Below, in pieces: positions 1 to 64,000 of a stretch of 64,000 bases of DNA (its first letter is position 1; the number at the start of each line of letters is the position of its first letter). The DNA is from Salinadaptatus halalkaliphilus (lineage in GTDB: Archaea > Halobacteriota > Halobacteria > Halobacteriales > Natrialbaceae): positions 62,001-126,000 of the forward strand of contig NZ_RBZW01000022.1 of NCBI RefSeq assembly GCF_006543045.1, given 5' to 3'. The notes under the pieces are model-generated. The model was not told where the DNA came from and did no database searches. It was given only the letters and a program-made list of their open reading frames with translations. A program made the translations under genes and the position numbers.

Positions 1-1046
1 GCGGCGACGTCGAGCACCGGTGGAACCGACCGTTGATTCACACGACTGAAGACGACATCGCCCCAGCGACCGCGGCCGCGACCGACGCCTTCGGCGTCGT
101 CTCTGCGAGTGCCTGTCGTACCGTCAGCACCGAGAAAGCACGGATTCTCGAGACTCTCGTCGAAATTGCGGACGAGTGTTACGATGGCGGGACGTTCGCC
201 GTCGACGCTCGGCGGGCCGACAAGACCCTTCCCTACGACAGCGAGGATCTGGCACGTGAGGCTGGGACGGCAATCTGGGAGACCGTCGAAGACGAGTTCG
301 ACCCCGAAGTGGATCTCGACGACCCCGATCTCATCTTCGGCGTCGAAGTCCGCGAGGACGCCGCATACGTTTACCTCGAGTCAGCTCCTGGCCCCGGTGG
401 ACTCCCGCTTGCCTCTCAGGAACGGGTCGTCGCGCTGGTCAGTGGCGGCATCGACTCGCCGGTCGCAGCCTATGAGATGATGCGACGCGGGAGTCCGATC
501 GTGCCAGCCTACGTCGACCTCGGGGCGTACGGCGGGATCGATCACGAGGCGCGAGCGATGGAGACGGTCCGAACCCTCTCGCGATACGCGCCCAACCAGG
601 AGCTGCCCGTCTACAAGGTCCCCGGCGGCGAGGCAGTCGACCTCCTGGTTCGGGAGATGGAACAGGGACGGATGCTCTCGCTGCGACGGTTCTTCTACCG
701 GATCGGCGAAGTGCTTGCCCACCGCGTCGACGCCCACGCCATCGTCACCGGCGAAGCCGTCGGCCAGAAATCCAGCCAGACCATGCAAAACCTCGGGGTC
801 ACCAGTCGCGCGACGGATCTGCCGATCCACCGGCCGCTGTTGACCCGGGACAAACAGGACATCGTCGCGCAGGCCCGCGAGATCGACACCTTCACCCAGT
901 CGACGATCAACGCCGGCTGCAACCGCGTCGCACCCGACCGCGTCGAGACCAACGCCCGCCACGGGGTGTTGCTCGAGCACGAACCCGACGGTCTCCTCGA
1001 GCGCGCCGAGGAGGCGGCGCGAAACGCGGAACTGGTCGATCCGTAA
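1..1046 (+). CDS. thiI: tRNA sulfurtransferase ThiI, 5' truncated by window edge
   Basis: The reading frame is open to the left edge of the window, so the true start lies upstream; the TTG at 33 is only the first possible in-frame start and should not be used. The visible part holds the end of a THUMP RNA-binding domain followed by an adenylating PP-loop domain with the SGGIDS motif about 135 residues in. The GEAVGQKSSQT and NAGCNR motifs are typical of ThiI. The family makes 4-thiouridine in tRNA and, in bacteria, supplies sulfur for thiamine. There is no C-terminal rhodanese domain, as usual in archaea, so sulfur delivery must differ from E. coli. Confidence 0.93.
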   Translation, partial: GDVEHRWNRPLIHTTEDDIAPATAAATDAFGVVSASACRTVSTEKARILETLVEIADECYDGGTFAVDARRADKTLPYDSEDLAREAGTAIWETVEDEFDPEVDLDDPDLIFGVEVREDAAYVYLESAPGPGGLPLASQERVVALVSGGIDSPVAAYEMMRRGSPIVPAYVDLGAYGGIDHEARAMETVRTLSRYAPNQELPVYKVPGGEAVDLLVREMEQGRMLSLRRFFYRIGEVLAHRVDAHAIVTGEAVGQKSSQTMQNLGVTSRATDLPIHRPLLTRDKQDIVAQAREIDTFTQSTINAGCNRVAPDRVETNARHGVLLEHEPDGLLERAEEAARNAELVDP

Positions 1047-1136
1047 CTGCCAGGGTCGAACGCCGCTGGCGGGCGATCGCCACTCGCGCCCGAGAGACGA
1101 AACCGACATTACGAACTTCCGCCACAGTGGCACATA

Positions 1137-1754
1137 GTGACCCGCGTCTGTCTCATCGGCGACGACGACTGCAATCTGCAGTACGAACTCCTCTCCCGGG
1201 AGACCTCCCGGGACGCGCTCGCGACCTACGACCTCGAGCGCCCCTTCGCGAACTCGCTTGCGGTTCGGACCGTCAGCATCGGCGCGGCCATCTCGCTGTT
1301 GAACGACCTCCAGTGGTATCTCACCCGCTTCGTCGAGGAGGCGCTCGTCCTCGAGCCGAGCATCAGCGACGACGAATGGCTGTCGCGGCCGCTGGCCGAA
1401 CGGCTTCGAAACGGGGACGCAGACCCCGCCGAGACGCGTGAGTTCTACAAGGTCTACGGTCTCGAGCGCGAGTCCGGCGAGTCGGACGGGACGAGTGGCG
1501 ACTCGAAAGCGGCTGCGGCCGAAGCTAATTCGAGAGCCGCCGGGGACGACGACTCGAGTCCTCCGACGGACGAGGAGCCAGCACAGCCGGGGGACGACGG
1601 CGGACAGACACAGCCGGCAGCGGGTCGACCGCGGCTCGTCGAACCACTGTACGTTCGGCGGACGGGCGGCGAGTTGCCGGCCTACGATCTCCGCGATGTC
1701 TCGGAGACACTCGTGGTTCGGGTGACCGAATCCGAGTACGCGTCGGCGCCATAG
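1137..1754 (+). CDS. conserved haloarchaeal protein, possibly DUF5804 family
   Basis: A 205-residue soluble protein starting with GTG. The first ~110 residues form a compact predicted alpha/beta domain beginning MTRVCLIGDDDC. A low-complexity acidic Ser/Glu/Asp/Gln linker (about 115-165) follows, then a short C-terminal strand-rich segment (VEPLYVRRTGGELPAYDLRDV). I see no enzyme motif. I recall an N-terminus like this as a conserved halobacterial family (DUF5804), but that name is from memory. It lies 90 bp after thiI on the same strand, so co-transcription is possible. Function unknown. Confidence 0.75.
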   Translation: MTRVCLIGDDDCNLQYELLSRETSRDALATYDLERPFANSLAVRTVSIGAAISLLNDLQWYLTRFVEEALVLEPSISDDEWLSRPLAERLRNGDADPAETREFYKVYGLERESGESDGTSGDSKAAAAEANSRAAGDDDSSPPTDEEPAQPGDDGGQTQPAAGRPRLVEPLYVRRTGGELPAYDLRDVSETLVVRVTESEYASAP

Positions 1755-1762
1755 CGGCTCAG

Positions 1763-1963
1763 TTACTCTCGGACCACCCGTAAGACGGCCGCGACGACAG
1801 CGACCAGCAGCGCGATCGTGAGCCCGGAGACCAGTCCCAGACCGACGGCCGCTATCAGCGTATGCCCGGTCAGCAGTAAGCCGACGATGTTGAGCACCAC
1901 GAGTATCCCGCCGAACATGTACCACTCGATCGCCGTCCGCGGAATGATCGCGTCCCCTGCCAT
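1763..1963 (-). CDS. small membrane protein of 66 residues
   Basis: Reading from an ATG at 1961-1963, the product is MAGDAIIPRTAIEWYMFGG... with two hydrophobic segments (about residues 15-33 and 36-60) and a short basic C-terminus ending RVVRE. The open frame continues upstream, but that part is antisense to the LVIVD gene and has no haloarchaeal protein character, so this start is preferred. It is divergent from the LVIVD-repeat gene with a 97-bp shared promoter region. It looks like a typical small two-helix haloarchaeal membrane protein with no known function. Confidence 0.65.
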   Translation of the reverse strand: MAGDAIIPRTAIEWYMFGGILVVLNIVGLLLTGHTLIAAVGLGLVSGLTIALLVAVVAAVLRVVRE

Positions 1964-2060
1964 GGGTTTCAGTTCGCGTGCCCCGGATGAAAAGCCCCGC
2001 TGTTCCGTCGGCACTGGGGTCGGCCGACAGTATATGTAACTGGTCGGCGTACCTGACGGT

Positions 2061-3539
2061 ATGCAACGGCGATCCCTGCTTCGTACCGCCGGCTGTGCCC
2101 TCTCGGTTTCGGCGATCGCGCGACCGGATGTCTCGTGGCGACAGGGCGACACGGACGGGGACGCGTACGAGCCCCTCGGCCGGGTCGACGTCGATGGGGC
2201 CGCCGAGGCGGTCGTCGGCGACGACGGCGACACGGCGTATCTCGCCACGACGACCGGCTTCGCGACCGTCGACGTGAGCGACCCCGCCGATCCCGCGGTC
2301 CTCGCGACCGAACGACGCCTCGAGGTCGCGGACGTACCGCTGATGGAGATTCTCGATGTCACAGTCGACGGCGACCGACTCGTCGTCCCCGGACCGGCCA
2401 ACCAGGGCCCCGACTCGATCTTTCACGGCTTCTTCTGCTTCGACGTGAGCGATCCCAGCGAGCCCGCCCTCATCGGCGACCCCTACGAAACCGGCTACCA
2501 CATCCACAACTGCTATCTCGACGGCGAAACGCTGTACGTGGTTCGAAACGAACTGACCGAAAACACGCTCGAGGTGTTCGACGTCGGCGACGGCGTCGAG
2601 CAGATCGGGTCGTGGTCCCTGCTCGAGCACGAACCCGGCTGGGCAGATATCGACTGGCTCGCGCGCTATCTCCACGATGTCTACGTCCACGACGATGTCG
2701 CCTACCTCGCCCACTGGAATCCCGGCACCTACCTGCTCGACGTGAGCGATCCCAGCGAGCCCGAGTACATGTCGCACGTGCGCGAGACCGACCTCGAGAC
2801 CCAGCGCGAACGCGACGACGACGAGGCCCAGTTCGGGCTGCCGGGCAACGACCACTACGCGGCGGTCGACGAGACCGGTGACCTGCTCGCCGTCGGGCGC
2901 GAGGCCTGGGCGACCGGTGGCGACGAGCCCGACCGACCGGGCGGGATCGACCTCTACGACGTGAGCGATCCGGATGACCCCGAACACCGGGCGACGATCG
3001 ACGCCCCGCGGGCGATCGACGAGAGCTACGCGGGCGGCCTCTGGACGACCGCACACAACTTCGAACTCCGGGACGGGGAACTCTACTCCTCGTGGTACCG
3101 CGGCGGCGTCGCGATCCACGACGTGAGCGATCCCGCGGAGCCGGTCGAACGCGCGCGCTGGCTCGAGCCCGAGACGGCGGGCTTCTGGACCGCTCGCGTC
3201 GCAGATCCGGGGTCGGTGTTCGTCGCCAGCAGCACGCCCGTGATTCCCAACTCCCCGACGGAAGGCGCCCTCTATACGGTCCCGATCGAGGCCGGCGAGC
3301 AAGCCGATCCGCCGTCGTTGACCGACCCCGACGACCTCGAGGTACCGGACGGCGTCGCCAGCGAACCGAACGCGACCGACGACGGCGACGCGACCGAGGC
3401 GTCCAGTCAAGCGTCGGACGACCCATCCACGGCCGACGCCGCCTCGAGCGACGATCCGATGGCCGGATTTACCGCGACCGGGGCGGCCGTCGCCGGTGGG
3501 GTCGTCGGCCTCGAGTGGCTACGTCGCCGGCGACAGTAG
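2061..3539 (+). CDS. exported LVIVD-repeat beta-propeller protein
   Basis: A 492-residue protein starting with a twin-arginine leader (QRRSLLRTAG). The body carries at least five DVSDPxxP motifs spaced about 60-70 residues apart, the hallmark of LVIVD repeats that fold as propeller blades. The C-terminus has an acidic Ser/Thr/Asp-rich stretch, then a hydrophobic helix (GFTATGAAVAGGVVGLEWL) and a terminal RRRRQ, a layout like haloarchaeal surface proteins that are membrane anchored or processed by an archaeosortase. A TATA-like AGTATATG lies about 30 bp upstream. Surface location is inferred; the ligand or partner is unknown. Confidence 0.85.
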   Translation: MQRRSLLRTAGCALSVSAIARPDVSWRQGDTDGDAYEPLGRVDVDGAAEAVVGDDGDTAYLATTTGFATVDVSDPADPAVLATERRLEVADVPLMEILDVTVDGDRLVVPGPANQGPDSIFHGFFCFDVSDPSEPALIGDPYETGYHIHNCYLDGETLYVVRNELTENTLEVFDVGDGVEQIGSWSLLEHEPGWADIDWLARYLHDVYVHDDVAYLAHWNPGTYLLDVSDPSEPEYMSHVRETDLETQRERDDDEAQFGLPGNDHYAAVDETGDLLAVGREAWATGGDEPDRPGGIDLYDVSDPDDPEHRATIDAPRAIDESYAGGLWTTAHNFELRDGELYSSWYRGGVAIHDVSDPAEPVERARWLEPETAGFWTARVADPGSVFVASSTPVIPNSPTEGALYTVPIEAGEQADPPSLTDPDDLEVPDGVASEPNATDDGDATEASSQASDDPSTADAASSDDPMAGFTATGAAVAGGVVGLEWLRRRRQ

Positions 3540-3624
3540 TGAAACCAGGAGTCTTTCGTGGTCGTTCCTGACGAATTCGGCTGTGTGACACAACCTATAC
3601 CCCGCTCGAGCCCCAAGAGAGGGT

Positions 3625-3990
3625 ATGTCCGAATCCGACGCCGATCGATCGCTCCAAGAGCGCGTCGAGATGTGGCTCGCTCGTGAGATGCCGATCATTC
3701 AGATGCACGGCGGGACGAGCGCCGTCCGCGAGGCTGATCCGGAGACCGGCGAGGTCGTCATCGAACTGGGCGGCGGCTGCAAGGGCTGCTCCGTCAGCGA
3801 TGTCACGACGGGGAACATCGAGGCCGAACTCATCACCTGGTCCGAGATCGAGGAAGTTACCATCCGCGTTCCCGACCCCCGTGAAAGCCTGGGTGGCCCC
3901 GAACAGGCCGAGTCGATAATGGGCGTCGACCGAACCGAAGGTGGCCGCGGTGACTGGGGATCGTCCAATCCCGGGAAAGACCACCTCTAA
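3625..3990 (+). CDS. NifU C-terminal-domain Fe-S protein
   Basis: A 121-residue protein whose core (about 10-85) matches the NifU C-terminal/Nfu domain, with the signature GGGCKGCSVS holding the CxxC that binds a transferable Fe-S cluster between two monomers. After the domain is an acidic and glycine-rich tail. The likely role is as scaffold or carrier in Fe-S cluster assembly in the cytoplasm. It stands alone between the LVIVD gene and the ACT gene, with a TATA-like CCTATACC about 30 bp upstream of the start. Confidence 0.88.
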   Translation: MSESDADRSLQERVEMWLAREMPIIQMHGGTSAVREADPETGEVVIELGGGCKGCSVSDVTTGNIEAELITWSEIEEVTIRVPDPRESLGGPEQAESIMGVDRTEGGRGDWGSSNPGKDHL

Positions 3991-4129
3991 CCAGTCGCTG
4001 CGGTCTCGTCTACGCGTCCGGGGTGACCACGGTGACGGACAGTTTTGGGAACGCCTATATGCGTGTGCCCGCCAACCTTGTTCGTAACGATGACGACGTG
4101 TAGACGCCCACGACAACGGGGTGACGGCG

Positions 4130-4681
4130 ATGGGTGAGGACGGCAACGACGCCGAGACCGACGGCGGCGTACGCGCGTACACCGTCCGTCTCGAGCTCGT
4201 CGACGAACCCGGCGAGTTGCTGCGCGCGCTCGCCCCGATTGCCGACAACGGCGGAAATCTGCTGAGTATCCATCACGAACGAGGGAACATGACGCCGCGT
4301 GGCCACATTCCTGTCGAGGTCGATATCGAGTGTCCACCGGACCGTTTCGACGGGATCGTCGACGCGTTGCGAGACGCCGGCGTCAACGTTATCCAGGCCG
4401 GTGCCGAACACTACGGCGAGGAGATCAACGTCTTACTCATCGGTCACTTGGTCGAGCAAGATCTCTCCGAGACGCTCTCGAGGATCGAATCGGAGGCCCA
4501 CTCGGCCGTTCGGGACCTCTCGCTCGCAGCGCCGGACGGCACCGAGGACGTCTCGAGCGCTCGGATCCGACTCGCGATCGACTCGGGCAAAACCGACGCC
4601 GCAGTGGCGTCGATTCGATCGATCGGCTCGGCGAAAGACCTCACCGTCGTCGAACCCTTGCAGGGGGGTGAGGGCGCGTGA
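4130..4681 (+). CDS. ACT-domain amino-acid-binding protein
   Basis: An ACT domain begins about residue 15 (YTVRLELVDEPGELLRALAPIADNGGNLLSI), followed by a second regulatory-like half. Two starts are possible: GTG at 4121 and ATG at 4130. I choose the ATG because GGTGA at 4119-4123 sits at good distance for 16S rRNA pairing with it. The stop overlaps the start of homoserine dehydrogenase by 4 bases (GTGA), so the two are translationally coupled. The inferred role is allosteric sensing of an aspartate-family amino acid for its partner; archaeal homoserine dehydrogenases often lack their own ACT domain. Confidence 0.85.
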   Translation: MGEDGNDAETDGGVRAYTVRLELVDEPGELLRALAPIADNGGNLLSIHHERGNMTPRGHIPVEVDIECPPDRFDGIVDALRDAGVNVIQAGAEHYGEEINVLLIGHLVEQDLSETLSRIESEAHSAVRDLSLAAPDGTEDVSSARIRLAIDSGKTDAAVASIRSIGSAKDLTVVEPLQGGEGA

Positions 4682-5625
4682 AACTCGCTATCCTGGGTGC
4701 CGGTGCGGTCGGGCGCTCGGTCGCCGACCTCGCCGCGGACTACGGCCACACCGTGGTCGCGATCGCCGACTCGAGCACTGCGACCGTCGATCCCGGCGGC
4801 ATCGACATCGACGCCACCCTCGAGCGCAAGGCGGGCGACGACGGCGTCGGCACGGCCGATCCCGACGAGATCTTCGAGACCGACTACGACGTCCTCGTCG
4901 AGGCGACGCCGACGACGCTCGGTGATGCCGAACCCGGCTTTTCACACACGAAACGCGCACTCGAGTCCGACCGCCACGTCGTGTTGGCGAACAAGGGGCC
5001 CGTCGCCGAACGGTACGAAGACATCCGCGCGCTCGAAGCCGAGAGCGCGGGTTCGATCCGATTCGAAGCGACCGTCGGTGGTGCTATTCCCGTACTGTCG
5101 ACGATCGAGGATAGCACGCCCCAGGCCGTAACGGCCGTTCGTGGCGTTCTCAACGGGACGGCAAATTTCATCCTCACACGCATGGCTGCCGAGGGGCTGG
5201 ACTACGAACACGTCCTTGCCGAGGCACAGGATCTGGGCGTCGCCGAAGCCGATCCGACGTTCGACGTCGACGGCACCGACGCTGCGCTCAAGTTCGTCAT
5301 CCTCGCGAACGTCCTCGCCGACGGTGGCTTCGCCCTCGAGGATGCGACGGTCGAGGGGATCCAGAACGTGCCCGGAAGCGCGCTCGATTTGGCCGCCGAA
5401 GACGGCCGCACGATTCGGCTCATCGGCGAGGCGACCCGCGATGGCGTCCGAGTCGGACCGCGACTCGTCCCCGAAAACGGCCCGCTGGCTGTCACGGGGA
5501 CGCGCAACATCGTCCAGATCGAGACCCGGAACGCCGGCTCGTTGCACTCGAGCGGGCGCGGTGCCGGTGGTCCGGAAACGGCCACGGCCGTGCTCTCGGA
5601 CGTCGGACGCCTCCCGTTGCTGTAG
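4678..5625 (+). CDS. hom: homoserine dehydrogenase
   Basis: A 315-residue enzyme with a Rossmann GxGxVG motif at the N-terminus (LGAGAVGRS), VLANKGPVA and the GGAIPVL and GTANFIL signatures of homoserine dehydrogenase. It reduces aspartate semialdehyde to homoserine for threonine and methionine synthesis. It starts with GTG overlapping the stop of the upstream ACT gene. The usual bacterial C-terminal ACT domain is absent, fitting the idea that the overlapping ACT protein provides regulation in trans. Confidence 0.93.
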   Translation: MKLAILGAGAVGRSVADLAADYGHTVVAIADSSTATVDPGGIDIDATLERKAGDDGVGTADPDEIFETDYDVLVEATPTTLGDAEPGFSHTKRALESDRHVVLANKGPVAERYEDIRALEAESAGSIRFEATVGGAIPVLSTIEDSTPQAVTAVRGVLNGTANFILTRMAAEGLDYEHVLAEAQDLGVAEADPTFDVDGTDAALKFVILANVLADGGFALEDATVEGIQNVPGSALDLAAEDGRTIRLIGEATRDGVRVGPRLVPENGPLAVTGTRNIVQIETRNAGSLHSSGRGAGGPETATAVLSDVGRLPLL

Positions 5626-5691
5626 GCGGGCCGAACTGTGAGGCGTCCGATACGTATTTAACGGCTCCGCTGCACCATTTCGCCGGGTGCA

Positions 5692-7416
5692 ATGGTTTCC
5701 ACAGTGGTATTTCTGGCCGTCGCATACGTTTGCTGTGGACTACTGCCACTCGCGCTCGTCCCCTCCGTTCGGAACGCGGGTCCGAAACCTGGAAAGATCG
5801 GCGTTCTCGTGACGCTTCTCGGGCTGGCGATCTGGTCGATCGCGGTCGGATTGTTGCTGCTGGAAACCGATTCGACTCGATACCGGCTCTTCGGGACGTT
5901 GTTTGGCGCCGGCGGGCAGCTCGCTGCTGTCGGCTACTTCTTGTTGGCAACCGAGTACACTGGGGCCCTGGTGGTGACGCGACGAACGGGATACGTGTTC
6001 GGTACCGCGATCGGACTATCCGCGGCGTTGTCACTCAGCGATCCGTACCACCACCTCGTCTGGGAGGGGACGACGACGCCACCGATGAACGAAGTGACAC
6101 TCGGTCCGGCTGGTATCCTCATCGTTCTCGCGACGGTCGGTATCGCCATCTCCGCGTTGTTGTTGCTCGTCGCCGATGTCGTCACTGCAAGCGGCATTCG
6201 CCGGCGACAAAGCTTTGTGCTCGTACTCGCTGGCATACCGACGATCGCCGGCTACTTCGTCGATTTTGCGTTGTTATCTAGTTCCGAACTCACACTGCTT
6301 CCGATCGGCTTCGCCGGAAGTGCCTTCGCGTACGCGTGGGCGATCTTCCAGAAGGACTTTCTCGACATCGTCCCGATCGGCCGAAAACGTATCGTCGAGG
6401 AAATGACCGACGCCGCCGTCGTTCTCGATGCCGACGACCGCGTCGTCGAGTGTAACCCCGCAGCCCGCCGCATCGTCGACATCGGTCCGGAGTACACCGG
6501 GCTCTCCGTCCAGCAGTTTTTCAGTTCCGTCCCGGCCGCCGTCGACCGACTCGCTGACGACAGCGGTGTCGATACCGAACTCGCCGCCACGATCGACGGC
6601 GACCGGCGCCACTTTCATCTCACCGTGTCACGCCTCGACGACGCCTCGTCGGTTCCTGCGGGCCGTCTGGTCGTTCTCCGCGATATCACGGCGTTGAAAC
6701 GACGCGAGCGAACGCTCAAGCGACGGGAGTCCGAACTCGAGTTTCTTCGACAAATCCTGACGCGCGTTCTCAGACACAACATTCGAAACGATCTAACGGC
6801 TGTACGGGGCTATGCGGACCTGATCGCGACGGAAGCCAAGCAGGAACACGCCGATTTAGCCGAGACGATCGTCGAAACGAGCGATAATCTCCTCGAAACG
6901 AGCCGCAAAGCCCGGATCATCGAAGAGGTGATCGACCAAGACCCGGTCACGCAGAAACTCGATCTCACCGCACGTCTCACCGACCTCGTCATCGACTACC
7001 GGAGCACGTACGATCGTGCGACGATCTCGCTGACAGCACCCGACAGCTGTCCGGTCGAGGCCGATCCGTGGCTCGAGCACACGTTCGATGTCCTGCTGGA
7101 GAACGCCCTCGAACACGCCGGAGACGAACCGACCGTCGACGTGACCGTCGATCGAGGCGACGACGAAACGACGGTGACGATCGCCGACGACGGCCCCGGA
7201 ATTCCGCCGGCGGAACTCGCCGTCCTCGAACAGGGCGAGGAAACGCCACTCGAGCACACCAGCGGCGTCGGGCTCTGGATCGTCCACTGGGTCGTCGATC
7301 GCTCTGGGGCATCGATCACGTTCGATACCGGATCGGCGGGTACTCGAGTGTCGATACGCATCCCGACATCCCCGCGCTCGATGGCGGCCAGTTCGAAATC
7401 TGTTCCGGGCCACTAA
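5692..7416 (+). CDS. membrane sensor histidine kinase, intact
   Basis: A 574-residue protein. The first ~220 residues are seven hydrophobic segments matching the histidine-kinase N-terminal 7TM sensor region. A PAS domain follows (about 225-345, with VEEMTDAAVVLDADDRVVECNPAA). The dimerisation and phosphoacceptor box is RVLRHNIRNDL around residue 361, and the ATP-binding domain has the N box LLENALEH, G1 box DDGPGIP and G2 GVGLWIVHW. All catalytic motifs look intact. No receiver domain or response-regulator gene is adjacent. It is followed 88 bp later by a paralogue of the same layout. Confidence 0.92.
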   Translation: MVSTVVFLAVAYVCCGLLPLALVPSVRNAGPKPGKIGVLVTLLGLAIWSIAVGLLLLETDSTRYRLFGTLFGAGGQLAAVGYFLLATEYTGALVVTRRTGYVFGTAIGLSAALSLSDPYHHLVWEGTTTPPMNEVTLGPAGILIVLATVGIAISALLLLVADVVTASGIRRRQSFVLVLAGIPTIAGYFVDFALLSSSELTLLPIGFAGSAFAYAWAIFQKDFLDIVPIGRKRIVEEMTDAAVVLDADDRVVECNPAARRIVDIGPEYTGLSVQQFFSSVPAAVDRLADDSGVDTELAATIDGDRRHFHLTVSRLDDASSVPAGRLVVLRDITALKRRERTLKRRESELEFLRQILTRVLRHNIRNDLTAVRGYADLIATEAKQEHADLAETIVETSDNLLETSRKARIIEEVIDQDPVTQKLDLTARLTDLVIDYRSTYDRATISLTAPDSCPVEADPWLEHTFDVLLENALEHAGDEPTVDVTVDRGDDETTVTIADDGPGIPPAELAVLEQGEETPLEHTSGVGLWIVHWVVDRSGASITFDTGSAGTRVSIRIPTSPRSMAASSKSVPGH

Positions 7417-7504
7417 CTGTTCCGAACGCCGGTAGCGCTGTCTTTTCAAGCCCAAGAATGGAATAAACTATATCTCACGAGTGGCTGGTGGGTAACTATA
7501 ACCG

Positions 7505-9190
7505 ATGGTCTCTGTGACATCGCTGCTTGCGCTTGCGTATCTCGCGTGCGGCCTCGTTCCTTTTGCACTCGTCAGCTCGGTTCGGCGTCACTCGAAGAAG
7601 CCAGGCAGTACCGGGCTACTCGTCGCGCTGATCGGTCTTTCTATCTGGTCTGTCGCGTACGGGTTGGCAATCACGTCGTCGGCCTACAGTACCGTGTTGG
7701 CCCTCGGATCGCTCGTTCTGTTCGGCGGGCAACTCGCCGCGATCGGATATCTGTTTCTCGCGATCGAATACACGGAGACGGCTCGACTTTCGACACGGCT
7801 GGTCAACGCCGCAGCCGTGAGTGTCCTCGCCGTCCAACTGCTCTCGTTGACCGACCCGATTCACGGCCGTCTCTGGGGGCCGACGGCCAGACCGATCCTC
7901 GATATCGGTTCGGCCGAGCCGCTGGCAACCGTCCTCGTCGTCTCGACGCTCGCCGTCGCCGCCGTCGCCGCGTTGTTGCTGCTGGCCGATGTCATCACCG
8001 GCCCTCGAGCGCGACGCAATCAAAGTCTCGCGCTCGTCGCCGCCGGCGTCCCGACGCTCGTGATTACGGTCATCGATGTCTACGTGATCGATGCGACCGT
8101 CTTCTCGTTGCTCCCGTTCGGTGTCGGTATAAGCGTCTTTGCGATCGCCTGGGCGCTGTTTCGGGCGAACCTCCTCAAGACCGTCCCGGTCGGCCACCGC
8201 CGCATCGTCGAGGAGATGGACGACGCCGCCGTCGTGCTCGATGCACAGGATCGCGTCGTCGACTGCAACCCCGCCGCTCGCCACCTGATCGGCGTCGACG
8301 GCGACTACGCTGGCACACCCGTCGACGAATTCTTCGACACCGTCCCCGACGCAATCGAGCGATTTCGCGACACTCGTGGCGTCGACACCGAAGTCACCAT
8401 CCCAACAGACGGCGAACGACGGGACTTCCACCTCACGATCTCGCCACTCGAAGACGGTCGCCCCGCCGACGCTACCGGTCGACTGATCGTTCTCCGCGAT
8501 ATTACGCCCCTCAAAGAACGGGAGCGAGCGCTCGAACAACGCGAATCCGAACTCGAGTTCGTCAGCCAGTTGCTGACGCGCGTGCTCAGACACAACCTTC
8601 GTAACGACCTCTCGCTCGTCCGCGGGTACGCCGCGATGATCGCCAACGAGGGAAACCCGACAGTCGCACCGATGGCAGCCGAAATCGTCGAGACAAGCGA
8701 CGAACTGTTGGCGACGAGTCGCAACGCCAGGACGATCCAACGAATTATCGATCGCGAGGGGTGTGCCGAGCAACTGGATCTCGCCGATCATCTCGAAGAA
8801 CTCGTCGGCCTCTACCGAACCGACGAGATACCCGCAACCATTTCGCTATCGATTCCCGACCAGTGTGCGATCGAAACCGATCCGGAACTGGAGTACGCGT
8901 TCGATATCCTCCTCGAGACGACACTCGAACACGCCGATCCACAGGCGACGATCGAGGTCGCCCTCGAGCGGACGGACGAGCACGCGACCGTCACCGTGAT
9001 CGACGAGGGTGCTTGCCTCCCCCAGACGGAACTGGCAGTCGTTGCCCAATCGGACCAACAACTGTTCGAACAGACGAACGAAATCGGCCTCTGGATCGTC
9101 CACTGGATCGTCGAGCGATCCACGGCGTCGATGGCTATCGAGACCGGCCGTAATCGGAACCTGGTATCGATCCACGTGCCCCGATCGTAA
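7505..9190 (+). CDS. paralogous 7TM-PAS sensor kinase with damaged ATP-binding motifs
   Basis: A 561-residue protein clearly duplicated from the preceding kinase: same 7TM sensor, same PAS segment (VEEMDDAAVVLDAQDRVVDCNPAA) and an intact phosphoacceptor box RVLRHNLRNDL. The ATP-binding domain is altered at the key places: the N box reads LLETTLEH where the paralogue has LLENALEH, the G1 box reads DEGACLP instead of DDGPGIP, and the G2 start is NEIGLW rather than SGVGLW. The metal-binding Asn and the second G1 glycine are therefore missing. It may be a pseudokinase acting as sensor or heterodimer partner. A TATA-like AACTATATC lies about 35 bp upstream, so it can be transcribed separately. Confidence 0.9.
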   Translation: MVSVTSLLALAYLACGLVPFALVSSVRRHSKKPGSTGLLVALIGLSIWSVAYGLAITSSAYSTVLALGSLVLFGGQLAAIGYLFLAIEYTETARLSTRLVNAAAVSVLAVQLLSLTDPIHGRLWGPTARPILDIGSAEPLATVLVVSTLAVAAVAALLLLADVITGPRARRNQSLALVAAGVPTLVITVIDVYVIDATVFSLLPFGVGISVFAIAWALFRANLLKTVPVGHRRIVEEMDDAAVVLDAQDRVVDCNPAARHLIGVDGDYAGTPVDEFFDTVPDAIERFRDTRGVDTEVTIPTDGERRDFHLTISPLEDGRPADATGRLIVLRDITPLKERERALEQRESELEFVSQLLTRVLRHNLRNDLSLVRGYAAMIANEGNPTVAPMAAEIVETSDELLATSRNARTIQRIIDREGCAEQLDLADHLEELVGLYRTDEIPATISLSIPDQCAIETDPELEYAFDILLETTLEHADPQATIEVALERTDEHATVTVIDEGACLPQTELAVVAQSDQQLFEQTNEIGLWIVHWIVERSTASMAIETGRNRNLVSIHVPRS

Positions 9191-9311
9191 CGACGCTCCG
9201 CCAACGTACGTACCGGCGTTGGTCCACCGTACCGGCGTCCGGCAAACGTCCCTTCGCGTGTGAATGCTCAGCAAACCGCAAGAAGGCGACGGGTTCGGTA
9301 GAATACGCTTT

Positions 9312-9355
9312 CGAAATGGTTTTAACCGCAACGAGCAAACAAGACCGATATAAGC
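9312..9355 (+). promoter_or_regulatory. promoter candidates of EF-1alpha
   Basis: Two archaeal promoter-like elements precede the EF-1alpha start: a purine-rich BRE plus TTTTAACC around 9312-9327, and CGATATAAGC around 9346-9355, the latter about 28 bases before the ATG and suited to a nearly leaderless transcript. Which is used cannot be told from sequence alone. Confidence 0.5.
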
Positions 9356-9378
9356 GCCTCTGCGCGTGAGCTACAACA

Positions 9379-10641
9379 ATGAGCGAACAACACCAGAACC
9401 TGGCCATCATCGGCCACGTTGACCACGGGAAGAGTACGCTCGTGGGACGACTCCTCTACGAGACGGGGAGCGTACCAGAGCACGTCATCGAACAGCACCG
9501 CGAAGAAGCCGAAGAGAAGGGCAAAGGCGGCTTCGAATTCGCCTACGTGATGGACAACCTCGCCGAAGAGCGAGAGCGTGGCGTCACCATCGACATCGCC
9601 CACCAGGAGTTCTCGACCGACGAGTACGACTTCACCATCGTCGACTGTCCTGGCCACCGCGACTTCGTCAAGAACATGATCACTGGCGCGAGCCAGGCCG
9701 ACAACGCGGTCCTCGTCGTCGCCGCCGACGACGGTGTCGCACCCCAGACCCAGGAGCACGTCTTCCTGGCCCGCACCCTCGGTATCGACGAACTCATCAT
9801 CGGCATCAACAAGATGGACGTCGTCGACTACAAGGAAGACACCTACAACGATGTCGTCGAAGAAGTGACCCAGCTGCTCAAGCAGGTCCAGTTCGACACC
9901 GACGACGCTTCGTTCATCCCGATCTCGGCGTTCGAAGGCGACAACATCGCCGAGGCCTCCGACAACACGCCGTGGTACGACGGCGAAATCCTCCTCGAGG
10001 CACTCAACGCCCTGCCGGAGCCGGAGCCACCGACGGACGCCTCGCTCCGCCTTCCGATCCAGGACGTGTACACCATCTCGGGTATCGGTACCGTCCCAGT
10101 CGGACGTATCGAGACCGGTGTCATGAACGTCGGCGACGATGTCGTCTTCCAGCCGTCCGACGTCGGCGGCGAGGTCAAGACGATCGAGATGCACCACGAG
10201 GAAGTACCAAAGGCCGAACCCGGTGACAACGTCGGATTCAACGTCCGAGGCATCGGTAAGGACGACATCCGCCGTGGTGACGTCTGTGGCCCAGCCGACG
10301 ACCCACCAAAGGTCGCCGAGACCTTCCAGGCACAGGTCGTCGTCATGCAGCACCCATCCGTGATCACGGCCGGCTACACGCCGGTCTTCCACGCCCACAC
10401 CTCGCAGGTCGCGTGTACGATCGAGTCCATCGACAAGAAGATGGACCCCTCGAGCGGCGAGGTCGCCGAGGAGAACCCCGACTTCATCCAGTCGGGTGAC
10501 GCTGCTGTGGTCACCATCCGGCCACAGAAACCCCTCAGCATCGAGCCATCCAGCGAGATCCCAGAACTCGGGAGCTTCGCCATCCGCGACATGGGTCAGA
10601 CCATCGCGGCCGGCAAGGTCCTCGAAGTCAACGAGAAATAA
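9379..10641 (+). CDS. tuf: translation elongation factor EF-1alpha (EF-Tu homologue)
   Basis: A 420-residue GTPase with all G motifs: P-loop [15 protein letters not shown] switch I, DCPGH switch II, NKMD and SAF. Domains 2 and 3 follow ([23 protein letters not shown]). It delivers aminoacyl-tRNA to the ribosome. It is about the usual haloarchaeal length. The stop codon is directly followed by the ATG of S10, giving a tight two-gene unit that is conserved across haloarchaea. Codon use is strongly biased, as expected for one of the most expressed genes. Confidence 0.98.
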
Positions 10642-10950
10642 ATGCAGCAGGCACGCGTTCGACTCGCGGGCACGAGTCCAGAAGACTTAGACGATATCTG
10701 TGACGATGTCCGCGAGATTGCGAACAATACCGGCGTCAACCTCAGCGGTCCGATCCCGCTGCCGACCAAGACCCTCGAGGTGCCGACCCGGAAATCGCCT
10801 GATGGCGAAGGCACCGCGACGTGGGAGCACTGGGAGATGCGCGTCCACAAGCGCCTGATCGATCTGGACGCCGACGAACGCGCACTCCGACAGCTCATGC
10901 GCATTCAGGTGCCAAACGACGTTTCGATCGAGATCGTCCTCGAAGACTGA
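10642..10950 (+). CDS. rpsJ: 30S ribosomal protein S10
   Basis: A 102-residue protein matching universal S10 (S20e): [21 protein letters not shown], the PLPTK loop and [12 protein letters not shown]. It binds the 30S head. It begins immediately after the EF-1alpha stop with no spacer, so it must be read from the same transcript. Confidence 0.97.
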
Positions 10951-11071
10951 GCTCGATCGGCTGATTTGCAGTCATTTCCTTCGTTTTCTCACCACTCGAG
11001 AGCCACTCGCTCGAACGCTGTCATACGAGTCGACGCAGAGACTTTTGTCGCTCGACAGCACAGAAACACGT

Positions 11072-11722
11072 ATGTCGACCTATCCGGGTCCCCCATCGGA
11101 CACCAGGGCGACCGAACCCGACTCGGGATCGGCCAGCCCCATCCTCGAGGTACTGGTCGTCTTTGTCGTCGTATTTGCGCTCCAGTGGCTCACCTCGCTC
11201 GTCGGCGCGATGGCCAGCTTGTTCGTCCTCACCCCGCCGCTCGAGACCAACCCCTGGACGATCGTCACCAGCGTCTACGCCCACGGCGGTATCGGCCACC
11301 TCCTCTCGAACAGCGTCGCGTTGATCGTCTTCGGCTGGCCCGTTGCCCGCGCGACGACTCGAATCCGTTTTCACGTTTTCTTCCTCGTGACGGGATCGCT
11401 CGCGGGTATCTCCCAGATCCTCGTCCCGGGACTGGCCACGGCGATGCCGTTCGTACCAGGGACACCGACGGCTGGCGTGCTCGGTGCCAGCGGCGCGGTC
11501 TTTGCACTGCTTGGCTATCTCATCGCCTCGAACCGACTTTCGGCCGGACTCGCATCGTTCGTCGATGTCCCTCGCTGGCTCGCCTGGGTCGTCTTTCTCG
11601 GGCTCGCGATCGCCGTTACACTCGCGACCGCGGCCCCCGGGGTCGCGTTGATCGCTCACTTTACCGGCTTCCTGTTAGGGCTGCTCGCTGGGCGAGCGCG
11701 CATACTCAACGCCGGTCGGTAG
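11072..11722 (+). CDS. rhomboid-family intramembrane serine protease
   Basis: A 216-residue protein with six hydrophobic segments. The second part carries GGIGHLLSNSVAL, the serine motif GASGAVFALLGY and a late HFTGFLLGLLAG, giving the Ser/His dyad of rhomboids. The usual HxxxN in helix 2 reads GHLLSNS. I choose the ATG at 11072 over an in-frame GTG at 11045 because the intervening residues look like 5' leader. It may cleave membrane substrates; none is suggested by the context. Confidence 0.85.
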   Translation: MSTYPGPPSDTRATEPDSGSASPILEVLVVFVVVFALQWLTSLVGAMASLFVLTPPLETNPWTIVTSVYAHGGIGHLLSNSVALIVFGWPVARATTRIRFHVFFLVTGSLAGISQILVPGLATAMPFVPGTPTAGVLGASGAVFALLGYLIASNRLSAGLASFVDVPRWLAWVVFLGLAIAVTLATAAPGVALIAHFTGFLLGLLAGRARILNAGR

Positions 11723-11736
11723 CTCGAACGTCTCGA

Positions 11737-11952
11737 TCAGGACTCCCGTTCACGATGCTCGTCGGTCTCCGACAATAGCTCGTCCGCGTCTGCACTTCGC
11801 CGATGTTGTGGTGACGTAATCGGCTCGCCCGAGCCCTCGATTCGCTCCTCGGGATCCTCGACGGCGATCCACTCACGCACTCGAGAGATCCACTGTCGAA
11901 CCATGTCCGGCGGTACGGCCGCCACGGACAAAAGCGTCGGTGCGTGTGCCAT
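11737..11952 (-). CDS. small hypothetical protein of 71 residues
   Basis: Reading from an ATG at 11950-11952, the product begins MAHAPTLLSVAAVPPDMVRQWISRVREWIAVEDPEERIEG and ends in a charged, disordered tail. The longer open frame runs into the tRNA gene and cannot be coding. The helix after residue 15 is amphipathic. It is convergent with the rhomboid gene. Weak but plausible as a haloarchaeal small protein; function unknown. Confidence 0.5.
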   Translation of the reverse strand: MAHAPTLLSVAAVPPDMVRQWISRVREWIAVEDPEERIEGSGEPITSPQHRRSADADELLSETDEHRERES

Positions 11953-12012
11953 CTTCACGGTCTCCCGATGAAACACAAGGTACAAATAGAAACGCCGGGT
12001 ACAAGCTCTCGA

Positions 12013-12084
12013 GGGCTCGTAGATCAGTGGTAGATCGCTTCCTTCGCAAGGAAGAGGCCCTGGGTTCAAATCCCAGCGAGTCCA
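12013..12084 (+). tRNA. tRNA-Ala (anticodon CGC)
   Basis: Full cloverleaf of 72 bases. The acceptor stem 12013-12019 pairs with 12077-12083 and includes G3-U70, the alanine identity pair. The D stem is GATC/GATC, the anticodon stem CTTCC/GGAAG with loop TTCGCAA (anticodon CGC, reading GCG), and the T stem CTGGG/CCCAG with loop TTCAAAT. Discriminator base is A and CCA is not encoded. No intron. A block of decayed mobile DNA begins within 20 bases of its 3' end. Confidence 0.96.
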
Positions 12085-12099
12085 TAATTCTGCGGCACG

Positions 12100-12650
12100 G
12101 GCACTGCTAGATTGAGGTTGAACTGAACGGAGTTCTTCGATTAGGGTGGGAAGATGCTATTCGAAGAACACCAGATAGACATAACGAATTTTTCGGATGT
12201 GGAGTTTTTGGATAGTGACCGGACGCGCACGCCAGCCTGGTTGATCAGGCTGGCGTGCGCTGCTCATGCCGGAGCAGCCTCGTTAGCGGAATGTCGAGAT
12301 TTCTGTGAGTGGTTCGGCGTCGAGAGACGCCGAGCCACGATCCATCACTGGTATCAAGCCTATGCCGATCACTATGTTTCTCGTCGATGGCATGGGCTAT
12401 CTCACTGCGCTTGCACGCACCGATCTGAGTGGTGACGTCAACTACACTGATCGAAACATCGTCGAAAAGCTCTTTCAGACCTATACGATGCGAATTGGGC
12501 GTTTCCACGAAACCTGGAACGGCAGTCAAGCCAGCGCTCAGCGCTGGTTGACTGCCTACACCGCCTATTATAATCACCATCGAAACCACCAAGCACTCGA
12601 CAATCAACCGCCAGTTGAAGCACTCAAACAGAGAGGTTCAATCTAGTACC
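12100..12650 (+). mobile_element. IS6-type insertion sequence remnant
   Basis: The left end starts GGCACTGCTAGATTGA at 12100 and the right end at 12638-12650 reads, on the opposite strand, GGTACTAGATTGA; these form an imperfect terminal inverted repeat with a 3-base gap. Between them lies a transposase gene missing its middle. The element is about 550 bp, well short of a complete IS6-family element of about 0.8 kb. I see no matching target duplication at the two ends, so it is old or rearranged. Confidence 0.7.
12154..12646 (+). pseudogene. IS6-family transposase, internally deleted
   Basis: The first part (12154 to about 12380, frame 1) encodes an IS6-like N-terminus with RTPAWLIRLACAAHAGAASLAE and a helix-turn-helix ending IHHWYQAYADHY. 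The second part (from about 12379, frame 2) resumes with FLVDGMGYLTALARTDLSG and continues to DRNIVEKLFQTYTMRIGRFHETW and a normal C-terminus. The stretch holding the first catalytic Asp is missing, and the join changes frame around 12379, consistent with a deletion of roughly 80 codons. It cannot make an active DDE transposase. Confidence 0.75.
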
Positions 12651-12663
12651 CTCCCAACCGTCG

Positions 12664-12709
12664 ACTGCTGGGTCGAACCGACACCCGCCAACTGGTTCGA
12701 CCCAGCAGT
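12664..12709. repeat. 16-bp perfect inverted repeat
   Basis: ACTGCTGGGTCGAACC at 12664-12679 is followed after 14 bases by its exact complement at 12694-12709. It lies 13 bases outside the IS6 right end and 52 bases from the 3' end of the HalOD1 gene. As RNA it would be a very stable stem. It could be a transcription terminator, a fold-back end of another mobile element, or the scar of one. Confidence 0.75.
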
Positions 12710-12761
12710 GCAGGCTTGGGAAGCCACTAGCAGTGCCGTATACTCAGAACTATACTTCCGA

Positions 12762-13103
12762 CTACGCGTTCTCCGTCGGTTTGGCCTCGATGACTCCTTC
12801 GCTGGATACGGTCACCTCAAATCCTTCGTACGGAAATGAGAGGCGGCCCTTTCTTTGCCCTTCGGTGGCAGTCGTGGAGAACAGTTCATTGAGCGCGTCA
12901 GTATCAATCGCGGAGTAGAGTGGAGGTAATTCGGAAAGAGCGCTTTGGTCAGCAGCCGCTATCACCGCGACAATTGCTAAACTCGGCTGATCTTGACTAC
13001 TGTCGTACTCCGCTCGGTAGACACCATCATCGTCGACGAACTCAACGGATTCCATCGTTGGAACGACTTCGACGCTATCCACCGTCTTAGTAGAGAATTC
13101 CAT
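12762..13103 (-). CDS. HalOD1 output-domain protein
   Basis: A 113-residue protein read from ATG at 13101-13103. The segment SLAIVAVIAAADQSALSELPPLYSAIDTDALNELF followed by GRLSFPYEGFEVTVSSEGVIEA matches the haloarchaeal HalOD1 output domain, usually found at the ends of response regulators or as small stand-alone proteins. No receiver domain is present. A slightly longer reading from TTG at 13154 is possible but lies in sequence resembling a mobile-element end. Its base composition is AT-richer than its chromosomal neighbours, which fits the surrounding imported debris. Confidence 0.75.
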   Translation of the reverse strand: MEFSTKTVDSVEVVPTMESVEFVDDDGVYRAEYDSSQDQPSLAIVAVIAAADQSALSELPPLYSAIDTDALNELFSTTATEGQRKGRLSFPYEGFEVTVSSEGVIEAKPTENA

Positions 13104-13184
13104 CACCAGAATGGAGGGGCTCCACTGGGATGACGCTGGATTTTGCTCGCGCAATACTCTTTTACCTAAATCGAGGCGTTAATG

Positions 13185-13344
13185 CCCCTTCCTCAGCGAG
13201 CGCCGAAGGCGCGAGCAGGGAGGGGATACAGCGTCCCCAGAAATCGGAGATTTCTGGTGTGCGAACGAGACGCAGGTCTCACGCTACCCTCAAGGAGCGA
13301 ACGGCGCGAGCCGTGAGCGAGTAGGGTGGGGAGGAAGTCACCAA
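13185..13344 (+). mobile_element. putative IS200/IS605 right-end remnant with omegaRNA-like hairpins
   Basis: Four stable hairpins follow one another: 13185-13225 (CCCC...GGGG with inner GCGCC/GGCGC), 13237-13257 (9-bp perfect stem around GGA), 13267-13280 (GAGAC/GTCTC) and 13285-13328 (outer ACCCT/AGGGT, inner ACGGC/GCCGT). The plus frame read through them ends ATLKERTARAVSE and stops at 13324, reminiscent of haloarchaeal TnpB C-termini that overlap a guide RNA, and is followed by GGTGGGGAGGAAGTCAC. No tnpB body or tnpA is present upstream. The assignment rests on resemblance, not alignment. Confidence 0.45.
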
Positions 13345-13368
13345 CTCCACATTTTTATCATTTGTCGG

Positions 13369-13491
13369 GTGCCCCCTGACGAGCGTGCGGAGTTCGCCGA
13401 AGAAGTATTGGAACTCGTCGGTACGATCACTGTCCGCGAGATGTTGACTGGAGCGAACAACCTTCACATCGAGGCTATCGCTGAGACTTGA
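13369..13491 (+). pseudogene. C-terminal fragment of an Lrp/AsnC-like regulator
   Basis: The frame reads VPPDERAEFAEEVLELVG then TITVREMLTGANNLHIEAIAET and a stop at 13489-13491. The VREMLTGxxNLHxEAI pattern is typical of the regulatory half of haloarchaeal Lrp/AsnC proteins. The N-terminal DNA-binding half is missing; the frame is cut off at the putative mobile-element end just upstream. Not expected to be functional. Confidence 0.45.
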
Positions 13492-13639
13492 TCTGGTAGT
13501 CCATCACCGGGTTCGACGTGAAACAAACGATGATGTCGTGCTGAGTTTATGCTCTGAAAATCAACAACGTGCTTCACAAGAGCGTACCGCTGAAGTACCC
13601 CACCATGACCAGAGGATGTTTCGAGCTCAGAGCAGAGAG

Positions 13640-14338
13640 CCATTGGGCCAAAACCGTCCAGTTTCGTCTCCTCGACCAACTCTTGCAGGCACACAGTCCT
13701 GCGTGACGAACCGGACAGTGGCAGCCGACCGATCGACGTCTGGAAGTGGATCCGGCTGGGGGCTCGGTGGTATGAACCAACCCGTCGGCGAATCGCGTTC
13801 GAACTGGACCGGATCGACTGGCTCGGGAGCGGCTCGACGTTCGCGATGGCAGTCTCGAGCAGCCCGTTCGAAGAACCCGTGACCGTACTCGGCACGGATA
13901 TCCGCGATCGTCTCCTGGGCGCGTCGAACACGAGCACTCGAGACGCCGGGATCGTCGCCGGCCAGAATCGCCCGGAACACCTCGGGATCGTGCTCGTCGC
14001 TCAGTTCGATAACTTCGTCGGCCGCTCGCTCGCGTTGCTGAACCGGAGCCCCGACAGCGCCGGTAGCCGTGGCGTCAACGCCGTTCCCCTGGAGGACTGC
14101 CTTCGCGGACTGGGCATGAAAGAGCAACCGGCCGTCCCAGTCGCGACGGTCTTCGAGCTGTGATCGCTCGGACCGGGTCAGCTCTGCCTGGCCACCTGGT
14201 CGGTTCGGTGGGCGCGACTCTCTGTGGCCTCGAGGGCGTTCGTCGCTTCGTCACCGCCGATCGCATGTCAAGTGTCAGCTTCCAGTGGACATCGATATGA
14301 CCGGCCTCGAGACGGATTGCAGGGTGCTTCGAGGCCAT
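13640..14338 (-). pseudogene. decayed gene of unknown family
   Basis: From an ATG at 14336-14338 the first frame gives MASKHPAIRLEAGHIDVHWK. Coding then shifts frame at least twice: a segment reading ALEATESRAHRTDQVARQ continues, after one base, as AELTRSERSQLEDRRDWDG and then LLFHAQSAKAVLQ, VIELSDEHDPEVFRAILAGDD and VRRAQETIADIRAEYGHGFFERA. Protein character is lost near 13850. The pieces together look like one soluble acidic protein of about 170 residues or more. I do not recognise the family. The 3' limit is uncertain. Confidence 0.4.
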
Positions 14339-14685
14339 TTCGGTCTCTAATCTAAACAGTAATAAACCCATATTCTGTTTTGAAACAGCTGGATCGTATG
14401 GAGATCACGATGAGCCAACTGACGAGCTATGGCTGAACCGTCCGGTGACAGCGGGAACGAAAGCGTTCCCACCGGTGAGCGATCGACGACGGAGAGAGAT
14501 CGCTGGTCACGCTTCGTCCAGTATGTTCCATACCACACCGTGGTGAACACACCCGGGACAGTCGCCTTGGCCGCCTGTACGGACCAGGTTTCTCGTACGT
14601 CTCGACAGAGGCGTCCCGACCAGTCGGCAGGCGGCGGACCGCGGAGCGGACGGTTTTTGCCGTCTCGGACCCGACCTCGAGAGGA
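14339..14685. other. intergenic stretch without a convincing gene
   Basis: About 350 bases. Contains an AT-rich patch (TAATCTAAACAGTAATAAACCC near 14350) and a small palindrome CTGTTT-TG-AAACAG around 14376-14389, possible promoter elements for the decayed gene on the minus strand. Short open frames exist on both strands but show no protein-like composition. The upstream promoter of the Bax1-like gene should lie at its right end. Confidence 0.5.
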
Positions 14686-16248
14686 ATGCTGACCAAGGAC
14701 CTGCTGCGCGTCTCGAGAGCGGGTGGAGGCTATCGTCTCCAGTTCGCCGAGCGAGAACACCGGCCGCTCGCGGCTCGCGTCCTCGGGACCTACCAAGGTC
14801 ACGTCGGCGAAACACGCGGCGATCTCGAGGCTGCACTTGCCGACCTCGAGACCGACGCCGACGACTTCAAACTCGTCCGCGGCTTCGCGGCGCTGTTAGA
14901 GCGCGACGCGACGTTCGAGACCGAGGCGACGGTCGACCCCGAACGGGCGCGCAAGGCGGCCTTCGAGGCCGCCGAGGCGGTTGGCGTCGTCGACGAGGAC
15001 GAGCGAGCGATGGCGCTCGTTCGAGCGGGCGAATCACTCGGGCATTCTGCGGACGATCTCGAGACCGCCCTGTACGCCGACCTCGAGGAGCGCCACTGCC
15101 TCACCGCGGTCGATCCCCGGTGGACGCCCGACGGGTTACTGGAGCAGTACAACCTCTCGCTGTCACAGACGGCACTGTTCGACGCGACCGAACTGCGAGT
15201 GCGCTCGAGCGATCCGAAGGCGCTGGTCTCGGCAGTCAAACGGCTGCGGTTGCTCTACGAGATTCACCGTCCGGAGGACGAGGTGACGGACGGACTCCAG
15301 CAAGATGTACTTGCGACCCCGAACGGTGCCGCGAGCGACCGCGAGGTGATCGTCACCGGCCCGACGCACCTCTTCCGGGCAACTCGGCGCTATGGCACGC
15401 GATTCGCCCGCCTCCTGCGAACCGTCGCGAGCGCCCAGGAGTGGTCCCTCGAGGCGACAATCGACGACCGCGGGACCGAGCGCACGCTCTCGCTCTCTCA
15501 CGAGGATCCGGTTGCGGTGCCCGAGGCCGCCCCCGTCGCCGAGGTCAGTTTCGACAGCGGCGTCGAGGCTGACTTCGCTGCTCGCTTCGAAAATATCGAC
15601 CTCGAGTGGACTCTCGTCCGGGAACCCGAGCCGCTGGCGACGGGCACGCGCGTGATGATCCCCGACTTCGCGTTCGAGTACGAACACGGCGAGTTTCGCG
15701 TGTTCTTCGAGATCATGGGCTTTTGGACGCCCGAGTACGTCGAGAAGAAGCTCTCGCAGCTGTCGACGCTCGAGGATGTCGACATGCTCGTCGCCGTCGA
15801 CGAATCCCTCGGTGTGGGCGAGGAAATCGACGCTCGCGATCATCGTGCGATCACCTACTCGGGATCCGTGCGGATCAAGGATGTCGCGAGCGTCCTTCGC
15901 GAGTACGAACGCCAGTTGGTGGCCGAGAGCGCAGCCTCGCTGGCCGACGAACTGCGCCCCGACGAGGACGCCGTCTCGCTCGAGTCACTCGCCGACCGCC
16001 ACGGCGTGAGTACCGACGCCCTCGCGGACAAGACGTTTCCCGAACACGAACGCGTCGGCCGAACCCTCGTTCGGCCGAGTGTACTCGAGTCGCTGGCCGA
16101 CGCGCTCGAGGCCGGGATGTCGCTGTCGGATGCGGAAGACACACTCGAGACGCGAGGGATCGACGACTTGAGTGCGATTCTCGCGGAATTGGGCTATCGC
16201 GTCGAGTGGGAGGGGCTGGCGGGCGGGACGCTCCTCGAGCGCGAGTAA
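14686..16248 (+). CDS. Bax1-like nuclease (DUF790), XPB partner
   Basis: A 520-residue protein starting MLTKDLLRVSRAGGGYRLQF. The family (DUF790) includes archaeal Bax1, a structure-specific nuclease that works with the XPB/Rad25 helicase in DNA repair. The PD-(D/E)xK-like core is visible around residues 325-350: VMIPDFAFEYEHGEFRVFFEIMGFW, with PDF and the E-I-G motif, then a Lys pair. The C-terminal ~120 residues are helical. In many archaea this gene sits beside xpb; here the upstream neighbour is a decayed block and no helicase is found in the window. Confidence 0.88.
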   Translation: MLTKDLLRVSRAGGGYRLQFAEREHRPLAARVLGTYQGHVGETRGDLEAALADLETDADDFKLVRGFAALLERDATFETEATVDPERARKAAFEAAEAVGVVDEDERAMALVRAGESLGHSADDLETALYADLEERHCLTAVDPRWTPDGLLEQYNLSLSQTALFDATELRVRSSDPKALVSAVKRLRLLYEIHRPEDEVTDGLQQDVLATPNGAASDREVIVTGPTHLFRATRRYGTRFARLLRTVASAQEWSLEATIDDRGTERTLSLSHEDPVAVPEAAPVAEVSFDSGVEADFAARFENIDLEWTLVREPEPLATGTRVMIPDFAFEYEHGEFRVFFEIMGFWTPEYVEKKLSQLSTLEDVDMLVAVDESLGVGEEIDARDHRAITYSGSVRIKDVASVLREYERQLVAESAASLADELRPDEDAVSLESLADRHGVSTDALADKTFPEHERVGRTLVRPSVLESLADALEAGMSLSDAEDTLETRGIDDLSAILAELGYRVEWEGLAGGTLLERE

Positions 16249-16327
16249 CCCAACTCCTGGGGGTGTGACTCGAGTACGTTAGGCTCACGAGAACCGTCGA
16301 CCATGCGTCGAGCGCTGTAAGAGCACG

Positions 16328-17065
16328 TCACACCGGTTTCAATCGACCTTCGTCGTCCCAGTCGCAGTAGACGATTTCGGCGACATCCTGTCTGAGCCGT
16401 ATTTCTTCGGGGGTGACGACGATGACCGGCTGCCAGATCGACTCGTTGACCCGCCACTCGAGGGTCTCGGCTTGCTTGTCGGTCTCGAGGTCGGCGCGAT
16501 AGCTCCCGTATCGGTAGTCGGCGTCCGCTAGCGGCCGCTCCTCGCCGGGGTCGAGTGACACCTCGCGATCGAGGAGCGTCTCGCCCCCGAGTTCGACGCG
16601 GACACCGAGCGACACTGATTCGTCGGTCGCGTTTTCCACCTCGAGGTGCGACGCTGTCGGTAGCGATGGCTCGAGCACGAGTCGCGTTTCGCCGTCGTCT
16701 CGCTCGACGGTCGCCTCGTAGTAGCTGCCGCCCTGGATGAGGTGATAGCTCTCGAGGTCGACCAGTGACTCGAGGATGAGGTCGCCGTCGGTCTCGTAGG
16801 CGTCGGTCTCGATGGCGGTCGTCGCCTCGGTCTCGGCGGCGGGCGGCAGGTTCGAGACGGGGACGACCTCGGGACCGGCTGTACACGCTTCGTAGCCAGT
16901 AGTCGTCGATCGACTATCCGAACCATCGCCGTTCGGGCCGTCGTCCGAGCCGGTGTCGTTCGTTTCGCCGCCGTCCGAACCGTCGTCGGGGCCGTGGCTC
17001 GTAAGACAGCCGGAAAGCACGGCGCCGGACGCGCCGAGTGCGGCCAGCAGGGACCGTCGATGCAT
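16328..17065 (-). CDS. putative lipoprotein, hypothetical
   Basis: A 245-residue protein with a Tat-type leader MHRRSLLAALGASG and a lipobox VLSGC (Cys 19-20 region), so probably exported folded and lipid-anchored. A low-complexity Asp/Gly/Ser/Thr linker (to about residue 55) leads to a beta-rich domain of about 180 residues. That domain contains a conserved-looking segment GVRVELGGETLLDREVSLDPGEERPL, like an immunoglobulin-type strand pair. Function unknown. Convergent with the Bax1-like gene. Confidence 0.8.
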   Translation of the reverse strand: MHRRSLLAALGASGAVLSGCLTSHGPDDGSDGGETNDTGSDDGPNGDGSDSRSTTTGYEACTAGPEVVPVSNLPPAAETEATTAIETDAYETDGDLILESLVDLESYHLIQGGSYYEATVERDDGETRLVLEPSLPTASHLEVENATDESVSLGVRVELGGETLLDREVSLDPGEERPLADADYRYGSYRADLETDKQAETLEWRVNESIWQPVIVVTPEEIRLRQDVAEIVYCDWDDEGRLKPV

Positions 17066-17162
17066 ACCTGATTGTCACGCTGGCGTGGCAAGTGTTTTCA
17101 GGTCGGCCAGGCGTTCGACACTCGGTTTGTGTCGCCATTCTCGCATCCGAGCTCGAACTGCC

Positions 17163-18560
17163 TCAATCTTCGTCCTCCGCCAGGCTTCCGCGCTCGTGCA
17201 TCATTGCCGTCCCGCGCTCGAGCCAGCCCTTCCGGAGGTAGACGGTGCCGACGACGACGTTGCGCCAGGCCCAGTCCGCGACGATGGCGACGTAGGCCGC
17301 GACGACACCGTACTCGAGGGAGACGCCGAGGACGTAGGTCGTGCCAAGCAGGAAGAAGACGGCACCTGTAACTTTCGCGACGAAGGGTGGGCGGGTCTCG
17401 CTGCCACCCCGGAGCGAGCCGGCGACGACGACGTACAGTGCGATGAGGAACGTCGAGATGGCGTAGGCCCGCGCGAAGCCGACGGCGTACTCGATCGTGG
17501 CCGGGTCGCGGGTAAATACCAGGACGACCCACTCTGCGGCGACGAAGATGACGATGCCGAGACCGCCGACGGAGAGGACCGCGAGCGCGGCCGAGGCGAG
17601 GCCGTTGAAGTAGGCCTTGCCGGGCTCGCCGCGGCCCAGCGCCTGGCCGGTGAGGACGTTCGCGGCGGTCCCGTACCCCCGCGCCAGCGGCGCGGAGAGT
17701 TGCTGGTAGACCCGCCGGCCGATGTGGTAGGCGGCGTTGACTTCCGTCCCGAACGCGAGCAAGATGGCGTTAAAGGGGAACTCGGCAACCAGTTCGACGA
17801 GCCCCTCGGCCACGCGTGGCGCGCTGATGACGACGAGTTGCTTCATGATGACCAGTTTCGTCGGTCGGACGAGCGATAGCTCGCTCCAGGGGCTCTGGAT
17901 AACCGCGGTGAACGTGACCGCAGCCAGCACGTCGCCGATCGCCGTCGCGAGTGCGATGCCGACGATCGTCAACTCCGGAAACGGGCCCAGTCCGAACGCC
18001 AGCGAGACGGTGAGGACGATGTTGATCGCGTTCGCGACTGCGTTGATGTACATCGGCGTCCGGGTGTCGCCCGTGCCCTGTATCGAGCGCGCGGCGATCA
18101 TCGTTACGTGAAACGCTGGCGCGGTGAGGAGAATAATCGCCAGATAGAGCCCGCCAAGACGCACCGTCTCGGCTTCCGCACCGAGAATCGCGATCGCCCA
18201 GACGCTCCCGACGAGGCCGAACAGCGCGAACGGAACCCCGGCGAGGACCCCCAGTAGCAGCGCCTGGCTCACCGCTTCGTTGCGATTTGCCTCCTGGCCG
18301 CTGCCCGTATCCTGGCTCGAGAGCGCGATCGCGCCGTCGCCGACCCCGAGACCGAGCCACAGCGGGAGTCGCCCGTAGATGTCCGCGAGGCCGACCGCGG
18401 CGACCGCGGCGGGCGAGAAAAAGCCCGCGACGATCAGGTCGGTCGTCCGCATCAGCGTCCGCAACACCTGTTCTGCCATCACCGGCCACGAGAGGTCGAA
18501 CACCTCCCGCCAAACCCGAAACACGCGGCTGCGAAGGGACGGATCGCCAGCAGTCTCCAC
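17163..18560 (-). CDS. MATE-family multidrug/Na+ or H+ antiporter
   Basis: A 465-residue protein with twelve predicted membrane helices in two homologous halves. MATE features seen are SWPVMAEQVLRTLMRTTDLIVAG in helix 1-2, RSIQGTGDTRTPMYINAVANAINIVL at the end of the first half and the parallel GSLRGGSETRPPFVAKVTGA in the second half. It exports cationic compounds using an ion gradient. It stands alone; the substrate cannot be inferred from neighbours. Confidence 0.92.
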   Translation of the reverse strand: METAGDPSLRSRVFRVWREVFDLSWPVMAEQVLRTLMRTTDLIVAGFFSPAAVAAVGLADIYGRLPLWLGLGVGDGAIALSSQDTGSGQEANRNEAVSQALLLGVLAGVPFALFGLVGSVWAIAILGAEAETVRLGGLYLAIILLTAPAFHVTMIAARSIQGTGDTRTPMYINAVANAINIVLTVSLAFGLGPFPELTIVGIALATAIGDVLAAVTFTAVIQSPWSELSLVRPTKLVIMKQLVVISAPRVAEGLVELVAEFPFNAILLAFGTEVNAAYHIGRRVYQQLSAPLARGYGTAANVLTGQALGRGEPGKAYFNGLASAALAVLSVGGLGIVIFVAAEWVVLVFTRDPATIEYAVGFARAYAISTFLIALYVVVAGSLRGGSETRPPFVAKVTGAVFFLLGTTYVLGVSLEYGVVAAYVAIVADWAWRNVVVGTVYLRKGWLERGTAMMHERGSLAEDED

Positions 18561-18688
18561 TACCTGTCCCTTGTGCTAACGGGCCCTTGTAGTTTCAGAT
18601 ACCGGTGGCATCGACGCCACCGTACAGCGAGGCGTTCGTCCAGTTCCGGTTGGGTGAAATTCTTAGTCACGGGAATCGATGTCGGCCC

Positions 18689-19660
18689 ATGAACGTGCTC
18701 GTCGTCGGCGGTGGCGGTACTATCGGTATCACTACTGCGTACACGCTCGCCGTCGATCGGCCCGGCCTCGACATCACGCTCGCCGACCCTCGTACCGAGG
18801 TGACAGACGCCCACGCAACCGATCTGCGTCATTCACAGTGTCACGCCTCACACGCCATCGGTCGGCCGGCGTTCGAGGACCGACCGGGAACGATCTCGAC
18901 CGTCGATCCGACCGACGAGCCCGGTCAGGCCGCCCTCGAGGCGGCCGACGCCGTCGTCGTCACCGCCAGTGAACCGCGCTCGATGGACAACCTGAAACGC
19001 GGCGGCCGACTCGCGGTGCTCGAGCGCAACCTCGAGATTGCCGCCGACCTCGGCGAGTGGTTCGGGGCGAGCGGGCCGACGCCGACGGTCGTCGTCGCGA
19101 ATCCGTCCGATCGGGTGACACACCGGTTGTGGGAGGCAAGTGGCTGGCCGCGCTCGTCGTTTGTGGGCTACTCGCTCTCGGAGACGGCCCGTCTCGCCGA
19201 CGAACTCGCCAGGCGTACCGACGCCGCGCCCGACGAGATCTATTGTCCGATTCTGGGCGAACACGGCGAGCACATGGTGCCCGTATTCTCGAGGGCGACC
19301 GCCGCCGGCGAGGCGCTCTCGTTCTCGAGTGGCGAACGTCAGGCGATCCTCGACTACGTTCGCCAGGTCCCCTACGACGTGATCGACAAGCGCGGCGCCG
19401 ACGACTCTTCGCGATGGGTGACCGGCCGCGGCGCAGCCCTGCTTGTCTCCAGACTGCTCGCGGGCGGCACCGACCGGAACGATCCCGTCTGTCTCGCGAC
19501 CCCGCTCGACGGCGAGTACGGCCTCGAGGACGTCACGCTAAGCGTGCCGGTCGTGCTAGATAGCGACGGCGTGGCCGAAATTCTCGAGTGGGAACTCACC
19601 GACGAAGAGCGACGCGGCCTCGAGGACGCGGCCGACGCGATTCGGTCGTCCCTTGGATAG
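18689..19660 (+). CDS. malate/lactate dehydrogenase family protein
   Basis: A 323-residue enzyme. Start chosen at ATG 18689 because it places the Rossmann GGGGTIG motif at residues 7-13; an upstream extension to 18605 lacks protein character. The family motifs are weak but in place: DAVVVTASEPR, VVANPSDRVTH, and GEHGEHMVPVFSR with the catalytic His. The loop after strand 4 (ASEPRSMDNLKRGGRLAVLERN) is unusual for a canonical malate dehydrogenase, so this is likely the divergent second paralogue found in many haloarchaea rather than the TCA enzyme. Confidence 0.85.
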   Translation: MNVLVVGGGGTIGITTAYTLAVDRPGLDITLADPRTEVTDAHATDLRHSQCHASHAIGRPAFEDRPGTISTVDPTDEPGQAALEAADAVVVTASEPRSMDNLKRGGRLAVLERNLEIAADLGEWFGASGPTPTVVVANPSDRVTHRLWEASGWPRSSFVGYSLSETARLADELARRTDAAPDEIYCPILGEHGEHMVPVFSRATAAGEALSFSSGERQAILDYVRQVPYDVIDKRGADDSSRWVTGRGAALLVSRLLAGGTDRNDPVCLATPLDGEYGLEDVTLSVPVVLDSDGVAEILEWELTDEERRGLEDAADAIRSSLG

Positions 19661-19676
19661 CGATCGAGTTGGGTCG

Positions 19677-20258
19677 TTACGGTAGGTCGCGCTGGCGCCC
19701 CTTCGGCACCATCGAGCGCAGCTCCCCGTGGACGTAGAGGCCGACGCCCATGGGCGCTACGTCGCTCCCGATCTCGTGGGTCGCGATCAGATACCCCCAG
19801 TCACCGTCCCAGCGGTCGATCTCTTGATCCTCGCCGGCGACGAACCGCCGAGCCTCGGGCCCCTCGAGTTCGATTACGCAGTCGCTGGCGTGGGTGCCAA
19901 ACCGCTGGACGAAGTCGGTGGTCGGCTTCCAGTGTTCCTGGCGAGTCCGCAGACAGGTCATGCCGATCGCTTCGATCGCGAGCGGGGTCGGGGCCTCGCC
20001 CGCGTAGATCCAGATCTTGCCAGCGCCTTTCTCCCAGAAGGTATGGTCGTCGAACGTTTCGGGCGGGATGTCGAACCGATCCGCGAAGTACTCGAGGACT
20101 TCCTCGCGGCTGACTCGGCCCTCGACGGTTCGCTCGGCCGGCGTTTCGGGGAGCCGGTCGAATCGCTGGCCATCGTTTTGCTCGAGTCCGTCGCTGTCCC
20201 CAGCGATGTCTGTCTCGCCGATCTCCGCGATGTCGTCGCCATCCGGGCCGTCGCCCAT
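19677..20258 (-). CDS. PUA-like partner of RNA methyltransferase (DUF7122-like)
   Basis: A 193-residue acidic protein. Residues 40-190 include REEVLEYFADRFDIPPETFDDHTFWEKGAGKIW and EAIGMTCLRTRQEHWKPTT then FVQRFG, resembling the RNA-binding C-terminal region that in bacterial RsmF-type enzymes is fused to the methyltransferase. The start codon overlaps the stop of the upstream methyltransferase by one base, implying coupled translation and a stable complex. The DUF name is from memory; the split-subunit idea is inferred from sequence style and context. Confidence 0.75.
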   Translation of the reverse strand: MGDGPDGDDIAEIGETDIAGDSDGLEQNDGQRFDRLPETPAERTVEGRVSREEVLEYFADRFDIPPETFDDHTFWEKGAGKIWIYAGEAPTPLAIEAIGMTCLRTRQEHWKPTTDFVQRFGTHASDCVIELEGPEARRFVAGEDQEIDRWDGDWGYLIATHEIGSDVAPMGVGLYVHGELRSMVPKGRQRDLP

Positions 20259-21166
20259 CAGGCGGTCACCTCCAGTTTCGCGACGAAGAAGCCGCCGGTG
20301 TCGTTGTGGTGGGGATAGATTCTGGCCGCACGCTCGAGTGTGGAATCGAACGTCTCGTCCTCCCAGGCGGTCAGTCCGGGGGCGTACTTGAGGTCGAGGT
20401 CGAAGTCAACGACGCGACAGGGCTCGTTTTCTATGGCGTGCTGGACGACGGCTTCGTTTTCCTCGGGCGCGAAGGTACACGTCGAGTAGACGACCGTGCC
20501 CCCTTCGCGGGTGGTCTGAATCGCGCGGCGGAGAATCCCCTTCTGGATGCCCGAGACCGACGCGATGTGATCCGGCGACCAGTCCTCGAGGGCGTCGGGA
20601 TTCTTCCGGATCGTTCCCTCGCAGGAACAGGGTGCGTCCACGAGCGCGCGATCGAACTCGTCGAACGAGAACGGTTTCATCGAGTAGTTTCGCGCGTCGT
20701 GGTTGGTGACGGCCAGGCTCGTCGCGCCGAGGCGCTCGGCGTTGAACCGCAACGCAGAGAGCCGACCGAGGTTGCTGTCGTTGGCGACGACGGTGCCACG
20801 GTCGTCCATCCGGGCGGCGATCTGGGTAGCCTTCCCGCCGGGCGCCCCACAGCAGTCCCAGACGCGCTCGCCCGGTTGTGGGTCGAGGACGACCGGCGGC
20901 ACCGCCGAAACCTCCTCCTGGCCGTGGGTGACGCCGTGAAACGACGTCCACGTCGAGCCCGGCGACGCCGTCTCGAGGCGGAGCACGCGTGGGTTCCACT
21001 CGGCCTGCTCGTAGGCGACGTCGTCGGCCTCGAGCATCGCGAGCGCCCGCTCGGTCGAGGCCGTGATCGTATTGATCCGGACGGCGCTCGGAAGCGGCCG
21101 CTCGCAGGCCCCAAGAAAGGCCTTGAAGTCGTCGATAATCGGTCGATACCGCTCGAGTGGCTCCAT
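20258..21166 (-). CDS. RsmB/NOP2/Sun-family RNA m5C methyltransferase
   Basis: A 302-residue SAM-dependent enzyme. SAM-binding motif I is DCCGAPGGKATQIA. The two catalytic cysteines are in DAPCSCEGTIRKNP (motif IV) and VYSTCTFAPEENE (motif VI). The product is 5-methylcytosine in tRNA or rRNA. It lacks an obvious RNA-binding appendage beyond the N-terminal segment, which the overlapping downstream gene may supply. Confidence 0.92.
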   Translation of the reverse strand: MEPLERYRPIIDDFKAFLGACERPLPSAVRINTITASTERALAMLEADDVAYEQAEWNPRVLRLETASPGSTWTSFHGVTHGQEEVSAVPPVVLDPQPGERVWDCCGAPGGKATQIAARMDDRGTVVANDSNLGRLSALRFNAERLGATSLAVTNHDARNYSMKPFSFDEFDRALVDAPCSCEGTIRKNPDALEDWSPDHIASVSGIQKGILRRAIQTTREGGTVVYSTCTFAPEENEAVVQHAIENEPCRVVDFDLDLKYAPGLTAWEDETFDSTLERAARIYPHHNDTGGFFVAKLEVTA

Positions 21167-21313
21167 TAGTCGTCCTCTCGAGCGCCCGTCGTTTGTGGGT
21201 TTCGAACTCCGGGACGATCTCAGGCGCCGACCGACCCTTGCGAACGGCCTCGGCGGTCGCCGAGCGTGGCCGTCGCCGTCGCGTTTATACTGTCAGCAGT
21301 GCACGTTGTAGGT

Positions 21314-22057
21314 ATGTCAGAGATGTGCATTCAGGCGCCGGAAGTCGATCTCGAATCGCCAACGCTCGTCGAAGGCTTCCCCGGCGTCGGACTCGTCGGG
21401 AAAATCGCGACCGACCATCTCGTCAACCAACTCGAGATGCGCTACTACGCGAGCGTCCACTGCGAGGGACTGCCACGGATCGGCGTCTACCGCGGCGGCG
21501 ACCGAACCGCCCGCCCACCGGTCAGAATCTACGTCAGTGAGGACCACGATCTCTTCGCGCTCCAGAGCGACGCACCGATCAGTTCCTCGGCCATCGAGAG
21601 CGTCGCCGACTGCGTCACGAGTTGGATCGTCGACCAAGACGCGACGCCGGTCTACCTCAGCGGTCTCCCCGCCGAACGCGACGAGAGCCGCCCGGAACTC
21701 TACGGTATCGCGACCGGCGACGCCGGCCGGACGCTCGAGCGCGAGGACGTTCCCGTTCCGCCGGAGGACGGCGTCGTCACCGGACCGACGGGTGCGTTGA
21801 TCAACCGGGCCGCACAACTCGGCGATGACAGTCTGGGGATCGTCGTCGAATGTAGCCCGCAGTTTCCCGACCCCGAAGCCGCGAGCGTCCTGCTCGAGGA
21901 CGGTATCGCTCCGATCGCCGATGTCTCGGTCGACATCCAGGACCTGGTCGACCGGGCCGAAGAAATTCGCCAGCAACGCGAACAACTCGCCCAACAGATG
22001 CAAGCGATCGGCCAGGACGAGAGTACGCAGGCACAGCCGCTTCGGATGTATCAGTAG
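21314..22057 (+). CDS. PAC2-family proteasome assembly chaperone homologue
   Basis: A 247-residue protein with VEGFPGVGLVGKIATDHLV near residue 17, typical of the PAC2/PbaB family. The family is related to proteasome assembly chaperones and ATP-grasp partners. The C-terminal ~40 residues form a charged coiled coil (LVDRAEEIRQQREQLAQQMQ). Start at ATG 21314 is chosen because the preceding in-frame residues are hydrophobic leader-like and not conserved in style. It may help proteasome core assembly or act as an unfolded-protein adaptor. Confidence 0.85.
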   Translation: MSEMCIQAPEVDLESPTLVEGFPGVGLVGKIATDHLVNQLEMRYYASVHCEGLPRIGVYRGGDRTARPPVRIYVSEDHDLFALQSDAPISSSAIESVADCVTSWIVDQDATPVYLSGLPAERDESRPELYGIATGDAGRTLEREDVPVPPEDGVVTGPTGALINRAAQLGDDSLGIVVECSPQFPDPEAASVLLEDGIAPIADVSVDIQDLVDRAEEIRQQREQLAQQMQAIGQDESTQAQPLRMYQ

Positions 22058-22172
22058 CAACCGTCGCCCTATCACGCATCGGGAGCGGCTGCCGACATCC
22101 GTTTCGTCCTCGTATTGCGGACAAAACACTTTCACCGTATTTTTTGTTCTCCGAACTGTTCGGGTGAGCACA

Positions 22173-23549
22173 ATGAGCAGCGGTACGCAATCGTACGATA
22201 TGGTCGTCGTCGGCGCCGGGACCGCCGGCTGTTTCGCGGCGGCAACTGCCGCCCGGCGCGGTCTCGAGGTCGTCCTCGTCGAACGCAAGCCCGAAGACGA
22301 GGCAGGATTCATCGCCTGCGGCGACGGGATCAAGGGCAAGAGCACGTTTCCCGACGTGGTCGATCGCGACCGGCTGCGCGCAGAATCGTTCACTAACGAG
22401 CACATCGAACGGGGGCTCTTCGAGAACCCCCAGACCGGCGAGACGCTCGAGATTCCCTTCGACCAGACGGGCGCAGTCGTCGACCGCTACCGATACGGGC
22501 AGGTGCTCGTCGAGGAGACCGAAAGAGCCGGCGCGGAGATCCACTACGACACGGTCGTCAACGATGTCGTCCAGCCCAACCGTACCGTCGAGGGCGTTCG
22601 AGCTGTCAGCGACGGCGAGGCGATCGAATACGAGGCAGACGTCGTCGTCGACGCCGCCGGTGCGCTCTCCGTGCTCCAGGATATGGCCGATCTCTCGGAC
22701 TCGACGTTCGATACCAACGTCGACTACTCGCAGTTCTGTTCGGCCTACCGAGAGGTCCTCGAGGTGTCCGAGCCCGTCGAGTGGGACGACGCGCTGGTGT
22801 TCAAGCCGACCGACGAGTTGGGCTACCTGTGGTACTTCCCGCGGTCGTCGACGGAGATCAACGTCGGCCTCGGCTTTCAGATGACCCAGGAGCCGATCGA
22901 ACTCGTCGACGTGCTCAAAGACGACGTTGCGAACCGATCCGAGTTCGCCGACGCGACGGTCAAGAACAAACTCGGCGCCGCGTTACCGACCAGACGGCCC
23001 TACGACTCGGCCGTCCACCCCGGATACGTCGCCGTCGGCGACGCCGCCGCCCACGTCAACCCCTGTACCGGCGGCGGCATTCCGGGCGCGGCGAAGGCCG
23101 GCCACTGGGCCGCCGACGTTGCCGCCGACGCCATCGAAGACGGCGATGTCAGCGAGTCCACACTGTGGGAGTACAACCGTCGCGTCCAGACCGACTTCGG
23201 CAAACGCTTCGCCGCGATGGACTGTTACAACATCTTCGGCACCGCCCACGAGCTGGACGAACTCGTCTCGCTCGTCACGGCTATTCCCGGCCAGCAACTC
23301 GTCGACGCCATCGGCAAACGCGGGACCGCCGATATGGGTCTCGCGCTCAAACTCAAGACGCTGTGGAAGTCGGTCGGCCACTGGGATACCCTCTACGATC
23401 TGTACAAGGTTCAAACGGCTGCCGACTCGCTCAAAGACGTCTACGACAGCTACCCCGACGACCCGAGCCACTACGACGCCTGGCAAGCAGAACGCGACGG
23501 GGTGTTAGACCGGGTGTACGACATCGCCGGTGCGGAACCGAAGTACTGA
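22173..23549 (+). CDS. geranylgeranyl reductase family FAD protein
   Basis: A 458-residue flavoprotein read from ATG 22173, with GGTGA 7 bases upstream as ribosome site. The dinucleotide motif VVVGAGTAGCFAAATAARRG is at the N-terminus and the second FAD motif GYVAVGDAAAHVNPCTGGGIPGA near residue 285. These enzymes saturate the isoprenoid chains of archaeal ether lipids or quinones. Several paralogues usually exist in haloarchaea, so the exact substrate is unknown. A menaquinone side-chain role is possible but unsupported by position. Confidence 0.88.
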   Translation: MSSGTQSYDMVVVGAGTAGCFAAATAARRGLEVVLVERKPEDEAGFIACGDGIKGKSTFPDVVDRDRLRAESFTNEHIERGLFENPQTGETLEIPFDQTGAVVDRYRYGQVLVEETERAGAEIHYDTVVNDVVQPNRTVEGVRAVSDGEAIEYEADVVVDAAGALSVLQDMADLSDSTFDTNVDYSQFCSAYREVLEVSEPVEWDDALVFKPTDELGYLWYFPRSSTEINVGLGFQMTQEPIELVDVLKDDVANRSEFADATVKNKLGAALPTRRPYDSAVHPGYVAVGDAAAHVNPCTGGGIPGAAKAGHWAADVAADAIEDGDVSESTLWEYNRRVQTDFGKRFAAMDCYNIFGTAHELDELVSLVTAIPGQQLVDAIGKRGTADMGLALKLKTLWKSVGHWDTLYDLYKVQTAADSLKDVYDSYPDDPSHYDAWQAERDGVLDRVYDIAGAEPKY

Positions 23550-23634
23550 CCGCCACCAGCGTTCGACAGCTTGGGATCCCCGAGACCGGTGCTTCGATGC
23601 TAACATATAACAAATTTCGTCTCGACCTACCGGT

Positions 23635-25071
23635 ATGGCTGGCGACCGAGGACTCACGCGACTCACCGCGACCGAACTCGCATCCCGAATTCGAGACGGC
23701 GAGATAACGGCAACCGACGCCGTCGACGCCCACCTCGAGCGCATCGACGCCCGTGACGGGGAGATCAACGCGTTCGTCACTGTCTGTGCCGATCGGGCTC
23801 GCGAGGCTGCCGAGGCGGCCGACCGCGCGCTCGAGGCCGGCGAAGACGTGGGGCCGCTCCACGGGGTGCCGCTGGCACTGAAAGACCTCGGCGGGCTGAA
23901 AGACGGTACCCGCCACACCTTCGGGTCGGCGCTCTTTGCGGACAACGTCGCCGAGCGAACGGCGCTGTTCGTCGAGCGACTCGAGGCCGCCGGCGCGATC
24001 GTCATCGGCAAGACGAACACGCCGGCGTTCGGCCACAAGGGAACGACCGACAACGCGGTCGTCGGCCCGACGGCCTCACCGATCGACACCGACCTGAACG
24101 CCGGCGGCTCCTCGGGCGGCTCGGCCGCGGCACTCGCAGCCGGCATGACGCCCCTCGCGACGGGCAGTGACGCCGGCGGCTCGCTTCGCATTCCGGCAGC
24201 CGCTTGTGGCATCTACGCGCTCAAACCGACGTTCGGGCTCGTTCCGGACGACGGCCGACCGAGCGCGTTCGGCCGGTCGACCCACCACGTCACGAAAGGT
24301 CCCATGGCTCGCAGCGTCGCAGACGCCGCGTTCGGACTCTCTGTCATGGCCGGTCCCGACCCCAGCGATCCCCGCAGCGTCCCCGTCGACGTCGACCCGC
24401 TCGAGGCGGTCGACCGCTCGATCGACGACTACCGGATCGGCTACAGTCCCGACCTCGATGTCTTCTCGATTACCGATGCGGTCGAGGACATCGTCGACGA
24501 CGCCGTCACCGCCTTCGCGGATGCGGGCGCGACTGTCGAGGAAATCTCGATCGATCACGGCTACTCGATGGCCGACCTCGAGGCGGCCGTCATGCCCACC
24601 TATACGACGTCGATCCTCGAGACGGCGACGCTGCTCGAGGCCGAGCACGGGATCGATCTCCGGGACCACGAGGAGGAGGTCGACAACAGTTTGCTCGCGA
24701 TGATCGAGGCCGGCGAGCGTTACGGGCCGGCGGATATCGCACGCAGTGGCGTCGTTCGAACGGGCTTTTTCGACGCGATCCAGGACCGGCTCGCCGAGTA
24801 CGACCTGCTCGTCACGCCGACGCTATCTCGCGCCGATATGGGCCTACACGACGAGCCGGGCTCGGAGGGCTGGAACTGGACGCTAACCTGGCCGTTCAAC
24901 TGGACCGGCCACCCCGTCGGCGCCGCGCCGGTCGGCCTCACCGACCGCGGCCATCCCGTCGGTATCCAGCTCGTCGGCAGCCGGTTCGAGGACGACGTGG
25001 TGCTCGCTGCCAGTGGAGCCCTCGAGCGCGAACGGCCCTGGGACCATCTCTACGAGGACGCCGACGAGTAA
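23635..25071 (+). CDS. amidase signature enzyme
   Basis: A 478-residue protein of the GatA/amidase family. The Ser-cisSer-Lys triad is visible: Lys in PLALKDLGGLKDGT, cis-Ser and Ser in NAGGSSGGSAAALAAGM and SDAGGSLRIPAAACG. The N-terminal part (LTATELASRIRDGEITATDAVDAHL) is standard. It hydrolyses carboxamides; the substrate is unknown. It is not the glutamyl-tRNA subunit, which is encoded separately at 44347. A TATA-like ACATATAAC lies about 30 bp before the start. Confidence 0.9.
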   Translation: MAGDRGLTRLTATELASRIRDGEITATDAVDAHLERIDARDGEINAFVTVCADRAREAAEAADRALEAGEDVGPLHGVPLALKDLGGLKDGTRHTFGSALFADNVAERTALFVERLEAAGAIVIGKTNTPAFGHKGTTDNAVVGPTASPIDTDLNAGGSSGGSAAALAAGMTPLATGSDAGGSLRIPAAACGIYALKPTFGLVPDDGRPSAFGRSTHHVTKGPMARSVADAAFGLSVMAGPDPSDPRSVPVDVDPLEAVDRSIDDYRIGYSPDLDVFSITDAVEDIVDDAVTAFADAGATVEEISIDHGYSMADLEAAVMPTYTTSILETATLLEAEHGIDLRDHEEEVDNSLLAMIEAGERYGPADIARSGVVRTGFFDAIQDRLAEYDLLVTPTLSRADMGLHDEPGSEGWNWTLTWPFNWTGHPVGAAPVGLTDRGHPVGIQLVGSRFEDDVVLAASGALERERPWDHLYEDADE

Positions 25072-25160
25072 CGGGACGCCGCCGGTTGTGACAATCGATA
25101 CGCAGGAACGACATCGCCGCAACCAAAACCCACTTTCGCCCGCTGGCCGACGTGGTACGT

Positions 25161-26006
25161 ATGAGTAGTGACGATATCGACGCGTTCACGCCGGACAGCT
25201 GTCCGACCACCAGCGGCATGCCGATGCTCGGCCTCGGCACGTGGCAAAATACCGACGCCCAGCAGTGTGCCGAAAGCATCCAAACGGCCCTCGAGTCGGG
25301 CTACCGTCACATCGACACCGCACAGGCCTACGAGAACGAGTCCGCTGTCGGGGAGGGAATCGCACGGGCCGCCGTCGACCGCGAGGAGGTCTTCCTCGCG
25401 ACGAAGGTCTGGATCTCGAATCTCGCCCACGGAGATGTCCTCGAGACGGCCAAAGCGAGCCTCGATCGACTCGGCGTCGACTACGTCGACCTACTCTACG
25501 TCCACTGGCCGGCGCGGAGCTACGATCCCGACCCAACGCTGTCTGCGTTCTCGACGCTCTACGAGGAGGGGCTGATCCGCAACGTCGGTGTCAGCAACTT
25601 CCTTCCCGAACAGCTCGAGACCGCACTCGAGGTCTGTGACGCGCCGATCCTGGCGAACCAGGTCGAGCTCCATCCGCTGCTTCCCCAGTCCGACATTCGG
25701 ACAGCTTGTGAGGAGCACGATGTCGAAGTCGTCGCCTACTCGCCGCTGGCTCGCGGGGACGTCTTCGAACAGCCCGAGATCCAGGCTATCGCGGAGAAAC
25801 ACGGCGTCAGCGAGGCACAAGTCAGCCTGGCTTGGCTCCGCGAGAAGGGGATCACTGCGATTCCGAAAGCGACGGGTTCCGATCACATCCGCGATAATTG
25901 GCGTTCGCTCGCGCTCGACCTCGAGACTGCAGACATCGATCGGATCGATGGGATCGACGAACGTACGCGCGTCGTCGACCCCGATTTCGGCCCCTGGAAC
26001 CGGTAG
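25161..26006 (+). CDS. aldo/keto reductase
   Basis: A 281-residue NADPH-dependent TIM-barrel reductase starting at ATG 25161 (a GTG three codons earlier is less likely). Motifs: GLGTWQ, GYRHIDTAQAYENE with the catalytic Asp and Tyr, FLATKVW with Lys, LLYVHWP with His, NVGVSNF and IPKATGSDHIRDN near the C-terminus for cofactor binding. It reduces sugar or keto aldehydes. It has its own short promoter region. Confidence 0.92.
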   Translation: MSSDDIDAFTPDSCPTTSGMPMLGLGTWQNTDAQQCAESIQTALESGYRHIDTAQAYENESAVGEGIARAAVDREEVFLATKVWISNLAHGDVLETAKASLDRLGVDYVDLLYVHWPARSYDPDPTLSAFSTLYEEGLIRNVGVSNFLPEQLETALEVCDAPILANQVELHPLLPQSDIRTACEEHDVEVVAYSPLARGDVFEQPEIQAIAEKHGVSEAQVSLAWLREKGITAIPKATGSDHIRDNWRSLALDLETADIDRIDGIDERTRVVDPDFGPWNR

Positions 26007-26073
26007 CGAGAGACATGTTTCCAGAGCGGAAAGAGAAGGAAAGTTTACGGTACGCCGGCTTTTTGGCTCGCGT

Positions 26074-26826
26074 ATGTCAACCCACTCGCGAAGCGGTGGC
26101 GGTGGTGGGGTTGTCGGTGCGATACGGACCGACTTAGCGCGGTTACACGGTGCCTGGATGGAGCTCGTCTTTCCACGCCAGCGTGGCCGCGGCCACTCCG
26201 TGATGGGCAAATGGGAGCCCGAAACGCTGCCACAGAAGATCGGCTATCACGGCTGGAGTACGCTCGGAACCCTCGGCCTCCTCGTCCTCTATCCGCTTAC
26301 CGTCCTCGGGTTCGCTATTCGATACTACGCAGGAAAGCTCGACTCGACGCGAACAAGACTCGGCATCGTCGGCGTCACGGCGATCGCGATCTTCGCCTGG
26401 GGGACGTTGACCGTCGTCGCACACATTCAGTTGCCGTTCGATCGGTTTCTCGCCGTCGCAGCGGCGAGTCTCGTCGCCGTCATCTCGACGGCACTTGCGG
26501 CGACCGCCGCGAAGTTCGGCGGTCGGCTCACGACGGTATTGTTTGCCTACCCCTTCGCGATGACCGCGATCTTCCTCCCCCCGGTCGTCGCTGCACTCGT
26601 CACACCGTCGCTCGAGCCCTACGTATTGGATCCGAGCTACGAACTCGCGATCTGGATCCTCGATACGCTACTGGTCGTCGGCGGTGTCAACGAGTGGCTT
26701 CGGGCGAACTACGAACTCGCCGGGGCGGCCTACGCTGCTATGTGGGTCGGCATCTCGTTCCCGCTTGGCTGGTTCCTCGGGAGTCTCGTGGCGCTGGCGA
26801 ACCTGGTTCGCCCGTCCGAGGAGTAA
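26074..26826 (+). CDS. polytopic membrane protein of unknown function
   Basis: A 250-residue protein from ATG 26074. After about 75 soluble residues (a Gly-rich stretch, then ELVFPRQRGRGHSVMGKWEPETLPQKIGYHGWST) come six hydrophobic segments between about 68 and 245. A TATA-like AAGTTTACG lies about 30 bp upstream. The long in-frame region to the left is the shadow of the aldo/keto reductase. I see no transporter or enzyme motif. Confidence 0.7.
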   Translation: MSTHSRSGGGGGVVGAIRTDLARLHGAWMELVFPRQRGRGHSVMGKWEPETLPQKIGYHGWSTLGTLGLLVLYPLTVLGFAIRYYAGKLDSTRTRLGIVGVTAIAIFAWGTLTVVAHIQLPFDRFLAVAAASLVAVISTALAATAAKFGGRLTTVLFAYPFAMTAIFLPPVVAALVTPSLEPYVLDPSYELAIWILDTLLVVGGVNEWLRANYELAGAAYAAMWVGISFPLGWFLGSLVALANLVRPSEE

Positions 26827-26926
26827 GCCACCAGTTGGTGGCTCGGTTTCGAGCCACGGAGACAACAGTTCTGAACGAATGCACAGTTCCACCGACCATT
26901 AGGTCATCGAACCCCTACACGTCGGT

Positions 26927-27118
26927 ATGGATTTCGATCTGACCGTCACTGCAGCACTGTTCGTCCTCATCAACGCAGCCGGCATCGGCGGCATGGTCGC
27001 CTCTGGAATGATGGCAACTGATACCGTCCTGATGATGGTCGCCCCGTCGATGATCGTTTTCGGGCTAGTGATGCTCGGGATCGGCCTCAAGTACGGGGAG
27101 TATCGCGCGACGAACTGA
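26927..27118 (+). CDS. small two-helix membrane protein (63 residues)
   Basis: MDFDLTVTAALFVLINAAGIGGMVAS... has two hydrophobic helices separated by MATDTVLMM and ends KYGEYRATN. This layout resembles a conserved small haloarchaeal membrane family (possibly DUF7333, from memory). A GGTAT TATA-like patch precedes it. Function unknown. Confidence 0.7.
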   Translation: MDFDLTVTAALFVLINAAGIGGMVASGMMATDTVLMMVAPSMIVFGLVMLGIGLKYGEYRATN

Positions 27119-27144
27119 TCGAATCGTCCGTGTCTCGCGGACAA

Positions 27145-28116
27145 TTACATGTAACCGAGATCGCGAAGGCGCTCCATCAGATCCTCTTTGTCCTGTGCAC
27201 GGCCCGCGCGTTCGGTCGTCTCCTCGAGATTTTGGAGCCAGGCCGGCTCCTCGTCGCTCTTTTCGGTGCTAACTTCGCTACCAAGCGAGCGGAAGCCGGC
27301 GAAGTACTTCGGCGAGACGGGGATATCGTCCTGGGTGAGATCGTTCGGCAGGTCGTCGTCGCTCTGGGGAACGTAGCCCTCGTCGGGGAATTCGGGAACC
27401 GTATCGGGGACGACGAAGTTCCAGAAGCCCTCCCAGACGGCGGCCTCGTCGAACTGCAGGATGGGCTGGACGCGGTCGTGTGGCGGGTAGATGTCCGGAT
27501 CGTGACGCTCGGAAAAGAACGTCTCGTCGGCGCGTGCTTCCTGTTCGTCCCAGCGGACGCCGGAGATGACGCCGTCGACGTCGTACTCCTCTAAGGCGTT
27601 GTTCAGTGCGACCGTCTTCAGCAGGTGATTGCCGACGTAGGTATCGAGCAGGAAGGGGAACGTGTCCTCCTCGTACTCGAGGATGTCCCGAACGTGGTGG
27701 CGGTTGTGCTCGGAAAGTGCCGAAATATCGATCTCGTCGCCGGGCTCTAAGCCGTGTTCGTCGACGTACTCGCCGACGTCCTCGTTGCGCGCGTAGATCA
27801 CGTCGAGGTCCCACTCCTCGGCCCAGTGGTCGACGAAACCGTGGATCTCGTCGAAGTGTTGGTAGTGATCGATGAAGATCGCCGGCGGAACCTCGAGATC
27901 GAAGCGATCTGCGACCTCCTTGACGAAGTAGAGCACGAGCGTCGAATCCTTCCCGCCGGTCCACATGACGGCTGGGTTCTCGTACTGCTCTAAGCCCTGC
28001 CGGGTGACCTCGACTGCCTTCTCGATCTTCTCGTTGATGTGTGGATACTCCGCGGGTTCCTCGCCGTCGCCGTCCTCGTAATCGACGTCGACGTATTCGG
28101 GGAAGTTCTCGGTCAT
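27145..28116 (-). CDS. PP-loop phosphoadenosine phosphosulfate reductase family protein
   Basis: A 323-residue protein. The ATP-pyrophosphatase loop reads WTGGKDSTLVLYFVKE near residue 52, then IFIDHYQHFDEIHGFVDHW and a C-terminal VISGVRWDEQEARADETFFSERHDPDIYPPHDRVQPI, which resembles CysD/CysH proteins that bind adenylylated sulfate. Acidic N- and C-terminal tails surround the domain. No sulfate adenylyltransferase or sulfite reductase gene is adjacent, so sulfate assimilation is suggested only by family. Confidence 0.85.
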   Translation of the reverse strand: MTENFPEYVDVDYEDGDGEEPAEYPHINEKIEKAVEVTRQGLEQYENPAVMWTGGKDSTLVLYFVKEVADRFDLEVPPAIFIDHYQHFDEIHGFVDHWAEEWDLDVIYARNEDVGEYVDEHGLEPGDEIDISALSEHNRHHVRDILEYEEDTFPFLLDTYVGNHLLKTVALNNALEEYDVDGVISGVRWDEQEARADETFFSERHDPDIYPPHDRVQPILQFDEAAVWEGFWNFVVPDTVPEFPDEGYVPQSDDDLPNDLTQDDIPVSPKYFAGFRSLGSEVSTEKSDEEPAWLQNLEETTERAGRAQDKEDLMERLRDLGYM

Positions 28117-28341
28117 CGTCTGTAATTAGATATAATTAGCGTAGTAAAGCCCTTTGGGAGACCGGAAACGTCTGACGGAACCTTCGACGGTTCACAGACG
28201 GTCGCTACGGACGGTGAGCCGTCGCTCAGTGGCGACATCATCGGCGCGTGACGGCGGTGGTACGCCGACGATCCCAGCGGACTCGGCAATCCTTTCCGCC
28301 ATCTCGACGACGGTCGGGGGCGATCGATGGCCGGCGGCCCC

Positions 28342-29451
28342 CTAATCGAGCGAGGCCGTCTCGAGTGCCGGATCCGGAGCGTCGGTCGTAACGTGATCCG
28401 AGAGGAGCGAGACGATGCGGTGGCCCGCAGTCCCGTCACCGTAGGGATGGGGATGTGATGTCGGCGTCCAGTCGGCATGTAGCGCCTCCCGAATGCGGGC
28501 CTCGTCGGGCCCGACGAGGCGGTTCCACCCACAGTCGACAGTTTCGACCCACTCCGTCTCCGCGCGCATCGTGAGACAGGGCGTACTGCAGAAGAACGCT
28601 TCCTTCTGGACGCCGCCGGAATCCGTCGCGACGCGCTCGGCGCCGTCGAGCAGCCGGACGAAGTCGAGATACCCCTGCGGATCGATGATCTCGAGGTGGG
28701 TCGTCGCTCGCGTCCAGAGGCCGTACTCCCGCAGCTTATCCACCGTTCGCGGGTGAGCGGGAAAGACGACCGGCAACGGTGACGACGCGAGTCCGTCGAC
28801 GATCGCCGCGAGGTTCGACCGATCGTCCGTGTTGCCCGCGCGGTGGACGGTCGCGAGGGCGAACTTGCCCTCCTCGAGGTCGAGATCCTCGAGGATCGTC
28901 GATCGGCGTCGCGACCGCTCTCGAGCGTCGAGGATCGCGTCGTACATCACGTCGCCAGTCCAGTGGACGCCGTCGGTGATGCCTTCGTCCGCGAGATTTC
29001 GGACGGCGGTTTCGCTCGGCACGAAACAGAGGTCCGAGGCGTGATCCGTCAGAATGCGGTTGATTTCTTCGGGCATCGCGCGGTTCTCGCTTCGCAGGCC
29101 GGCTTCCACGTGGGCCACGGTGACGTCGCGTTTCGAGCCGACGACTGCCCCGGCGAGCGTCGAGTTCGTATCGCCGTAGAGCAACAGGACGTCCGGATCG
29201 ATCTCGTCGACGACCGACTCGAGACGTGCGATCATCGCCGCCGTCTGACGACCGTGTGTCTCCGACTCGACGCCGAGGTTGTATTCGGGTTCGGGAATGT
29301 CGAGTTCCTCGAAGAAGACGTCCGACAGCTCCTCGTCGTAGTGTTGTCCGGTGTGGACGAGCGTCTCCTCGCCGACCTCACGGAGCTGGCGCGAGACGAC
29401 GGCGGCTTTGACGAACTGCGGTCGTGCGCCGACGATCGAACAGACGTGCAT
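28342..29451 (-). CDS. wecB: UDP-N-acetylglucosamine 2-epimerase (non-hydrolysing)
   Basis: A 369-residue enzyme with GARPQFVKAAVV at the N-terminus, LLYGDTNSTLAGAVVG, HVEAGLRSENRAMPEEINR and VATDSGGVQKEAFF, all signature segments of WecB. It converts UDP-GlcNAc to UDP-ManNAc for surface glycans or N-glycosylation. Two starts overlap: GTG 29454 and ATG 29451; the ATG is preferred. No other glycan genes flank it in the window. Confidence 0.93.
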   Translation of the reverse strand: MHVCSIVGARPQFVKAAVVSRQLREVGEETLVHTGQHYDEELSDVFFEELDIPEPEYNLGVESETHGRQTAAMIARLESVVDEIDPDVLLLYGDTNSTLAGAVVGSKRDVTVAHVEAGLRSENRAMPEEINRILTDHASDLCFVPSETAVRNLADEGITDGVHWTGDVMYDAILDARERSRRRSTILEDLDLEEGKFALATVHRAGNTDDRSNLAAIVDGLASSPLPVVFPAHPRTVDKLREYGLWTRATTHLEIIDPQGYLDFVRLLDGAERVATDSGGVQKEAFFCSTPCLTMRAETEWVETVDCGWNRLVGPDEARIREALHADWTPTSHPHPYGDGTAGHRIVSLLSDHVTTDAPDPALETASLD

Positions 29452-29798
29452 CACTCGCCCTCCGTCGATCCACCGCCGGTTCGAGTCCGATTCCTCGAGC
29501 GCAACCGGTCGCGGTCGGCGGGACGGGGCCGTCCCGGTCGGCTGGAGGTTTCGAGTCGGGCGGCAAACGCGGAGGACGGGTGGACGTGTGCGTTCGCCTC
29601 AGCGCCGAGACGGTGCACGGACGATCACCTCGTGAAACATAGCAGTCACTCCTTCCGGACGGTTCCATATCGTTAACAGTGCGTTACCGCGTAGAATCCA
29701 CCGCCTGTGACTATCGGGTCGGGGACACCAACGGAACGTCCCATTCCGATGCAGACGGATTGCCCTAACGGATTCCACCAGAGTGTACGGACGATCGA
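29452..29798. other. intergenic stretch, no gene seen
   Basis: About 350 bases between the epimerase start and the end of the next minus-strand gene. Open frames here are antisense-like and lack protein character. It should hold the epimerase promoter (AT-rich patches CATATCGTTAAC near 29676). No repeats seen. Confidence 0.5.
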
Positions 29799-30191
29799 TT
29801 ACCGATCGGCGGAGTCGTCGGGGTCGGGGGTGTCCGAATCGACGTCGATGCGATAGGGGTCTTCTCGTTGCTCGGTGTCGGCGTCGCCGCCACCGATCGG
29901 AATCTTCGTCTGCAGTCGTGATGCCATCGACTCGACGCGGTCGTACAGCGTCTTGACTTCTTCTTCGAACTCCTCGACGGTCCGCTCAACGTAGTGAACT
30001 CGTCTGGCGGGAATTCGGCGAACGATATCCCGACCTCGATCGTCCTCTTCGGTCTTGACGATCCAGTGATCCTGAAAGTACGCGACGTGTTCGTTCGGTA
30101 CCTGTTTCTCGACGGTCCCGTCCGCGGGATCCTCGTAGACGATCGTCGCCTCGCCGAGGTCTTCCTCGAGCTCGAGGTCTTCGTCGACCAT
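29799..30191 (-). CDS. hypothetical acidic protein (130 residues)
   Basis: From ATG at 30189-30191: MVDEDLELEEDLGEATIVYEDP, a beta-rich first half (VAYFQDHWIVKTEEDD, RRIPARRVHYVERTVEEFEEEVKTLYDRVESMASRLQTKIPIGGG) and a helical segment, then a disordered acidic tail. The IPARRVHYVER part suggests a small membrane- or nucleic-acid-associated domain. Conserved in haloarchaeal style; function unknown. Upstream in-frame extension to 30263 is unlikely. Confidence 0.65.
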   Translation of the reverse strand: MVDEDLELEEDLGEATIVYEDPADGTVEKQVPNEHVAYFQDHWIVKTEEDDRGRDIVRRIPARRVHYVERTVEEFEEEVKTLYDRVESMASRLQTKIPIGGGDADTEQREDPYRIDVDSDTPDPDDSADR

Positions 30192-30288
30192 GGGTAGACG
30201 ACTACCGAAACGGTTGTAGGCGCTGTGCTTGCCAGTGACCGCCCCGCTTCGTATAGGTATCAAGCTCGAATGTCGGGCAGATGGTCGC

Positions 30289-30870
30289 TCAGTCGCTGAT
30301 GAACTTGTTATCTCGCCAGTTGACCCCCGTCTCTCCGGAGCCGTGGTCGCGCGGTCCTTCGACGACTTCGATGTCCGCGGGCCGCTGTTCGCCTTCGACG
30401 ATTCGGGTCGCCTCGAGTTCGCCTTCGTGTTCGGAGATTGCTGTCAGTGTCCCTTTCTCGGCGGCTTCGGCGATGCCACAGAGGACGAGAAACATCTCGT
30501 ACTGCAACAGGGAGTTCTGGAGGACCGTCTCGCGATCGCCTTTGAACGCCGCGAACTCGATGAGTTCGGATTCGATCTCCTCCTCTTCGTCTTCGTCCCA
30601 GCGAAACGAGTTGTGTCGGTCTTCCGGCTCTTCCTCGTAGACCCGGTTTTCCGTGACGCTGGCTTTGAGCTGAGCCGTCGGCGTATACTTGCTCACCGAC
30701 TGGTCGTTTGCGACAGCTTTGAGAATGAGCGTATTGTTGCGTCGCGTGATCTCGACATCGTCGATCCCGTCAGGGTAGGTCGCCGAGTCGATGTGATCAC
30801 GAAGGTCTTCGAGTGGCAGTTCGAGTGTCGAGTGCAGCCGATATACGTGTCTGGATTCCTCTGTTGACAT
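30289..30870 (-). CDS. conserved haloarchaeal protein (DUF7110-like)
   Basis: A 193-residue soluble protein from ATG at 30868-30870: HVYRLHSTLELPLEDLRDHIDSATYPDGIDDVEITRRNNTLILKAV then a central helical part (LIEFAAFKGDRETVLQNSLLQYEMFLVLCGIAEAAEKGTL). The N-terminal half looks like a small alpha/beta domain. I recall this family as DUF7110 in haloarchaea. No catalytic motif. Neighbouring genes do not suggest a pathway. Confidence 0.7.
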   Translation of the reverse strand: MSTEESRHVYRLHSTLELPLEDLRDHIDSATYPDGIDDVEITRRNNTLILKAVANDQSVSKYTPTAQLKASVTENRVYEEEPEDRHNSFRWDEDEEEEIESELIEFAAFKGDRETVLQNSLLQYEMFLVLCGIAEAAEKGTLTAISEHEGELEATRIVEGEQRPADIEVVEGPRDHGSGETGVNWRDNKFISD

Positions 30871-31151
30871 AGTGGGAAGGGTGGGGCGAGGGTCGTTACT
30901 CCCTAGTACGGGTGCGTGACTTATATGATCTGCTATTAGCTGCGTCACCGATACGTACGGATTAATTTAACGTCGGCACCCTCGACGCGATAGCAGCCCG
31001 GCGCGGGAGCCGTCGATAGCGGCGTTTCTTCGCTCCCTTCCTCGCTGTGTCGCATCGGTCGTTGGAGCGCTGCAATCCAAATCGGCTATCGACAAGTTTC
31101 GTTCGGCTCTCCGCGTTGAATCGGCAACTACTGTTCAGTGCGGGGAGGATG

Positions 31152-31496
31152 TCAAGCCGTCTCGAGCGTCTCGGCGAGTTCACCGCGTTCCTCGAGTTCC
31201 TCCAGAATATCCGAGCCGCCGACGAACTCGCCGTCGACGTACGTCTGTGGGATCGTCTCCCAGCCGCTGTGACGATCGAGCGCGGCGCGATACTCGTCGA
31301 GCGACTCGAGGACGTCGACGGTCTCGTACTCGTCGCGGTGCTGGGAGATGAGTCCGAGCGCCTTCCGCGAGTAGCCACACTGTGGCATCAGTTCGGTCCC
31401 TTTCATGAAGAGGACGACCTCGTTGTTGGCGATGGTGTCATCGACCTGTTCGTCGACTTCCTCCTGATCGAGCCCCTGGTTCGGTGGAAAGTCCAT
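31152..31496 (-). CDS. monothiol-type glutaredoxin
   Basis: A 114-residue protein from ATG at 31494-31496. The glutaredoxin fold carries VVLFMKGTELMPQCGYSRKALGLI, with a CGYS active site, then WETIPQTYVDGEFVGGSDILEELEERGEL, typical of Grx4/GrxD proteins that carry 2Fe-2S clusters. An N-terminal extension of about 22 acidic residues precedes the domain. Haloarchaea use gamma-glutamylcysteine rather than glutathione, so the partner thiol would be that. The Mrp Fe-S carrier gene lies close by on the same strand. Confidence 0.9.
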   Translation of the reverse strand: MDFPPNQGLDQEEVDEQVDDTIANNEVVLFMKGTELMPQCGYSRKALGLISQHRDEYETVDVLESLDEYRAALDRHSGWETIPQTYVDGEFVGGSDILEELEERGELAETLETA

Positions 31497-31570
31497 ACCC
31501 GTAGTATGCTGGCCAACGGGGATCAACCTTGCGTCATTCTCGAGGGCCGCCGCCGGCAACTGACGGTCGA

Positions 31571-31900
31571 TCAGGACGGCAACGGACAGAGACTCGCCGT
31601 CAGTACCACGCGCTCGTCGGTTTCGTTGTCGACGCCGTGGGCGACCCCCCGATCGTGTTTGACGACACCCGGCGCCGCGATCCGTTCGCGTTTCCCGTCC
31701 TGGACGACGGTCGCTTCCCCCTCGAGGACGTGAAAGACGTTCGTACTGTCGGCGTGTTCGTGGGGCTCGAGGGTCGCCCCCGGCCCGAGCACGAACAGTT
31801 TGACGAGCACGTCGTCGGTGACGACCAGTTCCGCGCTCTCGAGGCCGCCCTCGTCGGGCTCTATGTCGGCGAGCGTGTCTGCGTATCGGTCGAGAGACAT
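31571..31900 (-). CDS. small cupin protein
   Basis: A 109-residue single-domain cupin. Metal-binding motif 1 is GATLEPHEHADSTNVFHVLEGEATV and motif 2 covers APGVVKHDRGVAHGVDNETDERVVL. Metal-dependent enzyme or sugar-binding protein; substrate unknown. It lies 75 bp from the glutaredoxin gene, so the two may be co-transcribed. Confidence 0.85.
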   Translation of the reverse strand: MSLDRYADTLADIEPDEGGLESAELVVTDDVLVKLFVLGPGATLEPHEHADSTNVFHVLEGEATVVQDGKRERIAAPGVVKHDRGVAHGVDNETDERVVLTASLCPLPS

Positions 31901-32041
31901 ACCCGGTCGTTCGAGCGTCGGGAGTAAAAAGACGGCGTCGGCGCACCGACAGTTATCGCCGTATACTGTCGGACAGAAGTCAACGAAGAGAACTCCCCGG
32001 ATCGGGGCGGCGAATGGTCACGATAGTTCGATTCGGCAGTA

Positions 32042-33133
32042 TCAGTCTTCGGTCTCGGTCGGCAACGCGTCGGCCGGCTCGTCGGACGTATGCTCCGAAA
32101 CCGTTCGACGGTTTGCCTCGCCGATCCGATCCGAGACCTCGCCGACGAGGTCCTCGACGTGTTCCTGAACGGGACTATCGTCGTCTTTGACGATCGGGCC
32201 TTCGCTGCCGTCCGCGCCGAAATCCGGGTGGATCGGCACGCGACCGACCAGCGGCACGTCGTAGTTGTCGACGATGGTGTCGGCGCCTTCGGTACCGAAC
32301 AGGCCGTGTTCGTCGCCACAGCTCGGACAGACGAACGAGCTCATGTTTTCGACGACGCCGAGGACGGAGGTGTCGTGCTTGTTGAACATCTGGACGCCCT
32401 TGCGGGTGTCTTCTAAGGCCATCTCCTGGGGCGTCGTCACGACGACGGCACCCGTTACCGGCATCGACTGCAGGAGGTTCAGCGTCGCGTCGCCGGTTCC
32501 CGGCGGCAGGTCGACGATGAGGTAGTCGAGTCGGCCCCACTCGACGCCCTCCAAGAACTTCATCATGAACTTGTTGACCATCGGCCCGCGGAGAATCGCC
32601 GGGTCGTCGTCCTCCTCGGTCATGAAGCCCATACTGATGACCCGAACGCCGTCCGAGCGCGGCGGCACGATGTCCTCGTTTGGCATCACCCCCGGCTCAC
32701 CTTCGATCGGCAGGATCTTCGGAACGTTCGGACCGTGAATGTCGGCATCGAGAATGCCGACCATCGCACCGCGTTTTTCGAGGCCGGCAGCCAGGTTCGC
32801 GGCGACGGTCGTCTTGCCGACACCACCCTTCCCGGAGGCGACCGCGATGACGTTTCGAACCTGTGGCAGCACCTGATCGTCGAAGCCGTGCTCCTCGCCG
32901 ACGTGGGCACGCAGGTCCGCTTCGAGGCCGACCTCGTCACAGAGTTCGCGGACCCGATTGCCAAGTTCCATCTCGGATGGGGCATACGGCGCGTTGAACG
33001 CCAGCGAGATGCGGGCCGTCTCGTCGTCGATCGTCACGTCGTTGACCAGCCCGAGGGTCATGATGTCCTCGCCGATGTCGGGATCGGTGATCTCCTCGAG
33101 TTTGATTTTGAGTTCGTGTTCTGTAATAGACAT
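32042..33133 (-). CDS. Mrp/NBP35 Fe-S cluster carrier ATPase
   Basis: A 363-residue P-loop ATPase. An N-terminal MIP18/DUF59 domain occupies about residues 1-80. The deviant Walker A GKGGVGKTT and ADIHGPN follow, with a C-terminal CPSCGD giving the bridging CxxC for a dimer-held 4Fe-4S cluster. It transfers clusters to target apoproteins. Start at ATG 33131-33133 is required to begin the DUF59 domain cleanly. It lies 125 bp downstream of the Fe-S/NrfD operon on the same strand, possibly providing clusters to it. Confidence 0.93.
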   Translation of the reverse strand: MSITEHELKIKLEEITDPDIGEDIMTLGLVNDVTIDDETARISLAFNAPYAPSEMELGNRVRELCDEVGLEADLRAHVGEEHGFDDQVLPQVRNVIAVASGKGGVGKTTVAANLAAGLEKRGAMVGILDADIHGPNVPKILPIEGEPGVMPNEDIVPPRSDGVRVISMGFMTEEDDDPAILRGPMVNKFMMKFLEGVEWGRLDYLIVDLPPGTGDATLNLLQSMPVTGAVVVTTPQEMALEDTRKGVQMFNKHDTSVLGVVENMSSFVCPSCGDEHGLFGTEGADTIVDNYDVPLVGRVPIHPDFGADGSEGPIVKDDDSPVQEHVEDLVGEVSDRIGEANRRTVSEHTSDEPADALPTETED

Positions 33134-33258
33134 ACTGGGTCGGTGTTCGTTATCCGTTGTACGGAACCGAGTGGGATACGTGTGATGGTTCAGAGTCGCC
33201 AAGAGCCAGGGAAACGAACCGACGTAGTCCGGGCGCAAAAAACGGTGTCAGTCAGCGG

Positions 33259-33579
33259 TTACGGACCGGGCGAAGCGAGCGGCTCGGGTGCACCGCCGAA
33301 GAAGACGATGCCGATGATGACGGTCAGGACGAACATACTGATCCACATCGACGACGTCAGGCCGACCAGATAGCCAACGCCGAGTAGGCCGGTCTTCGCA
33401 TCGCGGGGCGTGCCGGTAAACCACGCGATAACCATCGCGTAGATCGGCACGAGGACGACGCCGAAGATGAGCCAGGTCCCCGTGTTCGGGAAGCCGGTCA
33501 CACCCTGGGTGCCGTCGTAGCCGTGATACAGTACCTCCGGTGGGATCGATGCGAGTGCAGCTGCGAGTGTCGCGCTCAT
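33259..33579 (-). CDS. small membrane subunit linked to NrfD complex
   Basis: A 106-residue protein: an N-terminal soluble stretch (PPEVLYHGYDGTQGVTGFPNTG) and three hydrophobic helices (about 35-55, 62-80 and 82-100), ending in GAPEPLASPGP. Its start overlaps the end of the NrfD gene by 4 bases, so it is very likely a subunit or assembly partner of that complex. I do not recognise a named family. Confidence 0.75.
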   Translation of the reverse strand: MSATLAAALASIPPEVLYHGYDGTQGVTGFPNTGTWLIFGVVLVPIYAMVIAWFTGTPRDAKTGLLGVGYLVGLTSSMWISMFVLTVIIGIVFFGGAPEPLASPGP

Positions 33580-34937
33580 GCTTTCACCTCCTGTTCGGTC
33601 GCGTGTTCAGTGTCCTCTCCGTGGCCGTGATCGCCGCGGAGATGCTCGATCGCGTGGAGTTCGACGACGGGAACGATCTTCGCAACCACGAGGAAGAACA
33701 GCACGACCATACCAATCGTGCCGGCGAGCGAAAGCCACTCGATAGCACTTGGGAAGTACTCCCCGGGGGTCGCCGCGTAGATTTCGAACTCGGGGTGCAG
33801 GAAGCCTTCGACGACGAAGATCAGTTTCTCGAGCAGCGTGCCGGTAAGCACGGCGAGTGCGGCGACGATCGCTCGAGGCTTGGTAAACAGCGACGGTCGG
33901 ATTGTCTGTGCAAAGATGTACGCGAGCGTTCCGAGGACCAGCACCATCGCGGTGATGTAGACCGGGTGGCCGATCGTCGCCGTCTGTGCAACGTCGGTGC
34001 TGACCGGCGCTGCGAACAGGCCGGTGACGTTCTGCTGGAGCTGGAGCCAGAGGAACAGCAGACAGAAGAAACCGAGCCACAGCAGGAGGCCACGGAAGAC
34101 GTCGTCGGTCATGATGTGGTCCCAATCGTAGGCACGACGGAACGCGTAGGCGACGATGATGACGCCGCTGATCGCCGATGTCAGCGCGATCGTCAGGAAC
34201 TGTGGCCCCTGGACGGCGCCGAACCAGGCGGGCATGCCCGGCAGGACCGCGAACAGCCACGGAATCACGCCGCCGTGAAGGAGCAGCGGCGCCATGATGA
34301 TGATCGCGAGTGCGAGCCACCAGACCATCCGCTCGACGATCTCGTCTTCCTCCTCGGTGTAGCCGAGGGTCATCATCTTGTAAATCGGTTCGAAGAGGTC
34401 CGGGAGCTGATCACGCAGACGCGTGATGTCGTACCGGAGCGTGAGTGCGAGGTAGGTCGCGGTCAACACGAAGTAGGCCGTGATGACCGTCACGTCCCAC
34501 ACCAGCGGCGAGTTGTTGACCGTGATGTGGTAATGACCGAGAATACTCGTGACCATCCGGTCGGGACGGCCCATGTGGACGATGATGTAGAAGCCAGCCG
34601 CGGAGAGACCGGCCAGCGTGAGCATCTCGGCGAGGCGGGCGACCGGCATGTACCGGTCCATGCCGAGCAGCCGGACCGCGGCGGAGAGGATGATCCCGCC
34701 GTGGGCGATCCCGACCCACCAGATGAACGCGCCGATGTACAGCCCCCAGGTTGCACCGCCACCGGAGCCCCAATCCGAGAGGCCGGTGACGATCATTCCC
34801 TGTTGGAGCTGATACGCCCACGCGACGAGAAACGCCCCGAAGACGAGCGCGCAGGCGACGAAGAGGGCGATAAACTGCTTCGAGAACGAGCCGATAGGGC
34901 GGATAATATCGCCCTCGGATGGCGTCTTCGTGCTCAT
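33576..34937 (-). CDS. NrfD/PsrC-type membrane quinone subunit
   Basis: A 453-residue protein with nine to ten predicted helices. It belongs to the NrfD/polysulfide-reductase C family: GLYIGAFIWWVGIAHGGIILSAAVRLL, then AEMLTLAGLSAAGFYIIVHMGRPDR and a long C-terminal half with GHPVYITAMVLVLGTLAYIFAQTIRP. Such subunits exchange electrons between menaquinone and the Fe-S subunit. It overlaps both neighbours by 4 bases (Fe-S protein upstream, small membrane protein downstream). The cytoplasmic tail is His/Glu-rich (GDHGHGEDTEHATEQE). Confidence 0.9.
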   Translation of the reverse strand: MSTKTPSEGDIIRPIGSFSKQFIALFVACALVFGAFLVAWAYQLQQGMIVTGLSDWGSGGGATWGLYIGAFIWWVGIAHGGIILSAAVRLLGMDRYMPVARLAEMLTLAGLSAAGFYIIVHMGRPDRMVTSILGHYHITVNNSPLVWDVTVITAYFVLTATYLALTLRYDITRLRDQLPDLFEPIYKMMTLGYTEEEDEIVERMVWWLALAIIIMAPLLLHGGVIPWLFAVLPGMPAWFGAVQGPQFLTIALTSAISGVIIVAYAFRRAYDWDHIMTDDVFRGLLLWLGFFCLLFLWLQLQQNVTGLFAAPVSTDVAQTATIGHPVYITAMVLVLGTLAYIFAQTIRPSLFTKPRAIVAALAVLTGTLLEKLIFVVEGFLHPEFEIYAATPGEYFPSAIEWLSLAGTIGMVVLFFLVVAKIVPVVELHAIEHLRGDHGHGEDTEHATEQEVKA

Positions 34938-36556
34938 AGTGACACCCCGGCGTCACCGACTGTTTCCTCGTCGAGGACCTCCTTGCGATTGTCGACCATG
35001 TCGACCATCTCGCCGTCAGCACGCTCGTAGCTCAGGTCGGCGTACTCGACACCCGTTCCAGTTGGCTCAGTCTGCTCGGCGTTCGGACCGGGCTCGTGGC
35101 CGAAGTACGTAATGTTCGGATTCGTTCCCATATCTTCTTGGAGCAAGAAGCTCGATTCCGGCGAACCATACTGCTGGTCGAGGACGACCTGCGCGTCGTC
35201 CGCGTCGCCATCGCCGAGGCCGAGTTCGTCGAGGATATCCTCGTCATCGAGGTCGAGACCGTGTGCTTCGATCACGTCGAGAGCCGCTTGAATGTCGGTC
35301 TCGGTGGCAGCCATGTCGCCGTCACCCTCGCCCATGCTCTCGCCAGTGATCCCGACGGCTTTCATCAGCATGAGATCCTCCACGTCGAGACCAGCAGCCT
35401 CGAGCACGGACTCGAGATCGTCGTCGGCACCATCGAGGTCCTCCTCGAGAGCGCTTTCGGATGGTGGAGACAGCCATTGAAGCGCCCGACCCCGACTCGG
35501 GTTGGTGGCGTACTTCGATGCGTCGCTGGTATCGGAGTTGACGTCGCCGAACTGAATAGCGCCAGGCGGACAGGCCTGCTCACAGGCCGTCGTCCCGACC
35601 ATGTCCTCGCCCATCTCGCCGTCCTGACGGGTCGGACACATCGTACACTTGCTCATCGTGCCACGCGGGGCGCGACTGTCGACCCACCGTTCTTCGCCGT
35701 TCTCGTAGGTGGTGGTCATGTGGTCGCTGTCCATCCCCTGCTCTTCGGTATAATACTCCTCGATCTGGTCCGTGGAAATATCCGGTTCGTCCCACTGGAA
35801 GTAGTTGACGCCGTAGGGACAGGCGACCTGACAGTAGCGACAACCGATACAGACGTCGTAGTCCGTCAGAACGAGCCCGTCCTGATCACGTGTGTGACGA
35901 GCGGTCGTCGGACACACCTTCTCACAGGGAGCATCGGTACAGTGCTGACACGGTCGAACGAGCCGGTTAGGCCGACCTGTCTGGGGCGTACTATCCTCAA
36001 ACTCGAGGACGTACATCCAGTTGACGCCCTGATCGAGGTTGTTCTCGTTCCCACAGGCCGTGACACAGGTGAGACAACCGTCACAGCGCTCGAGGTCGAT
36101 GGTCATCCCCCACTGGGTACCATCGCCGCCGTCGTCTTCCTGGGCAGCAGCGACCTGTTCCTGGGGCTCGGGCTCGCCGTCGTCGACGGTCCCCCACGCA
36201 CCGAGGCCGACGAACGCTGCGCCGGCACCCATCTTTTTCATGGCGTCACGGCGGCCCTCTTCACCGTCGCCCTCGAATTTCGAGAGCATTCGGGACATCG
36301 TCCCTTCCTCGGCGGCCTGGGCCTCCTCGTAGGCGGCTTCGGTCGGTCGCTGGTCCTCGCCGAATTCCTCCATCACGTCGTCGTGATACATCTCGTGGAA
36401 TTCGGCTTCGGAAAGCTCCCCTTTGGTGACCCGCATCGCGTCTTGGGCCATCTCCATACCGAGATCGCTATCGTACTCGGTATCGTCGAGCATCTCCTCG
36501 AGTTCGTTCTCCCACTCGTTCCCGAGCGGGTGGAATGATTCGTCGTCCGTACTCAT
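34934..36556 (-). CDS. four-cluster Fe-S electron transfer subunit with long N-terminal extension
   Basis: A 540-residue protein. Cysteine motifs CxxCxxCxxxC begin near 158 and 236, with further groups near 203 (CQHCTDAPCEKVCP) and 300 (CTMC...CEQACP), enough for four 4Fe-4S clusters as in PsrB/DmsB/NrfC. A twin-arginine and hydrophobic run (GRRDAMKKMGAGAAFVGLGAWG, about 101-122) implies Tat export, yet ~100 acidic residues precede it, which is unusual. The C-terminal ~170 residues are acidic and have no Cys. No molybdopterin catalytic subunit gene is next to it; the operon holds only this, NrfD and a small membrane protein. Confidence 0.88.
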   Translation of the reverse strand: MSTDDESFHPLGNEWENELEEMLDDTEYDSDLGMEMAQDAMRVTKGELSEAEFHEMYHDDVMEEFGEDQRPTEAAYEEAQAAEEGTMSRMLSKFEGDGEEGRRDAMKKMGAGAAFVGLGAWGTVDDGEPEPQEQVAAAQEDDGGDGTQWGMTIDLERCDGCLTCVTACGNENNLDQGVNWMYVLEFEDSTPQTGRPNRLVRPCQHCTDAPCEKVCPTTARHTRDQDGLVLTDYDVCIGCRYCQVACPYGVNYFQWDEPDISTDQIEEYYTEEQGMDSDHMTTTYENGEERWVDSRAPRGTMSKCTMCPTRQDGEMGEDMVGTTACEQACPPGAIQFGDVNSDTSDASKYATNPSRGRALQWLSPPSESALEEDLDGADDDLESVLEAAGLDVEDLMLMKAVGITGESMGEGDGDMAATETDIQAALDVIEAHGLDLDDEDILDELGLGDGDADDAQVVLDQQYGSPESSFLLQEDMGTNPNITYFGHEPGPNAEQTEPTGTGVEYADLSYERADGEMVDMVDNRKEVLDEETVGDAGVSL

Positions 36557-36619
36557 TACCTCAACACACCTCTGAACATAACTGGTCTATCATCGAATAG
36601 GTACTCACCGGGCTATACT

Positions 36620-36631
36620 TGAATACGTTCA
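36620..36631. promoter_or_regulatory. palindrome TGAA-TACG-TTCA upstream of Fe-S/NrfD operon
   Basis: Perfect 12-bp palindrome 64 bases upstream of the Fe-S gene start, directly beside a TATA-like GGCTATACTT. It is a variant of the CGAA-N4-TTCG motif repeated at 36711, 37449, 37495 and 39421 and is a candidate operator or activator site. Confidence 0.6.
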
Positions 36632-36710
36632 TTTGTGGCTACGCTACTGGCCACTCACGACTAGATTCGGATGAAGTATCATCCCGATTTCCACCTCGTG
36701 AGAATTGGGG

Positions 36711-36722
36711 CGAATATGTTCG
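36711..36722. promoter_or_regulatory. palindrome CGAA-TATG-TTCG
   Basis: A motif of form CGAA-N4-TTCG lying between the end of the HTH_10 gene (stop at 36730) and the Fe-S operon promoter, next to a second TATACTT sequence facing the other way. Possibly a second binding site for the same regulator. Confidence 0.6.
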
Positions 36723-36729
36723 CCTATAC

Positions 36730-37410
36730 TTATGTCGAGGCGTGTGGCGCAAGCTGTTCCTCGAGCGATTCGTCGTCCAGGCCGGGAACGTCGTCGACGA
36801 AGCGCTTGATGATCGCTTCTTCGGCGCGATGTAGCGTCTCGCTGCAGGTCGATTTCGCGATATCGAGGTGGGTCGCGAGGTCGGTCAACGAGCACCGACG
36901 TGGCGTATCGTAGTATCCCTCCTCGACCGCGGCGACGACGACCTCGAGCTGGCGGTCGGACAGCAGTTGACTCTCGTGAAGCCGCTCGCGAACGTGGTCG
37001 ATCCGGTACTGGAGTCCGAACTGTTCGAGCTGGTCGGCCAGTTCGGCGAGCCGTTCTCTCGAGCCAGTCACGTCGATCGTCGCCTCCCCGTCGCTGATCT
37101 CGACCGGCAGTTCGATCGGCATGCCCGACTCCTGGGAGGAAAAGAGCAACAACGGCGCCGTCGTCTCGAAGTGGACCGTCGCCTCGCTGTCGCTCCACTG
37201 GGCGAGTGTCAGTTCAGTGATCTGTGGATGGTCGTTCATATCGTCGATCACGTCCGGAACGGCCGGTCCGGTGATTCGGACCAGGGCGAATCCGGTGCTC
37301 GATCCGGGAACGCCTGCCAGAACGCGAAAGATTGCGTCCGGATAGTCCGTCGACAGTTGCTGGATCCAGACCTGCTCCGGCATAGTGATCGTCAGTGTTG
37401 CCTGTGCCAT
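36730..37410 (-). CDS. Bat-type HTH_10 transcriptional regulator
   Basis: A 226-residue protein from ATG at 37408-37410. The first ~150 residues are a beta-rich sensor-like domain seen in bacterio-opsin activator (Bat) relatives. The C-terminal HTH_10 domain reads LSDRQLEVVVAAVEEGYYDTPRRC then SLTDLATHLDIAKSTCSETLHRAEEAIIKRFV. Characterised haloarchaeal members (DmsR, NarO) activate anaerobic respiration genes. It sits upstream of the Fe-S/NrfD operon and near NirK, and CGAA-N4-TTCG palindromes flank it, so control of this locus is likely. NarO's Cys-rich N-terminal motif is not seen here. Confidence 0.88.
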   Translation of the reverse strand: MAQATLTITMPEQVWIQQLSTDYPDAIFRVLAGVPGSSTGFALVRITGPAVPDVIDDMNDHPQITELTLAQWSDSEATVHFETTAPLLLFSSQESGMPIELPVEISDGEATIDVTGSRERLAELADQLEQFGLQYRIDHVRERLHESQLLSDRQLEVVVAAVEEGYYDTPRRCSLTDLATHLDIAKSTCSETLHRAEEAIIKRFVDDVPGLDDESLEEQLAPHAST

Positions 37411-37448
37411 AGAAATTCCTTCGTATCCACCCCTACTCCGTCTAGGGA

Positions 37449-37460
37449 CGAATATGTACG
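37449..37460. promoter_or_regulatory. palindrome variant CGAA-TATG-TACG upstream of HTH_10 gene
   Basis: One mismatch from CGAA-N4-TTCG, about 39 bases before the regulator's start codon. Autoregulation of the regulator is an inference. Confidence 0.5.
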
Positions 37461-37494
37461 GCTGTATTCTTACGAACTGGGAATCGCGAGCGGG

Positions 37495-37506
37495 CGAACA
37501 CGTTCG
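37495..37506. promoter_or_regulatory. palindrome CGAA-CACG-TTCG upstream of DUF2249 cluster
   Basis: Perfect CGAA-N4-TTCG, 39 bases before the first DUF2249 start. It also lies between this gene and the divergent HTH_10 regulator, so it could serve both. Confidence 0.6.
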
Positions 37507-37545
37507 AACGAACAGCCAACTCCCCACGGCCCAATACCTCGAGTG

Positions 37546-37773
37546 ATGACAGCACATTCAGCAGACCGGACAGTCGACATCCGCGACATCGATGGCCCCC
37601 CGTTCGAGGATATCACGACCGCGCTCGATAGCCTCGAGCGCGACAACGAACTCCTGGTTGTCGTTCCGTTCGAACCAGTCCCACTCTACGATGTCCTCGA
37701 GACGCGCGGGTTCGCCTACGAGAGCGATCAACAATCGGCGGATCTGTGGCACGTCCGTATAGAACGGGCGTAG
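37546..37773 (+). CDS. DUF2249 protein, first of three
   Basis: A 75-residue protein from ATG 37546. The core RTVDIRDIDGPPFEDITTALDSLERDNELLVVVPFEPVPLYDVLETRGFAYE is a typical DUF2249/TusA-like alpha/beta fold. The family often accompanies nitrate, nitrite and nitric oxide reduction genes and has been proposed to handle metal or sulfur. No Cys is present. It is followed by two paralogues within 700 bp. Confidence 0.85.
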   Translation: MTAHSADRTVDIRDIDGPPFEDITTALDSLERDNELLVVVPFEPVPLYDVLETRGFAYESDQQSADLWHVRIERA

Positions 37774-37826
37774 GGGAAGATGTTCGCGACAACACGGACA
37801 GCGAGTACGCACCGATATCAAACCGC

Positions 37827-38060
37827 ATGACACGACTCGATGTCAGGGATATACCGCCGGTGAACCGCCATCCGACCATCCACGACGCGTTCGACGATCT
37901 CGAGCCGGGTGAGACGTTGACGATCGTCAATGACCACGAGCCAAAGCCACTGTTCTACGAGTTCCAGGCCGAAGTGCCGGCGTTCGACGACGACGGCTAC
38001 GAGGTCGAACGCGTCGAACCCGAGAAATTCGTCGCACGATTCCCCAAACGAGCGCCGTAG
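37827..38060 (+). CDS. DUF2249 protein, second of three
   Basis: A 77-residue protein from ATG 37827: RLDVRDIPPVNRHPTIHDAFDDLEPGETLTIVNDHEPKPLFYEFQAEVPAFDDDGYEVERVE. The NDHEPKPLFYEF loop is the most conserved part of the family. 53 bp after the first paralogue, so probably one transcript. Confidence 0.87.
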   Translation: MTRLDVRDIPPVNRHPTIHDAFDDLEPGETLTIVNDHEPKPLFYEFQAEVPAFDDDGYEVERVEPEKFVARFPKRAP

Positions 38061-38132
38061 TCACCACCAACCGTCGACCACCGACACTAATCACGTTTCA
38101 CCGACCGCCGATACCGACCCCCCACCGCAGCA

Positions 38133-38402
38133 ATGTCCACTGTAACCTCCGTCGCCGACCGAACCGACGCACCGCAAGACCGGCCCCGCGAAACGCTGGA
38201 TGTCCGATCGCTGGGTCCACCAACACCGCTCAAACGGACGCTCGAGCTACTGACCGAGGTTCCCGACGAGACGGTCCTCGTCCAGCGCAACGACCGAGTC
38301 CCGCAGTTTCTCTTCCCGAAACTCGAGGATCGAGGCTACGCGTACGAGACCGTCGAACTCGAGGCGGAGGTCGTGACCGTCATCTGGGATCCCGCCGTCT
38401 AA
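38133..38402 (+). CDS. DUF2249 protein, third of three
   Basis: An 89-residue protein with a ~20-residue N-terminal tail, then ETLDVRSLGPPTPLKRTLELLTEVPDETVLVQRNDRVPQFLFPKLEDRGYAYE. It keeps the same fold, with VPQFLFPKL replacing EPKPLFYEF. It has a 72-bp spacer from the second copy. Confidence 0.85.
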   Translation: MSTVTSVADRTDAPQDRPRETLDVRSLGPPTPLKRTLELLTEVPDETVLVQRNDRVPQFLFPKLEDRGYAYETVELEAEVVTVIWDPAV

Positions 38403-38444
38403 CCGAAACACGGCGTGGGTGTCCCGCCTCGGGTGGGCAAGTCT

Positions 38445-39338
38445 CTATTTGTGGAGGTGCTCGAGCAAGAGCGATGTCGTTCGCGCCGGCCGTTCGCGGG
38501 GAACCCAGTGACTCGTTTCGGGAAGCAACTCGAGGCGAGCGTCCGCACAGAAGTCGTAACTGTCGACGGCCAACGCCGGGACGAGCGCCGAATCGTCTTC
38601 ACCCCAGATAACGAGCGTCGGTGGGGCTACCCTGTCGCGCGATAGGTCGGGTGGATAGCGGGCGCTCGCTCGATACCAGTTGCACATGCCCGTCAGTGCG
38701 CCGTCCTGACTCCAGGTCCGACGGTAGTGGGCGACAGCCGTGTCGGTGTAGGTTCCCGGGGCGGACGTAGACCGAAGGGTGCGCTCGAGCACCCGATAGT
38801 CGTCGTGTCGACAAACTCGCTCGGGGAGCCAGGGGAGCTGGAATACATACGCGTACCAGCTCCGGCGAATCTGCTCGGGGTTCGAGAGCAGCTGCCGTCG
38901 AAATGCGGTCGGGTGCGGGGCGTTGACGACCGCGAGTCGATCGACGACCGCGGGATACTCGAGCGCGAGATACCAGCCGATCATCCCACCCCAGTCGTGG
39001 CCGACGACGTGGGCGCTCTCACGACCCTCGGACCGAATCAGCGAGATGATATCTCGAGCGAGTTCCGACTGTCGATAGGCTCGAACCGACTGCGGTTTGT
39101 CGCTCAGATTGTAGCCACGCTGGTCGGGGACGAGAACCCGATAGCCGGCGTCGACGAACGGCTCGAGTTGGTCCCGCCACGTGTACCACCATTCCGGAAA
39201 CCCGTGTAAGAAGACAACGAGAGGATCGGTCTCCTCGCCGGCGACGACCGCATGGAGGTCGACGCCGTGTCCCTCGCGGTCGGTTCTCGACCCAACGTCC
39301 GTCGGAAGCGCGTCACTCGTGGCCGTCGTCGGTTCCAT
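38445..39338 (-). CDS. alpha/beta hydrolase, epoxide-hydrolase type
   Basis: A 297-residue enzyme. The oxyanion motif HGFPEWWYTWRDQ, the nucleophile elbow VGHDWGGMIGW (Asp), LPETSHWVPRERP (His) and a cap region with a Tyr-rich part match soluble epoxide hydrolases and haloalkane dehalogenases. Divergent from nirK; a TATA element for this strand is present at 39405-39412. Substrate unknown; no tie to denitrification known. Confidence 0.88.
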   Translation of the reverse strand: MEPTTATSDALPTDVGSRTDREGHGVDLHAVVAGEETDPLVVFLHGFPEWWYTWRDQLEPFVDAGYRVLVPDQRGYNLSDKPQSVRAYRQSELARDIISLIRSEGRESAHVVGHDWGGMIGWYLALEYPAVVDRLAVVNAPHPTAFRRQLLSNPEQIRRSWYAYVFQLPWLPERVCRHDDYRVLERTLRSTSAPGTYTDTAVAHYRRTWSQDGALTGMCNWYRASARYPPDLSRDRVAPPTLVIWGEDDSALVPALAVDSYDFCADARLELLPETSHWVPRERPARTTSLLLEHLHK

Positions 39339-39404
39339 ACTCGAATGGCTTTGCGTAACCCCTTGAAGGTGAGCCGTGCCGATCGACGGTGCAAACGTCG
39401 TGGC

Positions 39405-39412
39405 TTTATATA
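39405..39412. promoter_or_regulatory. TATA box TTTATATA between hydrolase and nirK
   Basis: A strong archaeal TATA-like sequence that reads TATATAAA on the minus strand, about 67 bases ahead of the hydrolase start. It could instead serve nirK on the plus strand with a longer leader; direction is not settled. Confidence 0.55.
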
Positions 39413-39420
39413 CCTCAGGC

Positions 39421-39432
39421 CGAACCGATTCG
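39421..39432. promoter_or_regulatory. palindrome CGAA-CCGA-TTCG upstream of nirK
   Basis: CGAA-N4-TTCG, 78 bases before the nirK ATG and about 40 bases upstream of an AACATATAG TATA-like element. Same half-sites as near the regulator and Fe-S operon, so nirK probably shares the regulator. Confidence 0.6.
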
Positions 39433-39470
39433 CCGCTTTTCTCTCTCGAAAGGAATCATCGATTGGCTGA

Positions 39471-39478
39471 ACATATAG
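39471..39478 (+). promoter_or_regulatory. probable nirK TATA element (ACATATAG)
   Basis: About 31 bases before the ATG at 39510, which would give a transcript starting only a few bases before the gene, common in haloarchaea. Confidence 0.45.
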
Positions 39479-39509
39479 ACACCCATACGTCGAACTGAGG
39501 AGAAGACCA

Positions 39510-40601
39510 ATGACCGTCACAACAATCAATCGACGAACGTTCATGCAAGGTGTTGGAGCGACCGGCGCGGTGGCAGTTGCCGGCTGCCTCGAGAGTTCGG
39601 CGTCGGGGACCGACGACGAACCGCAGGCGACCGACGACGACGAGGGGCTTCCCCCGGCCGAAGCGGTCGACGTCGAGACGGTTGCGGCCGATCCGACGGA
39701 TATTCCGCCCCCGGTCGACTGGGACGAGCCGCGAACGCACGAGATCACGATGGAGACCATCGAGGTCACCGCCGAGATCGAACCCGGCGTCACCATCCGG
39801 TACATGACCTACGACGGGCAGATCCCGGGCCCGATGGTCCGGGTTCGCGAAGGTGACACGATCGACCTGACCTTCGAGGTGCCCGACGACCACAACCGCG
39901 ACGTCCACAACGTGGACTTCCACGCGGTCTACGGCCCGGGCGGCGGCGCGGAGGCGACGACGATCGCACCCGGCGACGAGCCGGCGCGACTTCGCTTCCA
40001 GACGCGATATCCCGGCATCCACATCTACCACTGTGCGGTCCCGGCGATGGACCAGCACATCAGCCTGGGGATGTTCGGCGCGATCCTCGTCGAACCGAAG
40101 GAGGGGCTCCCCGAAGTCGATCGGGAGTTCTACTTCGGTCAGCACGAACTGTACACCGACGGCGAGACGGGCGAAGACGGCCACCACCGCTTCGACTTCG
40201 ACGCCTCGGCCGACGAGGATCCGACCTACGTCCTCCTGAACGGCGAGGCCTACGCCTTCACCGACGACGGCCAGCACGGCCCGGTCCACGCCGAAGTCGG
40301 CGAGACGGTTCGGGTGTACTTCGCCAACGGCGGTCCGAACCTCACGAGCGCGTTCCATCCGATCGGCAACGTCTGGTCGAGGCTCTACCGGGACGGCGAC
40401 TTACTCTCGGACCCCGGCCAGAACGTCGAGACGGCGCCGATCGCCCCCGGGACGGTCGTGGCCGGCGAAATGGAACTGCCCGTGCCCGGCCCGATCAAAC
40501 TCGTCGACCACGCGCTCTCGCGAGTGCTCCACAAGGGCATGATGGGGGTGATCGATGTCGAAGGCGAACCGAACCCCGATGTCTACGACGACGATCCGTA
40601 G
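39510..40601 (+). CDS. nirK: copper-containing nitrite reductase NirK
   Basis: A 363-residue exported protein with a Tat leader (NRRTFMQGVG) and lipobox AGC with Cys26, so probably lipid-anchored outside the cell. All copper ligands are visible: HNVDFHA gives type-1 His133, catalytic Asp136 and type-2 His138; IYHCAVPAMDQHISLGM gives type-2 His174 and type-1 Cys175, His183 and Met188; FHPIG gives His283; VDHAL gives His334. It reduces nitrite to nitric oxide in denitrification. No NO or N2O reductase gene is in the window. Upstream palindrome at 39421 suggests control by the neighbouring HTH_10 regulator. Confidence 0.95.
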   Translation: MTVTTINRRTFMQGVGATGAVAVAGCLESSASGTDDEPQATDDDEGLPPAEAVDVETVAADPTDIPPPVDWDEPRTHEITMETIEVTAEIEPGVTIRYMTYDGQIPGPMVRVREGDTIDLTFEVPDDHNRDVHNVDFHAVYGPGGGAEATTIAPGDEPARLRFQTRYPGIHIYHCAVPAMDQHISLGMFGAILVEPKEGLPEVDREFYFGQHELYTDGETGEDGHHRFDFDASADEDPTYVLLNGEAYAFTDDGQHGPVHAEVGETVRVYFANGGPNLTSAFHPIGNVWSRLYRDGDLLSDPGQNVETAPIAPGTVVAGEMELPVPGPIKLVDHALSRVLHKGMMGVIDVEGEPNPDVYDDDP

Positions 40602-40696
40602 CCGCGCTCGAATCGATCGTCCGCGTCGCTTTTTTCGTTACGCCGCACTCGAGTCGGGACCGAAAATATTTATCACGGCCGACACGACGGCGAGGT

Positions 40697-41338
40697 ATGT
40701 CCCCGACCCGACGACAGTTACTCCGGACGACTCTCCCCGTCGCGGCCGGACTGGCCGGCTGCACGGACGCGAGCCCGCCACCGGACGACGCGAGTACGCC
40801 GTCGAACGGCGGGTCGGGCGGCGGGTCGCGTGGCACTGAACACGATCCGGCCGTCCACCAGCCGCGTAATCCCGAGGGGGAACCGGTGCTGCTCTCGGCC
40901 CGCGACGATGCCGATGGCTCGAGGGGTCGCCTTCGTCGGTCGCTCGTAACCAGCCAGTCCGAGGCCGACGGTCTCGGCTTCGGCGCCGGCGTTCCAGACG
41001 ATCACGTCGAGTCGACACGCGAGTTCTTCGCCGAGACGGACTTCGACGCGGAGACGATCTACGTGGCCCACGTCGGCGTCGAATCCTGTATGCAGTATCG
41101 AATTCAGGCCGTCTCCTGGGACGGAAATAGCGTCGGCTACGACTACTGTCGCGAACTTCGACCGCCCGACGACGACTGTGTCGCGGACAGGCGAGAACAG
41201 ATCGGACTCTGCATCCGATTGCCCGAACCGATCTCGATGGCGTTTCGAGGCGGCGGCTCGAGCGGCCGAACCCCGTGTCGGGATTCGGAGACGGCGTACG
41301 AGACGATCGAGCCGAACGCATCGGAGGCCGGCGGATGA
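40697..41338 (+). CDS. putative lipoprotein, hypothetical
   Basis: A 213-residue protein with Tat leader (TRRQLLRTTLPVAAGLAGC, lipobox Cys about 22). A Ser/Gly-rich linker leads to a domain containing TIYVAHVGVESCMQYRIQ, YDYCRELRPPDDDC and GLCIRLPE; the even cysteines could form disulfides. A clear TATA AAATATTTATC lies about 30 bp upstream. Its stop overlaps the start of the next lipoprotein gene (ATGA). Function unknown. Confidence 0.75.
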   Translation: MSPTRRQLLRTTLPVAAGLAGCTDASPPPDDASTPSNGGSGGGSRGTEHDPAVHQPRNPEGEPVLLSARDDADGSRGRLRRSLVTSQSEADGLGFGAGVPDDHVESTREFFAETDFDAETIYVAHVGVESCMQYRIQAVSWDGNSVGYDYCRELRPPDDDCVADRREQIGLCIRLPEPISMAFRGGGSSGRTPCRDSETAYETIEPNASEAGG

Positions 41339-42276
41339 GGCGACCGCCCTCCAGACGACGGGCGCTGACGACGATCGGGAGCGCCGTCGGAACCCTCGCG
41401 CTGGCCGGCTGTCTCGACCGCGGCCGGGGCTCTTACTGGGACGACCCGCCGTCGTTCGACGACAGCGGCCTCGAGTCGGTGACGGACCGATCGGTGCCCG
41501 ACCGACCGGCCGTGATCCCCGTCGACATCGCCGACGAGCAACTCGAGGCAGTTGCCGACCGTGTCGAGAGCCACCTCGAGCCGATTCCGGAACCACTGAC
41601 GGACGACATCGTTCCGAACGGCGCGATCCGCGAGGCGATCACCTCCGCGAACGCTACGTCGGCAGCCTCGAGCAGTCCCGACCGATCGAGGACGATCTCA
41701 CGGCGGCCCTCGAGGCCCTCGAGTCGACGGTCCACGAGCGATTTCGTGAATTTTACGGCGAGAGCGTCGACTACCCGCACCGGTCGCCGTCGACGGCGGA
41801 TCTCCTCTCACGGGACCCGCCCCGAGACGAACCCAGCGCTCGACTCCTCTCGAGCGAACTGTACGACCACTTCGACGAGATTCGATTCGAACCACTCGCC
41901 TGGCCGGACACAACCGTCTCGCACCCGGCACACACCCTCCGGTCGACGTACTGGGCAGTGGCGGGACTCGACGCTATAGCGGCGATCAGCGACCGTATCG
42001 ACGACGGTGACGATATGTTTCCGGCCGACGGCGATGCCCTGGGCGAAAACCGAGCGAGTGCTATCGATGCCATCGAGGATCTCGCCGCCGCGGCGTCGCC
42101 CCTCGAGCGCTGGAGCGCCTCCCGACTCGTCGCTCGGTTCGACGATCCGGACACGACCGTCGGGTCCGACGCCGACCCCGACCGACGCGCGATTGCCGAG
42201 GCCATACGTCTGGATCGAAGCACTCGCTCGCGCAGCGTCAGACGCGGTCACAGTCGTCGACGACGCCCTTCCGTAG
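41335..42276 (+). pseudogene. lipoprotein gene with two compensating frameshifts
   Basis: Starts at ATG 41335 overlapping the previous stop, with Tat leader and lipobox (RRRALTTIGSAVGTLALAGC). The frame-1 product is coherent to about 41640 (DDIVPNGAIREAI), then coherent coding moves to another frame (RERYVGSLEQSRPIEDDLTAALEALES... to RRAIAEA) until about 42200, then returns to frame 1 (VWIEALARAASDAVTVVDDALP, stop at 42274-42276). The simplest reading is loss of one base near 41640 and gain of one near 42200. Either a real pseudogene or two sequencing errors. The restored product would be about 313 residues, a helical lipoprotein of unknown role. Confidence 0.7.
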
Positions 42277-42304
42277 GTCGATGCTGGGAAAGTCCGTCCC
42301 GGAA

Positions 42305-42433
42305 TCACGTCCAGACGTCGAGACAGTCGCTCGAGCAAAAGTGCAGATCGATCTGTTCACTCGGGTTTCGTTCGACGTATGTCGTTAGCGTGTACGCGAT
42401 CTCGCCCTCGGTTGCACAGGTATCGCACTCCAT
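42305..42433 (-). CDS. 42-residue zinc-finger microprotein
   Basis: From ATG at 42431-42433 to TGA at 42305-42307: MECDTCATEGEIAYTLTTYV then ERNPSEQIDLHFCSSDCLDVWT. The pattern CxxC...CxxxC with HFCSSDCLDVW matches small treble-clef/TRASH-like zinc proteins common in haloarchaea. Minus strand, between the frame-shifted lipoprotein and TFB. Too short for most gene callers. Function unknown, possibly regulatory. Confidence 0.7.
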   Translation of the reverse strand: MECDTCATEGEIAYTLTTYVERNPSEQIDLHFCSSDCLDVWT

Positions 42434-42546
42434 ACTGGCGCCAGCCACGGAATCCCTCTTGAGTATGGACCGATTAGGGACGTGACTGGTAGCGTAGTGA
42501 GACGTTACGACGAGTTAATTAGTCGTTAGAAGCGCGGTCGGCGATC

Positions 42547-43527
42547 TCAGGCTGGTGCGCCCTCTTCGGCCTCGAGCAGTTCGTGATACCGGTTGCGTAT
42601 CGTCACTTCCGAGATACTCGCGACCTCGCTGACGTCGTTCTGGGTGACCTTCTCGTTGGTCAGCAGTGCGCCGGCGTAGACGGCCGCAGCGGCGAGGCCG
42701 ACCGGCGACTTACCGCTGTGGATGCCGGCGTCTTTCGCGGTCTTGAGCAGTTGTCGTGCGCGGCGTTCGGTCTCGTCTGAGAGCTCGAGATCGCTCGCGA
42801 ATCGCGGCACGTAGCTCTCGGGATCGGCCGGCTGGACCTCGAGTCCCAGTTCTCGGATGACGTAGCGGTAGGTGCGAGCGATTTCGTCCTTGCCGACGCG
42901 GGAGACGGCCGAAATCTCGTCGAGACTGCGCGGGGTCCCGGCCTGACGGGCCGCGGCGTATAGCGCCGAAGTCGCGACGCCTTCGATCGAGCGGCCGGGC
43001 AGCAGATCCTCCTCGAGGGCGCGCCGATAGATGACGCTCGCGGTCTCGCGGACGTTCTCCGGGAGGCCGAGCGCACTCGCCATGCGGTCGATCTCGCCCA
43101 GTGCCTGCTTGAGGTTGCGCTCCTTGGAGTCACGCGTGCGAAACCGCTCGTTCCAAGTACGCAGCCGTTGCATCTTCTGGCGCTGGCGACTCGAGAGGGA
43201 CTTGCCGTAGGCGTCTTTGTCCTGCCAGCCGATGTTGGTCGAGAGTCCCTGGTCGTGCATCATGTTGGTCGTCGGCGCGCCGACGCGGGACTTTTCGTCT
43301 TTCTCGCTGGCGTCGAAGGCGCGCCACTCGGGGCCGCGATCGATCTCGCCTTCCTCGACGACCAGCCCGCAGTCCTCACAGACGGTCTCTGCGTGTTCGG
43401 CGTCGGAGACGAGGCGACCGTCACACTCGGGACACTGCTCGCGGTCGCCCTCCTGGCGTTCGGCCGACTCCGTCTGGTCGGCCTGGCGCCGCTCGTCGCT
43501 GCGAGTTCGGATCGTGGAATCAGTCAT
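42547..43527 (-). CDS. tfb: transcription initiation factor TFB
   Basis: A 326-residue TFIIB homologue. Zinc ribbon CPECDGRLVSDAEHAETVCEDCG near residues 32-55, B-finger region GPEWRAFDASEKDEKSRVGAPTTNMMHDQGLSTNIGW, and two cyclin repeats (MASALGLPENVRETASVIYRRA and the second to NRYHELL). It recruits RNA polymerase to TBP-bound promoters. ATG 43525-43527 is used; the TTG six codons earlier is unlikely. An AGTATTTAAG TATA element on the minus strand lies about 70 bp upstream. Haloarchaea carry several TFBs; this one has a complete ribbon and finger. Confidence 0.95.
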   Translation of the reverse strand: MTDSTIRTRSDERRQADQTESAERQEGDREQCPECDGRLVSDAEHAETVCEDCGLVVEEGEIDRGPEWRAFDASEKDEKSRVGAPTTNMMHDQGLSTNIGWQDKDAYGKSLSSRQRQKMQRLRTWNERFRTRDSKERNLKQALGEIDRMASALGLPENVRETASVIYRRALEEDLLPGRSIEGVATSALYAAARQAGTPRSLDEISAVSRVGKDEIARTYRYVIRELGLEVQPADPESYVPRFASDLELSDETERRARQLLKTAKDAGIHSGKSPVGLAAAAVYAGALLTNEKVTQNDVSEVASISEVTIRNRYHELLEAEEGAPA

Positions 43528-44066
43528 TGTATTGAACGAATCCAACCGTCGATCGAAAACGTTCTAGCGGGAACAGTAACGGGCCTCAAGCACTTAAATA
43601 CTGCGGTCGTACAGCGGGGTAAAAACCGAGTACGGAGCGGGAGTTGCGCGGATCGGCGGGCCGCTGCATGTCCCAGTCGAACGCTCTTGGGTAGCGAATT
43701 GGTGGTCAGTTCTCAGCGGTAGCTGGAAGTCACAGCGGAATAGGGGGGTAGCGCATTCGCGTGGTCTGACAAAACATGTGCCCATTGAAGGCGTTCGTCT
43801 CGGAGCGTCGGGCCGCGAATCTGCTGTCACAGATTTGCTAGCACGATCTGGCTCTCGCTCCACCAAGGCGTCTCCACGGACAAGCTTAGGTCGTCTCTCA
43901 AAGCGCTCCAACCTCGCCGTCATGTCTATCGAAAACCAGGAAAGTAGCGCTCAAAACAATCCTCGAAACTGCACGCCGAGTCACCAACAATCTACGTCAC
44001 AAGAGCGCAGTCGAATCTAACGGCGACATCGAAACGCTTACTCCCCGGAACCCGATTCGAACACGT
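43528..44066. other. 540-bp intergenic stretch without a gene
   Basis: Holds the TFB promoter at its left end. Beyond about 43610 the sequence is AT-richer and irregular; an open frame at 43778-44020 and another on the minus strand lack protein-like composition. It may contain decayed sequence or unrecognised small RNA, but I see no structure that supports one. Confidence 0.45.
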
Positions 44067-44345
44067 ATGAGCGACGACGCCGTCAGTCCCGAGGAGGTCC
44101 GCCACGTCGCGGAGCTGGCACGCGTCGACCTCGCCGACGACGAGGTCGACCAGTTCGCCCGGCAGTTCGCGGACATTCTCGATTACTTCGAGACGTTAGA
44201 CGAGGTGCCGGAAGTCGACCGCGAGGCCGACCTCGCGAACGTGATGCGACCGGACGAGGTTCGAGACACCCTCGAGCGCGAGGAGGCACTGCAAAACGCG
44301 ACCAAAACCGAGGATGGCTACTTCAAGGGCCCGAACGTCTCCTAA
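44067..44345 (+). CDS. gatC: Asp-tRNA(Asn)/Glu-tRNA(Gln) amidotransferase subunit C
   Basis: A 92-residue protein: EEVRHVAELARVDLADDEVDQFARQFADILDYFETLDEVPEVD is the GatC signature, ending EEALQNATKTEDGYFKGPNVS. It stabilises GatA-GatB. One base after its stop comes the gatA start. gatB is not in the window. Confidence 0.95.
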   Translation: MSDDAVSPEEVRHVAELARVDLADDEVDQFARQFADILDYFETLDEVPEVDREADLANVMRPDEVRDTLEREEALQNATKTEDGYFKGPNVS

Positions 44346-44346
44346 C

Positions 44347-45627
44347 ATGTCGGCGAACATTTTCATCACCGAGGAGACGATCGACGGGGTCGAGGACGGC
44401 CCGCTCGCGGACACGACCGTCGCCGTCAAGGACAATATCTCGACCGAGGGCATACTGACGACCTGCGGGTCAGCGATGTTGGACGACTACGTGCCGCCCT
44501 ACGACGCCACCGTCGTCTCCCGGCTGAAAGATGCCGGCGCGACCATCGTCGGCAAGACGAACATGGACGAGTTCGGGATGGGAACGACGACCGAGACCTC
44601 GGCCTTCGGCGCGACGGAGAACCCGGCCGCACCCGGTCACGTCCCCGGTGGCTCCTCGGGGGGCTCCGCTGCCGCCGTCGCCGCTGGCGAGGCAGACGTC
44701 GCACTCGGCTCGGACACCGGCGGCTCGATTCGCTGTCCGGCCGCGTTCTGTGGCGTCGTCGGTATCAAACCCACCTACGGGCTGGTCTCGCGCTACGGCC
44801 TCGTCGCCTACGGCAACAGTTTAGAGCAGATCGGTCCCTTCGCGACGAGCGTCGAGGACGCCGCCGCCACCCTCGACGTCATCGCAGGGCCGGACGACCG
44901 CGACGCCACCACTCGGGAACCGCCCGCGGACGGCGAGAGCGACTCCAGCTACGCCGACGCGGCGACCGGCGATGTCGACGGGCTCTCCATCGGCGTCCCC
45001 ACCGAACTGCTCGAGGGCGCCGACGAGGGCGTCGTCGACACCTTCTGGGACGCGATCGACGACCTCGAATCCCAGGGCGCGAGCTACCACGAGGTCTCGC
45101 TGCCGTCGGTCGAACACGCCGTCGAGGCCTACTACGTGATCGCGATGTCCGAAGCCTCCTCGAACCTCGCTCGCTTCGACGGCGTTCGGTACGGCGAGTC
45201 GGGCGGCTACGACGGGAACTGGAACGAGACGTTCGCAACGGCTCGCAAGGAAGGCTTCGGCGACGAGGTCAAACGCCGCATCCTGCTTGGCACCTACGCG
45301 CTCTCGGCTGGCTACCACGACAAGTACTACAAGAAGGCCCAGGACGCCCGTGCGTGGGTCAAACAGGACTTCGACGGGGTCCTCGAGGAAGCCGACGTAC
45401 TCGCCTCGCCGACGATGCCCGTCCCGCCGTTCGAACGCGGCGAGAGCCTCGACGATCCGCTCCAGATGTATCTCGCGGACGCGAACACGGTCCCGGTCAA
45501 TCTCGCGGATCTGCCGGCGATTTCTGTCCCGGCGGGCGAAACCGACGGGCTCCCCGTCGGCTTGCAACTCGTCGGGCCCGCCTTTGGCGAACGCGAACTG
45601 ATCCGGGCTGGCAGTGCACTCTCGTAG
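44347..45627 (+). CDS. gatA: Glu-tRNA(Gln) amidotransferase subunit A
   Basis: A 426-residue amidase. Triad residues are Lys in TTVAVKDNISTEGILTTC, cis-Ser and Ser in PGGSSGGSAAAVAAGE and SDTGGSIRCPAAFCG. It releases ammonia from glutamine for transamidation on GatB. ATG 44347 is used; it follows gatC after one base. The C-terminus (LPAISVPAGETDGLPVGLQLVGP) is complete. Confidence 0.95.
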   Translation: MSANIFITEETIDGVEDGPLADTTVAVKDNISTEGILTTCGSAMLDDYVPPYDATVVSRLKDAGATIVGKTNMDEFGMGTTTETSAFGATENPAAPGHVPGGSSGGSAAAVAAGEADVALGSDTGGSIRCPAAFCGVVGIKPTYGLVSRYGLVAYGNSLEQIGPFATSVEDAAATLDVIAGPDDRDATTREPPADGESDSSYADAATGDVDGLSIGVPTELLEGADEGVVDTFWDAIDDLESQGASYHEVSLPSVEHAVEAYYVIAMSEASSNLARFDGVRYGESGGYDGNWNETFATARKEGFGDEVKRRILLGTYALSAGYHDKYYKKAQDARAWVKQDFDGVLEEADVLASPTMPVPPFERGESLDDPLQMYLADANTVPVNLADLPAISVPAGETDGLPVGLQLVGPAFGERELIRAGSALS

Positions 45628-45733
45628 GATATTACCGGAATCAATTGCCTGATTTGACTCGTCAGGCTCGAAGCACGGACGATATACTTTTGTAAATGAT
45701 CGAGGTTAGTCGTAGTAACTACCCGTCCGAACC

Positions 45734-46144
45734 ATGATCGAAACACGAGCGTGGACTGTCTCCTTCGACGAATTTGCCCGCCTTTGCGACCTCGTCGAAC
45801 AGTACTTCGGAGAGACGGTCGACGAGGTCGCGGTCCATGCTCCGGTTTCAAAACGACAGCTCGTGGCCGTCCTCGCAAGAGCACAAATTGCCGGTCACGA
45901 CCTGACCGCAAGCGGACGGCTTGAGCGTTCCGACATCGTCTACCAGTCCTCACGGGAGACGTTGTGTTGGCTCGAGACGGCGTTCTGGGACGAGCTTCGC
46001 GAGTCGCATAATCTGTCGTCGACGGAGTGTTTGGCCGCTTGCAACGTCCACCGACGAATTATCGAAGCCGTCGATAGCCGCAGTATGGCCGACGATCATA
46101 GCCGCGATCCGTTCGTCTTCATCGAGCATCCGATCGAGACGTAG
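45734..46144 (+). CDS. hypothetical protein (136 residues)
   Basis: A soluble, mostly helical protein: SFDEFARLCDLVEQYFGETVDEVAVHAPVSKRQLVAVLARAQIAGHDL then DIVYQSSRETLCWLETAFWDELRESH and a His/Asp-containing tail. No recognised domain. Its own promoter region (ATACTTTTGTAAATGA near 45680) is AT-rich. Low similarity to anything I can name. Confidence 0.6.
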   Translation: MIETRAWTVSFDEFARLCDLVEQYFGETVDEVAVHAPVSKRQLVAVLARAQIAGHDLTASGRLERSDIVYQSSRETLCWLETAFWDELRESHNLSSTECLAACNVHRRIIEAVDSRSMADDHSRDPFVFIEHPIET

Positions 46145-46193
46145 CGGTCACTCGTCGGGTGCGAAAACACCGCTGCACTCGACCTCAGGCGGA

Positions 46194-46553
46194 CTACTCC
46201 TCGTAGGCGAGGTTCATGATCCACTGGGAGAAGGCGTCACTGTTGGGATCGACCTCTTCCTCCCCGATAAACGGCGAGAGCATGTCACCGGCCATCAACA
46301 GCGTGAAATCGAGGTCGCGAGCGGTCGGCGAGATGTAGTAGGTGTTGTGTCCGTTGTAGACCGTCTCTTCGCGGTCGACGAGTTCTTTTTCGACGAGCGA
46401 TTCGACGATACGACTCCCCTTGCGCGAGGAGACATCGAGCTCCTTCCAGAAGTCGCTCTGGTGGATGCCGCCAGTCTGGCGAACGAGTTCCAGTCCAGCC
46501 CGTTCGTCCTCGGAGAGTTCCGCTTCGGCTTCGATAGCGCTCACGGTGACCAC
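46194..46553 (-). CDS. winged-helix MarR-like regulator
   Basis: A 119-residue protein with a winged-helix core: LSEDERAGLELVRQTGGIHQSDFWKELDVSSRKGSRIVESLVEKELVDREET, then a beta wing and a helix. Two starts are possible: GTG 46553 and GTG 46544. A GGAGG ribosome site at about 46557 is too close to the first and well placed for the second, so the shorter product is likelier. Such small haloarchaeal regulators are close to Lrp/MarR and archaeal TrmB-type N-domains. Target genes unknown. Confidence 0.8.
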   Translation of the reverse strand: MVTVSAIEAEAELSEDERAGLELVRQTGGIHQSDFWKELDVSSRKGSRIVESLVEKELVDREETVYNGHNTYYISPTARDLDFTLLMAGDMLSPFIGEEEVDPNSDAFSQWIMNLAYEE

Positions 46554-46616
46554 CCCTCCGCGTTCGCCGCGACAGGTCGGAGTCCGTCCATACGTACACG
46601 AGAGAGAGGGAGCCGC

Positions 46617-47387
46617 TTAAATGTGCCCTTCGAGGTTGCCACTTCCCTCGGTCCGCTCGAGATCGATCGACTCGTACCTCGTCCGACAGGGCGGCCCGGC
46701 GGCAAACCGGTAGCTTCCCGTCTCGCCGACTGACAGCAACGACGACGACCGCGTCCCAAAGCCATCGTGGTGAAGACAGACGCCGTACTCGTGATCGCCG
46801 AGGATGCCGCCAGCCCGCTCGAGCCATTTGCTTGCCGTCTCTCCGGTCGACGTGGCGAGCTCCCGGCGCACGGCTCGAGCGTTATCGGCCTGCGCTCGAG
46901 CCGTTTCGCGACGCGAGGGTGGCGCGTCGACCTCGTCGTCGACGGCGGCGTTGACCACGACGTGGACGCCGGGATCGAACTCGGTGCGGGTGAGATCACC
47001 GTCCCACGCATAACAGACCGCGTCGTTCGCGTCCGCGACGACGAGATAGAAGCCGTCGTACTCCCGCGTGCCCGTCTCTTCCTCGAGCAACTCGGCCGCT
47101 GCAGTCGCCGACGAACACTCGAGGATGTCGGCGACGAGCAAGCCCCGAGAGCGGTCGCTGGCCAGGTCAGTGTCGGTCCACTTGTTCGTAATACCGACGA
47201 ACAGGCCGTACTCGTTGTAGCCGATCCACGTCCCGCCCGCGTCCGCATCCCGCGGTGCGACGATCACGGGGTCCGCGCTGTATATCCCGGGCGGGAACGA
47301 CTCGCGATCGAGGGACTCGTCACGATTGGCGGCCACTGCGATGGGCACGTCGTCGAAGACCTGCCAGGCGAGCGTCAGTGTACACAC
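46617..47387 (-). CDS. NRDE family protein (TANGO2-like)
   Basis: A 256-residue protein starting MCTLTLAWQVF with an N-terminal Cys, then VAANRDESLDRESFPPG and DADAGGTWIGYNEYGLFVGITNKW, the signature of the NRDE/TANGO2 family. The fold is Ntn-hydrolase-like with Cys2 as possible nucleophile. The biochemical role is unsettled; heme-related roles have been proposed for eukaryotic members. Alone between a regulator and menE. Confidence 0.9.
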   Translation of the reverse strand: MCTLTLAWQVFDDVPIAVAANRDESLDRESFPPGIYSADPVIVAPRDADAGGTWIGYNEYGLFVGITNKWTDTDLASDRSRGLLVADILECSSATAAAELLEEETGTREYDGFYLVVADANDAVCYAWDGDLTRTEFDPGVHVVVNAAVDDEVDAPPSRRETARAQADNARAVRRELATSTGETASKWLERAGGILGDHEYGVCLHHDGFGTRSSSLLSVGETGSYRFAAGPPCRTRYESIDLERTEGSGNLEGHI

Positions 47388-47450
47388 GAGTCGCTGTAGG
47401 CGCGGGATCGCCTTAACTCCGGGTCTCGCGGAACGCCAGTTTGGTCGACG

Positions 47451-49031
47451 CTATGGCAGATCGGTGATGTCCACGCCGTCCTCGAGTACCCGTGCTCGAG
47501 CGGCCTCGCGATCGACGGTTCCCGACGCCGTTCGGGGCAACGAGTCGACGACGGCGATCGTCTTCGGTTGCTTGAAACCAGCGAGCCGATCCTCGCAGTG
47601 ATCGAGGACGGACCGAATCTCGAGCGTCTCGCCGTTCCCAGCGCCGTCGGGGGTGATCAGCGACCCCACGCGTTCACCCCACTCGGGGTCGGAGAGTCCA
47701 ACGACCGCAGCGGCCTCGACGCCCGGTGCGCTCCGGAGCGCGTCAATCACCTCGCCGGGATCGACGTTTTCGCCGCCGGTGACGATGCGGTCGCTGCGGC
47801 GGTTGAGGATCCAGAGTCGGCCGTCCTCATCCCGGCGACCGATATCCCCGGTTCGCAGTCCCCGGTCGGTGACCGCCGCGTCGGTGTGGGCGTCCTCGAG
47901 ATAGCCGGGTGTCACCGTCGGCCCGGACACGACGAGTTCGCCGGTGTCGCCCGCGCCGCGGACGTTCCCGTCGTCGTCGACGACCGTCACGTCGGTGAAC
48001 GCGAGTGGTTGGCCGACGGTCCCTTCGTGGGCCCGCGTCTCCGCGGGTGTCGCCGTCGCGATCTGGGAGGCCGTCTCGGTCATGCCGTAGGTCGGATACA
48101 CCGGCACCGCCCGCTCGTGACAACGTTCGAGGAACTCGCTCGAGGCCGGCGCGCCGCCCAGCAGGACGAACCGCAGCGCATCCGACGGCTCCCAGCCAGC
48201 CGCGAGCAGCCGCTTGCACATGGTCGGCACGAGCGAGACGCCGCTGATCTCGAAGCGCTCGAGCACGCGGGCGGTGTCCTCGGCGTCGAACTCGCGCTGG
48301 ATCACGGCTGTGGTGCCATACAGTGTCGAGCGGACGATCGGTGCCAGTCCACCCATGTGATACGTTGGGAGACAGCAGAGCCACCGATCGTCGGGCCCGA
48401 CGCCGAGCCGGAACGCCGAGGCGGTCGCGCTGGCGACGAGGTTGCCGATCGTCAGTCGAACACCCTTCGGATCGCCCGATGTGCCCGAGGTGAACATGAC
48501 GAGCATCGTGTCGTCGCGCTCGAGGGGGGCCGGTTCGACTGCGGCGGCGTCGGCCGAGTGGGTCGGCGAGTGGTCCTCGTGGGCCACCGCGAGCGACTGG
48601 GTCCGTTCGTCCCCTGGCTCGTCGACCGATCGGATCGACGGCGGGCCGCCATCCGCGACGGCGTCTGCAACGTCAAGCGCCGCGGCTTCGGTATCGCGCT
48701 CACAGACGATACTCTCGAGCCCGGTGCGTTCGACCTTCGTCGCGAGTTCCCGGGTCGTCTCGCGGACGTTCAGGGGAACGACGGTCACACCGCGGCGCAT
48801 CGCGGCGAAAAACAGTGTCGCGAACGCGGGGCGAGTGTCGATGAGGATCCCGAGTCGCTCGCCAGAATCAGCCTCGAGTGCTGTCGTGACGGCGTCGACG
48901 CGGTGGTCGAACTCCCGGTACGTCCAGGTCCTGTCGGTCGCGACGTCGATCAGTGCGGTTCGCTGTGGCGTCGCGGCCGCCCGGTGTGAGAGGAGATCCC
49001 GCGTCGGCCAGTCGGTCGTCGGCCCGATCAC
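47451..49031 (-). CDS. menE: o-succinylbenzoate-CoA ligase
   Basis: A 526-residue AMP-binding ligase. The AMP motif LVMFTSGTSGDPKGVRLT is central, YGMTETAS and DRGLRTGDIGRRDEDGRLWI follow, and TASGTVDREAAR near the end. It activates o-succinylbenzoate with CoA in menaquinone synthesis. The start is GTG 49031, overlapping the menC stop by 4 bases; the longer open frame is an antisense artefact over menC. Last gene of the menA-menC-menE unit. Confidence 0.92.
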   Translation of the reverse strand: MIGPTTDWPTRDLLSHRAAATPQRTALIDVATDRTWTYREFDHRVDAVTTALEADSGERLGILIDTRPAFATLFFAAMRRGVTVVPLNVRETTRELATKVERTGLESIVCERDTEAAALDVADAVADGGPPSIRSVDEPGDERTQSLAVAHEDHSPTHSADAAAVEPAPLERDDTMLVMFTSGTSGDPKGVRLTIGNLVASATASAFRLGVGPDDRWLCCLPTYHMGGLAPIVRSTLYGTTAVIQREFDAEDTARVLERFEISGVSLVPTMCKRLLAAGWEPSDALRFVLLGGAPASSEFLERCHERAVPVYPTYGMTETASQIATATPAETRAHEGTVGQPLAFTDVTVVDDDGNVRGAGDTGELVVSGPTVTPGYLEDAHTDAAVTDRGLRTGDIGRRDEDGRLWILNRRSDRIVTGGENVDPGEVIDALRSAPGVEAAAVVGLSDPEWGERVGSLITPDGAGNGETLEIRSVLDHCEDRLAGFKQPKTIAVVDSLPRTASGTVDREAARARVLEDGVDITDLP

Positions 49032-50140
49032 GGTTCCCACACTCCGTCGGCGCCGATTCCCTTCGCCTGCGGGACGACAGCGGCACCCTTCTCGAGCAAG
49101 ACCGGGTCGGGCCCGAGATCCTCGGCGAGCACGTCGGCGGTAGCGAGCCCACAGGCGGGAACTTCGGGGATCGCCGCCGCGAGGTGGACGGCGGCCGTCC
49201 GAGCGACGACGCCGTCGATCGTCGTCGTCACGATCGGCGTCAGATCGATCTCGCACACCCAGGCTGCGACCCGGCGTGCGATGTCAATACCGCCCAGCGC
49301 CATCGGTTTCAGGACGACCGCATCGGCGGCTTCGGCCGAACAGATCGCGTCGATCCCGTGCTCGAGCACGCCTTCGTCGAGGGCGATCTCGACGCCCTCG
49401 CCACGGAGGTCAGCGTGTCCCTCGAGTGCGCCCGCCGGGAGCGGCTGCTCGAGGATCGACACGTCGAGATCGGCGAAGGCCTCGATCGCCCGCTCGGCAT
49501 CCGGAATGGTCCAGGCCTCGTTTGCATCGACCCGCAACTCGACGGCCGAACCGACGACATCACGAACGCGCCGGACGCGCTCGATGTCGTCCTCGAGCGG
49601 GCGAGAGCCAACCTTCACCTTACAACAGGCAAAACCGGCGTCGACAGCCTCGTGTGCTGCGGCCACAGCGTCGTTCGCCGATCCCGCACCGATCGTCGCG
49701 TTGACCGGCACCCGACCGACCATCGTCTCCTGGCCGAGATACCGATACAGCGGAACCGCCTCCCTCGAGGCCTGGAGGTCCGCAAGGGCCAGCGCGACGC
49801 CGTGTCTGGCCGCGACCTGCCGGTCGACGGCTTCTAGTGCCGCTTCGGGTCCACCCACTGTCAGTGCTTGTTGGGCGCGCTCGAGGGCGTCTGCACAGTC
49901 CTCACCGGATTCCGTCCAGCCGGAAAGCGGCGTCGCCTCGCCGTAGCCGACGGTCCCCTCGGAGGCAGGCGTCGGCGCCGCTCCGTCCCCCGGCGTCCCC
50001 GCGGTGCTCTCGTCGACGATGCGAACGAGGTAGCCGTCCCGCGTCTCGATCGTCCCGTTGGCCGTCTCGAGCGGGGCCGAAAGCGACAGCGAGAACGGGC
50101 GATACTCGAGGTGCAAGTCCTCGTCGACCGCCGTACTCAT
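49028..50140 (-). CDS. menC: o-succinylbenzoate synthase
   Basis: A 370-residue enolase-superfamily enzyme. Metal and Lys residues: CCKVKVG (Lys of KxK), ELRVDANEAW (Asp), ILEQPLP (Glu), ALDEGV (Asp) and VLKPMALGG (second Lys). It dehydrates SHCHC to o-succinylbenzoate. Overlaps menA upstream and menE downstream by 4 bases each. Confidence 0.93.
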   Translation of the reverse strand: MSTAVDEDLHLEYRPFSLSLSAPLETANGTIETRDGYLVRIVDESTAGTPGDGAAPTPASEGTVGYGEATPLSGWTESGEDCADALERAQQALTVGGPEAALEAVDRQVAARHGVALALADLQASREAVPLYRYLGQETMVGRVPVNATIGAGSANDAVAAAHEAVDAGFACCKVKVGSRPLEDDIERVRRVRDVVGSAVELRVDANEAWTIPDAERAIEAFADLDVSILEQPLPAGALEGHADLRGEGVEIALDEGVLEHGIDAICSAEAADAVVLKPMALGGIDIARRVAAWVCEIDLTPIVTTTIDGVVARTAAVHLAAAIPEVPACGLATADVLAEDLGPDPVLLEKGAAVVPQAKGIGADGVWEP

Positions 50141-51084
50141 AGGACCACCACGCCGACGGCGAACACGATCGCGTAGATCGCGAGCAGTTTGCCGGTCCCC
50201 TCCAGCGCCGGGTTGAGCGCCTCGCCGTCCGTTCGCGTACAGACGGTGCGAGCGAGAACGCCGGCGTAAGGCAGCGTCACCAGCGGGAGCAAGACGCCAA
50301 CGCCGAGATCGCTGGCGAGCCAGAGCACCGGCGGAACGAGATACGCGAGCGCGAGCATGGCGACGTACTCGACGCGGCTCCAGCGATAGCCCAGTCGTAC
50401 CGCGAGCGTTCGTTTGCCGGCCTCGGTGTCGGTCTCCTTGTCACGGATGTTGTTGACGACGAGAATTGCCGTCGAGAGCCCCGCGATCGGCAGGGAAGCG
50501 AGGAACGCCTCGAGTGTGACCGTTCCGGCGGGGATCGTCGTAATCGGCGGCTCGACGGGGGCGACCGCCGCGGCCTGGACGTAGAAGGTCCCCATCACGG
50601 CGACGATACCGAAGAAGACGAAGACGAAGAGATCCCCGAGCCCGTGATAGCCAAGCGGGTACGGGCCACCGGTGTAGGCCCAGCCACAGAAGACGCTCAC
50701 CAGCCCGATCACGAGAATCGGGAGGCCTCCGACGTACACCAGATAGACCCCGGAGAGTATCGCCGCGGCGAAGGTCAGTGCGGTCGCGAGTTTGACCTGG
50801 TCCGGCGAGATAATACCCGACTGCGTGACGCGGGTAAACCCCTCGCGGTCCTCAGTATCCGCCCCCTTGATCGCGTCGTAGTAGTCGTTCGCGAAGTTCG
50901 TCCCCACCTGAATTAACGCCGCACCGACGAGTGCAAACAGCGCCGAAAGCGGGGCGAATACGCCCTCGGCGATCGCTACCCCCGTCCCGACGATAACGGG
51001 TGCCGCGGCCGCGGGCAGCGTCTGCGGACGTGCCGCCATCAGCCACGCCTTCGTCCGCGAGATATCTGTCTCGACCGTACTCAT
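50137..51084 (-). CDS. menA: 1,4-dihydroxy-2-naphthoate polyprenyltransferase
   Basis: A 315-residue UbiA-family membrane prenyltransferase with eight or nine helices. The first Asp-rich motif is NFANDYYDAIKGAD and the second NNIRDKETDTEAGK. It attaches the isoprenoid tail to give demethylmenaquinone. Start at ATG 51082-51084; overlaps the menC start by 4 bases. Begins about 90 bp after the end of the cohesin-like gene. Confidence 0.95.
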   Translation of the reverse strand: MSTVETDISRTKAWLMAARPQTLPAAAAPVIVGTGVAIAEGVFAPLSALFALVGAALIQVGTNFANDYYDAIKGADTEDREGFTRVTQSGIISPDQVKLATALTFAAAILSGVYLVYVGGLPILVIGLVSVFCGWAYTGGPYPLGYHGLGDLFVFVFFGIVAVMGTFYVQAAAVAPVEPPITTIPAGTVTLEAFLASLPIAGLSTAILVVNNIRDKETDTEAGKRTLAVRLGYRWSRVEYVAMLALAYLVPPVLWLASDLGVGVLLPLVTLPYAGVLARTVCTRTDGEALNPALEGTGKLLAIYAIVFAVGVVVL

Positions 51085-51177
51085 TGCCTCGAGTGTCCGA
51101 TACGAAAGAGTGTCAACGTTGGCATTGCAGGCCAACGGTTCCGCTTTTCCGAACTCGAGATCGTGTTCCCACCACCG

Positions 51178-51957
51178 TCACTGGAATCGGCGAGACGCAA
51201 TCACGAGCAGCGTCGCCAGAAGTGTAACGACAGCGGCCCCAACAGCGAACCCAGGAACCGGGTCCTCGCCGGCGGACTCCGTCTGACCGCCTCCCCCATC
51301 GTCGGCGCTCGAGTCGATATCGGCATCGTCGGCTATCGTGACGCCGTCGGGAACGTCGTCCACTCCGTCCCCAGATTCGCCATCGTCAGTCTCGTCGCCG
51401 CCCTCGACGTGGACCGTGCCGTCGAACTCGACTGCAGTTTGGGGATAATCCGAGGAGACGAGCGTCGCCGACGCGTCGACGATTTCGAGCGGCTCGCTCG
51501 CCGGCTCGGCGTCGTCGTCGATCTCGAACGTGACCGTCGCCGCGGACTCCCGTCCTCGAGCGCCGTCACCGGACGGCTCGCGCTGCTGGCTGACCGTGAC
51601 GACGCCTGCATCGTCGTCGATGTCGGTCATTCCGTCGACCGTCGCGTCGTCGTCGCCCGCGGCGAGCATCGAGCCGTGTTCGACCTCCGTTGCGGTGAGA
51701 ACGTCGGCGTCGTACTCGAGGTCGAACGAGAGGGCGTCGATCCCGTTCGCGTGGAGGTCGCCGTGTTCGTTGACGATGATATCGACGGTGATCGTCTCAC
51801 CGGCGTCGGCGTCGACTTCGTCCGGATGGACTTCGAAAATCGTCGCCCCGTCCCCGGCAAGTGCTGGGGTCGCCAGCAGTCCAACCGCGAGACAAGACAG
51901 TACGATGACCACAACGAGGGGCAGAACCGACGATGGGAGACGGGACTGCTCGCTCAT
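51178..51957 (-). CDS. cohesin-like surface protein with PGF-type anchor
   Basis: A 259-residue exported protein: signal peptide (VLPLVVVIVLSCLAVGLLATPALAG), then a cohesin-type beta-sandwich (TIFEVHPDEVDADAGETITVDIIVNEHG, LSFDLEYDADVLTATEVEHGSML) to about residue 170. A Asp/Gly/Ser-rich acidic linker leads to a C-terminal PVPGFAVGAAVVTLLATLLVIASRRF, matching PGF-CTERM-type archaeosortase signals. Its start overlaps the His-rich protein stop by 4 bases, so it is the third gene of the operon. Confidence 0.8.
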   Translation of the reverse strand: MSEQSRLPSSVLPLVVVIVLSCLAVGLLATPALAGDGATIFEVHPDEVDADAGETITVDIIVNEHGDLHANGIDALSFDLEYDADVLTATEVEHGSMLAAGDDDATVDGMTDIDDDAGVVTVSQQREPSGDGARGRESAATVTFEIDDDAEPASEPLEIVDASATLVSSDYPQTAVEFDGTVHVEGGDETDDGESGDGVDDVPDGVTIADDADIDSSADDGGGGQTESAGEDPVPGFAVGAAVVTLLATLLVIASRRFQ

Positions 51958-53360
51958 TCGCCGTCCACCTCTGGAACGACGAATTCGAGGTCCTCCATCT
52001 CGAGAAACGCCGTTTCGTAGCCCTGGTGACGTGCGACCTGAGGTGGGGAGTCTATCGTAACCGTGACTGAATCACCGGCCTCGAGAGCCTCGACCGACGC
52101 TCCGTAGTGGAGATCGTACTCGCCGTCGATCGTCTGGGTGAGCGACAGCTCTGCCGTCTCACCCCCGTCACGTTCGATCGTCACGCTCAGGGCCATATCC
52201 GCGAGCGGGACCCGGTTGTACGGCGTTCGCGGCGAGACGAGCAGATACCCCTCGTCGCCGTCGGCCAGACGCGAGCCCGACTCGAGGACGGTCACGAGAA
52301 CGGCGGCGTCACCGCTGCGGGGCAGGTCCGCGTTCTCGGCGGGGACGCCGTCGTCGACAGCAGCCGGCTCGCGGAGGATCGTTCCAGGATACTCCCCGAT
52401 GCGCGCCAGCGCGGAGTAGGGGACGTGCTGGTGGTGCTCGCCGTGGTCGTCGTGGTCGTCGTGCTCGCCGTGGTCGTCGTGATCGCCGTGACCGTCTGCG
52501 GATTCGTGATGCTCGTCAGCTGTACCGTGACCGTCGTGGTTACCATCGTCATGGTGGTCATCGCCGTGATGGTCGTCACCACTCTGGTGGTCGTGGTCGT
52601 CGTGATCGCCGTGGTCGCCGTGATCCATCGGCTCGAGTGCGCCCGTCGTCCCCCAGAAACTCTCGTCGAAATATTCGACGCCGCCGACGACCTCCTCGCG
52701 GAACGCCTCGTCGTAGGTGAACTCGAAGGTCGCCGTCTCGGTATCGGTCAGGCGATCCTCGAGTGCGCCGGTCGTGGTGGTCGAGATCGGCGGGAGTTCG
52801 ACCGTGACGGTGTACTCGCCGTCCGCGGGGAGCGAGACGTTGTCGCCGAAGTGAAAGCCCATCTCCTGGGAGATCATCGTCCAGGGCGACAGCGGTGAGC
52901 CGACCTGTTCGCCGTCTCGTTCGACGGTGACCCGTGCGCCGTCGTCGACCGGCAAGACGATGCCCGTCTCGCGGTCCCAGACCGTGAACATCATGTGGAC
53001 GCCGCGGCCGTCCTCGGGTTCGACGCGTTCGATCGCGTCCTCGCCGCTTCCGGCGACGATCCAGAACGGGTGTGGATACGAAAGCATGGGGGCGATGGCG
53101 ATGTCACCTGCCTCGATTGGATCGAGCATCCGCATCGCCTCGCGGTGGGTCGGAATGTAGACCGCGGCGGGCGGGTCCTCGACTTCGATAACCTCCGGCG
53201 CCGTCTCGAGCTCCGCGCCGTTGTCAGTTTCTTCGCCGAATTCGAGACAGCCGGCGAGTGCGAGCGCTGCAGTTGCTGTTCCTGTTCGGGTAACGAACGT
53301 CCGTCGGTCGAACGTGTGCGGCCTGGGCATAGATAGGTCAGTTCGAGTATCGTTGGTCAT
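51954..53360 (-). CDS. His-rich P19/Tp34-like metal-binding lipoprotein
   Basis: A 468-residue lipoprotein: Tat motif DRRTFVTRTG with Cys38 in a lipobox (LAGC). The domain at about 65-230 (VYIPTHREAMRML, HPFWIVAGSGED, GVHMMFTVWDRETG, EMGFHFGDN) resembles periplasmic P19-type iron-binding proteins and haloarchaeal DUF7350. Residues about 246-312 are a His/Asp tract with roughly 22 His. A second beta domain follows. Starts at 53358-53360 overlapping the peroxidase stop (ATGA); a second Met ten codons later is possible. Metal capture at the cell surface is inferred. Confidence 0.78.
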   Translation of the reverse strand: MTNDTRTDLSMPRPHTFDRRTFVTRTGTATAALALAGCLEFGEETDNGAELETAPEVIEVEDPPAAVYIPTHREAMRMLDPIEAGDIAIAPMLSYPHPFWIVAGSGEDAIERVEPEDGRGVHMMFTVWDRETGIVLPVDDGARVTVERDGEQVGSPLSPWTMISQEMGFHFGDNVSLPADGEYTVTVELPPISTTTTGALEDRLTDTETATFEFTYDEAFREEVVGGVEYFDESFWGTTGALEPMDHGDHGDHDDHDHQSGDDHHGDDHHDDGNHDGHGTADEHHESADGHGDHDDHGEHDDHDDHGEHHQHVPYSALARIGEYPGTILREPAAVDDGVPAENADLPRSGDAAVLVTVLESGSRLADGDEGYLLVSPRTPYNRVPLADMALSVTIERDGGETAELSLTQTIDGEYDLHYGASVEALEAGDSVTVTIDSPPQVARHQGYETAFLEMEDLEFVVPEVDGE

Positions 53361-54667
53361 ACGTCTGTGCTGTCGGACGTCGGTGTCGGCACTGCTCGAG
53401 CGTCTCGCGCCGGAAGCAGGTAGTTACCCCGCCGATTCACGAACAGGTAGTGGAGGATCCCGCTGTTGGCCCGGGCGACCTCGAGGTCGGTACCGGTCAT
53501 CGCCTCGCGGACGCGCACGAACGCGTCGATTTCATCTTGCAGCGAGACGAAGTGCAGCCCCGGCTGGTCGCCGTCGACGGTGTTGAAATCCCGCCGCAGG
53601 AGGAGCGGTTCGCCGTCCTCGCGAGCGCGAGCGGCCTTCTGGGCGTGGCCGACGACGCCGCGTTCGCGTGCGTCGGCCTCGGTCGCGTCGATTCGATCGG
53701 GCGTCATCGCGCTCGAGCCACCAAGCGCTTCGCCGTACTCGCCGGCCAGTTCCTCGTCGGCGTGGTCGGGGCTGAACAACTTCGAGACGCGCTGGTAGTG
53801 ATTTTCCTGCTGGAACCACTGGGTGAGGTTGATCGCCATCGAGGAGACGTGCATCGTCGCCCCGCCGGCGAAGGGGCCGTCCTCGATCGTAACCCGATCC
53901 TCGGTCGCCTGACTGTCGGCAAAACCGGAACGAAAGCCCATGAAGAAAGGCGCATTCTCGTGGATCGAGTCGGGGACACCGTCGACATCCGCGTGTTCGG
54001 CGGGTAACCCTTCCCCGATGAATCCAGTCCGGCGGTGCTGTACGACCCGATCGAAGACATCCGAGAGGTCAGTTTCGACCTCGAGTCCGTTGAGTTGCTC
54101 GCGGTCGCCAAACAGGCCTTCCTCGGCCTCGAGGACGACCGACGGATGGTCGCTCGCGAGGTGGAGCAGCGCGTCGAACTCGTCGAACTCGGGAGTCTCC
54201 TGGGCCGTCAGTGCCTCGGGATCGGGAAGGTCGACCGAGTCGGGCAGCGAGTCATCGAAGCGCGCGAAGTACGCTGGCGTGTAGCCGATCGTAAAGACGA
54301 GCCCCTCGTTGCTCCACTCGTAGGCTCGCTCGAGCGTCTGAAGTCCCGCTTCGACCGTTTCGCGACGCTCGTCGTCGATGTCGGTGCCGTCAGCGATAGC
54401 GTCGGACAGCGCCAGCGGACAGAGGACGTGGTGTTCGGGTAACTGGATAGTGCCGTCGGCGTCTGTCGAGAGGCTATCGTTCCAGGCGTGTTGGCGGTCG
54501 GGCAACGAGGCCGGGTCGTCGGTGCCCGACGGAACGTCCGGTTCGGGGCCGTCGCTCGTCACGTCGAGGCAGGCGCCGAGCGCGGTCGCGCCGCCGGCTG
54601 CAACGAGTCCGCGGACGTAGTCACGTCGCGAGAGCGAGGACCGATCCGGAAGCGTCACTGCGAGCAA
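53357..54667 (-). CDS. exported DyP-type heme peroxidase-like protein
   Basis: A 436-residue protein with Tat leader (LSRRDYVRGLVAAGG) and lipobox Cys33. The C-terminal half has the DyP layout: GHAQKAARAREDGEPLLLRRDFNTVDGDQPGLHFVSLQ, with His341 as probable proximal heme ligand, then RVREAMTG. The usual GxxDG motif is not clear. Related families are haloarchaeal DUF7405 and EfeB/DyP of bacterial iron-uptake systems. First gene of a three-gene operon with 4-base overlaps. An inverted repeat at 54715 sits in its promoter region. Confidence 0.75.
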   Translation of the reverse strand: MLAVTLPDRSSLSRRDYVRGLVAAGGATALGACLDVTSDGPEPDVPSGTDDPASLPDRQHAWNDSLSTDADGTIQLPEHHVLCPLALSDAIADGTDIDDERRETVEAGLQTLERAYEWSNEGLVFTIGYTPAYFARFDDSLPDSVDLPDPEALTAQETPEFDEFDALLHLASDHPSVVLEAEEGLFGDREQLNGLEVETDLSDVFDRVVQHRRTGFIGEGLPAEHADVDGVPDSIHENAPFFMGFRSGFADSQATEDRVTIEDGPFAGGATMHVSSMAINLTQWFQQENHYQRVSKLFSPDHADEELAGEYGEALGGSSAMTPDRIDATEADARERGVVGHAQKAARAREDGEPLLLRRDFNTVDGDQPGLHFVSLQDEIDAFVRVREAMTGTDLEVARANSGILHYLFVNRRGNYLLPARDARAVPTPTSDSTDV

Positions 54668-54714
54668 GTCGGGGACTGACAGTGAAATGGTTTACTTTCG
54701 TCGACAAAAACTTC

Positions 54715-54731
54715 TGGCGTCTGTGACGCCA
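54715..54731. promoter_or_regulatory. inverted repeat TGGCGTC-N3-GACGCCA upstream of peroxidase operon
   Basis: Perfect 7-bp half-sites, about 48 bases ahead of the operon's first start. Could be an operator for a metal-dependent regulator or just a hairpin. Not found elsewhere in the window. Confidence 0.45.
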
Positions 54732-54807
54732 CCAGGTCGGTCGGTGCCGCGGGACGCTCCCGCTGCGAGACGGTCGAGACCGAAGAGAGTACCTGTGGTC
54801 CGTCTCA

Positions 54808-54887
54808 TACGGATTGCTGTAACGATTTACCGGCGCAACCGCCGCCCGGGTCGCGGTTGCGCCGGCAATGACTTACAGTAAACCGTC
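54808..54887 (-). repeat. 80-bp palindromic element, copy A
   Basis: Runs from TACGG to CCGTC, between TCA at 54805-54807 and TCA at 54888-54890. The central stem CCGGCGCAACCGC.../...GCGGTTGCGCCGG encloses CCCGGG. Reverse complement is almost identical to copy C at 63744. Its right-hand TCA is the reverse complement of the menB stop codon. Confidence 0.85.
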
Positions 54888-55781
54888 TCAGTAGTGCCAC
54901 GGGAAGTCGTCGAACTCGGGGTCGCGTCCCTCGACGAAGGCGTCTCGGCCCTCGGCGGCTTCGTCGGTCATGTAGCCGAGTCGAGTCGCCTCGCCCGCGA
55001 AGACCTGCTGGCCGACCATCCCGTCGTCGGTCATGTTGAACGCGTATTTCAACATCCGCATCGCCGTCGGGCTCTTCGCGTTGATGCGCTCGCCCCACTC
55101 GAGGGCGGTTTCCTCGAGTTCGTCGTGGGAAACGACCTCGTTGACCATGCCCATCTCGGCGGCTTCGTCGGCGTCGTAGGTCTTTCCGAGGAAGAAGACC
55201 TCGCGGGCCTTCTTCTGGCCGATCTGTTTGGCGAGGTAGGCTGATCCGAAACCGGCGTCGTAGCTCGCAACGTCGGGATCGGTCTGGAGGAATTTGGCGT
55301 GCTCCGCACTGGCCAGGGTCATGTCACAGACGACGTGCAGCGAGTGACCGCCGCCGACGGCCCACCCTGGCACCACGCAGACGACGACCTTCGGAATGTG
55401 TCGGATCAAACGTTGGACCTCGAGGATGTGCAGTCGTCCCTGTTCGGAGGCCCGCTCCTCGTCGCCCTCGTACTGGTAGCCGTCGTCGCCGCGGATGGTC
55501 TGATCGCCGCCGGAACAGAACGCCCAGCCGCCGTCTTTCGACGAGGGGCCGTTGCCCGTCAGGAGGATGCAGCCGACGTCGGTCTGGCGCTTGGCGTGAT
55601 CCAGCGCATCGTAGAGTTCGTCGACGGTCCCCGGGCGGAAGGCGTTGCGAACGTCCGGGCGATCGAACGCGATCCGAACCGTCCCGGAGTCGACCGCGCG
55701 GTGGTACGTGATGTCGTCGAACTCGTCGTCGAGAGCCGTCACCGGCTCCCACCGGTCGGCGTCGAAGATTTGCGAAACCAT
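54888..55781 (-). CDS. menB: 1,4-dihydroxy-2-naphthoyl-CoA synthase
   Basis: A 297-residue crotonase-fold enzyme with CSGGDQTIRGDDGYQ, VVPGWAVGGGHSLHVVCDMTLA and DVASYDAGFGSAYLAKQIGQKKAREVFFLG, matching MenB. It closes the second ring of the naphthoquinone. The C-terminus FPWHY is typical. The stop TGA (54888-54890) coincides with the TCA flank of the 80-bp element, so the element sits directly against the gene. Confidence 0.94.
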   Translation of the reverse strand: MVSQIFDADRWEPVTALDDEFDDITYHRAVDSGTVRIAFDRPDVRNAFRPGTVDELYDALDHAKRQTDVGCILLTGNGPSSKDGGWAFCSGGDQTIRGDDGYQYEGDEERASEQGRLHILEVQRLIRHIPKVVVCVVPGWAVGGGHSLHVVCDMTLASAEHAKFLQTDPDVASYDAGFGSAYLAKQIGQKKAREVFFLGKTYDADEAAEMGMVNEVVSHDELEETALEWGERINAKSPTAMRMLKYAFNMTDDGMVGQQVFAGEATRLGYMTDEAAEGRDAFVEGRDPEFDDFPWHY

Positions 55782-55924
55782 TGGCTCGAGTTCGGAACCG
55801 ATACCAGATATAGGTTCTCGTCGGACGATCTACAGCCGGACGACTCAGATACCCAATCGAGAGCTGTTCAGTGACACCTCCGGCGAGAGGAATACTTTTG
55901 ATAGTATAGCGACGATGACAGTTC

Positions 55925-56686
55925 ATGGACGGGTTCGAGACGCTCTCGATGCTCACGCGATCACCAGTTCGCCTGCGCGTGCTCCGGCACCTGCTCGAGG
56001 ACGGCCCTGCGAACACCGCCGAACTGACCGATTGTCTCGCGACCTCTCGACGAACCGTATCGCGAACGCTTTCGGCGCTCGAGGAAGCGGGACTGGCAAC
56101 CAGCGAGGGACGGACCTACCGCGCGACGACGTACGCCGAGTTGCTCGCCCCCGAGCTCTTCACGGTGCTCGAGGCCGTGCCGGACTACCGATCGTTTGCG
56201 ACCTTTCTCGATGCGTTTCCGACGGACGCGATCGGCGTCGACCTCGAGACGGTCGACGGGACAGCCACGGTTCGCCGGGAGTGCCAGCCCCACGCACCCG
56301 TCTCTCACGTCATCGACGCCCTCGAGGACGCGACGCATATTAGACTGCTCGCACCCGTCGCCTCACCGCTGTACGTTCGCCCGCTCGTCGCGCGGGTTCG
56401 AGACGGAGCGACCGTCGAGGCCGTCGTGAACGAGCCAGCCTACGACGAGTTCTGTGCCAAGTTGCGGGGTGGCGTCACACTCGCCGGCACCCTCGCCGAC
56501 GTCTCGCTCGCCGTCCGCGACGAGGTCCCCTTTGGCCTCCTTCAATGTGCGGACCGCGTCGTACTCGGTGCTTACGACGGCGGCGTGCTCCAGGCGACCC
56601 TCGAGACGGAAGCCGACGCCGTTCAGCAGGCCGCTCGAGAGACCTTTCGAGCGTATCGAGACGAGGCGGATCCTATCGTCGGGTGA
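55925..56686 (+). CDS. ArsR/DUF1724-type transcriptional regulator
   Basis: A 253-residue protein. The N-terminal winged helix reads LSMLTRSPVRLRVLRHLLEDGPANTAELTDCLATSRRTVSRTLSALEEAGL. The C-terminal ~130 residues (HIRLLAPVASPLYVRPLVARVRDGATVEAVVNE) belong to the haloarchaeal DUF1724/TrmB-like sensor region. Divergent from menB; a TATA GGAATACTTTTGATAG lies about 30 bp upstream. It may control the following oxidoreductase. Confidence 0.85.
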   Translation: MDGFETLSMLTRSPVRLRVLRHLLEDGPANTAELTDCLATSRRTVSRTLSALEEAGLATSEGRTYRATTYAELLAPELFTVLEAVPDYRSFATFLDAFPTDAIGVDLETVDGTATVRRECQPHAPVSHVIDALEDATHIRLLAPVASPLYVRPLVARVRDGATVEAVVNEPAYDEFCAKLRGGVTLAGTLADVSLAVRDEVPFGLLQCADRVVLGAYDGGVLQATLETEADAVQQAARETFRAYRDEADPIVG

Positions 56687-56802
56687 CGAAGGGGGACTCG
56701 ATCGCTGGATGACGACCGCGACGGGATCGTCACGGCGTGTCGACGGTACTGATTTGGACGGGGAGTGTCATTTTGTACCGCTCGTCGGTAGTGTCGGAAA
56801 CG

Positions 56803-58302
56803 ATGACCGAGACGCAGTTCGACGTCGCCGTCGTCGGTGGCGGCGTCGCAGGCATGAGCACGGCAGCGCGGTTGCAGGCGGACGGCTATTCGACGCTCGT
56901 GTTGGAACAACACGATCACGTCGGCGGCTGTGCCGGCTACTATCGACAGGATGGCTTCGCGTTCGATGTCGGAGCCACGACGCTGGTCGACTTCCGGGAC
57001 GGCGGCGTCGGCGGCCAGTTGCTCGAGGCGATCGACTTCGAACCGCCGGCGATCGATGTCCAGGACGCCTACAAACTCTGGCTTCCGGATCGCAGGGCGA
57101 CGCTGTATCGCGATCAGCAGCGCTGGGATCGGGAACGACGGGCGACGTTCGGCGACGACGAGCGCCACCTGGCCTTTTATCAGTTCGTCGACGACCTCTC
57201 GGCGACGCTCTGGCGACTCACCAGACGGGACGTGGCACTCCCGATCCAGTCCGTCGCCGACCTCGTTCGAAATCTGCGCGCCGTCGGACTTCGCGATCTA
57301 CCGATCGTCAGATACCGCCGTTCCACGATGGCCGACGCGATGCGGAAATTCGGCGTCTACGACGACACGGCGCTTCGACACGGGCTTGCGATGCTCGTCG
57401 AGGATACCGTCCACGCCACGCTCGAGGAGGCCCCGCTTTTCAACGCGGTGTTGGGAACGACCATCCGCAGGGCGGGTCTCGGCCGCGCGACCGGTGGCAT
57501 GTACGGCTTCTGGACGGCGTTTGCAGATCACTACGCCGATCTGGGGGGCGTGCTCGAGACCGATCGAACGGTGACCGAGGTGATCGGCTTGGCGGGGGAT
57601 TTTCGACTCGAGACGGAGACCGACTCGTATCGAGCGGCCCAAGTCGTCAGCGCGGTGCCGATCGACCTGACGAAACGGATCGCCTCGGGGATCGTCGGCG
57701 ACAGACTAGACGAGCACGTCGAGATGCTTCGCGATCACCGGGGGAGTGCGGTCGTCGTCTTCCTGGGCGTTCCCGAAGCCGAAGTCGCCGACCACGGGAT
57801 CACGCACCACCAGCTACTGGCGTCCTACGACGAACCGCTGGGGGCGGGCAACAACATGTTCGTCACGGTATCGGCCGCGGACGACACCAGAAGTGCACCG
57901 CCGGGCCACCGAGCCGTGATGCTCTCGACACACTGTGACGTCGAGCCCTGGCAGGATCTCGCATCCGAGGCCTACGAGCGCCGGAAATCCGCGATCGGTC
58001 AACGGCTGGTCTCGCAGGCGCGGACGGTCTATCCCGAGCTGGCGACCGATCCGGTCGTCTCCGAGGTCGGGACTCCCGTCACCTACGAGGCGTTTACGAA
58101 CCGTCCTCGCGGGGCGGTCGGCGGCTATCGACAGACGCTCTCGAACACCAACCAACACGCCGTTCCCCAGGATATCGGCGTCGATGGCTTCTACCTCGCT
58201 GGCGATACGACGTGGCCGGGGCTCGGAACGGTTGCCTGCGTAAAGGGCAGCGACATCGCCGCCGATCTCGTTCGCGAACGAGGGATTCGGTATAGCGATT
58301 GA
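56803..58302 (+). CDS. phytoene desaturase/CrtISO-like FAD oxidoreductase
   Basis: A 499-residue flavoprotein from ATG 56803. N-terminal FAD motif VAVVGGGVAGMSTAARLQADGYSTLVLEQHDHVGGCAGYY; C-terminal GVDGFYLAGDTTWPGLGTVACVKGS, as in carotenoid desaturases and isomerases. Haloarchaea make bacterioruberin with such enzymes, though no phytoene synthase or lycopene gene is next to it. The longer open frame to 56737 lies over the promoter and is not used. Confidence 0.88.
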   Translation: MTETQFDVAVVGGGVAGMSTAARLQADGYSTLVLEQHDHVGGCAGYYRQDGFAFDVGATTLVDFRDGGVGGQLLEAIDFEPPAIDVQDAYKLWLPDRRATLYRDQQRWDRERRATFGDDERHLAFYQFVDDLSATLWRLTRRDVALPIQSVADLVRNLRAVGLRDLPIVRYRRSTMADAMRKFGVYDDTALRHGLAMLVEDTVHATLEEAPLFNAVLGTTIRRAGLGRATGGMYGFWTAFADHYADLGGVLETDRTVTEVIGLAGDFRLETETDSYRAAQVVSAVPIDLTKRIASGIVGDRLDEHVEMLRDHRGSAVVVFLGVPEAEVADHGITHHQLLASYDEPLGAGNNMFVTVSAADDTRSAPPGHRAVMLSTHCDVEPWQDLASEAYERRKSAIGQRLVSQARTVYPELATDPVVSEVGTPVTYEAFTNRPRGAVGGYRQTLSNTNQHAVPQDIGVDGFYLAGDTTWPGLGTVACVKGSDIAADLVRERGIRYSD

Positions 58303-58730
58303 GAGTTTATCTGTTGTCTGTCGGTCGTCCACAACGACGACACGGAAAACAGTATAGTACCAACTGCAACTAGTTACACACTGATCGCACAGCCCACTCA
58401 TACGGTTTACTGTACGTCGTTTCCGGTGCAACCGCGTCCCGTCCTGCGGTTGCACCGATAAACCGTTACAGCAATCCGTATCACGGGTCACGCCGTTCCC
58501 CGTCTGCTCGCGGGCCGAGGACCCGCTCGCATGGGCCGCGGAATCACGATTGCGCGCTATTCGCTTTGCCGCAGTTCTCGCTCACGCTGTTCTCCGAACC
58601 GCGCGTTCGTCGTGCGATCAGGTGTGCAGTGATTTGCAGTGGCTACTATAGTTGGGAAACACGTATCGATACGGTCGATCGGCTATCGGCCCGAGTGATT
58701 TTCACCGTCGAAAACAAATCGAGCGAACGG
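58303..58730. other. intergenic stretch holding 80-bp element copy B
   Basis: About 430 bases between the oxidoreductase and the J-domain gene. Apart from the 80-bp palindromic element at 58401-58480 I see only the AT-rich promoter area of the J-domain gene. No gene. Confidence 0.6.
58401..58480 (+). repeat. 80-bp palindromic element, copy B
   Basis: Runs from TACGG to CCGTA between TCA at 58398-58400 and TCA at 58481-58483. More diverged than A and C: the stem is CCGGTGCAACCGC/GCGGTTGCACCG and the loop lacks CCCGGG. The paired changes (G to T with C to A) keep base pairing in the stem. Confidence 0.85.
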
Positions 58731-59654
58731 ATGGCCGAGTCGTACTACGACGTCCTCGAGATCGATCCGGACGCCTCTCGCGACGAAATCCAGGCTGCCT
58801 ATCGCGACCGCGTCCTCGAGACCCATCCGGACCACAACGACGCGCCGAACGCGACCGAGCAATTTCAACGGGTCGCTCGAGCGAAGTCGGTGTTGACCGA
58901 CGGAACCGAACGGGCACGATACGACCGACTTGGCCACGACGCCTACGTCCGGCTTGCCCAATACGACGGAGATTCCAGCTCGACAGGCAACGACTCGAGC
59001 GGCGAGTCCCCATCGGCAGGTCGATCGACGACCCGACGGACCGAGGCAACCTCGAGCGCGGCGACGGAGCGACGAACCGAATCCGCCCAGGACCGGTCGC
59101 GGACGACGACCAGTCGAACCGCGAGTACCCGTACGACCGACCGACAGCAACAGAGGGCAACGACGCAGAAACGGCAGTCCCGGTCGTTCGATGCCGACGG
59201 CACATCGTCTCAGGACCCAACTCATGAGCGCCGACGCTCCGCGGACACACCCGCCGAAGGCGACGAATCCGCAGAGTTTCGATACAGCGTCCACGACTGG
59301 GACGGCGAGATCGACCTCGAGTGGGAGGGACAGCCACTCTCACATACCACGGCGGTGACGATGGGGTGTCTCTGGGTGCTCTATCCCGTTTTGGTGACCT
59401 CGAGTCTCACGACGTTGTTTCCGACCGTGGTCAACGCGATTCTCGCGGCGTGTACGCTCAGCATCGTCGCGTACGTCCTCTTGCGGCCACGTATCGCGGC
59501 CGCGGTCTTTGGAACCTGGAGTCTCGCCTTCGCCGTCGGGATGGGACAGTTCGATCTCGCCGAGCCGACATCGTTACGTGGACTCCTCGCGCTTGGGTTC
59601 GTCTGGATCCCCTTCGGCTACGCACTCGGTCTCTGGTGGACGCTTCGACCCTGA
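58731..59654 (+). CDS. J-domain protein with membrane anchor
   Basis: A 307-residue protein from ATG 58731. A J domain covers residues 3-65 (YYDVLEIDPDASRDEIQAAYRDRVLETHPDHND...) with the HPD motif, then a long Ser/Thr/Arg/Gln-rich low-complexity linker and four hydrophobic helices at the C-terminus. It likely recruits Hsp70 (DnaK) to the membrane. It is not DnaJ itself, since the zinc-finger domain is missing. Convergent with menD, 17 bp apart. Confidence 0.85.
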   Translation: MAESYYDVLEIDPDASRDEIQAAYRDRVLETHPDHNDAPNATEQFQRVARAKSVLTDGTERARYDRLGHDAYVRLAQYDGDSSSTGNDSSGESPSAGRSTTRRTEATSSAATERRTESAQDRSRTTTSRTASTRTTDRQQQRATTQKRQSRSFDADGTSSQDPTHERRRSADTPAEGDESAEFRYSVHDWDGEIDLEWEGQPLSHTTAVTMGCLWVLYPVLVTSSLTTLFPTVVNAILAACTLSIVAYVLLRPRIAAAVFGTWSLAFAVGMGQFDLAEPTSLRGLLALGFVWIPFGYALGLWWTLRP

Positions 59655-59671
59655 TCGCGTGTCGACTGTCG

Positions 59672-61516
59672 TTACGGGGTGTCTGCGCGTACGTCCTCGC
59701 GAACCTGTCGGTCGAGGGCTTCCCGACGCCGATGGCTGGCCGCCGAATCGAACTCGAGGACCAGCACCTGCGTCCCATCGGCCGCGAGCGATCGACGGTA
59801 CGCATCGACGAACTCGACGGGATCGACGGACTCGAGTTCGAGGCCGTACGTGTCGGCAAGCCCGTCGAACTCGAGGCCGTGTGGGGTTTTGAACTGGTCC
59901 GTAAACGGCGGGTCGAACCCCTCGATCGGTAGTTTGTGGAAGATGCCGCCGCCGTCGTTGTCGAGGACGACGATCGTCGCGTCGACGCCACAGCGTTCGA
60001 TCGCGAGCAGGCCGTTCGAGTCGTGATAGAAGGCCAGGTCGCCGGTGACGAGTACGAGCGGTTCGGCCGCGGTACTGCCCGCGCCGAGAGCCGTACTCGT
60101 GATACCGTCGATACCGCTGGCTCCGCGGTTCGAGAGGACAGTCACGTCGGCCGCCCGCGGGCGGGCGAATCGATCCGCGTCCCGAATCGGCATACTGTTC
60201 GAGACGAACACCGTCGACGGGTCGGGCGCGTGTTCGAAGACGGCGCCGAGAATCGCTCCCTCGAAGGGATTGGGTTCGAATTCGCTCGCGTCGGTCGCCG
60301 CGTCTCGTATCGCCCAGTGACGACGCTCCGCGTCGGTAACGTGGGTCATCCAGTCATCGCTTGCGTCTCGAGCGGGCGCGTCGGGTGTCGCGTCAGTAGT
60401 CGACTCGGATCGTTCCGAGAGGATTTCACGAACTGCATCGAACGCGGCTGCAGGCGAGGTCTCGAGCAAGTTCGTCGCCGTGAACGTCGCCTCGCGCCAG
60501 TCGCCGGCCGGGTCGAGCAGATACTGCTCGCAGTCGGCATCGCCGAGCGTGTGACGCAGTCGCTTCGACGTCGGCGAGGCACCGAAGCGGACGACGACAT
60601 CCGGCGCCGGAAGTTCGTCGATGTAGCCGTCGTACCCGCCGAAAATCAGCCCGCCAGAACGGCTATCTGCGATCGATTCGGTCCCGACGTGGTCGCCGAA
60701 CCGCAGTGCTGACAGCGGATCGGCGAGGATCGGTGCCCCGACCCGGTCGGCCACGGTGACGACATCCTCGCACGAAAGCGCCTGCAAAGCGGCGGGATCG
60801 GCGGGCCCGGCGACGATCAGCGGCCGATCCGCGGCTTCGAGCGCGTCCGCGAGCGTCTCGATCTGTCCGTCCGCGAGCGTCGTCGAACCGCCGGCAGTCT
60901 CGACGAAGGGGCCGTCTCGGCCCTGGCCGGCGAGGCTCTCCCCGAACTCGTCCGGAACGGCGTCGGGAACCTCGATCGGCTCGAGAGGTTTGCGAAACGG
61001 ACAGTTGAGGTGGACGGGGCCGGGGTCTACCCCACCCGTGTTGGCGAGTGCGCGAGCGGCAGTCGTTCGAAGGCTTCTGACCTTCCGCTCGTCGGCCTCG
61101 GGATCGGGAAGCTCCGCGTACCACCGGACGGCGTCACCGTAGAGTTTGACCTGATCGACCGTCTGGTTGGCCCCGCTGTCTCGCAACTCGTGGGGACGGT
61201 CGGCGGTCAACACGAGCAGCGGAACCCGCGCCCGATCCGCCTCGATGACCGCCGGGTGGAAGTTCGCCGCCGCGGTACCCGACGTACAGACCAGCGCCGT
61301 CGGCTCGCCGGTTCGTCTCGCGCGCCCGAGCGCGAAAAAGGATGCCGAACGCTCGTCGAGATGGGAGTAGACGGTAACGTCGGGATGCTGGGCGAACGCG
61401 ACCGTCAGCGGGGTCGATCGACTCCCCGGTGCGATACAGACGGCCTCGAGGCCACCGGCCACGAGTTCCTCGACGAGCACGCGACCCCACAGGGTGGCTG
61501 GATTCGGCGCCGTCAT
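59672..61516 (-). CDS. menD: SEPHCHC synthase (2-succinyl-5-enolpyruvyl-6-hydroxy-3-cyclohexene-1-carboxylate synthase)
   Basis: A 614-residue thiamine-diphosphate enzyme. N-terminal LVEELVAGGLEAVCIAPGSRSTPLTVAF, SGTAAANFHPAVIEA, and C-terminal VTGDLAFYHDSNGLLAI with the cofactor-binding GD and N residues. The start ATG (61514-61516) overlaps the menF stop by 4 bases. The 400-residue N-terminal extension seen in the open frame is the antisense/other-frame image of menF and is not coding. It uses isochorismate and 2-oxoglutarate. Confidence 0.95.
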   Translation of the reverse strand: MTAPNPATLWGRVLVEELVAGGLEAVCIAPGSRSTPLTVAFAQHPDVTVYSHLDERSASFFALGRARRTGEPTALVCTSGTAAANFHPAVIEADRARVPLLVLTADRPHELRDSGANQTVDQVKLYGDAVRWYAELPDPEADERKVRSLRTTAARALANTGGVDPGPVHLNCPFRKPLEPIEVPDAVPDEFGESLAGQGRDGPFVETAGGSTTLADGQIETLADALEAADRPLIVAGPADPAALQALSCEDVVTVADRVGAPILADPLSALRFGDHVGTESIADSRSGGLIFGGYDGYIDELPAPDVVVRFGASPTSKRLRHTLGDADCEQYLLDPAGDWREATFTATNLLETSPAAAFDAVREILSERSESTTDATPDAPARDASDDWMTHVTDAERRHWAIRDAATDASEFEPNPFEGAILGAVFEHAPDPSTVFVSNSMPIRDADRFARPRAADVTVLSNRGASGIDGITSTALGAGSTAAEPLVLVTGDLAFYHDSNGLLAIERCGVDATIVVLDNDGGGIFHKLPIEGFDPPFTDQFKTPHGLEFDGLADTYGLELESVDPVEFVDAYRRSLAADGTQVLVLEFDSAASHRRREALDRQVREDVRADTP

Positions 61517-62868
61517 CGTTTCAGTTGATCGAGTACCGGGCGGAATTTGAGCTGTACTTCGTCCCACTCCTCGGCGGGGTCGCTGTCGGCGACGATACCG
61601 TTGCCGGCAAAGAGGGTGACCGTCTCGTCGGTCGCGACGCCCGATCGGAGGCCAACCGCGAACTCGCCGTCGCCGTCGCCGTCGAACCAGCCGATCGGTG
61701 CGGCGTACCAACCGCGATCGAACGGTTCGGTCCTTCGAATCGTTTGCCAAGCGATGTCCGGCGGGACACCGCCGACCGCGGGTGTCGGATGTAACGCCTC
61801 GACGAGCTCGAGGACGTGGCTGTCGGCGTCGATAGTCGCGGCAATCGGCGTGTGGAGGTGTTGAATCGTCGCCAGCCGTCGAATCGTTCGGTCGGCGACC
61901 GTGAGGTCGTCTGCGAAGGGGGCGAGCTGAGTGCGGATCGCGTCGACGACGAGGTCGTGTTCGTGGCGGAGCTTGTCGTCGTCGAGCATCCGCTCGGCGT
62001 GTTCGTCGTCGGCTTCGGGCGTCTCGCCGCGGGGAACCGATCCGGCGAGCGCTTCGGTGTCGACCCGATCGCCCCGTTTCGACACCAATTGTTCCGGCGG
62101 GGCACCGAAGAACGTCCCCGACCCCTCTTGGTTCAACAGAAATCGATAACAGTTCGGATACTCTCGCCGCAGTCGCTCGAGGGTGTCTGGAACCTCGATC
62201 GGTTCCGCGAGACGTACCGAAAGCGATTGGGCGAGAACGACCTTCGTCAGGTCGCCGCCGTCGATCCGATCGAGCGCGGCGGTGACGCCGTCGGCCCAGG
62301 CGGCCGGCGAGGTCGGCCGTCGTGTCGAGGCGACGCCGGGACGCGAGCCGACCGGCTGCATCGGCGGCGTCTCCGCGAGCGTGTGGGCCCACTCTGCGAG
62401 TCGGTCGGTCGCAGCGTCGGGGTCGGTATCGACGGCGGTGAGCCAGGTATCGCCGTCGGGACTCCGAGTAACGGAGAGTCGTGGGACGACGAACGACGCG
62501 GCTTCGAACCCGCTCCAGGGTGGTGTCGGGTCGTGTGTATCGTGAAAAGCGAACCCGCCGAATGCCCGCGGTCTGGCGACCCGCGGGCCGTTGTGAGTGA
62601 GTGAGTCGAACGTTGTGTCGGCCTGTGTCCGGAGGGCGGTAAATCGGTCCGCGCCCGTCGCAGTGAAACGAACGGCAGTTCCTCGACCGGCAATCTCGAG
62701 GCCGTCGGGAGCCGCCCACTGGATCCGCGACCGCGCGGTATCGTCGACGATCGCACGGAGGGACACGTCCTCGAGTTCGCGGCTGTAGCTGACGAGGTCG
62801 GTCGACGCCTCACCGTCGCTCGGCGGGACGCCAGCCGCGAGCCCCTTCTCACCCGACGTACGGTCCAT
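61513..62868 (-). CDS. menF: isochorismate synthase
   Basis: A 451-residue chorismate-utilising enzyme. The C-terminal half has LLNQEGSGTFFGAPPEQLVSKRGDRVDTEALAGSVPRGETPEAD, RMLDDDKLRHEHDLVVDAI and VGGVPPDIAWQTIRRTEPFDRGWYAAPIGWFDGDGDGEFAVGLRS, the family signatures. It turns chorismate into isochorismate. First gene of the pathway, followed by menD. Confidence 0.93.
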   Translation of the reverse strand: MDRTSGEKGLAAGVPPSDGEASTDLVSYSRELEDVSLRAIVDDTARSRIQWAAPDGLEIAGRGTAVRFTATGADRFTALRTQADTTFDSLTHNGPRVARPRAFGGFAFHDTHDPTPPWSGFEAASFVVPRLSVTRSPDGDTWLTAVDTDPDAATDRLAEWAHTLAETPPMQPVGSRPGVASTRRPTSPAAWADGVTAALDRIDGGDLTKVVLAQSLSVRLAEPIEVPDTLERLRREYPNCYRFLLNQEGSGTFFGAPPEQLVSKRGDRVDTEALAGSVPRGETPEADDEHAERMLDDDKLRHEHDLVVDAIRTQLAPFADDLTVADRTIRRLATIQHLHTPIAATIDADSHVLELVEALHPTPAVGGVPPDIAWQTIRRTEPFDRGWYAAPIGWFDGDGDGEFAVGLRSGVATDETVTLFAGNGIVADSDPAEEWDEVQLKFRPVLDQLKR

Positions 62869-62900
62869 CGAACACAGGTCAGGACCGATGTGCCTTCAGC

Positions 62901-63542
62901 CTAACTATATCGCTCCTCCGCCCACGGGTTGGCCGTCTCCGAGTAGCCCCGTCGCTCCCAGTACCCAAGCGTCGGCGCCGTACAGAACTCGATACCGTCG
63001 ACCCACTTTGCCCCCTTGTAGGCGTACTTATGCGGTGTCACGACCCGAAGCGGGCCGCCATGGTCCGAGGGCAGCTCCTCACCGTCGTACCCCCACGCGA
63101 ACAGGACTTCTTCGCGTAGACAATCCTCGAGCGGCAGGTCGGTCGTATACCCGTCGAGTGCCGAAAAGAGGACGTGAACGGCCCGCCCCGAGGGCGTCTC
63201 TCGTCCCGTCGTCCGTCCCTCGTCGCCGGCCTCGATGACGCCGGCTCGCTCGGCGAGTTCGAGGAACGACACCCCGGTAAACCGACAGTCGAGCTTGCTC
63301 CAGCCCGTGACACAATGAAAGTCCTGGCGCTGCGTGACCGAGGGCAGGTCGCGAAACTCGTCCCAGGAAAACGATAGCTCGGTTTCGACCGCGCCGGTGA
63401 CCGTAAACTCCCAGCTACCCGGATCGAACGCGGGCGTTTCGCCCTTCGAGAGGACAGGAAACGCCGACGTCTCGCGCTGGCCGGGCGGCACTCGGTCGTC
63501 GCCGAACTCCTCGTACAGGTCGGTGACGTCGGTTTCGCTCAT
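62901..63542 (-). CDS. molybdopterin oxidoreductase of the sulfite oxidase/YedY type
   Basis: A 213-residue protein from ATG at 63540-63542. It is a single Mo-cofactor-binding domain: VTGAVETELSFSWDEFRDLPSVTQRQDFHCVTGWSKLDCRFTGVSFLELAERAG, with the Cys that coordinates Mo in HCVTGWS, then VLFAWGYDGEELPSDHGGPLRVVTPHKYAYKGAKWVDGIEF. No signal peptide and no heme or dimerisation domain, so probably cytoplasmic; electron partner unknown. It is close to menF, perhaps co-transcribed. Confidence 0.88.
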   Translation of the reverse strand: MSETDVTDLYEEFGDDRVPPGQRETSAFPVLSKGETPAFDPGSWEFTVTGAVETELSFSWDEFRDLPSVTQRQDFHCVTGWSKLDCRFTGVSFLELAERAGVIEAGDEGRTTGRETPSGRAVHVLFSALDGYTTDLPLEDCLREEVLFAWGYDGEELPSDHGGPLRVVTPHKYAYKGAKWVDGIEFCTAPTLGYWERRGYSETANPWAEERYS

Positions 63543-64000
63543 AGACAACTGGTTCGGCTCGAGCGACGTAGCTGTGGCGTTCGATCGGAGCCACGAACCA
63601 TCGCGAACGACGAGGGAAACGGTACACACACTCTTCGACACCCGCGAACGGGACGTACAGGCGACGTAGGAAGGAGTCAGAGTGCACGTGAGGAGTGTAA
63701 CGGCTTCGGTTTCACCCGACCGGCCTCGACGACTGGGGTATCATACGGTTTACTGTAAGTCATTGCCGGCGCAACCGCCGCCCGGGTCGCGGTTGCGCCG
63801 GTACATCGTTACAGCAACCCGTATCACTCGAGGCCGAGTCGCGAGGAAGTCCCCGAGACGGCCGCGAACGGTGAGAAAATATCGAAATACGCCGACTGCA
63901 TCGGGAAGGAAACGGTCCGAAATGATCACGATGACGGATCAATTCGGGAGCTTCTCGCTGTAACCCTCGCCACGCCTTAGTAGTGACTGCCCGACTATCA
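63543..64000. other. intergenic stretch to window end, holding element copy C
   Basis: About 460 bases. Contains the upstream region of the Mo enzyme and the 80-bp element at 63744-63823. Sequence after 63830 has an AT-rich patch (GAGAAAATATCGAAATAC near 63870) and no convincing gene before the window ends. Confidence 0.5.
63744..63823 (+). repeat. 80-bp palindromic element, copy C
   Basis: Runs from TACGG to CCGTA between TCA at 63741-63743 and TCA at 63824-63826. Central stem CCGGCGCAACCGC/CGCGGTTGCGCCGG encloses CCCGGG. Matches the reverse complement of copy A at almost every base. Confidence 0.88.

Follow-up and report, generated by a model that had tools for sequence, protein, structure and literature searches.

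The window, i.e., the whole 64,000-nucleotide stretch of DNA analyzed here, belongs to a 4.52-Mb genome (G000; 77 contigs) whose closest relatives are members of the Natrialbaceae. The region of interest encodes, on its minus strand, an Fe-S protein, an NrfD membrane protein, a 106-aa protein and an HTH_10 regulator, and, on its plus strand, three DUF2249 proteins followed by NirK, with an alpha/beta hydrolase gene (minus strand) in between (Table 1). A Pfam search assigned no family to the 106-aa protein of the Fe-S/NrfD unit. No nar genes were present among the immediate neighbors (33.2-40.6 kb), and a search of the genome for norB with one haloarchaeal norB query, run without a positive control, found none.

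Table 1. Genes and palindromic elements of the nirK locus (positions are those of the window).
Feature	Position	Strand	Evidence
106-aa small protein, final gene of the Fe-S/NrfD unit	33259..33579	-	Conserved in relatives
NrfD-type membrane quinone-interacting subunit	33576..34937	-	Domain assignment
Fe-S electron-transfer protein	34934..36556	-	Ferredoxin_N and Fer4 domains
Site 36620, TGAACGTATTCA; doubtful operator, BRE/TATA-like core element of the Fe-S operon	36620..36631	-	Palindrome in part of relatives
Second palindrome TTCTCA-CGAGG-TGGAAA, Fe-S operon, 6 bp from CGAA	36688..36704	-	Composite E = 1.3e-8
CGAA palindrome, Fe-S/NrfD operon promoter (CGAACATATTCG on the minus strand)	36711..36722	-	0 mismatches to CGAAYATRTTCG
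HTH_10 regulator, 226 aa, candidate operator reader	36730..37410	-	PF04967, 1.5e-18; AlphaFold2 model
CGAA palindrome CGAATATGTACG; -50 of the HTH_10 regulator, about -97 of the first DUF2249 gene	37449..37460	+	Composite E = 6e-7
Second palindrome TTCTTACGAACTGGGAA, regulator/DUF2249	37467..37483	+	Conservation in relatives
CGAA palindrome CGAACACGTTCG; -51 to -40 of the first DUF2249 gene	37495..37506	+	Conservation in relatives
DUF2249 protein 1	37546..37773	+	Domain assignment
DUF2249 protein 2	37827..38060	+	Domain assignment
DUF2249 protein 3	38133..38402	+	Domain assignment
CGAA palindrome of nirK, CGAACCGATTCG, decayed core, at -89	39421..39432	+	Position conserved in relatives
Second palindrome TTCTCT-CTCGA-AAGGAA, nirK, 6 bp from CGAA	39439..39455	+	Composite E = 1e-3
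nirK, copper nitrite reductase with TAT signal	39510..40601	+	TIGR02376, 369 bits vs. cut-off 296

CGAA palindromes and their conservation in Natrialbaceae

The original prediction listed five 12-mers of the form CGAA-N4-TTCG, or variants thereof, at 36620, 36711, 37449, 37495 and 39421, and all of them are found at these coordinates, with two, zero, one, zero and zero mismatches to the pattern, respectively. Each site was also said to lie ahead of a transcription unit; to put this more precisely, 36711 is located just past the 3' end of the regulator gene and upstream of the Fe-S operon. Sites 37449 and 37495 both fall in the divergent region between the regulator and DUF2249 genes. Taken alone, CGAA-N4-TTCG is weak evidence, because the window harbors nine exact copies (vs. 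about three in shuffled sequence), only three of which belong to the five sites. As the bare pattern is this common, the five sites are of unequal standing. Its proposed use as a genome-wide marker of the regulon was therefore abandoned, and several near matches also lie inside genes. The informative form of the CGAA pattern is the one with an AT-rich core, CGAAYATRTTCG, which at one mismatch or fewer matches the window at 36711, 37449 and 37495 only—all of them intergenic. Genome-wide site counts, obtained through pattern and sequence-model searches, gave 111 sites with palindromic inner bases (CGAAYNNRTTCG) in 4.52 Mb, with three within 2.8 kb (Poisson P = 5e-5).

Positional conservation was judged in about 20 Natrialbaceae relatives. 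Both position and spacing are kept in most of them for the site in the regulator promoter (CGAAYATATTCG at -50) and for the CGAA site of the Fe-S promoter (about -166, ranging from about -155 to -167). The DUF2249-side site 37495, in turn, is kept mainly in relatives with a DUF2249 neighbor. In those having nirK, the CGAA site of this gene begins at -83 to -92, and its sequence is mostly CGAACATGTTCG or close to it; this position has been maintained, but the core of the window copy (39421) has decayed and is usually better in the relatives. Only some of the relatives have a palindrome at site 36620, the others reading GACCGTATTTAA or ATGACCGTATTTAACT, and the variant GACCGTATTTAA looks like a BRE/TATA element. 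On these grounds we rejected 36620 as an operator equal to the others, a role that the original prediction had given it: to judge by the sequence comparison, it is probably not an operator, and a core-promoter element is more likely. An AT-rich TTTATATA just upstream of 39421 was likewise considered as the TATA box of nirK and set aside, being not conserved in most relatives; the TATA-like ACATATAG, in the interval between the second palindrome (see below) and nirK, would suit the layout better.

A second palindrome in helical phase with the first

The original prediction missed a further element, TTCYCA-N5-TGRGAA, a 17-bp palindrome found exactly 6 bp after the CGAA palindrome in the Fe-S, regulator/DUF2249 and nirK promoters (window copies TTCTCACGAGGTGGAAA, TTCTTACGAACTGGGAA and TTCTCTCTCGAAAGGAA). 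In these three non-homologous promoters, the centers of the CGAA and TTCYCA palindromes are 20.5 bp apart (19.5 bp in some cases)—i.e., the two palindromes are phased two DNA turns apart. In several relatives without DUF2249, the regulator gene is preceded by a perfect TTCCCA-N5-TGGGAA, the CGAA palindrome there being decayed. A composite model covering 41 positions was trained on 25 sites, including those of the window itself. Searching the genome with this model (E <= 1e-3) returned three matches (1.3e-8, 6e-7 and 1e-3), all within this 2.8-kb segment, and the next-best match elsewhere in the genome had an E value of 0.29. Since the window sites were part of the training set, the informative part of this result is the absence of other matches in the genome. 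An even density of sites across the genome would count against a regulon operator; in this search, which addresses the point in part, the composite is not evenly spread and is confined to this cluster at significance.

To follow the composite beyond this genome, we searched 294 genomes of the class with the model and inspected the regions around 40 strong or extra matches. The composite lies 77-101 nt before same-orientation starts of nirK, NirK-like multicopper oxidase, Fe-S and DUF2249 genes, and also of genes for plastocyanin-family copper proteins (cupredoxins) and a SCO1/SenC protein; the distance to the start is 148 nt for a 744-aa norB-type haem-copper protein and 147 nt for a NarG/DMSO-reductase-type enzyme. 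We also assembled a blind set of nirK promoters, chosen by gene with the motif disregarded (n = 60). A CGAA site with at most one mismatch occurs in 30 of these 60 promoters (null, 0.75%) and the composite in 27 (null, 0.08%). Moreover, among 47 CGAA-bearing promoters outside the family of the window, the second palindrome scores highest at offset 6, by a wide margin over every other offset (mean 7.21 of 12 vs. 3.43 +/- 0.74 across all offsets), with 27 of the 47 scoring 8 or more. A rule covering all copper nitrite reductases was rejected: no site precedes the second nirK of the genome (C51) or several nirK genes in other genomes.

Could the 12-mers be no more than CGAA/TTCG matches that chance or codon usage brings about in a GC-rich genome? 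The nine exact copies in the window, the 111 CGAAYNNRTTCG sites in the genome and the several near matches within genes are what such an origin would produce; against it stand the positional conservation, the fixed spacing of the composite and the link to nitrogen-oxide genes seen throughout the class, which contradict it for 36711, 37449, 37495 and the nirK position. We regard this explanation as highly improbable for the set, with 36620 as the one site to which it might apply. The idea that the genes of a nitrogen-oxide respiration regulon share one operator, as first proposed, is well supported by the mutagenesis reported for Haloferax mediterranei (see below), by positional conservation and by the blind class-wide search, which led to nirK, cupredoxins, multicopper oxidases and norB. 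The operator is, however, composite, and 36620 is an unlikely member.

The local HTH_10 protein as candidate reader of the operator

The regulator carries an HTH_10 domain (PF04967) at its C-terminus (residues 150-202; 66.8 bits vs. a cut-off of 23.1) and has two Cys residues only, both within the HTH part. In the AlphaFold2 model (mean pLDDT 79.7), two tandem beta-alpha-beta-beta-alpha-beta repeats are followed by the HTH—an arrangement that, going by the model, would suit ligand sensing. A PDB fold search with this model returned no convincing full-length relative, the best meaningful match being 5m86 (TM 0.46). In other families, many but not all orthologs of the regulator are preceded by CGAACATGTTCG, or a sequence close to it, located about -50 to -66 from their own gene, and CGAA sites precede regulator orthologs in several families, including some without an Fe-S neighbor. 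Homologs from Haloferax larsenii (42% identity) and Halorussus (46%) are both encoded in nor/nirK/halocyanin/DUF2249 clusters, in which CGAA sites precede the regulator, norB, nirK, halocyanin and DUF2249 genes. In Halorussus, one CGAA site between halocyanin and norB is flanked on both sides by a second palindrome. Promoters were seen with CGAA alone or with both palindromes.

Comparing gene and site lists by eye and with kinship ignored, we found the regulator (E <= 1e-30) in 160 of 162 genomes with nirK vs. 97 of 132 without it, and the composite (E <= 0.01) in 122 of 257 genomes with the regulator vs. one of 37 lacking it. Both exceptions among the nirK-bearing genomes (G070 and G126) belong to one genus and have no site before their nirK, and a single genome (G198) has a composite match, yet no regulator ortholog at E <= 1e-30. 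Because orthologs bear CGAA sites in their own promoters and 160 of the 162 nirK-bearing genomes encode the regulator, we regard the local HTH_10 protein as the most promising candidate for reading the sites. The original prediction had the sites bound by this protein; such binding is a good inference only, as the genome encodes 46 HTH_10 proteins and the operator comprises two different palindromes.

These 46 proteins leave room for another HTH_10 protein of the NarO/DmsR type, encoded elsewhere, to read CGAA, with the local regulator merely a target. NarO is moreover, according to PMC10062603, the sole characterized haloarchaeal denitrification regulator. We consider this alternative rather unlikely, however, as the ortholog, in different families, retains the site upstream of its own gene and is found together with nirK (160/162) and with the composite, and the genus that has nirK and lacks an ortholog at the cut-off (G070, G126) also lacks the site before nirK. 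The loss of CGAA and retention of the second palindrome in some regulator promoters imply that the second palindrome may be what the regulator reads, or that another protein may read either. Two regulators could act, one per palindrome (CGAA-N4-TTCG vs. TTCYCA-N5-TGRGAA), forming a two-input gate, e.g., for oxygen and a nitrogen oxide. The palindromes do differ in sequence and occur separately (regulator promoters outside the family have CGAA only, some of those in Natrialbaceae the second only), but no second candidate regulator was found, and the 20.5-bp phase would also suit a single protein binding as two dimers, or a larger complex; we view this alternative as possible and tentative. Equally speculative is its extension to a class-wide two-part operator, in which a second regulator would sit exactly two turns from the CGAA-binding protein and integrate two signals.

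Proposed control and relation to known systems

The reading we favor, with a probability of roughly two in three, is that the locus represents a denitrification regulon island under a composite operator, CGAAYATRTTCG plus TTCYCA-N5-TGRGAA, at which dimers of the local HTH_10 protein activate transcription at low oxygen. Two promoter layouts are seen. In the first (regulator, DUF2249 and some cupredoxin genes), CGAA lies directly before the putative TATA box, with the start codon about 50 nt farther on; in the second (nirK, Fe-S/NrfD, many cupredoxin and some norB genes), CGAA is placed farther out, with TTCYCA between CGAA and the putative TATA box. CGAA is found directly upstream of a TATA-like sequence in regulator promoters, and the second palindrome between CGAA and the TATA-like sequence in nirK, which suggests activation from upstream of BRE/TATA, the second layout having an additional phased site. 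At low oxygen, then, Bat/DmsR/NarO-like dimers of the local protein, which may sense a ligand through its two ferredoxin-like domains at the N-terminus, would bind CGAA upstream of BRE/TATA and help recruit TBP/TFB, while a further dimer, formed by this or a different regulator, would occupy the phased second palindrome; the site at -50 could provide self-control of the regulator. In this scheme, the identity of the binding protein, the direction of control, the signal sensed and the placement of the TATA boxes are inferred, and the role of CGAA in promoter activity is taken from the H. mediterranei papers; the sites, their spacing, their conservation and the class-wide gene association were observed directly. 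The composite offers a far more specific pattern for genome searches than the CGAA motif. It also names a regulator conserved with nirK, which helps in finding the protein that reads the switch, and widens the regulon to Fe-S/NrfD modules and to cupredoxins that may feed electrons to NirK.

A text search of the literature for the motif strings led, on this topic, to two papers only (Miralles-Robledillo 2023, PMC10062603; RNA-seq follow-up 2024, PMC11218638). These papers describe the motif CGAAYATDKTYG in nar, nir, nor and nos promoters of H. mediterranei as a 12-bp semi-palindrome with an AT-rich core, placed about 66-79 nt before the starts of denitrification genes, and also before bacterio-opsin-activator-like regulator and DUF2249 genes. 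Its mutation lowers nos and nor promoter activity, the effect on nirK being not significant, and the regulator binding it is given as unknown (PMC10062603, PMC11218638). The 12-mer is therefore real but not new. Site 36711 fits CGAAYATDKTYG exactly and is identical to the H. mediterranei nirK motif (CGAATATGTTCG), 37449 and 37495 are within one mismatch of the palindromic core, and 39421 agrees at the ends only; the nirK site at -89 to -78 lies at a distance similar to the 79 nt in H. mediterranei, in keeping with the 66-79 nt placement. The parts of these papers drawn on here deal with the 12-mer only and contain neither the second palindrome nor the two layouts nor the class-wide occurrence. 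Within the literature covered, the NarO paper excluded, this two-part operator with its helical phasing, and its distribution across the class, appear to be undescribed.

NarO of Haloferax volcanii (Hattori 2016, Koyanagi 2021, via PMC10062603) is likewise an HTH_10/Bat-type protein without PAS/GAF domains that controls denitrification, and a similar motif has been reported in several haloarchaeal genera (PMC10062603). NarO is located upstream of the nar operon (PMC10062603), whereas the local regulator lies beside the Fe-S/NrfD, DUF2249 and nirK genes. The bacterio-opsin-activator-like E6P09_00735 of H. mediterranei is, by synteny, the likely counterpart of the local regulator, since the H. 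larsenii homolog (42%) resides in a matching nor/halocyanin/DUF2249 cluster with CGAA sites upstream. Unlike the window, the E6P09_00735 cluster is described in the literature portions covered with no mention of an Fe-S/NrfD operon; the set of neighbors shared with the H. mediterranei motif comprises nirK, nor, DUF2249, Bat-like regulator and halocyanin genes.

CGAA sites elsewhere in the genome

Beyond the window, a divergent promoter of the same genome carries three CGAA palindromes, placed 38-39 nt from the starts of the two flanking genes, which encode a COX1-like membrane protein of 455 aa and a MoaD/ThiS-like protein—both likely to be additional members of the regulon. The exact sequence CGAATATGTTCG recurs in the genome at only two more sites: L120:3734, which lies 62 nt upstream of the gene for a HalOD1 protein, and L121:6915, which lies 72 nt upstream of one for a receiver-GAF protein. 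No operator of any kind was found at the second nirK gene; further along the same contig, CGAA-type sites occur close to an oxidase cluster (L135).

Coordinates of the features in the window, in the extracted loci (L) and in contigs (C) of its genome
Feature	Locus or window position	Contig position	Remark
Fe-S (Ferredoxin_N) + NrfD unit	33259-36556		
Leader of the Fe-S operon	36557-36690		
Three CGAA palindromes	L122:3799-3924	C41:311298-311423	divergent promoter
Composite-like site	L127:2506-2540	C48:5505-5539	3 mismatches; upstream of plastocyanin-family lipoprotein gene
Second nirK	L296	C51:4479-5576	67% identical

Promoter architecture

In nirK promoters outside the Natrialbaceae (L226-L277), the TTCYCA palindrome displayed a third, weaker peak 26 bp from the CGAA site (9 of 47), i.e., 20 bp past the second palindrome—hinting at tandem sites. 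The leader of the Fe-S operon is long, with conservation extending beyond its operators, and the segment from about -110 to -60, TAGTTGTGAGTCCGGGGTAGAGGATCCAC, is unusually conserved in all relatives.

The Fe-S/NrfD unit

Relatives that lack nirK or DUF2249 still have this unit adjacent to the HTH_10 regulator, and no catalytic subunit is encoded by the adjoining genes in the window. The unit could possibly constitute an electron route from quinol to cupredoxin, serving NirK; it resembles DsrO/DsrP, QrcC and subunit B of alternative complex III.
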